Source: Citrus sinensis
Lineage: Eukaryota; Streptophyta; Magnoliopsida; Sapindales; Rutaceae
Direction: 5' to 3'
DNA: 64,000 nt
Assembly (NCBI RefSeq): GCF_022201045.2
Contig: NC_068557.1
Coordinates: 32,465,501 to 32,529,500, forward strand
In this document: positions 1 to 64,000 of the stretch, piece by piece
How the letters are laid out: each line of letters opens with the position of its first letter
How positions within the stretch are numbered: position 1 is the stretch's first letter
Translations under genes and position numbers: made by a program
The notes under the pieces: model-generated
What the model was told of the DNA's origin: nothing
The model's input: the letters and a program-made list of their open reading frames with translations, nothing else
The model's database searches: none

Positions 1-502
1 AGATGGGGATGTTCAGTAGCTGCAAACTCTTGTAAACTGTGGAGGTTTCTCTCAATCAAGTCTCCGTAACAGGCATTGGGGGACCCTGAATAGGAATTAT
101 AGCAATGCTAGTGTTTGCACACCATATTGAGTTTTTCCTATAAGAAAAGACGCCTATTGTATATTTGCGTGCCTAATGAATGCTTCCCTTAGTGGTTAGC
201 ACACCATATTGAGTTTTTTCCCTTTTATTGAACATATATAGTTCAAAATATAATTTCTGCATTTTCTATCCGCCCATGAGAAGCACTAGTACTAGTACTA
301 CTACTTCTGCTAACCTAGCTTCAGCTTCAAGACAACATCATATAAAAGAAGGTATATGTATATAAAAATATTCAAGTTCTCACCGGATTTTGACTAAAAT
401 TTGATTTGAATTATTTACTGGTTGTTCTTACCAGATCAAAGTCAAATTTTATTTAAATAAATAAATTTATATTTATGGAGAGATTGGGCTAGCAGAGATA
501 GG

Positions 503-533
<31 letters not shown>

Positions 534-883
534 GGGGCAAAAGATATAGCTGAGGTGATCTCAAAGGTGAACTAAGATATTTTGAATTTGGAATAACTGA
601 GATAACTCAATGAAGCTCGTTGGAGTTAGCATAGAGCGTTGATATGGCAAGCTTAAGAGAGCTTAATGGCACCCTAGGTGCAATCAAGAGATAATATATG
701 AAGTTTAAAACCATTGTAAGAAGTAGGAAATAAACGTAAACAATAAATAGCATATAAGATTTTACAAGATTCGTCATTCGGCCTATATCCACGGGAGTAA
801 TTTATTTCCAATCTAATAAATAAAAAAAGTATTACATATATATATAGGAAATTGTGAAACAGTTTTTGGGACAAAGCCTAGTG

Positions 884-914
884 GCTGCACATGGTGGGCC
901 CCACCATGTGCAGC
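884..914. repeat. 15-bp-arm palindrome with 1-nt centre
   Basis: The arm GCTGCACATGGTGGG is followed by one C and then its exact reverse complement. The arms are GC-rich and sit in AT-rich DNA. It could be the tip of a small foldback element or a stem-loop; no target duplication was identified. Confidence 0.8.
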
Positions 915-1011
915 AACAAATTAAAAAAAAAAGACACCAGGGGTCGTTGGATTCCTAGTGGATTTCCAGACAATGATCCAATCCAGGACTTTCAGATTGG
1001 ATAATAACTGT

Positions 1012-1013
<2 letters not shown>

Positions 1014-1054
<41 letters not shown>
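1014..1054. repeat. (AT)n microsatellite
   Basis: About 40 bp of uninterrupted AT dinucleotides, likely length-polymorphic. Confidence 0.95.
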
Positions 1055-1059
<5 letters not shown>

Positions 1060-1612
1060 ATATTAACAAAATCTTATTAAAGTTTGTTTATGATGAATAA
1101 TAACATGAGGAAGATGTGAGTCTTATAGAGATTAGATAGTTTTCTAAGAAAAAAGTAATGAAAAAGTTTCTTTAAGAGATGAGATCACTGAAATCTTCTA
1201 TGGAGGTATAAAAATGAAATAAAAAATCTAAAAAATGCAGGAAGAAGAAGATGAAGTAGCCTCTCAAAAAATCAAATATGGAGAAAAAGTATACTATCTT
1301 GTGTCTTGAGTTAAATTTCTAGGATAAACGCCCTAGGGACATTTTTATCTTTTCTATCATACGGAGATTTTCTATTGGTGCTGCCTTCCTCAAATAGTGA
1401 CCAAGTAAGTTTGGTGAATAATTCATTCCTTTAACCTTCATGTGGTCATTGCTCTTTGCCACGTGGCAGAAGCTGGTGCAGTGATCCTACTATTTTTTAA
1501 GGGATAATTAAGCAGTGCTAACATGTCCTTTCCTCATTGCTATGTCAGCTAATTAGTCTGCTATTGGTCTCTTGTTTTTAGCATAATAGACAAGATATTT
1601 AACCCTTTTTCT

Positions 1613-2319
1613 TAGAGTTGGCAAAACGGGTCATCGGATCGTGTTCGTGTCGTGTCAAATTTAGGTCGAACCAAACTCGACCCATTTAATAATCGTGTCA
1701 AAATATTGAGACCCAAACCCGATACGGAAAAATAATCAGGTTACCCAATAACCCGTTTGATATCTATATATTGAACAAAAGTTACATCAAATATTTACAC
1801 ATTATCATACATACGTATGTACATATATACATACATATATACATAATTTCTCGATATTATAAAACATACATATCTACCAATATATTACACATTTACACTA
1901 TTGAGGTTTTAATTATATAGATATATATAAAATATTTTATATCAATATTATAAAATATACATGTCGATCAATTTTTACACATTTATACTATTGAAGCTCT
2001 AAATGTATTTAAAATTTTATAAATAAAACATTGTGTTTATATTCACCCTTTTAAAGAATTAAAAAAAAAAAGAAAATAATCTCTAATATTTGAGTTTTAA
2101 TGATAAGAATATGTAAATTATTTTAAAATAGAAAATATAATCGGGTCATTGATCGGATAAATGGGTCAAGAATTTTAACCCTAACCCGACACGGAAAAAA
2201 ATTGTGTTGACCCGGACCCGACCCATTTAATAATCGTGTTAAATTTGACGACCCATACCCATTTATTTATGTCGTGTTCGTGTCGGATAATCGGATCGTG
2301 TCAAATTTTGCCAGCTCTA
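1613..2319. mobile_element. Non-autonomous hAT DNA transposon (about 707 bp)
   Basis: The left end reads TAGAGTTGGCAAAA and the right end, reverse-complemented, TAGAGCTGGCAAAA. An exact 8-bp target duplication CTTTTTCT flanks it at 1605-1612 and 2320-2327; 8-bp duplications are the hAT signature. Subterminal regions hold many GACCCG/CGGGTC and ATCGTGT motifs in both orientations, as expected for transposase binding sites. The core is AT-rich and non-coding, so it depends on a transposase made elsewhere. The perfect duplication suggests a fairly young insertion. Confidence 0.88.
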
Positions 2320-2327
2320 CTTTTTCT

Positions 2328-3665
2328 GATGGCATGCAGCCCACACGTGAGGGCTCCAATTATCATTTTTTAATTCCACTTTCACTTTTAAACTGGACAA
2401 ATTTCCTGGAGTTATCCTCTCTCTCTTTCAAAGATTACCTTTAACTTGTCTTGAGCTATCCCTTATTCACTTAAAAGTGTTAACTTTTCTTCTCGTTTAT
2501 TCTCTACTGCCGCATGTACTTGCCTATTTTTCTAAAATAATGTCCTAAATTTACCCAAAACAAGATCCATCTAGTTTCTTGTGTTGAAATAATTAAGGCA
2601 CAAGAAACTTAAGAGAAAATGTTGTGGGGGTGACATGTGGCAACTCGCTGCTGAGTCACCTTTTGTTAATTAGTAAATTTCTAAGTTATTTTGGAGTCTG
2701 CAGTTGAGCTTTCTCACAGCTCTAATGATTTCAAACTAAGTTAAACTTAGCTCTAGCAATTCATAACTATGATGTACAAAGCTGTAGTAAGAGATAACTG
2801 AGCTACAATTTGCCAGTTCTAGTGATTTCAATACTGAGCTACACTCAGTTGTGGCGATGATAATTGAGTTGCACTCAATTAGCTCTCACAATTTATAACT
2901 GAGCTCGGCGATTCAATTATGAGCTATATAGAGCTTAGGCAATTTTAATTTTGAAGTATACTTAGCTCGTTGATTGTGACAATAAAACATAGCGATAACT
3001 CTTGGTGATATACATAGATTTTATAGGAGAGGGGTTCTCAATCCCTTAAGTATGTGATCTTATTAAGACATTCTCATGTTGATAATTTGTTTATGTTTAC
3101 ATCTCTTGAGTGACAATCAATATGAGTAAGTTGAAAAAAGTCTAGCTCTAGTTATCTAGAGCTATACTCTAAAACTTTAAATATGGTGAGTTATAAGTAA
3201 AAATAAGTTACAATCAATAGATCATAATAAATAAGGAGTTAACCATTCATTGACAACCACATGACATTAAAGATAAATCATTCATCTAATAATGTATACT
3301 AACCCTATACTAATAAATAGATTTAAGAACTTCTTCAATCACATCTCATGATCCATAGCAAGAGTAAATCATTCAATCACATTCATGAGAAAACTAAAAT
3401 GAATGTTAATTGATGTACGAAACTTGCGATACTTATGGAAAGGGGCTCAAAAATTGAATCTTGAAAACTGGTCCTGAGATTTTTAATGTGATATTGGAGT
3501 GGCTTAGATATGTGATTTTTATTGATTTTTTTTTCCATATGTTTGACTTGTTTTACGAGGTAGCGATTGAAACTCTTGTAGCCTAAATTTGTAATATGAA
3601 TTTAATCGAATTAAATTCAGTTTGGTTTAGATTGAGTTCACTGTTTGAATCCAATCCTAATACTC
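2328..3665. other. Intergenic sequence, no gene seen
   Basis: Low-complexity plant intergenic DNA. Around 2700-3000 it contains many loosely repeated TGAGCT/TAGCTC words but no clear period. No exon, RNA gene or bounded element was found. Confidence 0.55.
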
Positions 3666-3668
3666 TAA

Positions 3669-4604
3669 GGGTGTGTTTATTTTCTGGAGTGGGAGTGGGG
3701 AGTGAGGATTCCTCCCACTCCAGTATTTACTTCACGTATTTAGTGAAGGATTGGGAATCCCACTTCGTGGGCCCCACCCATTTTTGGAGTGGGGAGTGGG
3801 AGTGGGAGTGGGACTCTCATTGGGGGAGGTGGGAGTGGATTTCCACTCCCACCTCTTCCTTTTCTACCTTTTTTTTTATAATTTTAATTCAATTTAATAT
3901 TTTATAATTAATAAAATAAATAATATTATATTTATTTTAATAATATTATTATATTTAACTAAATAATAATTTACATTGATTCTAAGTTAAAATTATTTTA
4001 AAATAATATTATTATATTAATAGAGAATTAATAAATATAATATTATTGTATTTATTTTAAAAATAATAGTACTATATTTATTTAATATTTAATATTAATA
4101 ATAATAAATATTTTATTCAAAGAAAATATTAATTTTGTACTAAATAATATTATATTATTATTTTATATAATAATAAATTTAATATAATTATATTTAAATT
4201 TAATATAATTATATTTAAATTTAATATAATTATATTAAATAAAATAATGTTTCATTTTATATTAGAATTAAAATTAATAAAAAATTATGATTTACATAAT
4301 TAAGAATATTATTAATTATTATTAATTTATAAATATAATAAAATATTTATTTTATTTTCCAAATATATTTTTTATTAATTTTTTAATTACAAATTATAAT
4401 TATTTACATAAGGATAAAATTATAATTTAAAATAATTTAGTCCCAATCCAAGACAAAGTAAATAAATAATTGGGATTCTGATTGATAATTGATACTTTTA
4501 TTTAGTTTAAGTAAACACCCTACTTCTACTCCCACTCCACACTCTTAATCCAAAAATTTACACTTCTCAAAATTCACATTCCAATCCAAAAAGTAAACGC
4601 AGCA
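3669..4604. mobile_element. PIF/Harbinger-type non-autonomous element (about 936 bp)
   Basis: The left end GGGTGTGTTTATTTTCTGGA pairs with the reverse complement of the right end, TGCTGCGTTTACTTTTTGGA, at most positions. TAA trinucleotides flank both sides (3666-3668 and 4605-4607), matching the TWA target preference of PIF/Harbinger. GGAGTGGGAGTGGG motifs recur inside the left arm, and CCCACTCC motifs recur in the right. The interior (3900-4440) is almost pure AT, including three copies of a TTTAATATAATTATAT unit near 4190-4235. No transposase is present. Confidence 0.75.
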
Positions 4605-4607
4605 TAA

Positions 4608-5077
4608 ATTAAATGTGTTGTAGCTTGAACCGAAACTGATTTACGCGCCCCTAAAAATTTATACATGCATTATCCGCAGCAGGACTCGACTAGCTTACAG
4701 AATCCGTAAGGTACAGACTGCAGCATCAGCCGTTGGATGTGGAGTGAGAAACTAAACAATAAAAAATCGGATGGTGGGATGACGGGAGATGTTTGTTACA
4801 GAATCTGTACCATAGACAGGTCCATCCGCAGCATACTGAATTGTCAGTGAATTCCTTCCACGATGCCTCGTCACTAGCATTTAATATGTAAAAAATAAGG
4901 TCTGCAATAAAAAAAAATTGGATAAACTAATTAATTTATTAGATGTAGCTAGGTGGCACTTGCTTTTATACGATTTTATGGAAAACAATATTTATTTAAA
5001 AAGAAAAAGGTTCTCAGAGAGCTCTCGCCAGCAAATAATCGATCATTATCCCTTGTGAAAAATTCTTAATTACAATA
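4608..5077. other. Intergenic sequence, no gene seen
   Basis: Contains two loosely matching segments around 4699-4720 (ACAGAATCCGTAAGGTACAG) and 4800-4818 (ACAGAATCTGTACCATAGAC). This may be a small degraded inverted or direct repeat. No coding evidence. Confidence 0.5.
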
Positions 5078-5815
5078 CAGTAAATCTACGATAAATAAAT
5101 ATTTGATAAGTTAATAATCTTGATTCTCTGATTTAGGCTAGTTTATTAAATTGATAATTTCTCTAATGCATAAGATAATAATATTTTTAAATCTTTTAGG
5201 GCCTAATGAAAATATAAATTAAAAATTAATCAAATACAAAAATTAATAGTAAATAAAATATAAACAACTTCAATTATCTGCATTCAACTCTTTACAAAAT
5301 CTACATCTAAAGTTATTGATTTTTTATTTGTTCCTAAATTGAACTTAGTCTTGTTTTTTTTTTTGTAAACTTGGTTTTTTTTTTTTTTTTGGTGTTAAAA
5401 GTAATTATTTAAGGCTACTATTGCTTGAAATGCCTTTTTGCGAAAACATTTCTTAAAACAAAACTATCTTATTGATCATGATCATTAATCATCATCACTA
5501 GAGAAATCCACTATACTTGAATAATCTCTTTGTCAATAGATGATTCCATCATTTTCACTAAGATAATTCAAAAGGCTCTCAATATCCATTGTATTTTTGT
5601 AGTGTAGACCGAAAATAACTTCATATAATTCATAGATGTTTTCGTCTTCACCAACTTATTGTGAAATAACCGTAACTTGGCCTAACCGGAACTTGCAATG
5701 ACCAAAACAATCCGTAATGGTTGTTCTTTTTTTTATTAAAAAAAATCTCTCTGTAAATTATTAAATATTTATTTATCAATAAATTAGTAGACTATTCATT
5801 TATTAACTTTACAAA
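5078..5815 (-). mobile_element. Degraded pogo/Tigger-like (CENP-B family) DNA transposon relic
   Basis: The left edge CAGTAAATCTACGATAAATA resembles the plant pogo terminus (CAGTAAAACCTCTATAAATTA) and follows a TA. The right part holds an inverted version, TATTTATTTATCAATAAAT. Between them the minus strand, about 5540-5650, reads as an acidic stretch with YELYEVIFGLHYKNTMDIE and then LLNYLSENDGIIY. That resembles the C-terminal tail of plant CENP-B-like pogo transposases. A following DKEIIQV fragment lies in another frame, so the coding part is broken. The right boundary is approximate. Confidence 0.5.
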
Positions 5816-7690
5816 AATAATTTTTTTTTTTTGCTAGTGCCGGCAATATTAGTTTATAAAAATTTTAATGTGTGTAATAAGATTAAATTGTATCACCGTT
5901 GTCTTAAATTACGAATAATAACCAACTTCCTTCTTTGTCCAAGGTTTCAGGGCGATGAATGCCGTGAAATGCATGAGAGTGTCATCCGAGAGTCACTGAG
6001 AACAGTAGGGTGGCTGAAATGCGAATGCTTGCTTGTGTATTTGTGAGAGGAGCGTGCTTTCCTGTGTGCTCATCTTGCGCGTTACTAGTCGAATGCGTGT
6101 CTTAAATTCTACGGTTACTTTTTTGTCACCCTCGTAAGGATCGATAAATTTTGCCGCGTCTATCAGCAACCATCATCGCTTCTTGTTTCTTTGGGACTCA
6201 ATTTCCTTCAAACTCCAGCATCATTGCCTGTCCCAGTATCCATAGCAATTGCACCACACACTTGCTTTGAAAGCACCACAAACAACATCAACTTTCAATT
6301 TTTTATTTATTTATTTTTAACTCAATCAAAATAATTTATTTGATAATAAATTATGAAAAACCACCCAAACCAAAACAAATAGGAAGCCCTAAAATTTCAG
6401 GGTTATGATTTTGCAGCCGCTAGTCACCATCGTCCACGCCGCGTCGATCAGCTGCAGGCCACGGCTCTTCGTCCCGCCAGCAGCCTCCCAAACTTGCATC
6501 ACCCTCCTGCCTCATATTTCCAGCGAGAACTGGCACTGTTGGTGGTTGTGTTCGCTTCGGCCTTGCCATTGGCTATGTGTCCTTTGTGAGGGAGGGGAAA
6601 AGTGAACAACCTCTATGCGGTTTTTTTTTTTTTTTTTAATCCAAATAAGCATCATATTACTGTATTACACAAATATATATATAATTATTATAACAGTCAG
6701 TCATTACACTAATATTTATAATTAAATATATACATGAGGCTTATATTATTATATTTTTATTCTATAAAGTACATACCTAACTAAATATCTCTTACAGATG
6801 AAGATGTCTCTACTCCACTCACATTTCATAAAAGAGAAAGACGTTATAAAAAGTCTTCACTCCATTATATTTAATTAAAAAAAATTAAGTCCATAAGAAC
6901 TCAAATAATTACCCTCATAATCATACTTAACTTTAAAGACAATGATTCACTACTAGACTACAACCCTAAGTGACAATCCCTATGCCGTTGAGCATGCATG
7001 GAGAAGGAAGAAATTGAGCACGGCGCATCGGGGATGGAGAAGGAAGAAAAGACAATTTTTTATTTATCCATCACTCGAATTCAATATCCTGGGCTTTTAT
7101 TAATAGTTGTCGATAAAATAATTATAATAATAATGATAATTTATTTTGACTAAAAGTAAAAAAAGAAAAAAAATCGAAAGATTCATAGTTGGAAATTCTG
7201 TAATGTTCCAGAAGAAAGTATCACATTTAAAGTTCACGTAATTTTCTTATCTCTGCTGTCTAATTAGTTATGGTGGGGCTACCTAAATTAAATAGGATAG
7301 GATAAGGTTGTTTAAATTCATTAATTTTTTTTTATTTTACAAAACAAATTTATTTTTAAAAATTTAAAATTACTTATCTCTTTCTTTTTTTCATTTTAAT
7401 TTTACAATGGATATTCTTCCTACCTTCTTATATTCTATAAACTAAACAATTAATTCATGGTTTTACCCTTTTTTAATATATTATGAGCTCTATTTTATAT
7501 TTTTTATATACGAATTTTTTTTAATATTTATTAATTTTTGTATTTGATAAAAATTAATTTATTGATATTCATTAATTTTAATAACGAAAAAAGTTTATTA
7601 ATGTTATTTTTAAATAGTAGATTTTGTTCTTTTTATTTATAAATAGAAAAACATATTTCAGTGAATTGATTAAAAATTATAAAATTAAAA
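5816..7690. other. Intergenic sequence, no gene seen
   Basis: AT-rich, with a more GC-balanced island at 5930-6270 and 6400-6610. Short open frames occur there, but I recognise no protein family and see no splice pattern linking them. The island could be old gene debris. Confidence 0.45.
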
Positions 7691-8129
7691 AGACAAAGAA
7701 AAAATATTAATTAAGTAATTTTAAAAAAAATTATTTTTTTAATTAAAAAAAGGGTGTAGTCTAGAGAAGAAATCGGAAAATTTACAAAAATAACCATAAA
7801 ACTTTTACTATTTTCACAATTAACCCTCGAAATTTTTTTCTATCAACATTAGTCAAAGACACGCTTTTCTCCCCCAAATTACCCTTGTTTACAAACCAAA
7901 AACAACTTTCTTTCTCCCCTTTTATCAAACCAAACGCAGCTTTGCACTCTTGAATCATCACCGGCGACGGCAAAAGGCAACAGTAAACGCCGATGGTGAA
8001 CGGTAAAAGTGAAATCTGATCATAATTCATCCGGATCCAACACCAATCGGCACCACTGAGTGGTATAAGTTATTTTCTAAACTTGCGAGAGAGTTTCAGT
8101 GCAGTTGCTTGCTGCGAGTCGTTGGACAA

Positions 8130-8215
8130 TCAGCACGAAGCTATGTGCGACAGGCGCATGTCGCACGAAGCTATGTGCGACAGGCGAAGCTATGTGCGAC
8201 AGGCGCCTGTCGCAC
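8130..8215. repeat. GTGCGACAGG palindromic modules, left cluster
   Basis: Three repeats of GAAGCTATGTGCGACAGGCG occur just inside the left MULE arm. They end in a perfect 22-bp palindrome at 8194-8215 built from GTGCGACAGGC and its complement. The same module is expanded next to the right arm (9224-9367). Confidence 0.85.
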
Positions 8216-8551
8216 AATTGATCACTATCATTTTCCAATTCGTCAAAATGGTTTCAAGTGAATGAAGAGATCTAGTCAACTGCTAGCTATAGCTAGGGTT
8301 ACTTTGATCTCTTGATCAGCTCGTTCCCATCCTAAACGCTGATTAAATAACATATATAATATAAGTAGACCATTTTAACATACTTATTAAGTCACAGAAC
8401 TGCTCATTATATCATGTTGATAATAATATCAAAATCCAAATAGCTAGCTAAAATGGCATTCATCTGCACTTGCAACTGCACATTGATGCATATAACACCA
8501 TGCTGCCACCATATCTGCCGACTGCTATTGGCTCTTCTTGTGCTTTGGCTT

Positions 8552-8968
8552 TTACGAACCAGAACCAGGTAACACAACAAGATGCAGGTGCAAATGCAAA
8601 TAAAGGATACATCTTAGCATCATGTTCCTGTAGCATATTGGACGTCTATACATGAGGATATTGGGGCCCACCTCCGGCAGGCCGTCGTCGTAAAGGAGCG
8701 GGTAGAAGTTTACGAGCCCATGCGCCATTTTGTCTTCGCCGCCCCAGTCAACATGGCACCCGTGCTGTGTGTGGCCGCCTGTGAGCTCGTCGGGGGCCAC
8801 CGCGAACAAGCCATTGTTGCTGCTGCTGCTTTGCATGTCATGCATGCAGCCTCGTTCATTCATGCAAACCAAATACAGAGCTTCTCGTGGCGGATGCAAT
8901 GCTTCCGTTTTGGGCTGGAGTTGTTGGCCAGCTCCGACAACCCGGCCGGAAACAACTCGGGTCGGATT
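8552..8968 (-). pseudogene. Possible captured host-gene fragment inside the MULE
   Basis: The minus strand stays open from about 8968 down to 8552 in a locally GC-rich tract. It encodes a non-repetitive peptide with HTQHGCHVDWGGEDKMAHGL and NFYPLLYDDGLPEVGPNI. Composition is far more gene-like than the flanking DNA. I do not recognise the family. There is no good in-frame ATG at the 5' end, and the reading frame runs out in low-complexity HLHLHL sequence, so a complete gene is unlikely. The likely explanation is capture of part of a host gene by the transposon; chance openness in GC-rich DNA is the alternative. Confidence 0.45.
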
Positions 8969-9223
8969 TTACGTGTGATGGTTGAGATGACACGTGCCAT
9001 GGGATCACAAGGTGTTGTGGAGGGGCAGTACAATGAGCTACAATGTAGTCAATGTGATGAGATGATGATCGGAAATTGAATGGTACTACAGATGTGGAAA
9101 TGACCTATGAAACATACAAGAAAAATGAAGGTGGGTTGCACACGTGCGGTGCAGCGTGTGGAGCAATATTAGGAGGTGGGAGTGTGGAGGAGATCGAGTT
9201 ATCACTGAACCTTCAACTGCTAG

Positions 9224-9367
9224 CTATGTGCGACAGGGTGCCTGTCGCACGAAGCTTGGTGCGAAGGCGCCTGTCGCACCAAGCTTGGTGCGAAGGCGCC
9301 TGTCGCACCAAGTTTGGTGCGACAGGTGCTTGTCGCACAAAACTTTGTGCGACAAGCACCCTGTCGC
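9224..9367. repeat. GTGCGACAGG palindromic modules, right cluster
   Basis: About six alternating direct and inverted copies of a TTGGTGCGAAGGCGCCTGTC-type unit, each a small GC-rich hairpin. They lie next to the right MULE arm and match the left cluster. Confidence 0.85.
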
Positions 9368-10199
9368 CAGATTCACCCACGACTGCAGTTTCCTGAAACT
9401 CTCTCGCAAGTTCAGAAAATAATTTATACCACTCAGTGATGCCGATTGGTGTTGGATTCGGATGAATTATGATCGGATTTCACTTTTACCGTTCGCCGTC
9501 GGCGTTTACCGTTGCCTTTTGCCGTCACTGGTGATGATTCAAGAGTGTAAAGCTGCGTTTGGTTTGATAAAAAGGAAGAAAGAAAGTTGCTTTTGGTTTG
9601 TAAACAAGGGTAATTTGGAGAGAAAGGCTTATCTTTGGCTAATGTTGATAGAAAACGTTTAGAGAATTAATTATGAAAATAACAAAAGTTTTATGGTTAT
9701 TTTTGTAAATTTCCCGAAGAAATCAGTCTCACCCAATTAGATATTATTATTTTATTATTTGCCTGCGTCAGTATCACTTCTCTAGACAAAGAAAAAATAT
9801 TAATTAAGTAATTTAAAAAAATATTTTTTTTAATTAAAAAAAAAGGGTGTAGTCTAGAGAAGAAATCAGTCTCACCCAATTAGATATTATTATTTTATTA
9901 TTTGCCTGCGTCAGTATCACTTCTCTAGACAAAGAAAAAATATTAATTAAGTAATTTTAAAAAAAATTATTTTTTTAATTAAAAAAAAAAGGTGTAGTGT
10001 AGAGAAGAAATCAGTCTCACCCAATTAGATATTATTATTTTATTATTTGCCTGCGTCAGTATCACTTTCTAGTGGTAAATGCTCAGGTGTGCTAAAGCAC
10101 ATACATTCTCCTTCCCACTCAGTATTCACATCCTGCCACGCCAAGAATGCGGGCCCCATTTCGTAAACCGCCACGTATATGATAAGACCACAGAAATCA

Positions 10200-10320
10200 C
10201 ACCACTGACTGTCACGTGTACCTCCTTTTCAAATCAGACAAAGCGTACAGACGTGTCGGTGCACTAAAACTCGCCGCGTATAAAACCCAAAACCAGGGGC
10301 CAAGGCGAAGTATTCACTCA
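10200..10320 (+). promoter_or_regulatory. Core promoter of the cystatin gene (G-box, TATA box)
   Basis: A perfect CACGTG G-box lies at 10213-10218 and a TATAAA box at 10279-10284, 87 bp before the ATG. This leaves a predicted leader of roughly 55-60 bases. A G-box near the TATA box suggests bZIP or bHLH control, for example by ABA or stress; that is inference from the motif only. Confidence 0.65.
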
Positions 10321-10370
10321 AGAACCGGAAGTCACGGACTTTGGTGTGAACGGTTACCAAAACAACGAAA

Positions 10371-10727
10371 ATGAATCAACGTTTTTGCTGTCTTATTGTT
10401 CTCTTTCTCTCCGTGGTCCCTCTCCTGGCCGCCGGCGACCGTAAAGGAGCGTTGGTTGGGGGATGGAAGCCGATAGAGGACCCCAAGGAGAAGCACGTGA
10501 TGGAGATCGGACAGTTCGCGGTGACGGAGTACAACAAACAGTCAAAGAGCGCGTTGAAGTTCGAGAGCGTGGAGAAGGGCGAGACTCAGGTGGTTTCCGG
10601 CACCAATTACCGGCTGATCTTGGTCGTCAAGGACGGACCTTCGACCAAGAAATTTGAAGCTGTCGTTTGGGAGAAGCCATGGGAGCATTTCAAGAGTCTC
10701 ACCTCGTTTAAGCCTATGGTTAAATAG
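10371..10727 (+). CDS. Phytocystatin (cysteine proteinase inhibitor), secreted
   Basis: This 118-residue single-exon protein inhibits papain-like cysteine proteases by plugging the active-site cleft. Residues 1-21 are a hydrophobic signal peptide (MNQRFCCLIVLFLSVVPLLA), implying secretion or vacuolar routing. All inhibitory elements are present: the N-terminal Gly pair (G30-G31), the plant-specific helix signature as IGQFAVTEYN (46-55), the QxVxG first loop as QVVSG (73-77) and the second-loop Pro-Trp at 103-104. Length fits a short phytocystatin without the C-terminal legumain-inhibiting extension. The start is fixed by the signal peptide and the TATA box 87 bp upstream. By position and type it resembles Arabidopsis CYS4/CYS5. 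Confidence 0.95.
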   Translation: MNQRFCCLIVLFLSVVPLLAAGDRKGALVGGWKPIEDPKEKHVMEIGQFAVTEYNKQSKSALKFESVEKGETQVVSGTNYRLILVVKDGPSTKKFEAVVWEKPWEHFKSLTSFKPMVK

Positions 10728-11250
10728 GGTGTTTAACAAATAACAATGCATGTAATCTCAGATTGATAATTATTAAGGTTTTCGTTATGTGAGTGATGAT
10801 ATTATTATATTGTTTATGAATGTCAAAGGTGAGTCTTTCAGATTTCGATTTTCCATTTTCTCTTTCAATTGTTGTTGATGATGGTGATGATTACTTATAA
10901 TTTTATATGCAGTCCGCCCTGATCTCTAATTTATGTTTTAATATGTCGGGCGAAAGTGACGTGATAACTGATACATAAGCATGTGATTGGAGCCATTGCC
11001 TGGCGGTCAGCGATGCTTGACCGTCTGCAAAACTGCTAATGATCGGATGGGTATTAGTGTCACCGGCGTTAAGAGGCTCCGTTATTGTTATCGTAGCTTT
11101 TTAAATATGAGGTTTAACGAGAGTTTTCATCAATGGAGCTTCAGCTTTTATTAAAAGAAATTTATTAGTAGTTTGGTTGCTTGCGGTATGTTTTTATTAA
11201 ATGTCGTAAAATCATTTTAATGAACAAATTTTTTATTCTGAAAAATATAA
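10728..11250. other. Intergenic, cystatin 3' flank
   Basis: Contains the cystatin 3' untranslated region, then non-coding DNA. No other gene is visible before the LINE fragment. Confidence 0.6.
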
Positions 11251-11255
11251 AATAA

Positions 11256-12127
11256 ATGGAACGTGATTGTTGGTTGGTTAAGCAGTTTTGGCTCAACATT
11301 ATTCCGACAAGCAAACGACACAGTTTCTTTAATTCTCGGCTTAATCTTTGGCTCTGCTCGAATCTGGCTGTTAATAGTAAGGTAGGGAATGTTTCGAACT
11401 GGGCTGTTTTTTTTGGCGTCGCGTTATGGAGGATCTGGTATTGGCGAAATCAGTTTCTCTTTAACAAATTGATGTTGGACCCTTTGGCTTTGTTGGTGGA
11501 TGTCCATACAAGAGCTGAGGAGATTCACAAGCTTCATAACCACCCGTTGCTCACTAGGAATATTAGGGCTCACATGTGGATTTCTTGGCATCCTCCTGAG
11601 TGGCCCTGGTGTACTCTGAATACGGATGGTGCTCACAAGTCTCATGGGACTTCCACTGCAGGTGGTTTGATTCGAGATCACTTAGGACGTTGGCTAACAT
11701 GCTTTGGGATGATGATTGGTTCTTGCTCTGTTACTGTCGCAGAGCTCTGGGGCTTATATCAAGGGATCCAGCTTGCATGGAATTCTGGTATCCGCAGATT
11801 GAAAGCTGAAACGGATAGCTTATGCGTTACTCAAGTGGTGGCTAGACCTTCGGTGTTGACCAATGAATATGCTCTTTTGGTCCAGGCTATAAAAGATTAT
11901 CTCAAATTGGATTGACATGTTTCCATCTCTCATATCTACAAAGAAGTAAATTTTGTTGCAAATTATATGGCGAACCTCGCTTTTTCTATTCCGCTAGGCC
12001 TTACTGTGTACCCTTTCCCCCCTTTGGGCGTTAGGGCTCTGTTATTGCATGACTCTTACAGGATTTCTCACCCCCGTACTGTTGTTCTCTAGCTCTTCTT
12101 AGAGCCCCAATTAATTAAAAAAAAAAG
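11256..12127 (+). mobile_element. 5'-truncated LINE (L1 type), RNase H-like 3' end
   Basis: The plus strand encodes the C-terminal end of a plant L1 polyprotein. First come a tryptophan-rich linker (NWAVFFGVALWRIWYWRN) and a basic segment. Then comes an RNase H fold with LNTDGAHK (first catalytic Asp), AGGLIRDHLGRW, AELWGLYQGI (catalytic Glu) and ETDSLCV. A TGA at 11913-11915 interrupts it, most simply a Trp codon changed to stop. The same frame continues as HVSISHIYKEVNFVANYMAN to a TAG before 12095. An A-rich tail starts about 12117. Reverse transcriptase and endonuclease are absent, so this is a dead truncated insertion; no target duplication was confirmed. Confidence 0.85.
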
Positions 12128-14600
12128 AATTTAAAATTAAAAAAAAATTAATTTTATTAGTTGGGCCAAAGTAGTTTATTTAATTTCAAGATTTTATATA
12201 AACTACAACCAACTAATATAAAAAAATAAAGAATTTTTAAGAGTAAAAAAGTATTTTTAACTATTAGATAAGTCATATTAAATGTATATTTGGAGTTATT
12301 TATTTATTTTAATTCAATGATTTAATATCAAATAATTAATTTATTAAGTATGTTTGGTTTTCAACTTAATAAAAAAATTTAATTATTAAATTGTTAAATT
12401 ATTTTTTAGATTTTTATTTAATTAAAAAATTATAATGTCATCATTAAAAAATATTTTGTAAAATAATCTTATTTAATTAATTTATTTTCATCCTTACTTA
12501 AATAAAATTATTAATTAGCATTAATCTGTGATAATGAAATAGTGGCATTATTATTTTTATATACTTCAAATTAGTATTATTTATCTTTACAATTTTTTCA
12601 CATAATACATTATAAATCAGAATAAAATTAATAATATATTCTAATTTAGAATATTAAAAAGTTAAATATTCACACGAACATGATTTATATTATGATATAA
12701 TATTATCTTTCTTAAATTTGTTGAGATGTTTATTACTTATTATCAGGCATTTGAATTTAAAAAACTTTTAATTTAAATTTAAAAATCTAACTCTATTTAG
12801 AATTCATGACTAATTCAAGTTTATTTGTATTTCAAGCGAAAAAATAAATGCTACCTTAAAAAATTCAATGGATGATTAGTGATTTTCGGATTTTCACATG
12901 TGATTGGCAAAAATAATCATCATAGAAATATATTGGAGCTGTAAGATTATACTCGTTAAATATAAAACTCCCAATTAGTCCATGACTAAAACCAAAAGAG
13001 CTGTAAATATATGTTATATGTCAGTAAAACAATGATATTGGGAAATGAATATTTTTATATTTGCATGATAGTGAATTAGACGAACCATATTATCCTATCC
13101 AGAGAATATGTTGAAGGATGTCCTTGTTAAATTACATTATAATGTACTTACATCAATCATTAAATTGTAACTAGTGACTTAAAAATAGAATTAACTAAAC
13201 TACTTTTTAGATTATTAAATACACATTTTGAATTAATGTAAGTTACATTATTACCTAACCTAACAACACCATTCGAAGAATGAACAGTATACTTGGACTG
13301 ATATCAATCTAAAAACAGTTTAGATATAATTTATAAAGTGGTTAGGACTAGGGAAATTTATAGCCACTAGCTAGGCACTTATGTGTGGGAGTGGGACTAT
13401 GACTGGAACCGATTGAATTTTTTCCTTCCTTTAAATAAAAGTTTCCTTTTTATTTATTTTTTTTTTTTTTAAGAAAATTGTAAATTTCATCCACTTCTGA
13501 TGAAGAGAAAATATGAAAGGATAAAAAATTGGGTGGGCCCTGCACTTCAAACTTTAATGAAATGGGGTTGTGAAAAAAGTCTTTGGAATGGCCTTAATCC
13601 ATTTCAGGGTCCACCATGAACGTTGTTAACATGCAATAGTCTGTAGCCGAATCAATCCATGGCTTATATTCTATTTGATATTAAGGTACGGTAATTTTTT
13701 AAAAGTTATAATTATAGTAATAAAATTATAATTATAAAATAAAAATTAATTGTATATAATAAATATTTTTTTAGATAATTATGTTGATAAAATTAATAAA
13801 TATAAAATTTAATCAATTTAGTCTTCAAACCACAGCTATTAAAATTTATTAAATATTTTAATATTATAATTTAAAAATTAGAGCTGTTCAATTTCAATTC
13901 AAAAGGCAATTAGAACTAGCATATTCTAGCATATGCTTATCGGATTTAGCATTTGGACTTTGAAGTTGAAAAAGTGGAGAACGTTTTCCCGCAGGCACGT
14001 GGATATGCGGTGTGGCTTTTTCTTCCATTTTTCCTTTCCTAAATAAATGGTTTGTAAGGAGCATTAAATTGTCTAGCGGGTGGCGAAGCCGAAAGCATGT
14101 GATTGTGAAGGTGGAACCGAAAGGAGCATTAGCAAGTGCAAGTTGGCCATCACAAACAGTTATTAACAATCAATAGGAGGAAAATATGTGGATATGAAGA
14201 TTGGAGAACATAATGCCTGCCCCTCACGGTCATAGATTAAGATAGATTTTTACTTTTTTTAATAATGGAGAGATAGATTTTGAGGGAAAATAAATTAATT
14301 TGATTGGTTAATGAAATTCAAGTTTTTTTTGGTAATTTTCTATGATCATGCATCGTTGTATCAATTTCTATGACTCTACAATGAAAGCAGAAGATATTTT
14401 TTCATCTCATCATCATCATCGGGATGACATCGAGTGCACATGGTAACTACCGAGTGGCGAACACTTAAACGTAAAACCCCAAAGCGAAGCCGTTGATTGA
14501 TAATTGATTGACTAAAATCGAAAACGACGCAGCACAGTTTTTCAATAGATAAAAATGAAATAAAAATCTTTAAAAAAATCATTGAAACGCATGAACAGTC
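12128..14600. other. AT-rich intergenic sequence, no gene seen
   Basis: Long AT-rich tract before the MO25-like gene. A moderately open minus-strand stretch at 13894-14169 has no family resemblance. Nothing else is supportable. Confidence 0.55.
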
Positions 14601-14817
14601 TCTTTCTCTCTGTAGACTGTAACAACAACTCAGACAGCAAAATTAAATTCGAAAGCTGAAACCCTAAAGCCTAATTAGAAGAAGAAGATACACAATAGGA
14701 ATCTGTGCGTCAAAGCCGAAAGCTGAGGCGCTCTCAGCCTCGGCGAGTCAATCGGTCCAGCGCCTCTCGAGCTCAGCCAGTTCAAGTTCGATTAACGAAT
14801 TAGACCCTAACACAAAA

Positions 14818-17800
14818 ATGAAGGGACTTTTCAAATCCAAGCCTCGTACTCCCGTCGACATCGTCCGCCAAACTCGGGATCTTATTATTTACGCCAATCG
14901 CAGCGCAGATGTTCGTGAATCGAAGCGCGAAGACAAGGTTTTTATATTTCTTACCCATTTTTTGTTCTCTGGGAAAATACTCATGCGTGAGATTGGGGAT
15001 TACCTGAATTAGTTAGTGATGAGTGTTTTGAGAGTTTAGTCTGCGATTTTGATACCTGGGTATGTGAAAACAGGCTGAATTTTTGTTAAAGTTTGTAACT
15101 TTTTGTTATTTATTAATTTTAAATAGTCTGCCTTCATTTTTACTGTGGATTGGCCACAATGGCATGGGATTGACCAACAGATTGAATTTAATGACGTTGA
15201 ATTTTAGTAGCCTTGGCCGATTTTTTGGATGTGATGGTTTGGGGATATTGCACTGACAAATTACTTGAAAGAAAGTTTCATTGTGTGTACAAGGACAAGG
15301 TCATGAGTTGAATTGTTACAAATATCTGCCATGCTTTGAATTGTTTTGAAATTGTTTAATCAAATGGTTGAATCCGTGAGTGGTGACTCTTCATAATCAA
15401 ATCGTTGATCCTTCTCCTCTTTGCATTACCCAAACTAGACCTCCAAGTTAACCTTTTCCTTTTTGTAGATGGCAGAGTTATGTAAAAACATCAGGGAGTT
15501 AAAGTCAATACTTTATGGCAATAGTGAATCTGAGCCAGTTTCAGAGGCATGTGCACAATTGACTGCAGAGTTCTTCAGGGAAAACACGTTACGGCTTTTG
15601 ATAACTTGTCTTCCAAAGTTGAACTTGGAGGTAAGCATTACATTGCTAAGTTGAACTACCTCCCAGATTGCCTTTAGTTTTATTTATTAACTTCTTGTAT
15701 CCCGGTTTAAGATTTCAACTTTGTAATGATCATGTCGTTAATAATCTTGCCAAATTTCACTGCTGAGGTTCAATTACAAAATACAATGCAGTAAGACATG
15801 ATTGTATTTTGCAGGCAAGGAAAGATGCCACTCAGGTTGTTGCTAATTTACAGAGGCAACAAGTTCACTCAAAGTTGATTGCCTCTGACTACTTAGAAGC
15901 AAACATAGATCTTTTGGATATTCTGATAGCTGGGTAAGTTAAAATTATAAGATATTTTAAGGATGTTAGGATGCCATGTTATACCATTGTGTTTGTTAGT
16001 GTGTTCTAATTGTTGAAAGCTGCTTCTGTAGTTATGAAAACACAGACATGGCTTTACATTATGGTGCTATGCTTAGGGAGTGTATTCGTCATCAGAGTGT
16101 TGCAAGGTGAGTAAGCTAATTAGATTGAACTATTCATTTCATCACTTGACAAGCTTACAGAAATCTGATCCTCTATTTTTGAGTGAACTACTGAATTGCA
16201 ATCATGGAATTGATTCAAATCATATGCCGAGAATTTGTTGCAAAGTTGAAAATGTTGGGTGACAATAAAGCAATGGGCACATTGCAGGCAATTTTCGTCT
16301 AGTGCCTGTGCTGATATCCTGGACTTCCTTTTTGTGATTTCGTCTTAAAAAATTGAGTTACGGTTTAATTTTAGAAACCATTTGTCTATCAAAGTTGTTA
16401 GTATATTGATTGATGAGGGTTTTCTAAATGATGTGTATTCACCCTTTTGTTCTAATGGTATAATATAGTTCTTTCAATTAAGATTTTCAAATTGGTTGAT
16501 TTCATGATCATTATTTGTTCATAGGCTTCATGTGAATGTCTTAACTTCTCTGCTTTGATTTACAGATATGTGTTGGAATCCCAGCACATGAAGAAGTTTT
16601 TTGACTATATACAGCTTCCAAATTTTGACATTGCTGCAGATGCTGCTGCAACTTTTAAGGTATATACTTAAATAAGAAGTGATGAAGGATCTCTTTCTCT
16701 CTCTCTCTATGATTTTGCCATTAGTTTTTTATTTTAATATGAACAACTAAGCTGCAAGTGAAACTTGGTTTTTGTCATGCATCTTGCAGTCCGTTGAAGT
16801 TATATTTCCAATTGTTGGTTTAGTCATTCTTTTTATGGTTTTCTAAACTTTATTCAGTTTTGTGGCTGTCATTATAATTTATTCTATATGATTTATATCC
16901 AGCTTTATTTTGGACTTCTAAGTTATGCTGATGCAAATGTGAGAGTGACGCTCTTGTACACTTTACTGCAGGAACTGTTGACAAGGCACAAATCCACTGT
17001 GGCCGAATTTCTTTCTAAGAATTATGACTGGGTAAATGTTGCTTTTATATTTTAAACTGTACATACATGTGTGTGTGTCGATGCCCAAATGAACCCTAGA
17101 TGAAAAGGGTGTTTAACATTATGCAATGCCTTTCCATTCTGAATTCATATGAAACGTAGATGAAGGTAATTTAATGAGAAGAATAGGATGTAAAAATTTA
17201 GTAACACCTGGTACTCTCTATGGTGATGCATATATTCTACAAGCTATGATATGTGTTAAACAGAATTGCTTTTGATAAGTATAAAATGTGAAGGTATGAT
17301 TTGTTTCATTCCATTTTGCGCGTTTCCAATTTGATTATGCTTTGATCTTGTTTGTTTTAAATTTTTCTGCTTTGAATTTTCTTATATTTGCATAAGGAGA
17401 GTTAGCCCTACGTAAACATTCTTGATTGATGCACTTCATGGTACTTAAATTTTTACATCTCAATCATACGTGATATATTTCTAAACTTCTTGTTGCTGTT
17501 TTCTATTGAGCAGAGCTTAATATGTTCAAATCCTCTGCTGTTTTCAGTTTTTTGCAGAATATAACTCAAAACTGTTGGAATCTTCCAATTACATTACCAG
17601 ACGACAAGCTGTCAAGGTAGGAAAACTATGTGCAAGTCAATGGGTAATTATTGTTATTTGACTTTTGAATAAGAAAATGAAATGAAAACTAACCCGGAGC
17701 TTTTGGCATATGTGGCTTCTCAAAATTAGTTTTAACTAATACAATAGTTCTTCATTTTTGGCCGTGGATAGAATCACAACGTATTTTAATTGAAGTTAGA

Positions 17801-18647
17801 AAATTTCAGAAGGTTTAATAAAGATTGTTATCATCACTTTGTGATGTTTGAAATGGAATATGGCGTAGTGGAATTTATGGTTGGTTGTTTTGGTACTTAT
17901 ACTGTTTATTAATGAAGGTTGCTTTATTTGTTATAGCTGTTGGGAGACATATTACTGGATCGGTCAAATTCAGTAGTGATGACAAGATATGTGAGCTCAA
18001 GGGAAAATTTGAGGATACTCATGAATCTTCTTAGAGTAAGATACTTTCCCAGAATGCATGTGGAAGATATCTTTTACTTGGCTTATCAAAAATTGCAGGG
18101 GACTGAACCAGTAACGTTTGATAAAATATCCTTGCATATGGTTTGTGATAGCCACCTATTTGATGCCCAATGGGCCATAATTGACTAATAAACTTGTCTA
18201 TTGATTGAAATAAAGCTTTGATGTACTAAATGCTTCCCTCTTGCAGGAATCCAGCAAGAGTATCCAGATAGAAGCATTTCATGTTTTCAAGGTACTTCCT
18301 GTTCTAGTTGCTGAGTACATTGTGAGTTTATAGTTTTAAGGTACTATATATTCATTTGTATGTGTATGCCTTACAGCTGTTTGCTGCGAATCAAAACAAA
18401 CCTCCTGACATAGTAAGCATACTCGTTGCCAACAGAAGCAAGCTTCTACGGTTGTTTGCTGATTTCAAAACTGATAAAGGTAGAAGGTGTAGCATTTCTA
18501 TAAATATAACAGCATGCTTAAAGATGGTAATTGAGACTTTGTTGACAATTACAAGCATTCTTTGATACAGAGGATGAACAGTTTGAGGCAGACAAAGCTC
18601 AGGTTGTGAAGGAAATTGCTGGTCTTGAGCCAAGAGACCGCCCATGA
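14818..18647 (+). CDS. MO25-like protein (CAB39 family scaffold)
   Basis: Eleven exons give 340 residues: 14818-14937, 15469-15630, 15815-15933, 16032-16106, 16566-16659, 16972-17031, 17548-17616, 17937-18035, 18247-18291, 18377-18479 and 18571-18647. All joins are GT-AG and in phase. The protein starts [20 protein letters not shown], the conserved MO25 N terminus, and has [27 protein letters not shown] and FVANQNKP-like ([19 protein letters not shown]) helices. MO25 is an all-helical armadillo-like scaffold that activates STE20/GCK kinases; in plants it is linked to SIK1/NDR-type signalling. Length equals the family norm and no residue block is missing. An AG-rich leader precedes the ATG. 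Closest recalled relative is At5g47540. Confidence 0.95.
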
Positions 18648-18699
18648 GCAAGCTTGCTGTATCACTCACGTGGCAATCTTCTTGTGTTATTTGACATCA

Positions 18700-19600
18700 T
18701 TTAAATGTGAATCATATAGCGGTCATAGTAGTCAAATAATTGGCTAAGTAAGATGTTTATTTTCTAAGTACTCAGTATTCCCACCTTTCTTGTAGTTATA
18801 TATATATAAACTTGTGTTGGAAAAAGGAAAAAAAAATGAAGAACAAAAAATTCATATAAGAAATTGGTTAAATTGGCATACTTGGTTTAATCACAGTACA
18901 TTACATTCGTATTTCTACCATTCTGCATTCGGCTAACACAATTTTTGAGGTGAGTCGAAAGCTATGCTGTCTGCATTATGGTTTGGAGTTCAATGTGGCT
19001 GGCTTGAAAGGGATTGGGGGTATGTTTATTTGTTGGGTCCTGTGTTCACGTTAAATGGAGTTATAATGATTAATAAACAAGAGAGAGTTTTAAGAGAGGA
19101 GGCAAGGCACGAAGCTTCCTCAGCTTGGAAGGAATGCTATGCCTGCCACTGATTGTGTTGTGTCCTGTACCAACCCCAACGAAACAAAATGTGTTGGCGT
19201 TGGCATTGGCATTGGCATATTCCACGAATCATCCGACTTTCAGCTAGAGAGTGTGAGGAGGGCGAGCGTGAGTTAAATTATAAAATAAGTAGGCAAAGTG
19301 ATTGCGATTTTTACTGTTGTAATTACCTCGATGGGACTCGAGAGAACTCTTCAGTATTCTTCCAAAGGGTAATTGCGTGACGTGATGAATCTTGTCTATA
19401 AAAACACACACACAAACACCAAGTAAAATCGTGGTGTCGGATTAGATTGGTTTGATGGTTTCATTTTGCTAACGTATACAAAAAAAAATCAAATAAAAAG
19501 AAAATAGCTCAAAAACGAAGCACAACCTGTCATTACCACCATCATCACTCATCAGCTCGCTGTCCCTTCTCTTCTCGTTCTTCTCTTTAACTTTTTAATC
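18700..19600. other. Intergenic between MO25-like and VTC4
   Basis: MO25 3' flank and VTC4 upstream region. A short (TTGGCA)n run lies near 19197-19218 and a CA-rich run near 19404-19422. No gene seen. Confidence 0.6.
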
Positions 19601-19625
19601 CCGTATAATAAAAAATTCTACCCAT

Positions 19626-22600
19626 ATGGCACAAAATGGTAATGCCCCATATTCTGATTTTTCTTTTATTCTTCTTTTTCAAAAAATCTCGCATTTTGTT
19701 ATTAACACACTTTCTTTGTTGTTTACTAAATTCTTTTGGATTTTAGATTCGCTTGCAAAGTTCTTGGACACTGCAGTTGATGCAGCTAAGAGGGCTGGCG
19801 AGGTCGGTTCAGTTCAAAATCAAATTTTCTTTCATTTTAACTTTATTGTCTTTATTTTATTATTTGTATTGGAATTGTTGTTATGTACAGATAATCCGTA
19901 ATGGGTTCTATCAAACCAAAAATGTGGAGCATAAAGGCCAGGTATTTCTTTTTTCTTTTTCACAAAAATTGGACTTTGTAATTCTTTTATTTGATAATTA
20001 TCACTCAGGCAATTGTATTCATGTACATTGATGCAGTACTTATGGGTGGCTATTTAATTTTGAGTTCAGCCCAAGTGAATCAAATTATGGAACCATCAAT
20101 GATTGATGGTTGGTACACATATTAGTTCTAGAACTGAAGCTATTGTTAGTTTAAGACCATAATTTGCCTGGGATGTATTCTATGATCATATCAGCATAAA
20201 TGTTGACCAGTTGGGAGCGATATGTTTGTTGTCCTTGGAAGTGCTGAAAATTTTCAGCTCTCCATGGAAGCAAATCACCAGAATTATATATATATCTTAG
20301 CTTTAATTCTTATTTTAAATCTATGGTCATTGTGGATTTGAATTTTTGATCTCTTAGACATCACAAACTATGTCAAGAATCCAGATAATACTTTTTGTTT
20401 CTTATAAATTGTTGTTTCCTGGTAACTAAATAAGTGCATTTGCTAGCCCCATGGGGATGTGAAGGAACTTAACCTGTGTAGTGCTAAATTGCTCCTTATT
20501 TTCCCCCGTTATATGCAGTTTATCAAAAAAATCTCTTAGTCGAAATGAAAATTTAGCATTCAAGTTTAAATATGAAATGGCCAGGTGTCAGAGAATATTT
20601 TGTTGCCAGTTTTTAGCTCTGATATATATGATGATATCTACTAATCATTGGCAAACATAATGCTGACATGTAGGTGGATTTGGTCACAGAAACTGATAAA
20701 GCATGTGAGGATCTCATATTTAATCATCTCAAGCAGCAATTTCCCGCGCATAAGGTTGTCTCCTATATCTTCATTGTTTAGCTTGTATATCTAACATAAT
20801 TTGCACTATTTATCAACTTAGTTTCTTGTCTCCTTTAAATGGATTTCCCCCCCCCCCCCCCCTCTCTTTCTGAACTTGTTTTAATTGATCACATCTTAGT
20901 TCATTGGAGAAGAAACTACCGCTGCTTGTGGTGCCACAGAGTTGACTGATGAACCCACTTGGATTGTTGATCCTCTTGATGGAACAACTAACTTTGTGCA
21001 TGGGTAAATATTGCATTTAACTGGTTGGTTATTGACTTGCTCTCTAATTATTGATTAATTTCATTTTTCACATTATTGCATATTTCTAGGTTTCCCTTTG
21101 TGTGTATCTCTATCGGTCTTACAATTGGAAAGATTCCTATTGTCGGGGTTGTCTACAATCCAATAATGGATGAGGTGAGAATTCTATGCTCCCTGTAAGG
21201 TCTAAAATGAATGGTTAAACACCATTTAATTGAGGGCTCAGGATTGTAGATGGTAACGCATGAGTTATAACTGCTAACTGGCATGGGTGGTTTCTGGTAC
21301 CTTAGTGTTTGTTTTAGGGCCACCTGCTGTGAACAAATCATGTGCTTTGCTTCCTCTCAGCTTTATGCTGTCGGTAACTTTCAAATGAAAAATAGACATT
21401 CTAAATTATTAACTTGCTCCAGTGACCAGAATTTATATTGTGTTCATGAGTTTTACCAGCCAATGGAAATGTAAACTTTGAATTCGTTACATGTAGCTTT
21501 TTACTGGAGTCCGTGGACAAGGTGCATTTTTTAATGGAAAACCTATAAAAGGTGATTTTCACCATACTCAATGTTATATTTTTCTTTTCTTTATCATTTA
21601 TCAATTCCTCCAAGAAAGAATGCATGCTTATGTTTTGAAAATTTGCAGTATCATCTCAAACTGAACTAGTAAAGTCTCTCCTCGCAACAGAGGTATGCAA
21701 TGTTTGACACATGTCTAGTGTCTTGTCTCTTATTAATTAATTATTTGTCGTGATGAGGATAGCCACCAATTTGAGGATGATATTTCTGTTTAAACTATAG
21801 AAGTAAACTGACAATTACGCAAGTAGCATGTAATTAACTGGAAATTTTATGTTATTGAGAGCAGGCTGGAACAAAACGTGATAAGCCAACTCTGGATGCT
21901 TCTACAAATAGAATCAATAGCTTGCTATTCAAGGTAAAATCAAGGATCATCGTTGTATTTTTTACAGATTCGCTAATTCTGTTTCCATAAATGTTATCTC
22001 AGTTGATCTTTTTACCAGGTGAGATCCCTTCGGATGAGTGGCTCCTGTGCATTGAATCTTTGTGGAATTGCATGCGGAAGGCTTGATCTGTTTTATGAAC
22101 TCGGATTTGGAGGTCCATGGTATGCATGTACTTTTTTATCTTCTTTTCTTAGTTATGTGAAGTACATGAGAGTTATGTCCTGTCTTGTACTCAGGGATGT
22201 GGCAGCTGGTGTTGTGATTGTTGAAGAAGCTGGAGGACTTGTTTATGATCCGTAAGTGCAAACATCTTTGTCTCAAAAGTTCAGAAAGACCTTTGGTGGG
22301 AATAACAGTCTGAAATTGTGATTACCCTCTCTTTTAAGTTAATGTATTACTTTAACATCTATTACTTTTCAGTAATTTTTCTTTGCCATCTGTGACTTGG
22401 AATTGGGCAATGCCATTAATGTTACAAAACTACATGATTTCTTAGAGCACTTACTATTTCTTTTCAAGAAAAAAAGACGAGTTAAGAACAAACGAGATAT
22501 TTTAAATATGTTTCAGAGCGTATATTTAAGTTTATGAATTGATCAAGTTGTTTTGTATCAGATCTGGTAAGGATTTTGATATCACAGCTCAGAGAGTTGC

Positions 22601-22658
22601 AGCTTCGAACCCCCACGTCAAGGATGCTTTTATTGAGGCTTTGCGACAATCAGAATGA
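19626..22658 (+). CDS. VTC4: L-galactose-1-phosphate phosphatase / myo-inositol monophosphatase
   Basis: Twelve exons give 270 residues, the family length: 19626-19638, 19747-19802, 19891-19941, 20674-20754, 20900-21003, 21090-21174, 21497-21551, 21649-21692, 21865-21933, 22019-22119, 22195-22251 and 22562-22658. It belongs to the Mg-dependent inositol monophosphatase family. The metal site is complete: E71 in GEE, the [11 protein letters not shown] motif at 89-99 (D91, D94) and WDVAAG at 220-225 (D221). In plants this enzyme dephosphorylates L-galactose 1-phosphate (Smirnoff-Wheeler ascorbate pathway) and also myo-inositol phosphates. No transit peptide is seen, fitting the cytosolic VTC4 form rather than the plastid IMPL proteins. 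The first coding exon is only 13 bases. It is convergent with the next gene, about 555 bp between stop codons. Confidence 0.95.
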
Positions 22659-23213
22659 GCAAGCATCTATAACTTCCAGATATAATCTTGAAGTTACTTA
22701 TTAATCTATTATGGTCGAGATAATTCTACTTTCTCTGAGCAGCAATAAGATATGTACTCTTGATTTGATCCCACTGTGAGGTTTTAAACAAAGAGCCATT
22801 TGTAATAGTAATTTAATGATTTTTCAAATTGGCGTTAAGCCTTCCAAATCATACGTTTCATTGAAATGATAACGCATAAAGTTGGGATTACAATTTCTTT
22901 GCTAGGATATTATTGCATGAATGCTGAATTTGCAGGAACTTTAAGGAACCAAGATGCATGCTCTCCGTATGATATGAAACGAGTATACAAAACAACTTGG
23001 GAAAAAAAATGCAATAAAACAGATGTGCAAAATCTCAAAGAGCAACTACCATATTACATCCGGACACAACAATTTTTACAACCATCCCTTGAAAGAGTAA
23101 CTTCCAATCCTCAACTGCAGCACAACAATGTCAAATCTGTAACAACAAAAAGCAAATGACCACCACAGGCTGACGCTGCAGCTGCAGCTACATATGTAAT
23201 GGTACAAATTTAT
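22659..23213. other. Convergent intergenic / overlapping 3' untranslated regions
   Basis: Lies between the 3' ends of VTC4 (plus) and the DOMON-b561 gene (minus). A 97-codon plus-strand open frame at 22866-23159 has no family resemblance and probably reflects untranslated sequence. Confidence 0.55.
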
Positions 23214-24689
23214 CTACACCCCTTGCCCACTATTGTTCCCATTTGATCCATTAACGGATTGTGATATCTTGTCTCCACTTCCCGACTTTTTCCTCTTGAT
23301 GACCAAAGCCCATGTAAATATTTCCAAAACCACCGCAACGCAAACCAGAACAATGATACAACCAGTGTATGCTTGCTTCCATTTATTATCGGGTTTCAAG
23401 ATGTTGAATCCTCTGTAAATGTTGATTATGCTGAGAATGATAGTTGCATACCCAACTGAATGGTGGTAGAAGTTCCAGTAGATTCTGTATTTGTGATCTG
23501 GTTTTGGCCTCAGAAGCAAAGCAAACGCCTGAACAAGCAAAATCATTCATTTCTTAGTACAAGTAAAACACAAATTAATGGATAATAGCTTGCTTATCAA
23601 TTAAATTAAGTGGGTATGTTTATTTATAACAGCTGAGGCTGCTGCACTTTTTTACATGTGAACTCAAGGGACAATTTGAGGGTACCTGAAGTGTTCCAAG
23701 GCAGAAAATAACGATGCCTAGTGTTCTGTGTGTTTTTAGTACAACGCCAACGGATTCACTGCCGAGTTTGATACCTGTAGCCCATCCGGCAACACCGACA
23801 ATGTAGGCTGATAATTGGCAAGACACATGGAGGTAAAACCATGCAGGTCCTGCAGATTTGAATACCTTCAAGTACCTTGCTATTATGACTCCGATGGGCA
23901 TCAAGAGACCCCAGCTAACAGCATTTAGCACTCCATGAATCTGGACATTTAATTTATTAAAAGATAACTTCAAGATAACAAAGCAATACAAGATATAATA
24001 TGATCAAATGAAACCTCCGAATACAATAAATAAAATTTGAAAAAATGACTCACGTTTCTCTTCCTGAGTTTAGAGTTTGCAGCTCCTCCAGAAGAAGTAG
24101 CAGTTTGGCCAGAAAAAAGATTCAGTGTCCCCATGGATTGAACATTAGGTCCAGTTGTACTATGAATTGCTGGCACATTTCCTGAGAGTGGACCTTGTTG
24201 CCAAACTTGGTGCAAAGTAGTAGTTCCATTCTGAAGTCCCAAGGTAGCAAAAATGATCATCTCGTTATTTGCATAAGTCGCTGTTAAATCCGAGACATCG
24301 AAAGCAAGATTTCCCTCTGCCAAAGTCGTTTGATATTGAGTGATTGGTGATGTATAAGCTCTAATTTTTCCATCAGGTTGTCGGTATGCGACAAGTGCCT
24401 GGGAACCAACCATACCTTGTTCTGTGGGATTAACAGCCCATGACACCCATTGAGCAGATGAAACTCTTGTTTGCCTATAACCAATCTCAAGCTTTCCTGA
24501 TGATGAATCATAATTATAATGAATATAAGCGTTCAAAACAGGAAGATCATTGCATGATTTGAACACCCGGTTGCTCGAAAAGCTATACTTGCTACAAGTT
24601 TGTGCATATGATGATGATGATGATGATAAAATCATGCACATCAAAAGAGACCAACGCCCCAACACAATGCTGAAAATTCTCTCAGCCAT
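23214..24689 (-). CDS. Cytochrome b561 and DOMON domain-containing protein
   Basis: Three minus-strand exons (24689-24054, 23940-23686, 23528-23214) give 401 residues, phase 0 at both joins. Residues 1-29 form a signal peptide ending SSSYAQ. A DOMON domain follows (about 45-170; [28 protein letters not shown]). Residues 213-380 form the five-to-six-helix b561 core with histidines H214 (IHG), H250 (FYLHVSCQ), H283 (KTHRTLG) and H319/H320 (NFYHHSVGY) as haem-ligand candidates. The family (CYBDOM, close to auxin-responsive AIR12) carries electrons across the plasma membrane, with ascorbate as the usual cytosolic donor and apoplastic acceptors. The basic SKLRKRN segment marks the domain junction at exon 1/2. 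Closest recalled relative is At5g47530. Confidence 0.94.
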
Positions 24690-24696
24690 ATATAAT

Positions 24697-26507
24697 AAAA
24701 TGCTGATAAAGTCCCTTCAAAATGACAACAAATTAAAGGGACTCTATCTCAGAATCAGAAATGTGCAAATTAAAGGAATGAAATATTATTCCTAATAATA
24801 TATATTTTTGGCTATTAATATCATTAGAAATGTTATACAGCGTATGGTAACGAAATTTAATGCTCCTAATGAGAGAAAATGTTGGGATTGATGAGCTGGT
24901 TAATATAAAAGTTGGTGGCTTAGGCTGTTGCTGGCTTCTGCCTTCTCTGTTGTGGGGAGGTTCCATTCATTCGGGAGTTTTTTCCTATTTTTGTACATAA
25001 TTGATTATTGTTGTCCTATTTTTGTATGTAATTGGTTACATAAGGAACCAAACTTGTTTATAAGTTTTTGTTTCAACTACCCTTTTTTTTTTTTGGGTTT
25101 TTTTTTTTTTTTCACACCAGCCTGTGCCAACTTCATCTATTCATTTCTAGCTCTTGAACTGCATTTCCTAAATATTTTGAACTTTTAAGAATACCTAATT
25201 TTTAATGGGTTATTTTGAGAGGGAGAGAGTATCATTTTTTTACGTAATATCCTTTTAACAACTAACAATGCTTTTAATATCCTTTAATTTCCACTTTTAT
25301 TTTATAGTAATAGTAGCATACATATAAAAGATGATGACATTCATAAAATCTAAACGCAATCCATCACATATTAAATTTTATATTTTTGATCCAATCATTT
25401 ATTGAAATTCGATCAAATCCGAACTAATAAAAAATTCAATTCAATCCAATCCAATCTAATCAATCTTATTAAAATAAAAAATTAACAAACAAAATTCACC
25501 AATTACTCTCTATAATTCTAATTACTGGAAATTGCAAAATAGATAAATAAATATAAACTCCTTTAATATTTCATGATTCATGTACTTTATTATCATATGG
25601 TTTTAAAAATAAAAATTTGAATATTGAAAGCAAATATTAATTGCGGCTTACATTAAGTACTTTGTATTATTATTATATGTTTATAATTATACAAAAGGGT
25701 AAGGCTATTTAAACCCATCAAAATATCATTTTGCTCAACAAATTCATAAAAAAAGTTTAAAAATATATATTTTACTCAATAAACCCACCTACCTATATGT
25801 CAAATATACCCTTATATGTATACTTGAAGAGTGAAAACCCATCATTGGTCAAGTGACGGTAAAATTTTCAATGGTTCATAAAAAATAAAAGAAAAACACA
25901 TAAATTTCTTTGACTGCAAATTCATGGTATGAACATTTTTTTTTCCCGTCAACTTTCGTACTTACAACAACGAGCAACTAAACACGATTTGAAATTATTG
26001 GTGATTTACGCCACTAATTTTCAACAGCAAAGCAAGTTTAAAGTTTGCAACAAATGAAAATTCGTAATCATTCATGGCATTTTTAGCAATAAGATAATTT
26101 TGAGGGTTTGTAAAAACTAAAAAGGTGGGTGTAAAGCTAGTCTTTATTTTATTTTTTTTAAGTTGTCTTATCCTTTTAAGTAATTTTACATTGGTGTATT
26201 TAAGAAAAAAAATATTTTACTTAAAAATAAGAGTTTATAAAGTAACTTTAAGGGTTCAAGTCTTGCCCAATAAAAAATTAGGTTTTACTTTTTTTAGGAA
26301 AATTAAATTTTAAAAAGTAAATAAAGAAAATAAAATTAATATGTTGGATTGTTTTATATTGATTTTGGATACATGGATTCATAGACCAATTAAATAATAT
26401 TGGATTTCAACTTTGAAGTCCAATTCAATCCAATCAAAAGCTCAATTCAATAAAAATTGGATTGATTTTGATTGGATCAATTGATTGAGTTGGATCTTAA
26501 AACACCC
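24697..26507. other. Intergenic, with degenerate inverted repeats
   Basis: No gene. Two likely small transposon remnants are visible. One has AATCCAATC-rich arms near 25380-25470 matched by inverted GGATTG-rich arms near 26330-26500. The other has roughly inverted ends near 25695-25760 and 26060-26145 (AAGGCTATTTAAACCC against AAGACTAGCTTTACACCC). Boundaries and target duplications could not be fixed. Confidence 0.4.
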
Positions 26508-26516
26508 CTAACATAA

Positions 26517-27303
26517 GAGTGGGACTATTGGCACCCCTTTAAATATCTCTCAACACCTCTTTTCTTTATTAACCCCATTAAAATATTTAAAAATATTATA
26601 AAATTCTTTTAACACCCCTTTAATGACAAAAATACCCTTAATTTAAATTTATTAGTATAAACCCCATTGTTTAATTTTTGATCCCTTGATTGTGGATAAA
26701 ATTTAATTTTTGATCCCTTGTTTAATTTATTAGTATAAAATTGTCTAATATTGTCATTGACTAGCTAGATCAATTATTTCTGGTGTGGTAACTTCAAACA
26801 CCAAATCCTTAAAAGCACTTATATTAGTTTCGTATGGTGTTGCCCTGCCTTCTGCACATAGTTTATGATACTTCATCCAACCATTCGTAATAGGAGGAAT
26901 AAGTGAAGCTGGAAGCATGAACACCTGCAGAAAAAAAGCCATAGAAAAATTAGTCCAATAATAAAGATATTGTAGCATAATTTGAATTTCCAAAGTTTTA
27001 CATGCCTCTATGAAATGACTTCTATTAACAAATATAATAGCAATGATTTTATGTGAAGAGCATGATAATGAAGCAAATCTAAGAGGAATGAATGATTTTA
27101 TGTCAATGATAAATTGATAATAGCAATGATTCTATTAACAAATCTAATAGCAATAAGGAATTTTTAAGGGGAAAAAATTATTTGATTTTGAGTGGGGGTT
27201 TAATTCGAAATTGTCTTATTATGTAATTTTAATAAATGTTAAAATTGTAAAATAATTAAAAGGGTGTTAAGAGGTATTTAGAGGGGTGCCAATAGTCCCA
27301 CTC
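26517..27303. mobile_element. Mutator-type non-autonomous element carrying an exon-like fragment
   Basis: The terminal inverted repeat begins GAGTGGGACTATTGGCACCC at both ends and extends about 45 bp with few mismatches. An exact 9-bp target duplication CTAACATAA lies at 26508-26516 and 27304-27312. The element is 787 bp. Between AT-rich arms it holds a non-repetitive coding-like piece on the minus strand (26754-26924), so it looks like a Pack-type element. No transposase is present. Related but more diverged termini occur near 29532-30252 and 42057-43269. Confidence 0.85.
26754..26924 (-). pseudogene. Captured exon-like gene fragment, family unknown
   Basis: On the minus strand a splice-acceptor-like TTTTTTTCTGCAG ends just before 26924. 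It is followed by 56 codons and a stop, encoding VFMLPASLIPPITNGWMKYH, then KLCAEGRATPYETNISAFKD and LVFEVTTPEIIDLASQ. Composition and codon pattern look genic against an AT-rich background. I do not recognise the family. The piece reads like the last exon of a host gene picked up with its acceptor site. Whether it is expressed cannot be seen. Confidence 0.5.
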
Positions 27304-27756
27304 CTAACATAAATGGTAACAAATTGGGTTGGTTGAGCTATTAAAACGCCCCGTTTCGTTTGGGGGCTTTTAGAAATCAGAGAGGGCCAATAAATTATGA
27401 AGTGAAGGAAAATTATTTGTTGGGGTTAGGTATATGGTTGGACAGGTAGGGGAGCTCAGCAATTTTCCTTTGCTCAAACCGAAGCCGAATATCGTAACCG
27501 ACCTCGTGGGTGGTCCCACATGCAACGTGGGTCACTATCACGAATTCAACAACAATCGAACGGCTAGCATGTAACATGTTCTTTTCGGAAATTTGGCTGC
27601 TTAAGCAATATAATATATACCAGCTCCACCAGCAGCAGGCAGTATTTGTATTTGTTTGCTATCTCGTCATTAAATAACAACTTCGTACAAATTAATATTT
27701 ATGTAATAAATACACGATTATTAATATATAATAATTAATCATTTGATAATCATTAA

Positions 27757-28293
27757 TAGGGTAGATAATGGGACAGGACGAGTCAGGTCAAGATTTGCCG
27801 ATCTTGAACTTGTCTTGAACATTAAATTGACATAAAAATGTGTCTCAATTTTGTCCCGATCAGGATCCTTAATTGTCTCAGATGACATGAGTTTTCTGTC
27901 ATACGCTGGAAATTCTGTCCAAACAATATGTCATACTCATATAACCGATATGTCACATGAATATAATCGACATGTCACATGAATATGATTGACATGTCAC
28001 ATAAATATAATCGACATATCACATGAATATGATCGACATATCACATATATTATTTACTAACGAGTGGTCATACACATATGGCCGACATATCAGATTTATA
28101 TAATTCATTAAACCACTTGTCATATATTTCTCAAAATTCAAATTTCGGGACATTTAGGATCTTGATCAAGATATTCAAATATCCAAAATCTTGAACCAAA
28201 TAGTAATCGGGACAAAATTTTATCTCGAATTCCGTCGTGAATGGATCAAGATTCAGAACCCCGATTGAGGTTTGGGAAATTCTGCCAACCTTA
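27757..28293. mobile_element. Non-autonomous hAT-like element (about 537 bp)
   Basis: An exact 8-bp target duplication ATCATTAA lies at 27749-27756 and 28294-28301. Ends are TAGGGTAGATAATGGGACAG on the left and, reverse-complemented, TAAGGTTGGCAGAATTTCCC on the right: an imperfect hAT-type terminal repeat. GATCAAGAT/ATCTTGATC and GGGAC/GTCCC words recur subterminally in both orientations. The centre holds a 22-bp tandem repeat. No transposase. Confidence 0.75.
27945..28055. repeat. 22-bp tandem repeat, about 5 copies
   Basis: The unit CGACATGTCACATGAATATA plus two bases repeats about five times with one to three substitutions per copy, inside the hAT-like element. Confidence 0.85.
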
Positions 28294-28301
28294 ATCATTA
28301 A

Positions 28302-28886
28302 TGAAACCAAATCAATAATAAAACAAGAAAAGTTGATGGTTTTGTTGGACTAAAAATTAAATGAGCTCAAACAAAGCCTATGTAAATATAGCCCTTGTAA
28401 AAGCCCATGAAGAGGTTGATAAAAATCACCTAAGAACCTTGGAACCGTAGATGATAGAAACCTTGTAACCTCATAATATAGGAGGACAATGCTTGATGGC
28501 TTATCTTAGTAACCTTAGAACCTAAGAACCTAAGAACCTAAGAGGCTAGGGATCTCGAAACTCGGAGGTTTTATCTAGATGTTTTATCCTAGGAACCTCG
28601 GAGGCTAAGAACTTAGGAGGTTTCATCCTAAGTTTTGAGGTTCTAGCCTTCAAATTTCCTCAGTTTCAAAGTTTTTAGGATAAACTACCTAGGATGGACC
28701 TTTAAATTTCATAAGTTTCAAGGTTCATAGGACAAATTATTTAAGATAAACCTCTCAAGTTCCTAGATTCTAAGGTTACTAGAAGTAACTTGACAACACA
28801 AACACGTTAACAAGTTATATTGTCACCATGTTTCATTTAATTTGTACTATTTTTAAGCTTCCCTTGCAACTTCTCCACTTGCTAAC
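28302..28886. other. Intergenic, with GAACCTAA-rich low-complexity DNA
   Basis: From about 28430 to 28800 the words AACCTTAG, AACCTAAG and CCTCGGAGG recur, with three exact AACCTAAG units near 28518-28542. It looks like a decayed tandem repeat. No gene. Confidence 0.6.
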
Positions 28887-28889
28887 TTA

Positions 28890-29164
28890 GAGTGCGTTTG
28901 AGATTGAGATTAGGCAGTTGTAACTTAAAAGTTACAGCACTAAATTGTTTGGTAAACACTATGTGTTGTAGCTTGTAAGCTATGTTAATATAATTTTTCA
29001 CTTGTATAATGAAAAATCTATTATATCTTTAACAATTTTATCAAAATTATTATTTAAAATTTATATTTATTACATATTATTAACTTTTGTTTGATAATTA
29101 TAGTTTTTTTTTCCCATAGCAGATGTAGCTTAAAAGGTACAATACATCAATCCCAAATGGGACC
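28890..29164. mobile_element. Small PIF/Harbinger-like MITE (about 275 bp)
   Basis: Starts GAGTGCGTTTGAGATTGAGA and ends with the complement of GGTCCCATTTGGGATTGATG. TTA trinucleotides flank it (28887-28889 and 29165-29167). GTAACTTAAAAGTTAC and GTAGCTTAAAAGGTAC form a second inverted pair inside. A related copy lies at about 43960-44240. Confidence 0.65.
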
Positions 29165-29309
29165 TTAATATCATGCTTACACTCCAAAACTCACATTAAT
29201 TTTCTTAGCTTAGGAAAAATAATAACACACGCACCTTTCTAATGCTGTGTATATGTCTGTAATCTTAATTATTAACTTCTACTATCGATAACTTTTAATT
29301 AGTCATTAA

Positions 29310-29383
29310 ACCTTAGAACTAAAATATAAAAAGTGATTGTGTAGAGACCTTAGAACTAAAATATAAAAAGTGATTGTGTAGAG
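29310..29383. repeat. Exact 37-bp tandem duplication
   Basis: Two adjacent identical 37-bp copies (29310-29346 and 29347-29383) starting ACCTTAGAACTAAAATATAA. Identity implies a very recent event, or an assembly artefact. Confidence 0.9.
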
Positions 29384-29531
29384 TACTATAATAAGCTTTA
29401 TTTTAGAAAAAGAAATTTCATAAGGAGTTTTGAGGGGTGTCAATAGCACCACTCCTACGTATTAGGTGAGGTATTTTGCTACACCTCCAAACTGACCTAA
29501 TCAAACTAATAACCAAACTCCGAGTTAGACT

Positions 29532-30252
29532 ATACTATTGGCACCCATCCTATTAAATATATTTTTTTAAAATATTATAAATTTTTATTAACACAAAAAT
29601 TAATGACAAAAATAATCTTAATTAAATCTATTTCTCATGAAACCCCATATATAAGTTTTTTCTACCTCTTACTATACAAGTAAGACATCCTCCCCCCCCC
29701 CCCCCCTCCCCCCCTCCCCTCTCCTATGATTTTTTTCTCCTCCTTTTTTTACTTTTCAACTCCCAATTTTCAATGAGTTCATTTGTTTCTAATTTTCAAC
29801 TCCCAAGTCCCAACAATGAAGGAATCATCTCTGATGTTTTGTTGCTCACCCGAAAATAAGAGGAAAAGAAAAAAAATGTTCCTGCATCTATTTATGGATT
29901 CATAATTTCATACACTTTCCTCATCATCTCCTGTTGAAGTTATACACTTTTTTTAATTTAATATTTCTTAGGTACTTATGTTTTTAATACTGTTTTTACG
30001 AAATTTGAGATTTTTTGGATTAATTTTTTTTATTTGCCTAATACTTTGGGTTTTAGTAAGTTTCAGTTATAATCTTGGATAACAAAAGAAAATACATACA
30101 CAGAAAAATAATTGATGAAGAAAAGAGTTTGTGTTTTACATGTTGGGTTAATTAGACGTCCTTATGTCCTCTAATGGAATATCAACAAAGACTACAATTA
30201 CAAAATACTCAAAGAGGTGTTAAGAGGCTTCCGAAAGGGGTGCCAACAGCCC
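29532..30252. mobile_element. Diverged relative of the 26517 Mutator-type element
   Basis: The left end contains ACTATTGGCACCCAT followed by the same AATATTATAAATTTTTATTAACAC context. The right end contains GAGGTGTTAAGAGGCTTCC and GGGGTGCCAACAGCCCTC, an inverted match to the 26517 family. No target duplication was found and the edges are uncertain. A lone right end of the same type lies near 29430-29456. The region also holds a poly-C tract (29693-29706). Confidence 0.5.
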
Positions 30253-30582
30253 TCGACGTGATGGTTTTATTTTTATGGCCCAATAAATCACTGGACCAAA
30301 TCTTGAAAATGCAATCAAGGCCTTGAGGATCCATGACGAAAACATCCATCCTAACCCTGTAGTGTGAGCGGAACCAAACCATGGATTATTGCACCGTAAC
30401 CTAAAACTTGTATGTATCATGAATCAAGTTGGAAACAATCCACATCCATAAAGGGCGAAGATATTTATTGGGTAAATGTGAATATATATTACTGCAACTT
30501 AGCCAGCTCCCCATACTTTTAATATAGTTGATACGTATCTTAAGTAAGACTCTAGTATTCAAAAAGACTTGGATACTCTTAT

Positions 30583-30585
30583 TGA

Positions 30586-30646
<61 letters not shown>
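30583..30646. repeat. (TACA)n(TA)n compound microsatellite
   Basis: About eight TACA units followed by about 17 TA units. Confidence 0.95.
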
Positions 30647-30649
<3 letters not shown>

Positions 30650-30652
<3 letters not shown>

Positions 30653-33460
30653 TCCGTTAGATTTAGTTATTGTTGTCAATTTAAATCAACCAGATTAATT
30701 CCTATCTTTTTATATATGCTTTGCATTTGCCTCGTCTTGGACGCCTTATTAGGAGGTTTAGGTGCCAACCAGAGAAGAAAGAGTTTTTCATTGCACAAAG
30801 AAACTTGCGTAACGTGTTGCTTACCAATTACCACCAAATTGTATGAAATCCTAGCTGTAGCCCTTACTTACCCTAAAGCTGTCTCCTTTTCTTCAAATTT
30901 TTATTCCCCTTTTCCTGTCATCATGCCCCATTATTTTCAGTATAATAATTCTTTCTCTACTTTAATATATCGTCTTTTTTAAAAAGTATTTATATCCATC
31001 ACTACTTATTCACATTCACTACTGCTTCCACTGCATGAAAATTTTTATGATTTAGAGCCATTCTGTTTAGTCACCTACATATATTGGCACTCTATATATA
31101 TATTTTTGCTTAATTATGGGCAAAGATTCTTTGTTTTTGTTCCTTTTTTTTTCCCTCCCTATAATTCCTGGCATATGATTAAATATCATTCCCCTCCCTA
31201 TTCATTTTTGTTAGAATGAATTTTATTATCGAGATCTGCAAGTTAAAAAAAAATGAATATTAGTTATGCAAACGAATCCTAACTCAGATTACCATCCTTA
31301 TATATTTTACACTTCCTATCATGAAGTTAAGCTCAAGATTTTCCAAGGGAATATTAATTATGCAAATAATTGTAAGGTTTTGAATTTAAAATCTTAGACA
31401 AAGATAGTTCGGAAACTCTAGTATGAATTTATTTATTAAATTGTACCTACATTTAGACTTATCAAGAAATTGAAGTGACGTGAAATTAAATAAACTATGC
31501 AGTCCAACAATAGGGTAGTTGTCAATGTTTTAAATACATAAAGTGGATTTAATCAGCTTGGTTGACATTTGCGTGGGTTACATTTCATAATATTATTTTC
31601 GCATTCAATTGATGCTAAATATTTATTGGAATTGATCAAGAAATGCTGAGAGAGACATCAATTAATCAAAAAACATATCAGTTTTCTTCCATTGCCAACG
31701 TTACATCTTTAAAGAATCATAGTGCATTCATGTTTTGTGGCTTATCCATCCTTATCTAAATAGCCTAAAAAGGAAAAAAGGAAAAAAAAAAAGGCCTAAA
31801 TAAGGAGAATGTTACAATTCAACAATGGGTGTGCGTGCATTGAAAACTACAAATTTAGGTAACACTATAGTTATTTTGTGATTTTAACGCCACGACATTT
31901 TACTTTAATATATATATAGATATACACAGCCTGATTTTACTGTAAATGTGATGCTTAAATTTCGTATTTCGGAAGTGGACACAAATGAAATGAACTTCAA
32001 AATATACATTTCCACTGACATTTTACGTCAGTAATGGTGGGTGAAAATTGTGCAAATTTATGCGTTGCCCTTTTAATAATATAAACTTGATTGATTGAAT
32101 ACTCACTTCATATGAAGAGAAGCAATTAAAGAGAAAGTGAAAACTTCCATATTTACAACTCCTGATACCGACCGCAAATATCATATCATCGTGCTGCTAA
32201 ATCTGCAAAAAGCGATATTATTAATTAAGCCTGCAAAATCATCATCAATCTCATAAACTCACTTTCAAAGTAAATGTTAAATGTTATCAAATGAAAGGCT
32301 AATCCTAATTACTTTATTTCCCACTTTATAGGATATCAAAAAGAAAAAAAAGTGCTTACTTTGCGAGTCACAACATTATTGAAACGTTTTCTTTTCTTTT
32401 CTTTTTTTATAAAAATCAAACACGTTGCTTCGCGATGCTTCTTTAAGCAAAGTGTTGAGGGTTAAAAAGTTTGGCAAATACGCGTGAACGTAAGTGGTGT
32501 AATCATTAGTGATGTCAAATAAATTGATAATGTATTAATGTTATTGTTACTTAAGTATTAATTTGTATTAGATATAATTAATGTTCACATAATCAATTTC
32601 TTTTTTTTTTTTTTTGTTTAAAAAAAAGAAGGCACCGGACAGTTATTTTAACAATCTATTTTGTGCCTTACTCATCTTGTAAGGCATCCAATCCAATACT
32701 GGATAATTCAGCGAAAAGAATGAAACTCGAATAAATTAAATTAAAGAAAAAAAAAAGTCATGCAGAAGTAATAAATGAAGCAACTGAAATCTAAATAATG
32801 TACACGTACATTGTCGCGTTCTTGCATGTACTAGGAGGGTATTGCACCGTCGTCGCAGACAATCATGTAAAAAAAAAAAAAAAAATTATAAAAAGGATAT
32901 ATAGGTGCTGCTTGTCGTTCGTCTGAAATACCTACTTTATTATTATAAAAAAATAAAAAAAAGTGAAGTTAGAAAACTAAGTAGGGACAAATGCGATCTT
33001 TATAATCGATAGTTAGAAAGCGTAGTTGGGGTGCTAAACAACTCAGCATGTTCCGAACCAAATCGTAATAAAAGCATTAAATATTAATGATCATATGTTT
33101 ACTCCTCAGCATTTAAAATAATTCATAATTAACAGTCCATTCATGTATGTACATATGGTGAGTGGTTGCATCGTTCGTACGTGACAAATTATAGCAAATC
33201 AAAGCGTAAGCATTAATTTAGAGAAGATTATTGAAAAATTGTTGTGCTTTCTTAAGTTGATAAGATACGTGCATACCAAAAAATTGCAAAAAATTTTTGG
33301 CGTGTATTGGTTGCATAATTTATGTTTTTACGATTAAATAAATATTAGATGATAAGTCCATATTGGGCGAACGTGCTCTTTGACCACGAATTTACGATAA
33401 CTAAGTGAACCCTCTCTGAAATTAACCCATCAGTGCTATACAAGTCTAGGACCCTCCCGC
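30650..33460. other. Intergenic sequence, no gene seen
   Basis: AT-rich, with several poly-A/T tracts (for example near 32605 and 32870). No exon, RNA gene or element with clear ends was found on either strand. Confidence 0.55.
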
Positions 33461-33469
33461 TCTCGGTTG

Positions 33470-33712
33470 GACACGTGTCCATCATGTTGTTTTTTTTGTT
33501 TGTTTTTTAATTTATCAGTACATGTGTCTTTGTCCTGTCCTCTTGTCTTGAATTTTAATGCTTCTTTTCACTTTTATAATTTATATTTACCCAATTTGTT
33601 TAAAATATTTACGGTTGAATTGTTCGACTGGACTGAGCTGGGCTGGGCTCACAGTCTGTGTGCCGTGCGTTTGCATTTTAGTTGATCCAAGCTGGCTTCG
33701 CCGCACGTGTCA
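33470..33712 (+). promoter_or_regulatory. Two G-box motifs upstream of the ARM-repeat gene
   Basis: CACGTG cores in ACGTGTC (ABRE-like) context occur at 33472-33477 and 33704-33709, 0.9-1.1 kb before the ATG. They suggest ABA-type input, but motif presence alone is weak evidence. Confidence 0.35.
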
Positions 33713-34604
33713 TCCATGCCACAACTTACCAACTGTAACTGAAATTTGTCGCGGAAACCGATGCCGAATCCTTACGCTCTCATCACTCCCTCAATAGTCG
33801 ACGCTCTTCTCTCTTCTCTTCAGTGTGCTGTTAAAAACTCAAAAACCACTCACTTTACTTTCAGCAATCCACTAGGGACATTTAGGTAAACGTAAGTGAA
33901 ACATACCCCACACCACACATGGCTGTGACCACAGTCACATCAGCAACGCTTCTCCACCGTCTGATTTTGATAAAAAGGACGAGTTATTTTGTGGTGGGGC
34001 TCACCTGACATCACCTGATCTGACCATGTGTTCGCGCACGCTGTGACAATTATCATCTCAGCTTCGTGTCATTGTAGCCTCTCCCGGATTCCAAAAGCAC
34101 ACAGCAAATGGGATAATAACACCTGACTCCTTGATTATTGATTAAATCACGAATAAAGACATAATTTACATCTGCTGTGAGGAGGGTCCCCCCCCTCCCG
34201 TGCCGTTGTGTTCATTTGTAATTTGCAAAGGGGCAATACGAAGTGCAAAACCACACCACCGTAGACCGTAGTCCGTAAATTGGACCACGTAACCATACGG
34301 CAGGCACTAGTGTAAAAGTATTACAAACTATCCATTTATTTGTGATTTCAAAACAGTTACGGACCTGGGTGTTATTACTGCCATACCCATCCAACTTTTA
34401 AAATCCAACGCTTCGGCTTCATCAGCACTTCTTCAAACTCTTTCTTCCCCTTTTTTTTTTTCTTGAGTACAAACTTTCACCATGGAACTCACTTGAAATC
34501 AAAAGATCTTCGACACCAAAATAAAGATTTTTTTTTTTTTTTTGGTTTGGTTTTTTTTTGGTTCTGGCCTTGTGGGTATTTGTTTTGTTTTCGTTGTTTT
34601 GAAA

Positions 34605-36297
34605 ATGGTTTCTTTAGAAGATTCTCAGTCGACTTCAAATCGTTTCCCTTTGAGACAAAACTTGTACACTCCACCTTCAGCCTCTTCAACAAAAATCCAT
34701 CGAAGTATCGGACGATCGATGCGTACGATACGCTCAAACCTCTACCAAACTGATAATAGCTGTTCCTTCGTTTCGGTTCCCGATAACTCGGGCTACTTGT
34801 CTGAGAACCTTACTGAATCAGTCATCGATATGAGGCTCGGTGAGCTCGCATCCAAAACCAACGACGCCAAATCTGTGAAATCCACTATCTCGGAGGACGA
34901 TTACTTGAATGTTTCTCAAGCCTTTAGCGATTTCTCGGTCTGTAGCAGCGATATTTCGGGCGAGTTACAGCGTCTTGCCAGCTTACCATCTCCCGAGAAT
35001 ATTCTCCGTCAACCAAATGAAAATAATTGCCAAGCTGAATTGGAACCAGAGCCGGAGCCGTGTTTGGGCTTCCTTCAAAGGGAAAACTTTTCAACCGAAA
35101 TAATCGAAAGCATCTCGCCGGAAGATCTTCAACCGACGGTCAAGATCTGCATTGACGGCTTGCAATCTTCATCCGTAGCCATTAAAAGATCAGCAGCGGC
35201 GAAGCTTAGACTTTTAGCAAAAAATCGGTCCGATAATCGGGTGTTAATCGGAGAATCGGGTGCTGTACCGGCCTTAGTCCCTCTTCTTAAATGTAGCGAC
35301 CCGTGGACTCAGGAACATTCAGTGACGGCTTTGTTAAACCTTTCACTGCATGAAAATAACAAAACCCTTATCACAAATGCCGGTGCCATAAAGTCTTTAG
35401 TGTATGTTCTGAAAACCGGGACCGAAACTTCAAAGCAAAACGCAGCTTGTGCTTTGATGAGTCTAGCCTTGATAGAAGAGAACAAGAGCTCAATTGGTGC
35501 ATGTGGGGCAATACCGCCCTTGGTGTCACTGTTGATATATGGTTCAAGTAGAGGGAAAAAGGATGCCTTGACGACTTTGTACAAGCTTTGTTCATTGAAA
35601 CAAAATAAAGAGAGGGCAGTGAGTGCCGGTGCGGTGAGGCCTCTGGTGGGGATGTTGGCGGGGCAAGGCGAGGGAATGGCGGAGAAGGCCATGGTTGTGT
35701 TGAGTTTATTGGCCGGGATTGCCGAGGGGAGAGAAGCTATTGTTGAGGAAAACGGGATTGCTGCTCTTGTGGAGGCTATTGAAGATGGGAGTGTTAAGGG
35801 GAAGGAGTTTGCCGTGTTGACTTTGTTGCAGTTGTGCGCTGAGAGTGTGAAGAACAGGGGATTGCTGGTTCGAGAAGGAGGGATTCCCCCGCTGGTTGCC
35901 CTTTCCCAAACTGGGAGCGTGAGAGCTAAGCATAAGGTGAGAGACTCTACTTTTTTTGAACTTAATATATTGTGTGTATTTGGCGTGCCTATGATTCTTT
36001 ATCTGCAGCATTCTTCTCACTTTTTAGGGTATTCTTCTCACTTTTTAGATACCCTAAATAGAGATTGACAACTATATTTACAATGAAGTGAATTACGTTG
36101 ATGATTTCCAATTTGATTGTTTGTTGTAACTTGATAGTGTGCTGGATTTTCTTGCTGTTGTTAATTTGGTTGAATTGGTCGTTCATTTAGCGATTCTGTT
36201 CTGCATCTTAATTTTAATGCTCTTTGTTTTGCAGGCTGAGACGCTTCTTGGGTATCTGAGAGAACCAAGACAAGAGGGTCCGTCATCAAGTCCTTGA
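34605..36297 (+). CDS. Armadillo-repeat protein (U-box-less PUB4/PUB45-like)
   Basis: Two exons (34605-35936, 36235-36297) encode 464 residues. The first 165 residues are low-complexity and Ser-rich, with an acidic ELEPEPEP run (146-152). From about 175 to 445 there are six or so armadillo repeats (for example [80 protein letters not shown]). The ARM part is typical of plant U-box E3 ligases, but no U-box is encoded, so it cannot act as an E3 alone; it probably serves as a binding adaptor. The ATG at 34605 was chosen because the open frame before it has no other ATG and crosses a T-rich leader. The last 21 codons lie in exon 2. Closest recalled relative is At4g16490. Confidence 0.9.
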
Positions 36298-37420
36298 GAG
36301 AATGCATAGTTTAATTACTTTAGAAAGGTAATTATCCTAAGTGGTTGTTTTGATGTATATAGAGGGTGTGTTTTGGTGGTTTGTACATCGTGGTTGAGAA
36401 ATTTGGAAGAATGATTTGTAGAATTGAGAATGTTAGGGGAAGACTAGCCAGTAAAAACTGACCTTTTTGATGTATGATTGTAACTAGATTTTGGGTTTTT
36501 CCCCCCACCGTTATTGACTAATGTTTTGGCTTCTGGGTTTTGGGTGTGATGAGATTTGGGTTACTTTCCTTTAATTTTGTTCCGGGTTGACCCAAATTCT
36601 GTTAATCACGTCTACTGACTGTCTGGTTTTACCTAGTAAAGATGTAAATATATTGCTACTGCCTGCCGTGCCCGTGCAGCTGAAAGTTTTAGTTGCTAGC
36701 AACTGGTAAACACTTCTAACAATAGAATTTGACATGACAGCCGACGGTTTTGATTTGATTCGCATTATTGACCGACAGACCGTCAGTCGTTCCATTGCAC
36801 ACCAGCGGCCAGCGGGCCCTTATTTGATGCCAAAATTACTCTTGTGATCTTTAGCGTTCCACTGTTGAACATTTCTGTATTTCATCTTTCTTCAGCTGTT
36901 GATGGCTGAATTGTACATAAGCAGAAGGAGAATTTCTTGGCGGATGAGATTGAGATGCAAAGTGCAGACGGTGGAACGGTGGGGCCACAGGATCTGCCTG
37001 CTAGTATTTGGTGTAAAGTAGTTCACTTGCCATCACCACCTGTCTGCATTCTGCTTTGCTTGCACTAACCCCAACTCTATTTGATATTTGATATATTTAA
37101 TTTAAGCTAAAGCCCACCATCCGTTTTACGAAATCATTACCCCACCTGGATTTATTCAAATTTAGCTCGACATGTATATGTATATACCTTTATTTTTCCT
37201 CTCCTTTGTCGTTATTAATCATGCCTTAGCTGGCATAGCAACCTATGCTTTGTCTTTCAGTGGGAATACTATCAAATTCAGTCAGCCTTCATTTTCCATT
37301 AGACCAAAAGTGTCGGTGTCGTCTGTTTATGCCTTTAGTGTAGTTGTTGATAATGGCGGGTTGCTATTCTTCAATAGAGTGGTTTCTGTTTGTTTTGCAA
37401 GCAACACCATTAACATATGG
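36298..37420. other. Intergenic, ARM gene 3' flank
   Basis: 3' untranslated region, then non-coding DNA. No gene recognised. Confidence 0.6.
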
Positions 37421-37423
37421 AGT

Positions 37424-37877
37424 AATAAAGTTTAACAAAAAGGCCCTATGAGCTCATCCTCTGTAACACTAAAGCAGCCAGCCACCGAGTTTTGCTTGCT
37501 ACATTTTCCAATTTTCTTTCTTTCTTTCTTTTTTTAATTTTACAACTTTGACCTATGCTGGCTATAAAGATACAATTGTTTATTCCTAATTCACGAGACA
37601 TCAGGAGCTCAGCTGAGCACCGGATCTGTTTCCAAACTTAATACTTCCTCCAGACGACTACGAACCTTCAAAGTAAAGTTTAACAATAAGGCCCTGTGTG
37701 CGCACTCCTCTGTCACACTAAAGCGGCCACCGAGTTTTGCTTGCTACATTTTCCCTTTTTTCTTTTTTCAATTTTACATCTTTGACCTAAGCTGGCTATA
37801 AAGACACAATTGTTTATTCCTAGTTCACGAGACATAAACTTAATTCTTCCTCCGAACGACTGCGAACCTTCAACACC
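37424..37877. repeat. Tandem duplication, period about 247 bp
   Basis: Copy A (about 37424-37670) and copy B (about 37671-37877) share TAAAGTTTAACAA, CACCGAGTTTTGCTTGCTAC, CTGGCTATAAAGA, ACAATTGTTTATTCCTA and CTTCCTCC...CGACT segments. Copy B lacks about 40 bp. It lies just past the INT4 stop codon, so it may fall in or beyond that gene's 3' untranslated region. Confidence 0.85.
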
Positions 37878-38088
37878 AAATATCTTCACACTTGAAAAGA
37901 TGCAACACATTAGTAGAGAAAACAGGAAGCATGTTCATGAGCAAAGCTAACATTCAAGCAATCACCTACGCATTGCTCATTCCATCACACAAACAAATTT
38001 GTTTAGGATCGTAAAAACATTAATGCATAAAAGCCCATGAACCGAAGGCATGATAGTACATTCATTGGAGAAGATGAATTTGAAGAGC

Positions 38089-40313
38089 TCAAGCATGCAT
38101 CTCAGACTTGTTGGACTTCTTCATAAATGCACTGGGTTTGAAGCCTGTTTCCAACATCTTCTCGACCTCCTCAAATGCCAATCCTTTGGTTTCCGGTACC
38201 AGCAAGTAAATGGCGACAAGTCCGAGCAGTGAGAACCCCGCAAACAAAAGGAAAGTCCCAGCCGAACCAAGAGCTTCGGTGAGTGTCAAGAATGTCAAAC
38301 TCACTATCAGATTTGATGTCCAGTTTGAAACAGCGGCAATTCCTCCACCAACACCTCTGTACCTCAGTGGATAGATCTCAGAGTTGACAATCCACGGGGC
38401 AGTTCCCATGCCTGGTGAGTAAGTTATGATGTATGCTCCGAGGAAGACCACCGCAAGCCATCCAAAACTACTAGGGCAACCACTTATGAAATATGTCCGG
38501 TGTTCATCACTACATAAGGTATCTGTAGACTTCTCATCAATCAAGCATGCTCCAGGAAGATACTGATCATAGAACGGAACAATTAGAACAATCAATAGGG
38601 TGAAATGAATATTCCAGTTGTGTATGAATAAACAATATTAAACCAATGGGTTGATTTAAGGGCTTTACTTCATTTCCTTTATGAGCACAGAAGCCACACT
38701 TTGCTTTCAAGCAATCCATACAGTTCCAGCTTTTTGCATTTCCATCAGTTATGTAAGCTGGACATGTATTGTTCCCTCCAAAGTGAGAAGATTCGATCTG
38801 ACTGACGGTTGGGGCATGAATAGCTGCTTGGAAGAACACAACAGCTAACGCAACAAGGCAGCTGCTGAGTCCAAACATTGAAACAATCATCAACCTTCTT
38901 CTTCCGTATTTATCAACAAAAGCCATGCTAACAATTGAGCCAAGAGCATTAAGACCAGAAGTCACCAGAGAAAGAGCAAGAGCCGTACTCTTTGAGGCAA
39001 ATCCGGCAAATTGCACTATGGTTGGACTGTAATACATGACGGTGTTGATACCCACAAACTGCTGAGCCACTTGAACTGTGACACCAGCATAGAGTCCTCT
39101 CCTTACAATTTTGTTGCCAAAAGCTCCCTTTAGTCTAGAAATCATGTCTTTCCCAATAAGACCTTCCTCAGCTTTTTCATTTTCAACAGATTGTTTCAAG
39201 AGATTTACCTCCTCTTCAACTTGATCAGCGGGGTAAATTTTCTCCAGGATGGCCCTGGCCTCGTCGACTTTGTTCTGGATTTGGGGGGGGGAAAGGCCAA
39301 AAACATTTCAAAAGTTGCATCTAAATCTGACAATGTACGAACTCATTTATCGAATTTATTTGGAAGAGGTAACAAGAAAGAACCCATACACATACACAAA
39401 CACACAAAAAATGAAATTTGAAGCATGAAAGGTACCATAACTCACCTGTCGGTAAAGCCATCTTGGAGACTCAGGAAGCATCATCATGAGGCCAAATTGA
39501 ACAACAGCCGGGAGGCCTGCTACCCCAAGCATCCAACGCCAGGTTCCAGGTGCCTAAAACAGGAACTTAGAAATGGGTTAGAGGTGTGTTAATTCGTAGA
39601 AGGACGAGTAGTGAGTATTGAGTAGAGACTAACCTTGGTGAAGGCCAAGTTGATTAAGTATGCAAGGAATTGGCCTCCAGTAATGAGAAAACCGTTGGCG
39701 CTAACGAGAGCACCTCTAATTTTGGCAGGGGATGCTTCTGAAATGTAAAGAGGAGCAGTCATTGAAGCCATTCCAACCCCAAGACCAACGAAAATTCTTC
39801 CAAGGATGATCACCCAGGGCTGAGGTGCAATTGCCATGATTATTGCACCAATGAAGAACAAAACGTCTGCCCCTAGAAGTGAAATCTTCCTCCCAAACCT
39901 ATCATTAATCCATCCCCCAAAACCGGCCCCAAAGATGGCACCCGCAACCGCCATACTCACTATCAGCTCCTGTAGCCATGTTTTCTTTTCAACATCACGA
40001 AAGTCCTCCTTAATGTAAAGGAGGGCACCAGATATAACTCCTAGAACACAGATACAAAATTATATAGATTAACTATTTACCGATCCGAGACCAAATCACG
40101 AGTATGTGTGTGTGTGTGTGTACGTATACAAATTTACATATAATAATAATAATAATAATAATAATATATGTTACTACCTGTGTCATAACCAAACAAGAGG
40201 CCTCCAATGCCGGCTGATAATGCAAGCTTCATAATGTAAGGAGTTGTCCATACTATATTCCAGCATTCCGTAAATTCAGTCTTACTCGCTTTCGAAACTC
40301 CTCCTTCCACCAT
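38089..40313 (-). CDS. INT4: Plasma-membrane myo-inositol/H+ symporter
   Basis: Five minus-strand exons (40313-40178, 40040-39634, 39553-39446, 39274-38669, 38562-38089) encode 576 residues with in-phase joins. It is a 12-helix sugar-porter-type major facilitator: [15 protein letters not shown] in helix 1, DRFGRK loop, [40 protein letters not shown] and PETKGL. A large extracellular loop between helices 9 and 10 carries the CPAY...[13 protein letters not shown]...GACL...CSDEHR...GCPSSFG cysteines, the PSI-like insert that marks plant INT proteins. It imports myo-inositol with protons. The N terminus [18 protein letters not shown] matches INT4. A likely 100-bp 5'-UTR intron (40473-40374) lies before the ATG. 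Intron 1 holds (GT)n and (AAT)n runs. Closest recalled relative is At4g16480. Confidence 0.95.
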
Positions 40314-40479
40314 CGGTACTAATTGCCTTTATACAAACCGGAGAACAAAACTTTGACCTAATTCCGATTATACCTGCAACAAAAGTTTAAGGATTTTAAT
40401 AAGACATTTTCACAAGCTAAAATTCTTCGGAGAATGAGTCGCTCTAAAAATAATAATTATTATTATTACATACCTCAAA

Positions 40480-41743
40480 ATTAAATAGCCTAACACTAAA
40501 AGGGTAACCTTATCTTATGATTGATTTTTCATAGGCATTGAGCATAACTATGATTGTGAAAGCTGAAGACAAATTTATTTTAGAGTATAAGACAATTTTT
40601 GTTTCAGGAAACAAAAGTACTTTGAAATGTTTGTATCCAAATAAGACTGAAACCAGTTTGAACTTACGAACTTTAAATATAATAATCACGCCGTTACCTA
40701 CGTAATACCTATGAGGGCTCTTGTCTGGTTTCAAGTAGTGTGCCTGGCTTGAACTTTCGCGCGGGCGCGTGTGTAATAATAATAATTCTCTATCAATATC
40801 AGATGTGACGTGAGCTATCTTAAAAACTTGGAACCTGAAAAAAAGATAAAAAGAAGAAGAAGAAGAAGAATTGTAGCGCAGACATATTATCACACAGCTA
40901 TGCTGCCATTTCATGAAACGAAACGAATAAGGGAAAACTGAAAAGAAGCCATGAGAATAGACGTACGAAGGCGGAGTGAAACTCTGTATTCAATATTTGA
41001 GCTTCGGAAACCTGTAAGACTTTTGTGTTGTAAAATAACCAAGAGGTCTGTTTTTATTGTATGTATTGGTCATGCGATCGAGCCGGAACCTCGGCCCGAT
41101 GATAACGGCACACCCACACGGCGCAGGTAGGTCTGGGATTATATGGTATTTTATTAAATGTACAGCTCAAAATGGAATATGATCATATCAACCTCATTTA
41201 TATATTACAACTTGATTGCCAAATTTAGATCCCAACTCAGAATTTCATTTGAGGCTCAACTTATTTTTCTCTTCGACAGCCAGTTGGTTTTCTAATTATG
41301 GATTCATGTTCTTTTTGGATAAATGATATTATCATTATCCATCTGACTGTCACCCGTATCTGTTCTGGGATTTATTAGAATTTTCTTTCCTTTTTTTTTA
41401 AAAAATTATTATCCACTACTCATTAATAAAAAAAAAAAAGTAATGATAGACATTCCATATTTTTTATTTTAAATTTTATCTTAAACGATATATAATTCAT
41501 TAATTGATTGATAATTTTTTATAAAATTTAAATAAACTAATCGTGTTATCTTATCAACTAATTAATGAATATTATATCATTTGGGATAGTTTTCTAAAAT
41601 TCATGAACCCATGCCCTTTCGGACCAATACCTGATCAAACTGGCGCCTTAGACCAACTCGGCCATCTTGACGTTCTTAGCCAATGAGCATCATCAACTCT
41701 ATCCGAATCATAAAGAACTCAAAAAACAGTACCACAAGGTTAG

Positions 41744-41777
<34 letters not shown>

Positions 41778-42047
41778 AAGATAATTACAAAACGAAAAAT
41801 AAGAAGAAACAGATATAAAACAAGCGTAGCTTAAACATATCGACATTCTCGAGCATATATACTAAGGTTAGTATATATGTACTGAAAATGTTTCTTATTT
41901 TTGACCATTTTTCTTTTAGATTAACACAAATCTTCGCATCACTGTTTTCGGAACTTGTTCTATAATTTCTCTTGCATGTAATCCACTTAAATGGTGGATC
42001 ACATTAAGACATCTATATGGACATTACAGTACTATTACAGAGAGACT
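40480..42047. other. INT4 upstream region and intergenic DNA
   Basis: Includes the INT4 first untranslated exon and promoter region, then non-coding DNA with an (AT)n tract at about 41743-41771. No gene seen. Confidence 0.55.
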
Positions 42048-42219
42048 ATTTTTATTTGAGTTGAGCTTCTGACACCCCTCATATTTTCTTATAGAACCAC
42101 TCTTCTAAAGATATTCCACAAAAATAAATAAATAAACTAAAACATTATCTAATGACACCATAATTATTACAAAATTATTCTCAACATATATATAGAAAAA
42201 AAGTATCTTTTAAATATTT

Positions 42220-42450
42220 GTAGAGATAGCATTGATCATCGTAAATTTTTAAAAAAAAATCTTTTAATTATCTTTAAAATATCTTTTAATTATCTTTAAA
42301 AATATCTTTTAATTATCTTTAAAATATCTTTTAATTATCTTTAAAAATATCTTTTAATTATCTTAAAAATATCTTTTAATTATCTTTAAAAGTATCTTTT
42401 AATTATTTGTAGAGATAGCATTGATCATCGTAAATTTTTTAAAAAATATC
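42220..42450. repeat. 22-24-bp tandem repeat, about 7 copies, with flanking direct repeats
   Basis: ATCTTTTAATTATCTTTAAA units repeat about seven times between two copies of GTAGAGATAGCATTGATCAT (near 42220 and 42409), which are themselves a direct duplication. Likely slippage plus unequal exchange. Confidence 0.85.
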
Positions 42451-42516
42451 TTTTATTTCATTTTATAATTCCCTAAATTATATGAACCACGACGACATAT
42501 AGGGTGTAAAAAGTTA

Positions 42517-43135
42517 GGTGGCGTTTGTTTTTTTATCTGAAATCTGAATGGACCTGAATTAATCTGAATTCTGAATAGATCTGAATGTCTGAATCTGAAT
42601 AATATGTTTGTTTTTTTGTCTGAATCTCGGAAAATAAGTATTAAGTTATTTTTTTTTTCAACTTAAAAAGCTGAAAATATGTACTTTTACATTTGTATCC
42701 TTATTAAATTTGAATGTCAAATAAATAATAAATTAAATACCACAATATTTTAACATTTATAAGTAAAATTATATTCAAATGAATACATAATTATTTTAGA
42801 ATTTTAATATATAAAATACGATAAATTTTAAATTTTATCGTATATAATATAAGAAAGAAAAAATAGGGAAATTTTTATGTGGGGTAAATGTCTATGGGTG
42901 AGTTTTGAGATAGACATGAAAAATAAATTAGAAAGCAGGGATATTTTTGACATTAGCAAGTAATTGACTTAATTCATATTTCTCCATTAAGTAAAAAGCC
43001 AAAAAAATTGGCTTATTTTATTAAGTCAAAATTATCTAAAAAGTCTCATTAAGTTATAAAAACAAACACCTCTAATTAACTTAATTAATTAAGTTAAGTC
43101 ATTTTAAGTCATTAAGTTAAAAAACAAACACCACC
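42517..43135. mobile_element. PIF/Harbinger-type MITE (about 619 bp), nested
   Basis: Ends GGTGGCGTTTGTTTTTTTAT and, complemented, GGTGGTGTTTGTTTTTTAAC, with TTA duplicated on each side (42514-42516 and 43136-43138). The left arm has CTGAAT repeats and the right arm has ACTTAAT repeats, both common in plant Harbinger MITEs. It lacks transposase. Confidence 0.75.
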
Positions 43136-43959
43136 TTAGTTAGAAAGAAATTATTTGTTGATTTAATTATAAATGTCTTTGTCTTTTTTTATTGTAATTT
43201 TAATTAAAAGTTAAAATTGTAAACTCAATAGAGGGGGATTAGGGCTTTTGAGAGGCGTGAGAAGCACTGATTTTTCTTTTCTTTTTGATAAGGAGGAAGT
43301 TGAATTCTCGTCATTTATTGGGATGAAAGATTTTGAAAGCCCAACTCAACTAGAACTCATAGCCCACAATTGTACAATAAATTAACAGCAAATGCTAAAT
43401 TATATTTAACTCTTTAACTTATTTTATTTACACAAATTATGTGGGCTCTATTACTGTGTTATTGTTCTTGTGGTAAAGAGTAAGTTAAAGCTAAATGTAA
43501 CTTAACGGGCTCCTAAACTAAAATTGTAGTCTTAATATCCACCCTCTAACAAATAAATTCTCTCAGAGATAACTCTTGGGTTAAAATTAACATATTTAAG
43601 ATTTTGTCTTTGTTTTTTTTCCCCTTAGGGGCATTGTTCAGAAGCCAACATCAATGCTCGGTTCATGAACATTTAAATCCTATCAACAAACCCAAATCTG
43701 ATTTCAAAAAATGAAACCTAGATCTATTCCTAATTTGAGAAATCCAGATCTGATCCAATAAAATATTTACATCCTAACCACCCAAATCTACAATTAGAAT
43801 AGAAGCACTAGTTAAGATTTTTATCTCCAACAACTCGACCAGTATTGTCCTCTCCTGCCGCCTTTCTTGACTCCTCCTCCTCCTCACCACCTTCGGGAGT
43901 CAGGCTGTCGTCTTCGGGCTATCTGGATTTGTGGGTGGACTTTGTTCAAAGATTCCAAG

Positions 43960-44240
43960 AGAGGAAGAGGGTCGTTTGGGATTAAAGTTAGACATCTATA
44001 ATTTTTAAGTTACACTATTAAAATATTTAATAAATATTAATTGATATAGTGTAGAAATTTTGTTGATATGATTTTGCATTTATACGATAAAAATTCTATT
44101 ATATTTTTACTAATTTTGTCAAAATTATTATTTAAAAATTGTATTCACTACATATTATAATTTTTTTTTATAATTACAGTTTTTTTATAATAGTTTTTGT
44201 TTTAAACTTACAACAACTCAGTTTCAAATAAGATCAGAAT
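43960..44240. mobile_element. Relative of the 28890 MITE
   Basis: Left GGGTCGTTTGGGATTAAAG and right (complement) GATCTTATTTGAAACTGAG ends. The interior shares TCTATTATAT...TTTGTCAAAATTATTATTTAAA with 28980-29110. Boundaries are approximate and no exact target duplication was fixed. Confidence 0.5.
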
Positions 44241-45890
44241 CAGTAAACGAGTTTACTTAGAATTAAAATGCTTGTCCATGTAGTTGCATAAGGAAAGGGA
44301 GTTTTATGTGGATAATGAAAGGGTGTCAAAACACAACTCTACAAGAAAAGAAAAGTTTTTTTTTTAAAAAAAAAAAAAATTATTTGCAGATAATGAATAG
44401 GAGGACAATACTTGTACATACAAATAAAATGGTGATTTTTTTTTTTTTATTTTTACCGATCTTATATAAATTTTATGTGTAATGAGATGTGCAAATAGCA
44501 TTCCTCGAAAGGACAAAATTCAAATATGCAGGATATACATTATATGGGCATTTATTTGTGCATTCACATTGAAGCAAATAAGTCGTAGACAAAGAGAGGC
44601 AGGCAATTCTTTTGGGTCGCTGCTTGCTTCTGTACAGCAGAAAAGCACCGAACTTAACAGTCTAACAATTGTGTTGAGTGGTCGCTGCAGAGCACATCTT
44701 TAATGTAGAAAAAAGAAAACTAGCAGCAGCTGGAATTGAATTGGACGGATGGACAATGCAATGCCATGTGTATGTGCCCCAGCTTGCTCTAGGCCCTAGC
44801 TGCTTGCTGGACGAGGCAGGGCAACGCACTGCCACTGCCTACTGGTGAGTGGTATGGTGGCCATTGTTTCCATGCCTTGCAGTCTGCAAGATGATAAACA
44901 ATCAATGAGAGAGAGACTTTTCCACTTGCTGCATTAGACTGTGGCATTGGCCCCTCGTCATTTTAAGGCTCTTGCAGTCGTCGTCAGCATTTGCGCCCAC
45001 ACGTTGGTTGCTTCTTCCGCAAGTACATTGAAAAATCGTTATATTGATGATATGTTTCTTCTTGTGACGTTGTATGTGTGTGTCTATATATTATATTTTT
45101 AGGTTGTCTCCTTTTATAGTTTTAATTTACTTTGGTTTGATTTCAATTATGCTCTTCATCATCATCGTGCAAAAGTTAACTCATTATTATTTTTTTAACC
45201 ATGATTCACAGCCTCGCATTCGTGTAAGCTCATAATATCAGTTAATTTGTTGGAAGATTTACCTCATGTTTAGTAGTACTACATGGAAACTAAGAATCAT
45301 TCTCTTTAAGCTTATCATTTTCATCATAAACCTTGTCTGCTTCAACTTCACCCTAGACTAGTATAGTGTAAAAAGATAATAATCGAAAGTGCGCCGTATA
45401 ATTATATTTTAGGGTGTAACCTTGCCTCGGACCGACCGAAAAAACAATTTCAAGAGGCATTAACCATTCGTGTAGATACAATCATGTTGTATAAAAAAAA
45501 CAAAATAGGAATTAATAATTAGATTGTTATATCTCAAAAATTTCTAATCACTTGAGTTCCTAAATAAGTTAATCTCACGAGTATATCCATCAAATTGATG
45601 ATTAGCAAATTAGTGTACAATACCACCAAAAAATTCTGTGTTTGGGCCGGAGAAGAGAAGGTCCATTAAATGAACTCAAGCCCAATAATAGCAACGGCCT
45701 GTCGTCTCATTGTTGTTTACCACCCCTGACTCCCTCTCCGGCTCCTGGGTTCTCTGGCTGGCTGGCTGGCTCCAGTTACGTTTATATCATCGAAATCGAA
45801 CCCTCAATTTCTGAGGAGAACCGTTAGAAAGAAAACCGCGTCATTGTATTTGTTCTCTCCAGAGTCCAGAACCAACCCATTATAAAATCA
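44241..45890. other. Intergenic, upstream of RABA5a
   Basis: No coding gene recognised. The stretch 44700-45000 is more GC-balanced and non-repetitive. I looked for a miRNA hairpin there and could not support one. Confidence 0.5.
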
Positions 45891-47997
45891 CTTCATTTTC
45901 ATCATCAGATCCATTTCTACTGTTCTCATTTCGTCACAAATCTGAGATACGAGGGACAGAGAGCCACCTCGGCGTCATTAACCGGTGCGTTTCATTCATT
46001 AATCCCAATTTTTTAGCAGTATTTTCATCTGGGTCTCAGATATTTTCTTCTATAAATGCTTATACGTTCTGTAGTTCAATATGTGCTAAATGTTCCTTCT
46101 TGTTCTCCCTTTTTTTAAAATTTTTTTACTTTTTTTTTAATGTGAGTAAATTTTTCTGGGTTTGTTATTTGATCGTAAATGTTATGTTTGAAACGGAGGA
46201 TGTATTAGTGCTTACCATGCGTTGCTAGTGAATTCTGTGTAGTAAATGAGGTAGTTTCAGTTATTTTATCGGAGAATGTTTGTGTCGTGTTTTAAGTTAG
46301 TGCCTTTGTTGAACGAAGTGTCACTTGGTGTATAAATGTTTTACTATTTGATTGCAATGTTTTCTTGTGGCTATTGATTGGAATTTTTTCAAAGTCAAAT
46401 ATAGTATATATGAGTAATATCATTGATACTCTTTTTTGGTCAGTTGATAGGATTGTTTATTGATCCATGGGCATCTTTATTGATTTATCATAGCTGTATG
46501 AAATGTGTTGATTAATGAATTTAGGGAACATATATGATGGTTGGAATTTTGAATCACCTTTCATCATCTGCATAATTATTGAAGTTGAGAGAGAGCCTTA
46601 CTATGCCAAGTGTTGAAGCCCGCTTACATAATTTGGTCTTTTTATTTGAATTTACTGCTTTTCTTTGCATTTTCATTTCAAGTAATGATCTAGTGGGCGA
46701 CAGTGACACGTCGCGTGCTGCTGTCTGATTAATCCACAGCTTCAGCACTATTTACAAGGAGTCACATAATTCTTCTACCTGTTCAGGTGCTTGTCATAAC
46801 ATCTTCCTATATGTAAATAGTTGGCCTGGTGGCTTCGTCCATATGCTGTTATGGTTTTTATTTATGCACATATATTTAAAGCTCTCTCTCTTATGAGGCA
46901 GCATCTTTATTGAATGGCATGTTTTTCAAGGTTGCAAGTGCAATCAAACCACTGTTGATGTTGGTATTCTTGTTTTATCACGAAGTCATAATCTCTTGTA
47001 TGGCCACCCATGATCGGATTGGCCAGAAAATTTTCATTAGCCATTCTCTTGCTGAGGACTGCAGTAATGACTACTAAGAATTTTCTTAGTTCTTTCATTT
47101 TCTAGTGCTGTTTGTTTATGCTCTACTTTGTAATGCATGGAAATTGCAATAAAGGGTAACATGGTTAGGTTGCTAAATTGGTTCCCTGATCCAAATTGTT
47201 TTCAAGGTTAGGTTGTTATATTGGTTTCAACGGAGTCTTCTGGTACTTCATGGCTTTGTTTTTCCTTTTCCAACGATGATCTGACTATTATATTTAATTT
47301 CAGGCTGACAAAGGAGCGTACCAACTGGGAGCGAGAGCTGAAGTGGGGTCTGTAGTGGTAGAAGGGAAAAAAGTTAGTTTAGTAGAGGTATAAAGTGACA
47401 ACCTTTAAGGGGCTAGAAGGTTTTAGAGCATGTAAGAAACTTTTATGTGTAATATGCAAGCAGTATTTGCAGCAAACATGCATGACAAAGTACATATTTA
47501 CACGGACACAATCTTCATTTTGAGCTTCTGGCACTGTCCACTTGATTACTTTTGAGTATATTCCTCCATTGTAGGTTTTCAGTTCCTGATGTTACTTGAA
47601 GCAGCGGGAACCTTAGATCCCGTGTCGCTTTGGAAGGCAAGATTGGAGTTTGACCATATTGTCCTGATAGATTTGCACACGAGTGTAAGGAAGCATCGGG
47701 TGGGGTAGAAGTTACTGGTTTTGATTGTACCACTCAATACTACATTCAGAAGAAAGGTATTTTCTGACATTCTGCCCATGTTGCGTCTAAATAATTATTG
47801 AACTGGAGCATTTTTTCACTTAATACACCTTACCTCCCTTTAAAGTTTCTTTTTCCAACTGTCTTTATTCTTTTCTTTGCATAGATGGAATTTGATATTT
47901 CTTTGCTATTAGTTGGTCCCTGAAAAGATCTACAACCCAGAAGTCTATTTGTTTGCCCATATGGATCAATAGTGTAAGAATTCTGTGAAAGTAGAAA
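45891..47997 (+). other. Probable 5' untranslated exons and introns of RABA5a
   Basis: Exon-like leader sequence about 45890-45984 is followed by GTGCGT. A good acceptor, TTTAATTTCAG, lies at 47303/47304, followed by non-coding exon-like sequence. Short open frames occur but none is conserved in appearance. The exact leader structure cannot be fixed without transcripts. Confidence 0.4.
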
Positions 47998-48842
47998 ATG
48001 GCTTTTTATTCTGAGGAGGACAGAGCTGAGGATTATCTTTTCAAGGTTGTTCTAATTGGTGATTCAGCTGTTGGGAAATCAAATTTGCTCGCTAGATTTG
48101 CAAGAGATGAGTTCTACCCGAATTCAAAATCGACCATCGGAGTGGAATTCCAAACCCAAAAGATGGATATCAATGGAAAGGAAGTTAAGGCACAGATCTG
48201 GGACACAGCAGGTCAGGAACGGTTCAGGGCTGTTACATCTGCGTACTACAGGGGTGCAGTTGGAGCTCTCTTGGTCTATGACATTAGTAGACGACAGACA
48301 TTTGATAGCATTGGCAGATGGCTTAATGAACTTCACAGTAAGGAACTTTACCGTTGTTTTTCCTTCTATATATTTTATTACTGTTTTGTTGTACATTTAA
48401 TATTTAATATGATGGCTGTTGTGGGGGGGGGGGGGGGGGAAAAGAACAAACTTATCATGCAAAAATGTCATGAATTGAATGATTGACTTGTAGTGTTTAT
48501 ACTGGAACAGCTCACTCAGATATGAATGTAGTAACCATACTTGTGGGCAACAAGTCGGATCTCAAAGACGCGAGGGAGGTAACTACTGCAGAAGGCAAGG
48601 CCTTGGCAGAGGCACAGGGTTTATTTTTCATGGAGACTTCAGCTCTTGATTCCTCAAATGTAACTGCTGCCTTTCAGACTGTCGTCACAGAGATCTACAA
48701 TATACTAAGCCGGAAAGTTATGATATCTCAAGAGCTGAAGCAAAAGGATTCTTCCTCATTCAACGGGAAGACAGTAGTTTTAGAAGGAGAAAAGAAGGAA
48801 GCAGATGCCGAGCCAAAAAAAGCTGGGTGTTGTTCATCTTAA
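47998..48842 (+). CDS. RABA5A: Rab11-class small GTPase RABA5a
   Basis: Two exons (47998-48337, 48511-48842) encode 223 residues. All nucleotide-binding motifs are intact: P-loop GDSAVGKS (21-28), switch-I TIGVEF (46-51), DTAGQE (69-74), NKSD (127-130) and ETSAL (155-159). The C terminus KKAGCCSS carries the double cysteine for geranylgeranylation, so the protein is membrane-anchored. Rab-A (Rab11) proteins direct trans-Golgi-network/recycling-endosome traffic to the plasma membrane and cell plate. The N terminus [16 protein letters not shown] and the [12 protein letters not shown] stretch match RABA5a rather than RABA5b-e. The single intron, inside the ELHTHS codons, has a poly-G run at about 48422-48439. 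Closest recalled relative is At5g47520. Confidence 0.95.
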
Positions 48843-48989
48843 AGATGTGATGCTTGCTCAAGCTCAACATCTGATCTGTGTGCTGCTGAAATACTCTTAG
48901 CTCAGACATGCCACTGAAATTCCCTGACTTCTTCTTCTCCATGTGTTTAATCTCATTTCTTTTTTTTTTTTATTTATATTTTTTAACCA

Positions 48990-49780
48990 AAAAAAAATAT
49001 TTTGTTTCATGGATTGGTTAGTTTTTTTTTTTTTTTTGACGGAGGAGAATTAGCAAATGTAAATGACCTCAAGGGGATTGGAGAAGTGATTATATGGATA
49101 CACAACTTTCAGATTCCAAGTGTCTTTATTATGTATTTATGGTTGCTTGACTTTGCTGTCTTTTGCTAATAATTTTTGCCTCGTATCAAATTTGTATCGA
49201 GAGCAAATGGCCGGTGAGAGGCTTTTTTTTTTTTTCCTCGTCGGCAAGTGCAAATAGCCCCCGAACTAGAATTAAATTTATATAATAATTGATAGTTTTT
49301 AATATTGTATAATTTCTCTCTTTTCTTTTTACTTTTTTAATATTATATATAATATAAAAATAATAATTAATATTCGCACTGCTAAAAGTAGAAATTCTTA
49401 CGAAGAAAATGCAGTAAGAATGGATGAAAATGAAATGAATAGGCGAAGACCAAACTATTAGAACAGAGATGCAGCACAGGATTTGGTGCTCAACATTTGC
49501 GATCAGCGAACAGCCACTTGCCACTTGGAATGAACACAATGACGAAATTACCCACTCAAACACAGTAAAGCATCCATACGTAGAGAATTGGGGTGAGATC
49601 ATCATTTTCTTCGATGGTGATGGTGGTAAATGAAAACGGGGAGCCAAGCCAAGCCTAGCCAAGAGATAAAAAAGAGAAGAAGACCCATTTGATTGATCAA
49701 AGTCCAAACGCACATAACATAAGAAAGAGAAGCAAAATTTGATTAGTTAAAGGTTTGATAGAACTTAAAAGAATCTTTCC
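48990..49780. other. Intergenic between RABA5a and yippee-like
   Basis: AT-rich, with poly-T tracts at 48960-48971 and 49023-49037. No gene seen. Confidence 0.6.
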
Positions 49781-49781
49781 A

Positions 49782-50865
49782 ATGGGGCGGCTTTTCATAG
49801 AGTCATTGAGTGGGCCTCGGATCTTCAAGTGCAAGAGTTGCAAAGTCGACTCGGCATCTCCCGATCACATCGTTTCCAAGGCTTTTCAAGGCCGTTTTGG
49901 CCGTGCTTATCTTTTCCGATCTGTGTAATTTCTCCAACCTCCCCAATTTTGTTATTAATTTATTAATTTTATTGTGTGTATCATTCATCATTTTTTGGGT
50001 GCAGGGTAAATGTGTCTCTTGGGCCTAGAGAAGAGCGGCTTCTTGTCAGTGGGTTGCATTCCGTGAATGACATTTATTGCAGCTCCTGTCAGCAGTTACT
50101 CGGCTGGAGATATGTAAGTTTCTCTTCTCTTCTCTTCTCTTCTCATTGATTCAACTAGGATCCGTTCTCCTGGATATTACAAGTTTTGAATTTGATGTTA
50201 CCCCCTTTCACCTGTTTTGTAGTTTTTTTTTTTTTCTTTTTATGTTCTTTCTAAGTAAATTTAATTACAATGCATTAGCTCGAGAAATCTACTGAAAATT
50301 TTTGATACATGCTAGATGCTACAAACTGGAAAACAGAATAAAATAAAATTCATGTGGATTTGGGGGGGCAATTCAGCATTCATGTGTAAATTTAATGCGA
50401 TAGCATATTTGATTTTCTTACAATGATCATATTTGATTCCTGTAAATGCACCACTTGTTATTGGGGAAAGAGGAATTATGGCTGTAGGGTTTGAGTAACT
50501 GATTTACTGCTACCACAGGACATATTAAAACTATTCTCTGATATGCATCAACAGCCAGCCATCAAATAGGATTACTCTTTTGCGCCCGCCCTAGTTTATT
50601 ATAAATGTTTTTCAACATAAATTAATATTGTTTTGTTTTTGTGGAAACAACTATTTTATTTGTAATTTGTAAATTTGTATGTAGTTTTTCTATGGTTAAA
50701 GTGATGTCGCTTCTCACTTGAAGCTAGCTAATGTTGCTTTTATCATTTTTTGGTCTTTTGTTAAAATTCCAATGACTCCAGGAGAAGGCATATGAAGAGA
50801 GCCAGAAGTATAAAGAAGGGATGTACATTCTGGAAAAGGAACGAATGCTGAAGGCAGGTTGGTGA
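49782..50865 (+). CDS. Yippee-like zinc-binding protein
   Basis: Three exons (49782-49924, 50005-50113, 50782-50865) encode 111 residues, the usual yippee length. Two CxxC pairs (C17/C20 and C73/C76) form the single zinc site of the yippee/MIS18 fold. Other family marks are SKAFQGRFGRAYLF, SVVNVSLGPREERLLVSGLH and the tail GWRYEKAYEESQKYKEGMYILE. Yippee proteins are small conserved eukaryotic proteins, in animals linked to the CTLH E3 complex; the plant role is poorly defined. Exon 3 ends MLKAGW-stop. However, a GT at 50858 and an acceptor at 51152/51153 would skip this stop and add 99 codons (see the separate entry). Confidence 0.88.
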
Positions 50866-51152
50866 TGTCATGTTATATGGATACATATAAAACATATTGG
50901 AAGAAGCCAATCTTTTTGTAGCTGAACATTTTTTCTCTCTTTTAAGGAAAGAAAGAAAGAATTGATCTGATCTCATCGTGTTAGTAGACATTGTAGGCTG
51001 GCATGTTCGCAGCTGCTGCAACTTTGATTTAATGAAAATAACTTTTAGATTACTTTTAGATTACTGACGAAGCTACTCTATATTGGTGTGTATGTGCGCG
51101 TGTGGATTTTATTTATCAAAATAGTGTTTTAAATTTATGTCTGTCTTCTTAG

Positions 51153-51451
51153 GTTGCATGGCAGTGCAGCTGCCGGACCCATACATTTCTAGGAGAATTC
51201 TCCTGAAAATGTATGGGTGGAGCACAGCGCAGCTGCCCCAAACGCAAGTTTATTATGATAAGTTGGTCCTTGAATGCCAATGGAGAATTACTGTCAGATT
51301 TGAAGCCAGAAAGGATAACAATGGATACTTAACTTTAAAGGAAAGGGTCCCCCAGATCATTAAGAACATGCTTGGTCCCATCCTGAACCGTCTAACAACG
51401 ATATTCCTACATTCCGAAGATGAAATACATTTTCTTCCCCAAAAGCTTTGA
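51153..51451 (+). CDS. Possible alternative last exon of the yippee-like gene
   Basis: A strong acceptor (TGTCTGTCTTCTTAG) precedes 51153. If joined to GT at 50858 (exon 3 ending 50857) the reading frame continues in phase for 99 more codons to TGA, giving a 208-residue product. The added part includes GCMAVQLPDPYISRRILLKM, ECQWRITVRFEARKDNNGYL and KERVPQIIKNMLGPILNRL. It looks like real protein (mixed hydrophobic and charged, no low complexity), but I recognise no family. The donor (CAG|GTTGGT) is weak. It could instead be an exon of a lost gene. Confidence 0.45.
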
Positions 51452-51552
51452 ATAAGGGGTTAGAATAACCACAACACATGTTCATGGATTAACAGCAATT
51501 TATCATTGTTAAAAACACATGCTAGCTGATTCGGGTCAAATTGTAACCAAGT

Positions 51553-51554
<2 letters not shown>

Positions 51555-51611
<57 letters not shown>
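51555..51611. repeat. (CT)n microsatellite
   Basis: About 28 uninterrupted CT units, 100 bp after the candidate alternative yippee stop codon. Confidence 0.95.
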
Positions 51612-51614
<3 letters not shown>

Positions 51615-52858
51615 TTGTGATTGCATTTTAGTTTCAGTGCTTTGAAGTATGTCCGGGTCTCGGTTTTCCTTTGAATCAAAAACTACTATCCTTGGCATTA
51701 TAGTCTTGGGCCTTGTGTACCTCTTGTATTTAATGTGACATACATCAAAATTAAGGGTTGTGCTCAACAAGTGTTGTTTAATTGTCAAATTGTTTCAAGG
51801 AGTTGAGCGCAACTTTTGTAAAATATCGCGACCCTGTATTTGATTGATTTCCTACAAATATCTTTTTCTTCAGTCTTATCCTCTGTTCAGCAATAAATAC
51901 ATGCATTAGAGTGCCATCAGTATGACTGTGATCTCATTGGTTGTCGATGCATTTTTTGACCTTTTATTTTACTGAATAGCCCCGCCTCTACCAATAATAC
52001 AGGCATTACATCCAGGTCAACATCCGACCACTGCCATTTTGATTTAGGATACCTCCTACCTCTAGAGGTAACTGAAAAGGCACAACTTACCACAAAAAGA
52101 TTAAAACGTCAATCTTATTATATATGCTGCTATTGACGTTGATTTGGCTCCAAACATTGGATTCGCAAAATAGGTACTTTTTCATTTACAAGAAACCAAG
52201 AGCTTCAGATTCATTCTTTACCAAAAAGGCCACTTTGAGACCATCATGTTTTTTATTCGAGCATTTTCTTGGGAAAAAGAAAACTAACATCCTTATTGTT
52301 AAAAAGAAAAAAGGAAGGATCATTGAAATAAAAAGCTTAAAAATTGCTAGACATGGTTAGCCATATGAAGGAATCACTATGTAGTAACTTATTCCCTTAA
52401 AATTTTCACACCAATAAATCAACCAACATTTTCATACAGTCTGTAAAATACAGAACTCACAAGAAGGGAATGAAATACTGACAAGAACCAGCGGTTTGCT
52501 GGAAATTATACAAGAAGAATAATTAAAACAAAAGGTTTGATATGTTGTGTTTTGCTGTGTCATCACAGGTGCATGATACAATAATTCTCGTATACCCAGC
52601 AATCTACATCTTAATCACATCCCAAGAAAGAAAACCTATATGAAGAAATCTCAAGCCCAAACCTTACATGGAAACCCTTATAACTGCTCTCTATACTTTC
52701 CATCAAAACAATCGAAACCAATTAGCTCTAATCATATTTTCATATAAACTGATATATCTCAGTGATGAAAATGTAAGAAATCCAGTCATTCACCTGATTT
52801 TTGACTCCAGATATACTTCCACCTACATCGACATTTCAGCATCCATCTCATTATCCCC
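51612..52858. other. Intergenic, hnRNP 3' flank
   Basis: Mostly non-coding; the part near 52500-52858 is probably the 3' untranslated region of the minus-strand hnRNP gene. No other gene seen. Confidence 0.55.
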
Positions 52859-55564
52859 CTAGGCGGCAATTCCTAAAAAAAAAAAAAACCAAGGACCCAG
52901 AATGTAAATACACTATTTAATACGAACAAGCATTTTCATATCAAAGCAACTAAGAAAAGAAAAATTAGGAGTGCTAACTGTTTGAACATATATTATCTGC
53001 TGTAGACTAAAACTTTAAAGAATGCTATTATATTCAAAAACCTGAAAAAGAACATAGAATTTATACAAGGGCGAACCAGAACAAAATTAAATAAACAGCT
53101 ATAAGGAGATTTGATTAACTTTTTCAAAAGAATGAATAAAGTATAATAGAAAAGAAAATCTTACCTCTATTTGCTTGTCTATCAGTTACACTATAACCAC
53201 CAACGTAACCAGCAGAGTTTTTGGTCATAACATCTGAAGCCGTAGGTCCAACACCAAAACCAAAGGAGCCTGACCCTTCTAGCTCAGAAGATGAAGGTCG
53301 CCAAGTGGAATCACCATAAAACGAACCACTTTCATAAATATCCCCATAAGCCACATCATAACTACCTTTTGTCGAAGATACTGGCGGGACACTCGTCATA
53401 CTGTTTCTTCCATATCCTACAGCTCCTGAACCAACTACGAGATCTCCATTGCCATAACTAAGATTGCCACTACTATAACCAGCACCAGCACCTCCACCGT
53501 GACCAGGATCAGGAGAGGAATCCCAAAGTGCTCCAAGGCTACCAAGAGAACCCATTCCTGAAGTCCCACCTCCTGAGCCCAAAAAAGCATTAGAGTTTGC
53601 AGTGTTTAATGCATAATTAAGATTCCCATTTCCCCACAAATTCCTGCTTGGTGAACTCAGGACAGAACTGTTTCCTCCGTTACCAGCACCATAGCTACCT
53701 GGGCTGCTATACCTGTTCGAATTTCCACCAAATGAAGGGTTCAGTCCCCGACCATAGCTGAGATTAGGACTAAGGTTTGCACCTCCTCCATGACTTGGGC
53801 TCAAATTTGGCTCAAAGTTGAGTCCCATACCATAACCAGGACCAATTGTAGTGAATCCACTACGCCCAATGGTAACTGGACCATATCTACCATCAATTCT
53901 AAGTCCATATCCACCAACAGAACTTGGATTATAACTCTGAGTGTAACCATTAAGGAAGCTACTGACTCTACTCAGACCATAATTATGTGTGCCTAACTGG
54001 TTCCGGCTTGGCCCAGGAGATAATTCTTTGGGGACAGCCCGTTTGACCTCAACCATTTTACCATTGAGTTCGTGAAAGGTTTTGAGCAACACTTTATCCA
54101 CTGCTTCCTCTGAATCATAAGTAATGAATCCAAAACCTCGAGGCCTTTGAGTGTTGTGGTCATACATCACCACAACATCTGTGATAATCCCAAACTGATC
54201 AAAGTACTTCTTAAAGTCACTCTCTGTGACTGTAGATGCTAAACCTCCTACAAATATCTTCTTTGTGCGGGCAGGACCAGGTGACCCGTGAATGCTGCTA
54301 TTGTTTCTGTTCTGAATGTTCTGATCATCCCTAGGAACAGCTTTCTTTGCCTCAACCTAATGACCACAAGCTAGAAAATGAAAAAATGAACTAGAATACA
54401 ACTTCATATCCAGATATCCATCACTCAAAGTTCTATGTTTTAATTTGTACAGTACAAGATTGGTGCTCAAAAATAATGCTCAACACAAAACATACAGACA
54501 TCTGCTCCTACATTCCTGAAATTAAGTCATTCTAATTTCTTTGGATGCTGGAGCTGCAATAAGATATGATTAGGCTACTGGGGAGGGATAGAAATGTTTT
54601 TTCTAAACAAAAAGAAAAAAAAAATATATTGTTCTTTTAGAATTTCTTTTTAAAATTTTTTATTACACATGCCTAGTCTAATTGATGTAAGTCTCAAAAG
54701 ACTGATCAGCAGCTCAACATACTGTTCGGTGAGCCTTGATAAATGACATCGTGCTCAAGATAATCTTTTGCCAGCCTATCATAATCAAAGTATCAAAGCA
54801 TTAAGTGCACAGAAGATTCTACCTTGACTACAATAGTTTCTGACCTATGGTACCTTTTGATTTGTGTCCATGACTTTTCCTTTTTCATCATTGCATAAGT
54901 CATTAACTACAACTCCACATAGCCAACAGAAAATTTATAATGAGAGTACTCCGACGCACAGACCCATGCTATATGAAGGAGGATCTGTTGTTCTAATTGT
55001 TTAATTAAAGTCTTTCCAAGATTGACAGAAGAATCTCCTATCAGTGATTAATTTGGAAAAAAAAGCACTTTGAAATTGTCAATGTTCAGGACTATTCACA
55101 TGTCATATTTCTTTTCAGAAATACCTTGCATCTTAATTGTGTTGTTCTTACTCAAAATTGACATGTTACCAATCAAACATCACTATATATAGTAAAAGAC
55201 CCTCATAACACTAAACAGAATTACATCAAATTCATTCTTTAAGAAAAAGAAGGGGAAAAAAAACTATCACAGAACCAGAAGAAATGCAATACTATTGGTC
55301 TGAATTAAAAGATGTTAAGAGTATTTAAATGTTTAAACTTACAGTTCTACCATCTATCATGTGCTTCTGCATAACAACTCTTTCTGCAACAGCAGGATCA
55401 GCAAAAACAATAAAACCGAAACCACGGGCGCGGCCCGTGGCCCGATCCTTCATAATCACAGCTTCCAGAACTTCTCCAAAAGCCTGGAAATAATCTCTGA
55501 GACGGTCCTCATTGGTATCCCAAGAAATCCCACCGATGAACAGCTTACCAAGCTCCATTTCCAT
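52859..55564 (-). CDS. Two-RRM hnRNP A/B-like RNA-binding protein
   Basis: Three coding exons on the minus strand (55564-55343, 54356-53165, 52872-52859) encode 475 residues; the last exon is only 14 bases and encodes the end of ...NRGIAA. RRM1 (about 7-80) has RNP2 LFIGGI and RNP1 RGFGFIVF. RRM2 (about 108-185) has IFVGGL and RGFGFITY. The rest is a long Gly/Ser/Asn/Tyr-rich low-complexity tail (YGPVTIGRSGF, GGGANLSPNLSYGRG, SYGAGNGGNSS), the kind that drives condensate formation. Such plant hnRNPs bind pre-mRNA and mRNA in nucleus and cytoplasm. A 5'-UTR intron (56089-55566) ends one base before the ATG, with the first exon from about 56160. The tail is intact and shows no frameshift. Confidence 0.93.
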
Positions 55565-56169
55565 TCTACAAAATCACATATACAAATACAAACATCCCAC
55601 CAATCAGAAAGGCATGTCGCAAACCTCCACATGATCGTCTTTTCATACAAAAAGAAAAATCAAGTCTTATTATCTAGAAATCAAGCCATGCACTGGATCT
55701 AAGTAATACAATTCAGTATAGACTTGCCTTGCATTTCAAACAACATAAAACTGAATACAGTGGTAAAAAAGCGATCATCCAATACAAAAACTCATAATGC
55801 GGATAAAACAAAGAGAGTACCTTGTAAACAAAAAAAAGGCAAAACTTGGATATTAATATCGATATAAAAGAACAAAAGGGCAATCCTGGATTCAATCCAA
55901 TAACATCGAACCGTTCACCGATCAAATATCAATCAACCCAGAACCCAGGATTCCTAAAAACAAAGCAAAAAAAAAAAAAAGGAAAAAGTTAATAAAACTG
56001 GTATCAAAGAATATTAAAAAAAAAAAGACAAAGATCAAGTTTTTGATGAAGAAACCCAAAAAGGCAAAGATTTTGAAGAGAAAAATTACCAAAGAGAGAG
56101 AACCCAGATGGGAAAGTGGGAGAATCTAAGATCTAAGAGGACGCATATTAAGAAGTGAGGGCGAGAAGC

Positions 56170-59100
56170 CCCCTTTCTCTTTTTTTTTTTTTTTTCTTTT
56201 ATGTTGTGTTGCTGCGATATTATTATGCAAAGAATGGATTTTTATGGCGTGTGTTGATGAGATAGAGAGAGAATGGAGCTGGATCAAAATTTAGAAATGA
56301 TTATTATTTATATTATTTAGCTTGGCCTTTGGCTGTCCTCTCGTGCAAGAGAAAAAGAATGCTACAAAGCTAGCAGCCTAGCAACTAGAAGATGGAAGAT
56401 GGTGACTTTGTATTGTTGTGTGAGTTTGATTTTAATATACATTGGTTAAATTAATGATATGCTTTTTTTTAAAAAAAATTTCTTGTAAGAGATTTATTAT
56501 TTTCTTTTTAACCTTTTACATTGACATGGGTCTGGATAATTTAGTTTTATGTTTTTTTTTTTCTTTTGTTGGAATTTTACCATGGACAATGTATCTACTT
56601 CCAATAACATCACCTTTTAAAGCAATGACTATTTCTTTTGTCCAAACAATATTTGGATGATTGTGGCTAAAAAAAGGAGATTTTGAGTGACCAGCTTCAA
56701 AAATTGTGGGAAATTTCAGGTCGCCTGTGGACTAATGTGCTCCTATGATTAGTGTTTCTTCTACTCTCGCATACTCAAAAACTGGACCGTTGTGTATTGC
56801 AGTCGTTTAAACTTCAAAGCAAGTCCTCCTCGCCCACGAACCCAAAAAGTTGAAGTTCAAAGTATTTGCTTTACGTTCGAAAATGTGTAAATTATTTCTC
56901 CATTTAAATGTGACATTTTTCATATCATTGTGTATATATATATATATATATATAAGTATAGCTTGGGGATAAAAAAGAAAAAGAAGAAAAAGGTAAAGGT
57001 TAGCCTGGATTTTACTTGTTCAAGTATAACCAACCACAAATGTGGTACTTATTTCATAGAGAGCTATTTTGTAATCGAAACTAATAAAATAGATGCAAGC
57101 AAAATAAGGAAATATAGATTACATCTTCAAACTCCGCATTCACACAATTAGAAAAAGAGTGGGTTATTTACACTCTAAATTTTATTCTAAGCACTCTAAT
57201 TTTTAATAAAAGTATTTTTACAAGACTACTCTTTATGTAATTTATTAATAAGGACAATTCAATTCTAGTTAACCAAATATTATTACGCTTGACATCATTT
57301 AACAGACACTAAATTTAATAATCCTATTATAAACCCTATAACGTTCTTCAATATCAAATCTAATTCATCATTTATAAAAGAAATATTAAAGGTTTATTAA
57401 ACACCCAACAACCTGCCAACTACGGAAATTGAAAAATAATTTTTTTTTATGCCCAAAAAAGAAGTAACATTACTTTTTTAAATAAAACTATAAGTTCCAA
57501 AGCGAAGAAAAAGAAAAGAAATCAGTTGCGTATTGTTGTTGCTTAAAGATTATTAATTAGAAATACAAATTGGACTCTAGTGTGTAACTCTGTAGTAAAA
57601 TAAGAGAAATTTCTATTTTAAAAAAAAAAGTTTATTTCATTTGAAGAGATGAGAGTGATATTTTATTAAAGAGAGATTTGAATATCTTTTTAACAATACT
57701 AAAATTATATATAATGAGTTATTTTCTCTTAATTAAGATATAAATAGAGGACAGTTTTGGCATTTGAAAGAGCGTGTAGAGTAAAAATAAATTTTTTAAA
57801 ATTTATTTATTGAGTGAATATGCAAAATAAATCAGTGTTGCAAATAAAATTTATAGTTCAAATAGCCACAATTAGAAAAGCTATTCATATTAACTAGAAA
57901 TAAAAATTGAAATGTTTTCAAATACATATGAAATTGTCAAATTATGTCTTAATGTGATTTTGTTTAAGAAAAATTCTGATTTTTACAAGTGAATTATGGC
58001 ACACTCCATCATTTGGATATTTACAAAATCTCCCATTTTGGTAAAAAAAAAAAAAAAAAAAGGGAAGAATAACTAATCAATCATAAACATATTAATTTCA
58101 AGGACAAATAAATTAGGTTGTGAATACATACAGGAATAATGAACTATTTTGAATTTCAACCTAGTTAACACAACTATATTGCTTTATTTGGAGGCAAGGA
58201 ATGAATTTGTTTATCAAAATCAAAATATATAGCCTCGCAATAATCTATCACTTTTGAATAAGAACTTGCCAACAATATGGCACCTTAGAATAAAGTTTAA
58301 AGTTGACAGATGGAACTAAATAGAAAGAAAAAAGAAAAGAAAAAAACAGAGCAATGAGTGGATTTTTGCATCAAACGTGAGAGAATAGATAAGACGGGCA
58401 CTACAAAAAATGGGTTTTGTATGCGATCTTTTTGAGTAAAAAATTTAAGACAAAGTGGGAGGGATGTGGGAGGGACAGAAGGGATTGCTTGTGTTTCCAC
58501 TCATCCAAAGGAATACAAAAACAGTAACCAGTGAGATTAGATTTAGATTTAGATTAGATTAGATTAGATGGATCCAACATAACATCACACATTTGGAGCA
58601 CACACAACACAACACCACATGCATGCATGACATAACATACTCTAATTATTGACAATATAAAATCATCACCCACAAGCTCTTCAATTTTATGATTTAATAC
58701 AAAAGGTTTCTCGTGCCCTATAGCCAGGTCAAATTATTTTGTCTCTAACTCCTTGTTGATGAAAATTATGAAAACTAGTCGGCCATAAAATTTTTTAATT
58801 AGAATATATAAGATTAATGAGTAGAGGCAAGTGGTGAACTATTTAATTGCTGTAATGATTGGAATCAAATAGAGGTGGAGTATAAAGTAGTCACTGTGAT
58901 TCTTTGAAAAAAGTTGCAGGTCATTAAACTATACAACTCGAAGCCGGTGAAATATGTTAGCCACAAATCATGTCTCATTTGCCCAGCTGAAAAATGGACA
59001 TTACAACTAGCCTAGTTGCACTAGACATGCATATATATATAAACGTAGTGGGATTTGAGGTCAATGTTTACCTCCAATTATAAGAAGTGATATTTTTAAG

Positions 59101-60470
59101 ACTCGCTAATGTGCTTGCGTTAATTATATAAAATAAAATAAATATATATAAAGTAATTATCTAATGATAGTGAGATTTAATTGCTAAGTATAAGGTTTGT
59201 TTGATGCAACTGCTCCACTTCCTATATTTTAAGTGAACTGATCATTCTTCTAAAAAAAAAAAGAGTGAATTGATCATTCATTTAGAGTTCTTCAATTTTT
59301 TTTAATCTATTGTTTTATGGAAATGGCATGCAAAAAGCCTCGTGGTCCTCCATTATTGTCTCCAATTTGTGTTGGCGGATGTAAAAACCAAATAAATGAA
59401 TCGAGTGACTTTATTTACTTATTAAAATTCATTTTTATCAGCAATTTAAGTGGTTATTAAAGCAGTTTTTTTTTAAAAAATTGACCAGGGATCTGAAGCG
59501 AGTAAACACAAAATCAAAATCAAACTTTATGAGTGAGTGTTTAAGCAATAGTGAATTTTTTTAAAAAAGTAAATATAAATTGACCTAGACTAACATAAGT
59601 GGTCAATTGGATAGCATTTGATTTTTTTTAAATACATAGATAAACATGATTAAAAATGCACATGGAAGATGATAATTATGTGGGAAGTGGTTCAAATGTC
59701 TCCTAGATTCCTACCATGTTTCTGTAAAAAGGCTTATTTCATGGCAACCACTTGATTAAGTGGGAGACCAAACGCTTGTAGATACAGCATTTATAGTAAA
59801 TTCCACAATACAAAGACAGCTTATCCTATATCAAAGCTAAAATCTTTGACATAGGACAAACTCTCTTATAAATCGGTTGAATATTATATGATGATTTCAT
59901 ATTACTTAAGGAACCCTATCAAATTTTCAGCTTGTTTTAATTATAAGAAGATAAGCCTCCCACCCCCTCACCTTTTTATTGAGACTCATTTTGTGGTGTA
60001 TGTTTGTGTTTTGGTTTTGGGGGAGAATGAATGTTAAATGCTGTCATTATTTGTTATAATTTTGATGGTATGGTCAGAGTTAATAATTTACATTGCTTCC
60101 ATTTCATTAATAGGTATGGGGTGCTACATGACAATTTTTCAACAAACTCTTTAAGCCGAATGGAAATAAATAACCATTACAGTGAGGAATGTCCAATTCC
60201 AAGTAAGCAAAGAAGACAACATGACGAGATTCATTTTAAATTGGTGGAATAACGAATGATGTTTTGTACTAGAATGAAATTTTCTGTACACACTCTCGTC
60301 GCTGGGCGGGCCTGGATGGGTAAAAACAAAAAAAATAAAAACAACGAAACTCCCCGTAAACCCCTACCCTCGCTCTTTAGTCTTAGAGCACCCTCCCTTG
60401 TCTCCCACACCTTCAAATCCTTAAACCCTGAAATTAACCGAAGCATGCCAAAATTGCTCAAACCCTAACC
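56170..60470. other. AT-rich intergenic sequence, no gene seen
   Basis: Promoter side of the hnRNP gene, then AT-rich DNA to the thymidine kinase leader. Contains an (AT)n tract near 56934-56953. There is a possible small element between about 57155 and 57800 with loosely inverted ATTTACACTCTAAATTTTAT / ATTTTTACTCTACACGCTC ends. No exon or RNA gene was identified. Confidence 0.5.
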
Positions 60471-60483
60471 TCCCTCTAACTGA

Positions 60484-63358
60484 ATGTCAACTATTTCAAG
60501 AATGAAGTGTCTAATAACCCCGCCCTTTTCATTGACACCCATCTCCCTTCACCTCTCGAAGGCCACAACTCTTGCCTCAAAATCCTGTTTTTTGAATCCC
60601 GCAACGTCTCTTCGAAACCCTAAATTTATCCACTCAATGGTTTCGCCCAGACCCCCTCTTTTCTCCTTACAAAATCGAAACCTGCATTCGGAGGCCTCTG
60701 TTTCTTCGCCCTCAGGTGAGATTCACGTGATCGTAGGACCCATGTTTGCCGGAAAAACGACCACGCTTCTTCGAAGAATTCAAGCTGAGACCCAAAAGGG
60801 CAGGTTTGTTGCTTCTCTTTTATTTTATTCATGTTTTATTCAATGGGTTTGCTTGGGATTTGACTGTATTACTTGTGGCATTTGTTTTAAGTGTTGGGTC
60901 GTGTCTATCAATAGGTACCGTTGTGGGAATGCATCAATTTTATTCCTAAAGTTTGATTGTTCTGAATTCTAATTTTTCATTAAATTTAGTTTGATGGACT
61001 GGAATTGCAAATATGTTTATGTTCCATGATCGAATGGGATTGTCACTGCTGAGATATTCCCAGCTTTCAGGTCAATCTACGTAACAATGTCATCCAATTG
61101 GATGAAGCAATAAGGGGCCTTTGTTTTTCTGGGAGATTAAGTGAAGCTATTGGATTATTATGGCGAACAGGGTTGAAAGTGGATGAGGGGACATACGCTC
61201 TTTTGTTGCAAGAGTGCATATTCACAAAAGAATATAGAAAAGGGAGAAGAATTCATGCTCAAATGGTTATTGTTGGATATGTTCCCAATGAATATATCAA
61301 AACCAAATTGTTGATATTGTATGCAAAATATGGGGATCTAGTAACTGCTCATGTTCTGTTTTATAAGCTGCAGCAAAAAAGTTTGATTTCTTGGAATGCT
61401 ATAATTGCTGGATATGTGCAAAAAGGCTTTGAAGAAGTTGGACTGGATTATTATTACAAGATGAGGGAAAATGGTTTGAGACCGGACCAGTATACGTTTG
61501 CATCAATTTTCAGAGCGTGTGCCACCTTGGCCACATTGGACTACGGGAAACGAGCCCATGGTCTCATGATCAAGTGTGGTATTAGAGAAAACGTTGTAGT
61601 TAATAGTGCTCTTATAGATATGTACTTCAAATGCAGTAGTATCTCTGATGGGCGTCAAGTATTTGATAAATTGTCAAATAGAAATGTTGTTACTTGGACT
61701 TCTTTGATAGCTGGGTATGGACAGCATGGAAGAGTCGTAGAGGTTTTTCAATTATTTCATAGGATGACAAGTGAAGGTTTCAGACCAAATTACGTTACTT
61801 TTCTTGCTGTGCTTTCTGCTTGTGACCATGGAGGTCTTGTCAATAAAGGCTGGGATTACTTCTCATCCATGTTGAGGGATTATGGAATCCAACCTAGAGG
61901 GAAACATTATGCAGCCATAGTTGATCTTTTGGGACGTGCTGGGAAGTTACAAGAGGCTTATGAGTTTGTTCTTAGTTCACCTTGTATGGAACACTCTGTA
62001 GTATGGGGTGCTTTACTTGGGGCATGTAGAATTCATGGAGACATTGACCTGGTGAAGGTGGCAGCTAAGAAGTACTTCGAATTGGACCCAGAAAATGCTG
62101 GGAAGTATGTGGTCTTGGCGAATGCATATGCCAATGTTGGGTCCTGGGACAATGTTGAGGAGGTTAGGGGGATGATGCGGGATTTAGGGGTGGTCAAAGA
62201 GCCTGGTTATAGCAGGATCGAAGTTTTAGGGATGGTCCACTTCTTCGTAATGGGCGATAAATCGCATAAGCATTCTAAGGAGATTAATCAGATGATTAAG
62301 GAAATAACATGCATTTTAAAGGATGCTGGCTGTGTTCTTGATTGAAGTGGGAACTAGTCCAAGTTTTTGCACTTACTATTTCCTTTTTTTGCAGAAATGT
62401 AGCAGTAATAAAATCCAATAAGGATACAAGATATGGGTTAGATTCCATAGTTACACATGATGGGGTGAAATTGCCATGTTGTGCGTTGACCACCTTGTCA
62501 TCATTCAGACAAAAATTCGGTTCTGATGCTTATGATCAGGTAATTCAATGTGAAAATTGATGATCTGTGTCATGAAAAATGGTACTCTGTAAATACTTAA
62601 TTATTAGTCCAATTTCTATGAAAGTAAGTAATTCCAATTGTTTTCTCAAAAAACATAAAAAATAGAAAAATCCTAATTGTGAATGTGCAGTTCATTTGTA
62701 CCTGGTTAATGGATGCTGCATTTTTTTTTTTTAAAAGGTTAATGAACCTTATAAAATATAAGGCAAAGCATGTATGGCAGAAGGCTGCCATCAATTTTTA
62801 TAAATTTTGGTTGTGATTATATATTTGTTGAAGCCTTCCATGTACGTGTGCACCTTTTTTAAATGTCATATTCATGTCCAATACTTGGTGACAGGTAGAT
62901 GTGATCGGCATTGATGAGGCTCAATTCTTTGAAGACCTTTATGATTTCTGCCGTGAAGCTGCTGATCATGATGGAAAAACTGTGATAGTTGCTGGACTAG
63001 ATGGTGACTATTTGAGGTATGTGAAGGTACTTTCCTCCAATTGCCCATCTCATTTTTATAACAGTTTTATTGGGGTTTTGACGGCGGGAAATGTTGTTGC
63101 AGAAGGAGTTTTGGTTCTGTGATTGATATAATTCCGCTTGCTGATTCTGTAACCAAATTAACTGCTCGATGCGAGTTCTGTGGGAAGCGTGCTTTCTTCA
63201 CTTTAAGGAAGACTGAGGAGACAAAGACGGAATTGATTGGAGGGTCTGATATCTACATGCCTGTGTGCCGGCAGCACTATGTAAGCGGACAAGTAGTTGT
63301 AGAAGCTGCAAGAATTGTGCTAGAGTCTCAGAAGGTTCAGTGTGGCTCCTATGTGTAA
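60484..63358 (+). CDS. Thymidine kinase, TK1 type, organelle-targeted form
   Basis: Four exons (60484-60803, 62395-62539, 62895-63016, 63103-63358) encode 280 residues. The enzyme phosphorylates thymidine to TMP in the salvage pathway. Residues 1-77 are Ser/Arg/Leu-rich and poor in acidic residues, consistent with a plastid/mitochondrial transit peptide (TK1b type). The catalytic core has the P-loop GPMFAGKTT (85-93), the Walker-B-like IDEAQFF, the [13 protein letters not shown] segment, and zinc ligands in [10 protein letters not shown] plus the C-terminal CRQHY. The lasso region ([13 protein letters not shown]) is complete. Intron 1 is 1.6 kb and contains a same-strand PPR gene; the other introns are short. 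Confidence 0.93.
61064..62345 (+). CDS. PLS-class pentatricopeptide-repeat protein nested in thymidine kinase intron 1
   Basis: A long intron-free frame encodes about 425 residues of PPR repeats. It includes [60 protein letters not shown] and [19 protein letters not shown], then an E-type tail ([40 protein letters not shown]). There is no DYW domain. PPR proteins bind organellar RNA for editing, splicing or stability. The frame is open back to a TGA at 61050-61052 but has no ATG before repeat sequence begins; the first is at about 61263, inside a repeat. So a 5' exon must supply the start. Acceptors lie at 61063/61064 and 61070/61071. The first joins thymidine kinase exon 1 (ends 60803) in frame and gives 533 residues. 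Closest recalled relative is At4g16470. Confidence 0.85.
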
Positions 63359-63719
63359 AACACTAAATACTCTGATCAATTATGTACACATAGGCAGCCC
63401 TTTTGGTGTCATCAATCAATATGCACGTTGAATGAGCAAAATTGGAAATTAGAATTGATGTAGTTGGATACTGTACAAATTGTATCATTTTCTATTTGGA
63501 AGTGCTTGTTTATTGTGTGTATAATCAAAGCTTGAAATTCTCATGTTAACACGTGAACAAGAACGGAGCTTCCACTTTCCAAGGTGAACTAATCTTTACA
63601 GATAAATCTTATGGTTAAGCTTAAGCATTTGGCTCGCAATCTTCGATAATCCAGCAGGTGTCTCTTTCTCCCAAATCCCTAATGCAGTATTTCGGTAGCC
63701 GAAAATAACAGTAGCAATT
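63359..63719. other. Thymidine kinase 3' flank
   Basis: Untranslated region and short spacer. On the minus strand, the sequence just after the tRNA 3' end contains TTATTTT at about 63702-63708, usable as a Pol III stop. Confidence 0.6.
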
Positions 63720-63793
63720 TGCTTTCATTGAGAGTCGAACTCAAGACCTCCCGCTTACTAAACGGGTGCTCTAACCAACTGAGCTATGAAAGC
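63720..63793 (-). tRNA. tRNA-Thr (anticodon AGU)
   Basis: The minus strand folds as a complete cloverleaf. The acceptor GCTTTCA pairs perfectly with TGAAAGC. The D arm is GCTC...GAGC, with A-box-like TAGCTCAGTTGG. The anticodon stem CCCGT/GCGGG encloses loop TTAGTAA (anticodon AGT). The variable loop is AGGTC, and the T arm TTGAG/CTCAA encloses TTCGACT (B box). The discriminator is A. There is no intron. Convergent with thymidine kinase. Confidence 0.95.
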
Positions 63794-64000
63794 TTGATTG
63801 TTTGGTCGATCCAGTCAATGGGAAAAGAACCCTAATTTGTGGTCTTGGAATTTTATCAAACGGCCGAGGCCTCGTTCCTTTTCACAATGAAATGAAGTTG
63901 TAAAATCATATCGTTAATGAACCCGCGCATGCACGAAGACAAATACTAGTTCATTACCAAAACAACAGGAACTACATCCGAAGTGTACAGTACTAACAAT
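63794..64000. other. Upstream flank of tRNA-Thr, no other gene seen
   Basis: Short non-coding end of the window. Confidence 0.6.

Follow-up and report, generated by a model that had tools for sequence, protein, structure and literature searches.

The locus near the right end of the window, by which the whole stretch of 64 kb of DNA that was analysed is meant, raises the question of how a coding frame that lies in the intron of another gene, and that has no early start codon of its own, could be translated and delivered to an organelle. The window spans C2:32465501-32529500, and its gene content is that of a flowering plant. The host is a gene for a TK1-type thymidine kinase with four exons and a product of 280 residues, and its intron 1 of 1591 nt houses a PPR frame of 430 codons (61053-62345). 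As stated in an initial annotation of this DNA, the frame is closed on its 5' side by an in-frame TGA (61050-61052); from there it is open through 62345, and its earliest in-frame ATG is found at 61263, which is codon 71, so that the further claim of that annotation, namely that no ATG precedes the PPR repeats, is borne out. Among control PPR frames from the same genome, the first ATG lies at or before codon 39 in all 45 frames with a known 5' end. These are the frames with a 5' stop inside the fetched stretch, out of 49 that were fetched from the best matches of the genome and thus do not represent a random sample; in the four controls that were dropped (L008, L036, L046 and L054), the first ATG has the 0-based index 31, 11, 65 and 3 of the cut frame, respectively. 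The intactness of the PPR frame, together with its lack of an early ATG, exceeds what is expected by chance, and the description of a kinase intron with a PPR frame that lacks an early start of its own is correct, and the case is unusual. The coordinates of the features are collected in Table 1.

Table 1. Features of the thymidine kinase-PPR locus, with positions in the window, strand and supporting observations; a slash within a motif marks the exon boundary.
Feature	Position	Strand	Observations
Kinase exon 1, candidate shared leader exon: organelle leader and start of the kinase domain with P-loop	60484..60803	+	Pfam TK 8.9e-6; leader composition
Strong internal donor-like site CAG/GTGAGA	60713..60721	+	exon end 60715, phase 1, 8.6 bits; ahead of P-loop and kinase domain
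U-rich intron-like segment, from kinase exon 1 to PPR exon	60804..61063	+	T 0.45, A 0.215
Acceptor AG of the initial annotation	61062..61063	+	exon start 61064, phase 2, matching the frame of exon 1; CCCAG/C, 3.4 bits
Nested PPR coding exon	61064..62345	+	PPR repeats and E motif, no ATG ahead of repeats; candidate 5' edges 61064, 61071, 61136, 61171
Stronger tandem acceptor AG	61069..61070	+	exon from 61071, phase 0, TTCAG/G, 7.2 bits; out of frame with exon 1
Candidate internal acceptor AG	61134..61135	+	exon from 61136, phase 2, 4.3 bits; in frame with donor 60803
Candidate internal acceptor AG	61169..61170	+	exon from 61171, phase 1, 6.3 bits; partner donor 60715
Kinase exon 2	62395..62539	+	acceptor 11.0 bits, donor 10.2 bits; frame
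AATAAA, candidate PPR polyadenylation signal	62407..62412	+	pattern only; in kinase exon 2, some 60 nt downstream of the PPR stop
Kinase exon 3	62895..63016	+	frame; intron places match those of the paralog
Kinase exon 4 with stop codon	63103..63358	+	frame; Pfam TK 1.3e-15

PPR proteins are encoded by a family of nuclear genes, and those that carry an E motif are editing-type factors. In the nested frame, the Pfam models for PPR (PF01535, 4.4e-31), PPR_2 (1.3e-30) and the E motif (PF20431, 8.8e-16) were found, while the E+ motif (PF20430) scored 20.7 bits and thus remained under its cut-off of 24; judging by these domains, the guest is likely a nuclear gene for an organelle RNA-processing protein with PPR repeats and an E motif. 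A candidate for its relative in Arabidopsis is At4g16470, a free-standing gene. With the control PPR frames as training set, a codon model scored the frame as coding-like, at +63 bits over 424 codons, left the 33 codons at the start of the PPR exon (61071-61169) undecided at -0.05 per codon, and did not recognise kinase exon 1 (about zero, with -0.13 per codon in its leader part). Since the model is blind to kinase exon 1 and to the first 33 PPR codons, it can neither fix the edge of the PPR exon nor rule out that a leader exon lies elsewhere. Among the 169 matches reported for the same genome, with 98 of 956 candidates scored, no further copy of the PPR gene appeared; identity is 41% for the next-best match and does not exceed 46% among the matches listed. 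Nor did this genome yield another copy of the intron segment 60804-61063 or of kinase exon 1, whose other match is the kinase part of a thymidine kinase paralog. Relatives were also sought in collections of prokaryote and viral contigs, which gave 19 and 1 pattern matches, respectively, none of them confirmed. Elsewhere in the window, an open frame at 11256-11915 resembles, by reading, the RNase H portion of a retroelement.

The kinase domain (TK, PF00265) scored above the cut-off on exons 1, 3 and 4 of the host gene, and exon 2 was assigned by alignment with the paralog. Exon 1 comprises 320 nt and ends in phase 2 at 60803, in agreement with the initial annotation, with the donor CAG/GTTTGT scoring 9.1 bits; provided that the kinase gene is expressed, the kinase is certain to use this donor. 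Within its first 60 residues, exon 1 encodes no D/E, 7 K/R and 16 S/T, compared to means of 2.9 acidic, 6.9 basic and 11.2 S/T residues in the 45 control PPR frames. Exon 1 therefore appears organelle leader-like, as previously proposed, and by this composition the kinase is putatively organellar. The second TK1-type gene of the genome, located on C2 at 20.57 Mb (L005:4898-6227), encodes 240 residues and has all three introns at the positions of the gene in the window. Its intron 1 has the same position and phase (phase 2) with a length of only 100 nt and contains no PPR gene, and its exon 1 provides about 30 residues ahead of the kinase domain, hence no long leader. Two further observations concern the surroundings of the host gene. 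A frame of 7 codons with an upstream ATG (60445-60468) stops 15 nt ahead of the kinase ATG and overlaps AAACCCTAA, a telo-box-like motif; a tRNA-Thr (AGT) gene lies just past the kinase gene on the minus strand (63720-63793).

An organelle targeting peptide is absent from the PPR exon and can be reached only via kinase exon 1 or via a putative upstream exon. The splice sites that could connect these parts were scored with matrices that approximate dicot frequencies, for which the six donors and six acceptors of both thymidine kinase genes served as a yardstick. The join proposed in the initial annotation, from donor 60803 to an exon starting at 61064 (written 60803/61064 in the following), restores an AGC codon and yields 533 residues with a single terminal stop, which we reproduced. 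However, acceptor 61064 scores lower than all six known thymidine kinase acceptors (5.4-11.0 bits), and the product would carry about 30 kinase residues including the P-loop, a difficulty that the initial annotation had itself pointed out and that applies to the 533-residue product but can be avoided with another pair of sites, 60715/61171. AGs in all three phases cluster near the start of the PPR frame, and a total of 73 in-frame kinase joins results from combining kinase-frame donors of at least 1 bit with the 18 AGs ahead of 61263, so that a phase match is not beyond chance; agreement in phase was accordingly dropped as evidence for a shared exon. The best acceptor near the PPR start is 61071, which requires a phase 0 donor; joined to 60803, it is followed by 14 codons and then a stop. 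In 60803/61136, with 509 residues, the kinase residues KG run directly into RLSEAIGLL of the first PPR repeat. The internal donor 60715 leads to early stops when joined to 61064, 61071 or 62395, whereas 60715/61171 gives 468 residues in which the leader is kept and the P-loop omitted.

Ranked by the sum of their site scores, the kinase join 60803/62395 (about 20.1) is followed by the out-of-frame join 60803/61071 (about 16.3), and the in-frame kinase joins 60715/61171, 60803/61136 and 60803/61064 reach 14.96, 13.34 and 12.45, respectively. Upstream donors reach comparable values, with about 14.4 for 60067/61071, about 12.8 for 59059/61071 and up to 13.55 for phase 1 joins to 61171 (13.03-13.55 in the best 6 of 17 rows), but none of these joins has a convincing leader. 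Extensions of kinase exon 1 via the donors 60846 (3.3 bits) and 60914 (3.9 bits), or the use of the earlier donor 60743 (4.0 bits), are weak alternatives.

The search for a rival 5' exon took all ATGs between 56000 and 61049 whose frame stays open up to a donor of at least 4 bits (donors up to 61000) and can be joined in phase to 61064 or 61071. It thus covers 5' ends with a single intron from 56000 on. Of the 33 rows obtained, 7 belong to the kinase frame (donors 60803 and 60743), the other 26 lying upstream of it. The upstream rows represent 15 donors, as opposed to 15.8 +/- 3.8 in 200 dinucleotide shuffles of the region 56000-60483, and the best upstream donor score was matched in 91% of these shuffles. 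Three upstream donors have frames of at least 30 codons, compared to a shuffle mean of 1.4, and the longest upstream peptide has 45 residues. A lax leader test, requiring at least 30 residues and, within the first 60, at least 4 K/R and at most 2 D/E, was passed by 5 of the 26 upstream rows on three donors (56590, 59995 and 59997); among the shuffles, 101 of 200 contained at least one such leader-like donor and 28 of 200 at least two. The most plausible of these upstream leader-like frames is 59888-59995, with 36 residues, a donor of 4.6 bits and a phase that fits 61071. Kinase exon 1 is the sole long leader-like start exon, that is with more than 45 residues, that has a donor of at least 4 bits in the enumerated stretch, while the PPR frame may instead have a short upstream leader. 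Two further starts were rejected. Between 60804 and 61056, a single ATG-donor pair exists at a threshold of 0 bits, with 7 codons and a donor of 1.2 bits, which agrees with the earlier impression that intron 1 offers no good pair. A start at the internal ATG 61263 would lose the first repeats, and the 60 residues that follow it include 4 acidic and 4 S/T residues.

The T-A skew of the intron-like segment 60804-61063 was reached by 0.9% of 3187 overlapping windows of 260 nt across the 64 kb, and its T content alone by 3.7% of them. This composition fits a short plant intron on this strand, and which donor or acceptor would be used is not indicated by it.

Taken together, we favour, though not firmly, the explanation that the PPR exon shares the leader in kinase exon 1, with an acceptor choice at 61064 or 61136, a tentative reading to which we give slightly less than an even chance. 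The initial annotation had proposed such a sharing of exon 1 by alternative splicing, and it is partly supported: no long rival leader exon with a donor of at least 4 bits was found in the enumerated stretch and exon 1 is leader-like, whereas the acceptor 61064 is weak, the stronger neighbour 61071 is out of frame, and joins with higher scores exist. The strongest competitor, unlikely by our estimate though to be taken seriously, is an independent promoter with one or more 5' exons, placed ahead of the kinase or so small that a single-intron enumeration misses them, and joined in phase 0 to 61071; the two genes would then merely overlap. The rank of 61071 among the nearby acceptors fits this, as do the phase 0 donors upstream at 60067 (7.2 bits), 59059 (5.7 bits) and 59995 (4.6 bits), the excess of donors with at least 30 codons over the shuffles, and the frame 59888-59995, which passes the lax leader test in the fitting phase. 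Yet the upstream candidates are at chance level in number and strength as well as in leader-like composition, the strongest donors yield only 1 to 27 residues (phases 0 and 2), and the codon score of 59888-59995 is negative (-0.15 per codon), although this is also true of the leader part of the kinase exon. The outcome of the lax leader test shifted our estimates a little, lowering that of the shared leader from evenly balanced to just under it and raising that of an independent exon from about a quarter to somewhat above it.

A shared leader could also be spliced from the internal donor 60715 to 61171, which would place a leader of 77 residues ahead of the PPR repeats and dispense with both the P-loop and the first, incomplete repeat. 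Both sites are in phase 1, their sum is the highest among the 73 in-frame kinase joins, and the P-loop problem disappears; nevertheless, we consider this version very improbable. It discards 61071-61170, a segment that is open, exon-like in composition and not U-rich (T 0.31) and that overlaps a weak PPR match (PPR_1, E 0.014, under the family cut-off), and the lower rank of this join follows from these two properties. The argument is a soft one, because the codon score of this segment is undecided and the controls match weakly: a phmmer comparison of the first 47 repeat residues with the control frames gave weak scattered matches alone. Moreover, donor 60715 lies in the SGE codons ahead of the kinase domain, and since SGE also occurs in the paralog, these codons may serve the protein. 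Finally, the PPR frame might be a relic that lost its 5' end on landing in the intron and whose decay is yet to come, which would account for the lack of an own early ATG or leader and for the stop that results when its best acceptor is joined to exon 1. We regard this as improbable, less so than the 60715/61171 version, as the 430 codons are intact including the E motif, codon use is coding-like, and no second copy was found that could supply the function.

Under the favoured reading, the shared leader, the kinase promoter would drive PPR expression through an alternative choice of 3' splice sites, in which donor 60803 would join either the distal acceptor 62395, producing the kinase, or a proximal PPR acceptor (61064, perhaps 61136), and the leader in kinase exon 1 would take both products into the same organelles. 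What the analysis shows is the anatomy of the locus, its reading frames, the absence of an early ATG and of a second copy among the matches, and the absence of a long rival leader exon with a donor of at least 4 bits in the enumerated stretch; splicing with its precise junction, import and the role of the PPR protein are inferred. The distal kinase acceptor outscores the PPR acceptors, which would allow both to be used. Since the strong acceptor 61071 is out of frame, such a simple model predicts that much of the proximal splicing is unproductive. In its full form, a single promoter and leader exon would serve an organellar DNA-precursor enzyme and an organellar RNA-processing PPR protein, the competition between a strong distal acceptor and weak proximal ones would set their ratio, and the tandem 61064/61071 would add a non-productive outcome; this extended version is possible but more doubtful than the sharing of the leader as such.

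The 3' end of the PPR message has to be considered as well. Between the PPR stop and kinase exon 2 lie 49 nt, and the stop precedes the junction of kinase exons 2 and 3 by 194 nt. A stop well ahead of an exon junction invites nonsense-mediated decay, and a message that reads through into the kinase exons should therefore be decay-prone, so that the PPR message may be subject to this decay unless it is polyadenylated early. The AATAAA in kinase exon 2 could end it early, but as a single hexamer it is weak evidence.

If the shared-leader reading is true, splice-site choice at this locus would link the supply of thymidylate to organelle DNA and the production of a factor for organelle RNA processing, and PPR genes would join the transferred ribosomal genes as users of a shared leader exon. 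Annotation should take it as a warning, since a PPR gene of this kind would be recorded as leaderless or as a fusion with the kinase. Among the publications listed by a search of the open literature and few subscription journals, none deals with this pair of thymidine kinase and PPR gene.

Each of the two parts can be compared with known proteins. According to PMC7463494, a leader of 72 residues of maize TK1 is sufficient for the chloroplast import of GFP, and the gene in the window resembles maize TK1 and Arabidopsis TK1b in combining the TK domain with an N-terminal leader. As in Arabidopsis, with its cytosolic TK1a, the genome also has a paralog without a long leader (PMC7463494). Unlike these organellar kinases, the gene in the window has an intron 1 of 1591 nt that houses a PPR gene. 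The guest, in turn, has the PPR repeats and E motif of the E-motif PPR proteins but differs from them in that its coding exon lacks an own early start codon and leader and in that its E+ match is under the cut-off.

The arrangement as a whole recalls two nested pairs described in plants. In rice and maize, sdhB and rps14 use a common presequence by alternative splicing (Kubo 1999; Figueroa 1999; both as cited in PMC2631504). As in sdhB-rps14, an unrelated gene for an organelle protein is integrated within a gene for another one; the guest there is a ribosomal gene of mitochondrial origin, whereas here it is a PPR gene, and a shared transcript has been reported there, whereas we infer one at the thymidine kinase-PPR locus. 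In the SODcp-RPL32 pair of Malpighiales (PMC8429499), where the host encodes an enzyme targeted to plastids, the guest sits in a host intron and uses the transit peptide of its host, and alternative splicing makes both proteins. The PPR gene is likewise placed in an intron of its host and would use the host's transit peptide. It differs from the SODcp-RPL32 guest, a plastid-derived ribosomal gene that in Viola is found in the eighth exon (PMC8429499), by its position in intron 1 directly behind the leader exon, where sharing that exon would attach a piece of the kinase domain. The PPR coding exon (61064-62345) lies within the host intron (60804-62394) on the same strand, as in these leader-sharing nested pairs. 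Leader sharing by a nested gene is thus already known, with transcripts reported for both pairs, and if the reading proposed here holds, a PPR gene in the role of the guest, instead of an organelle-derived ribosomal gene, would be new.
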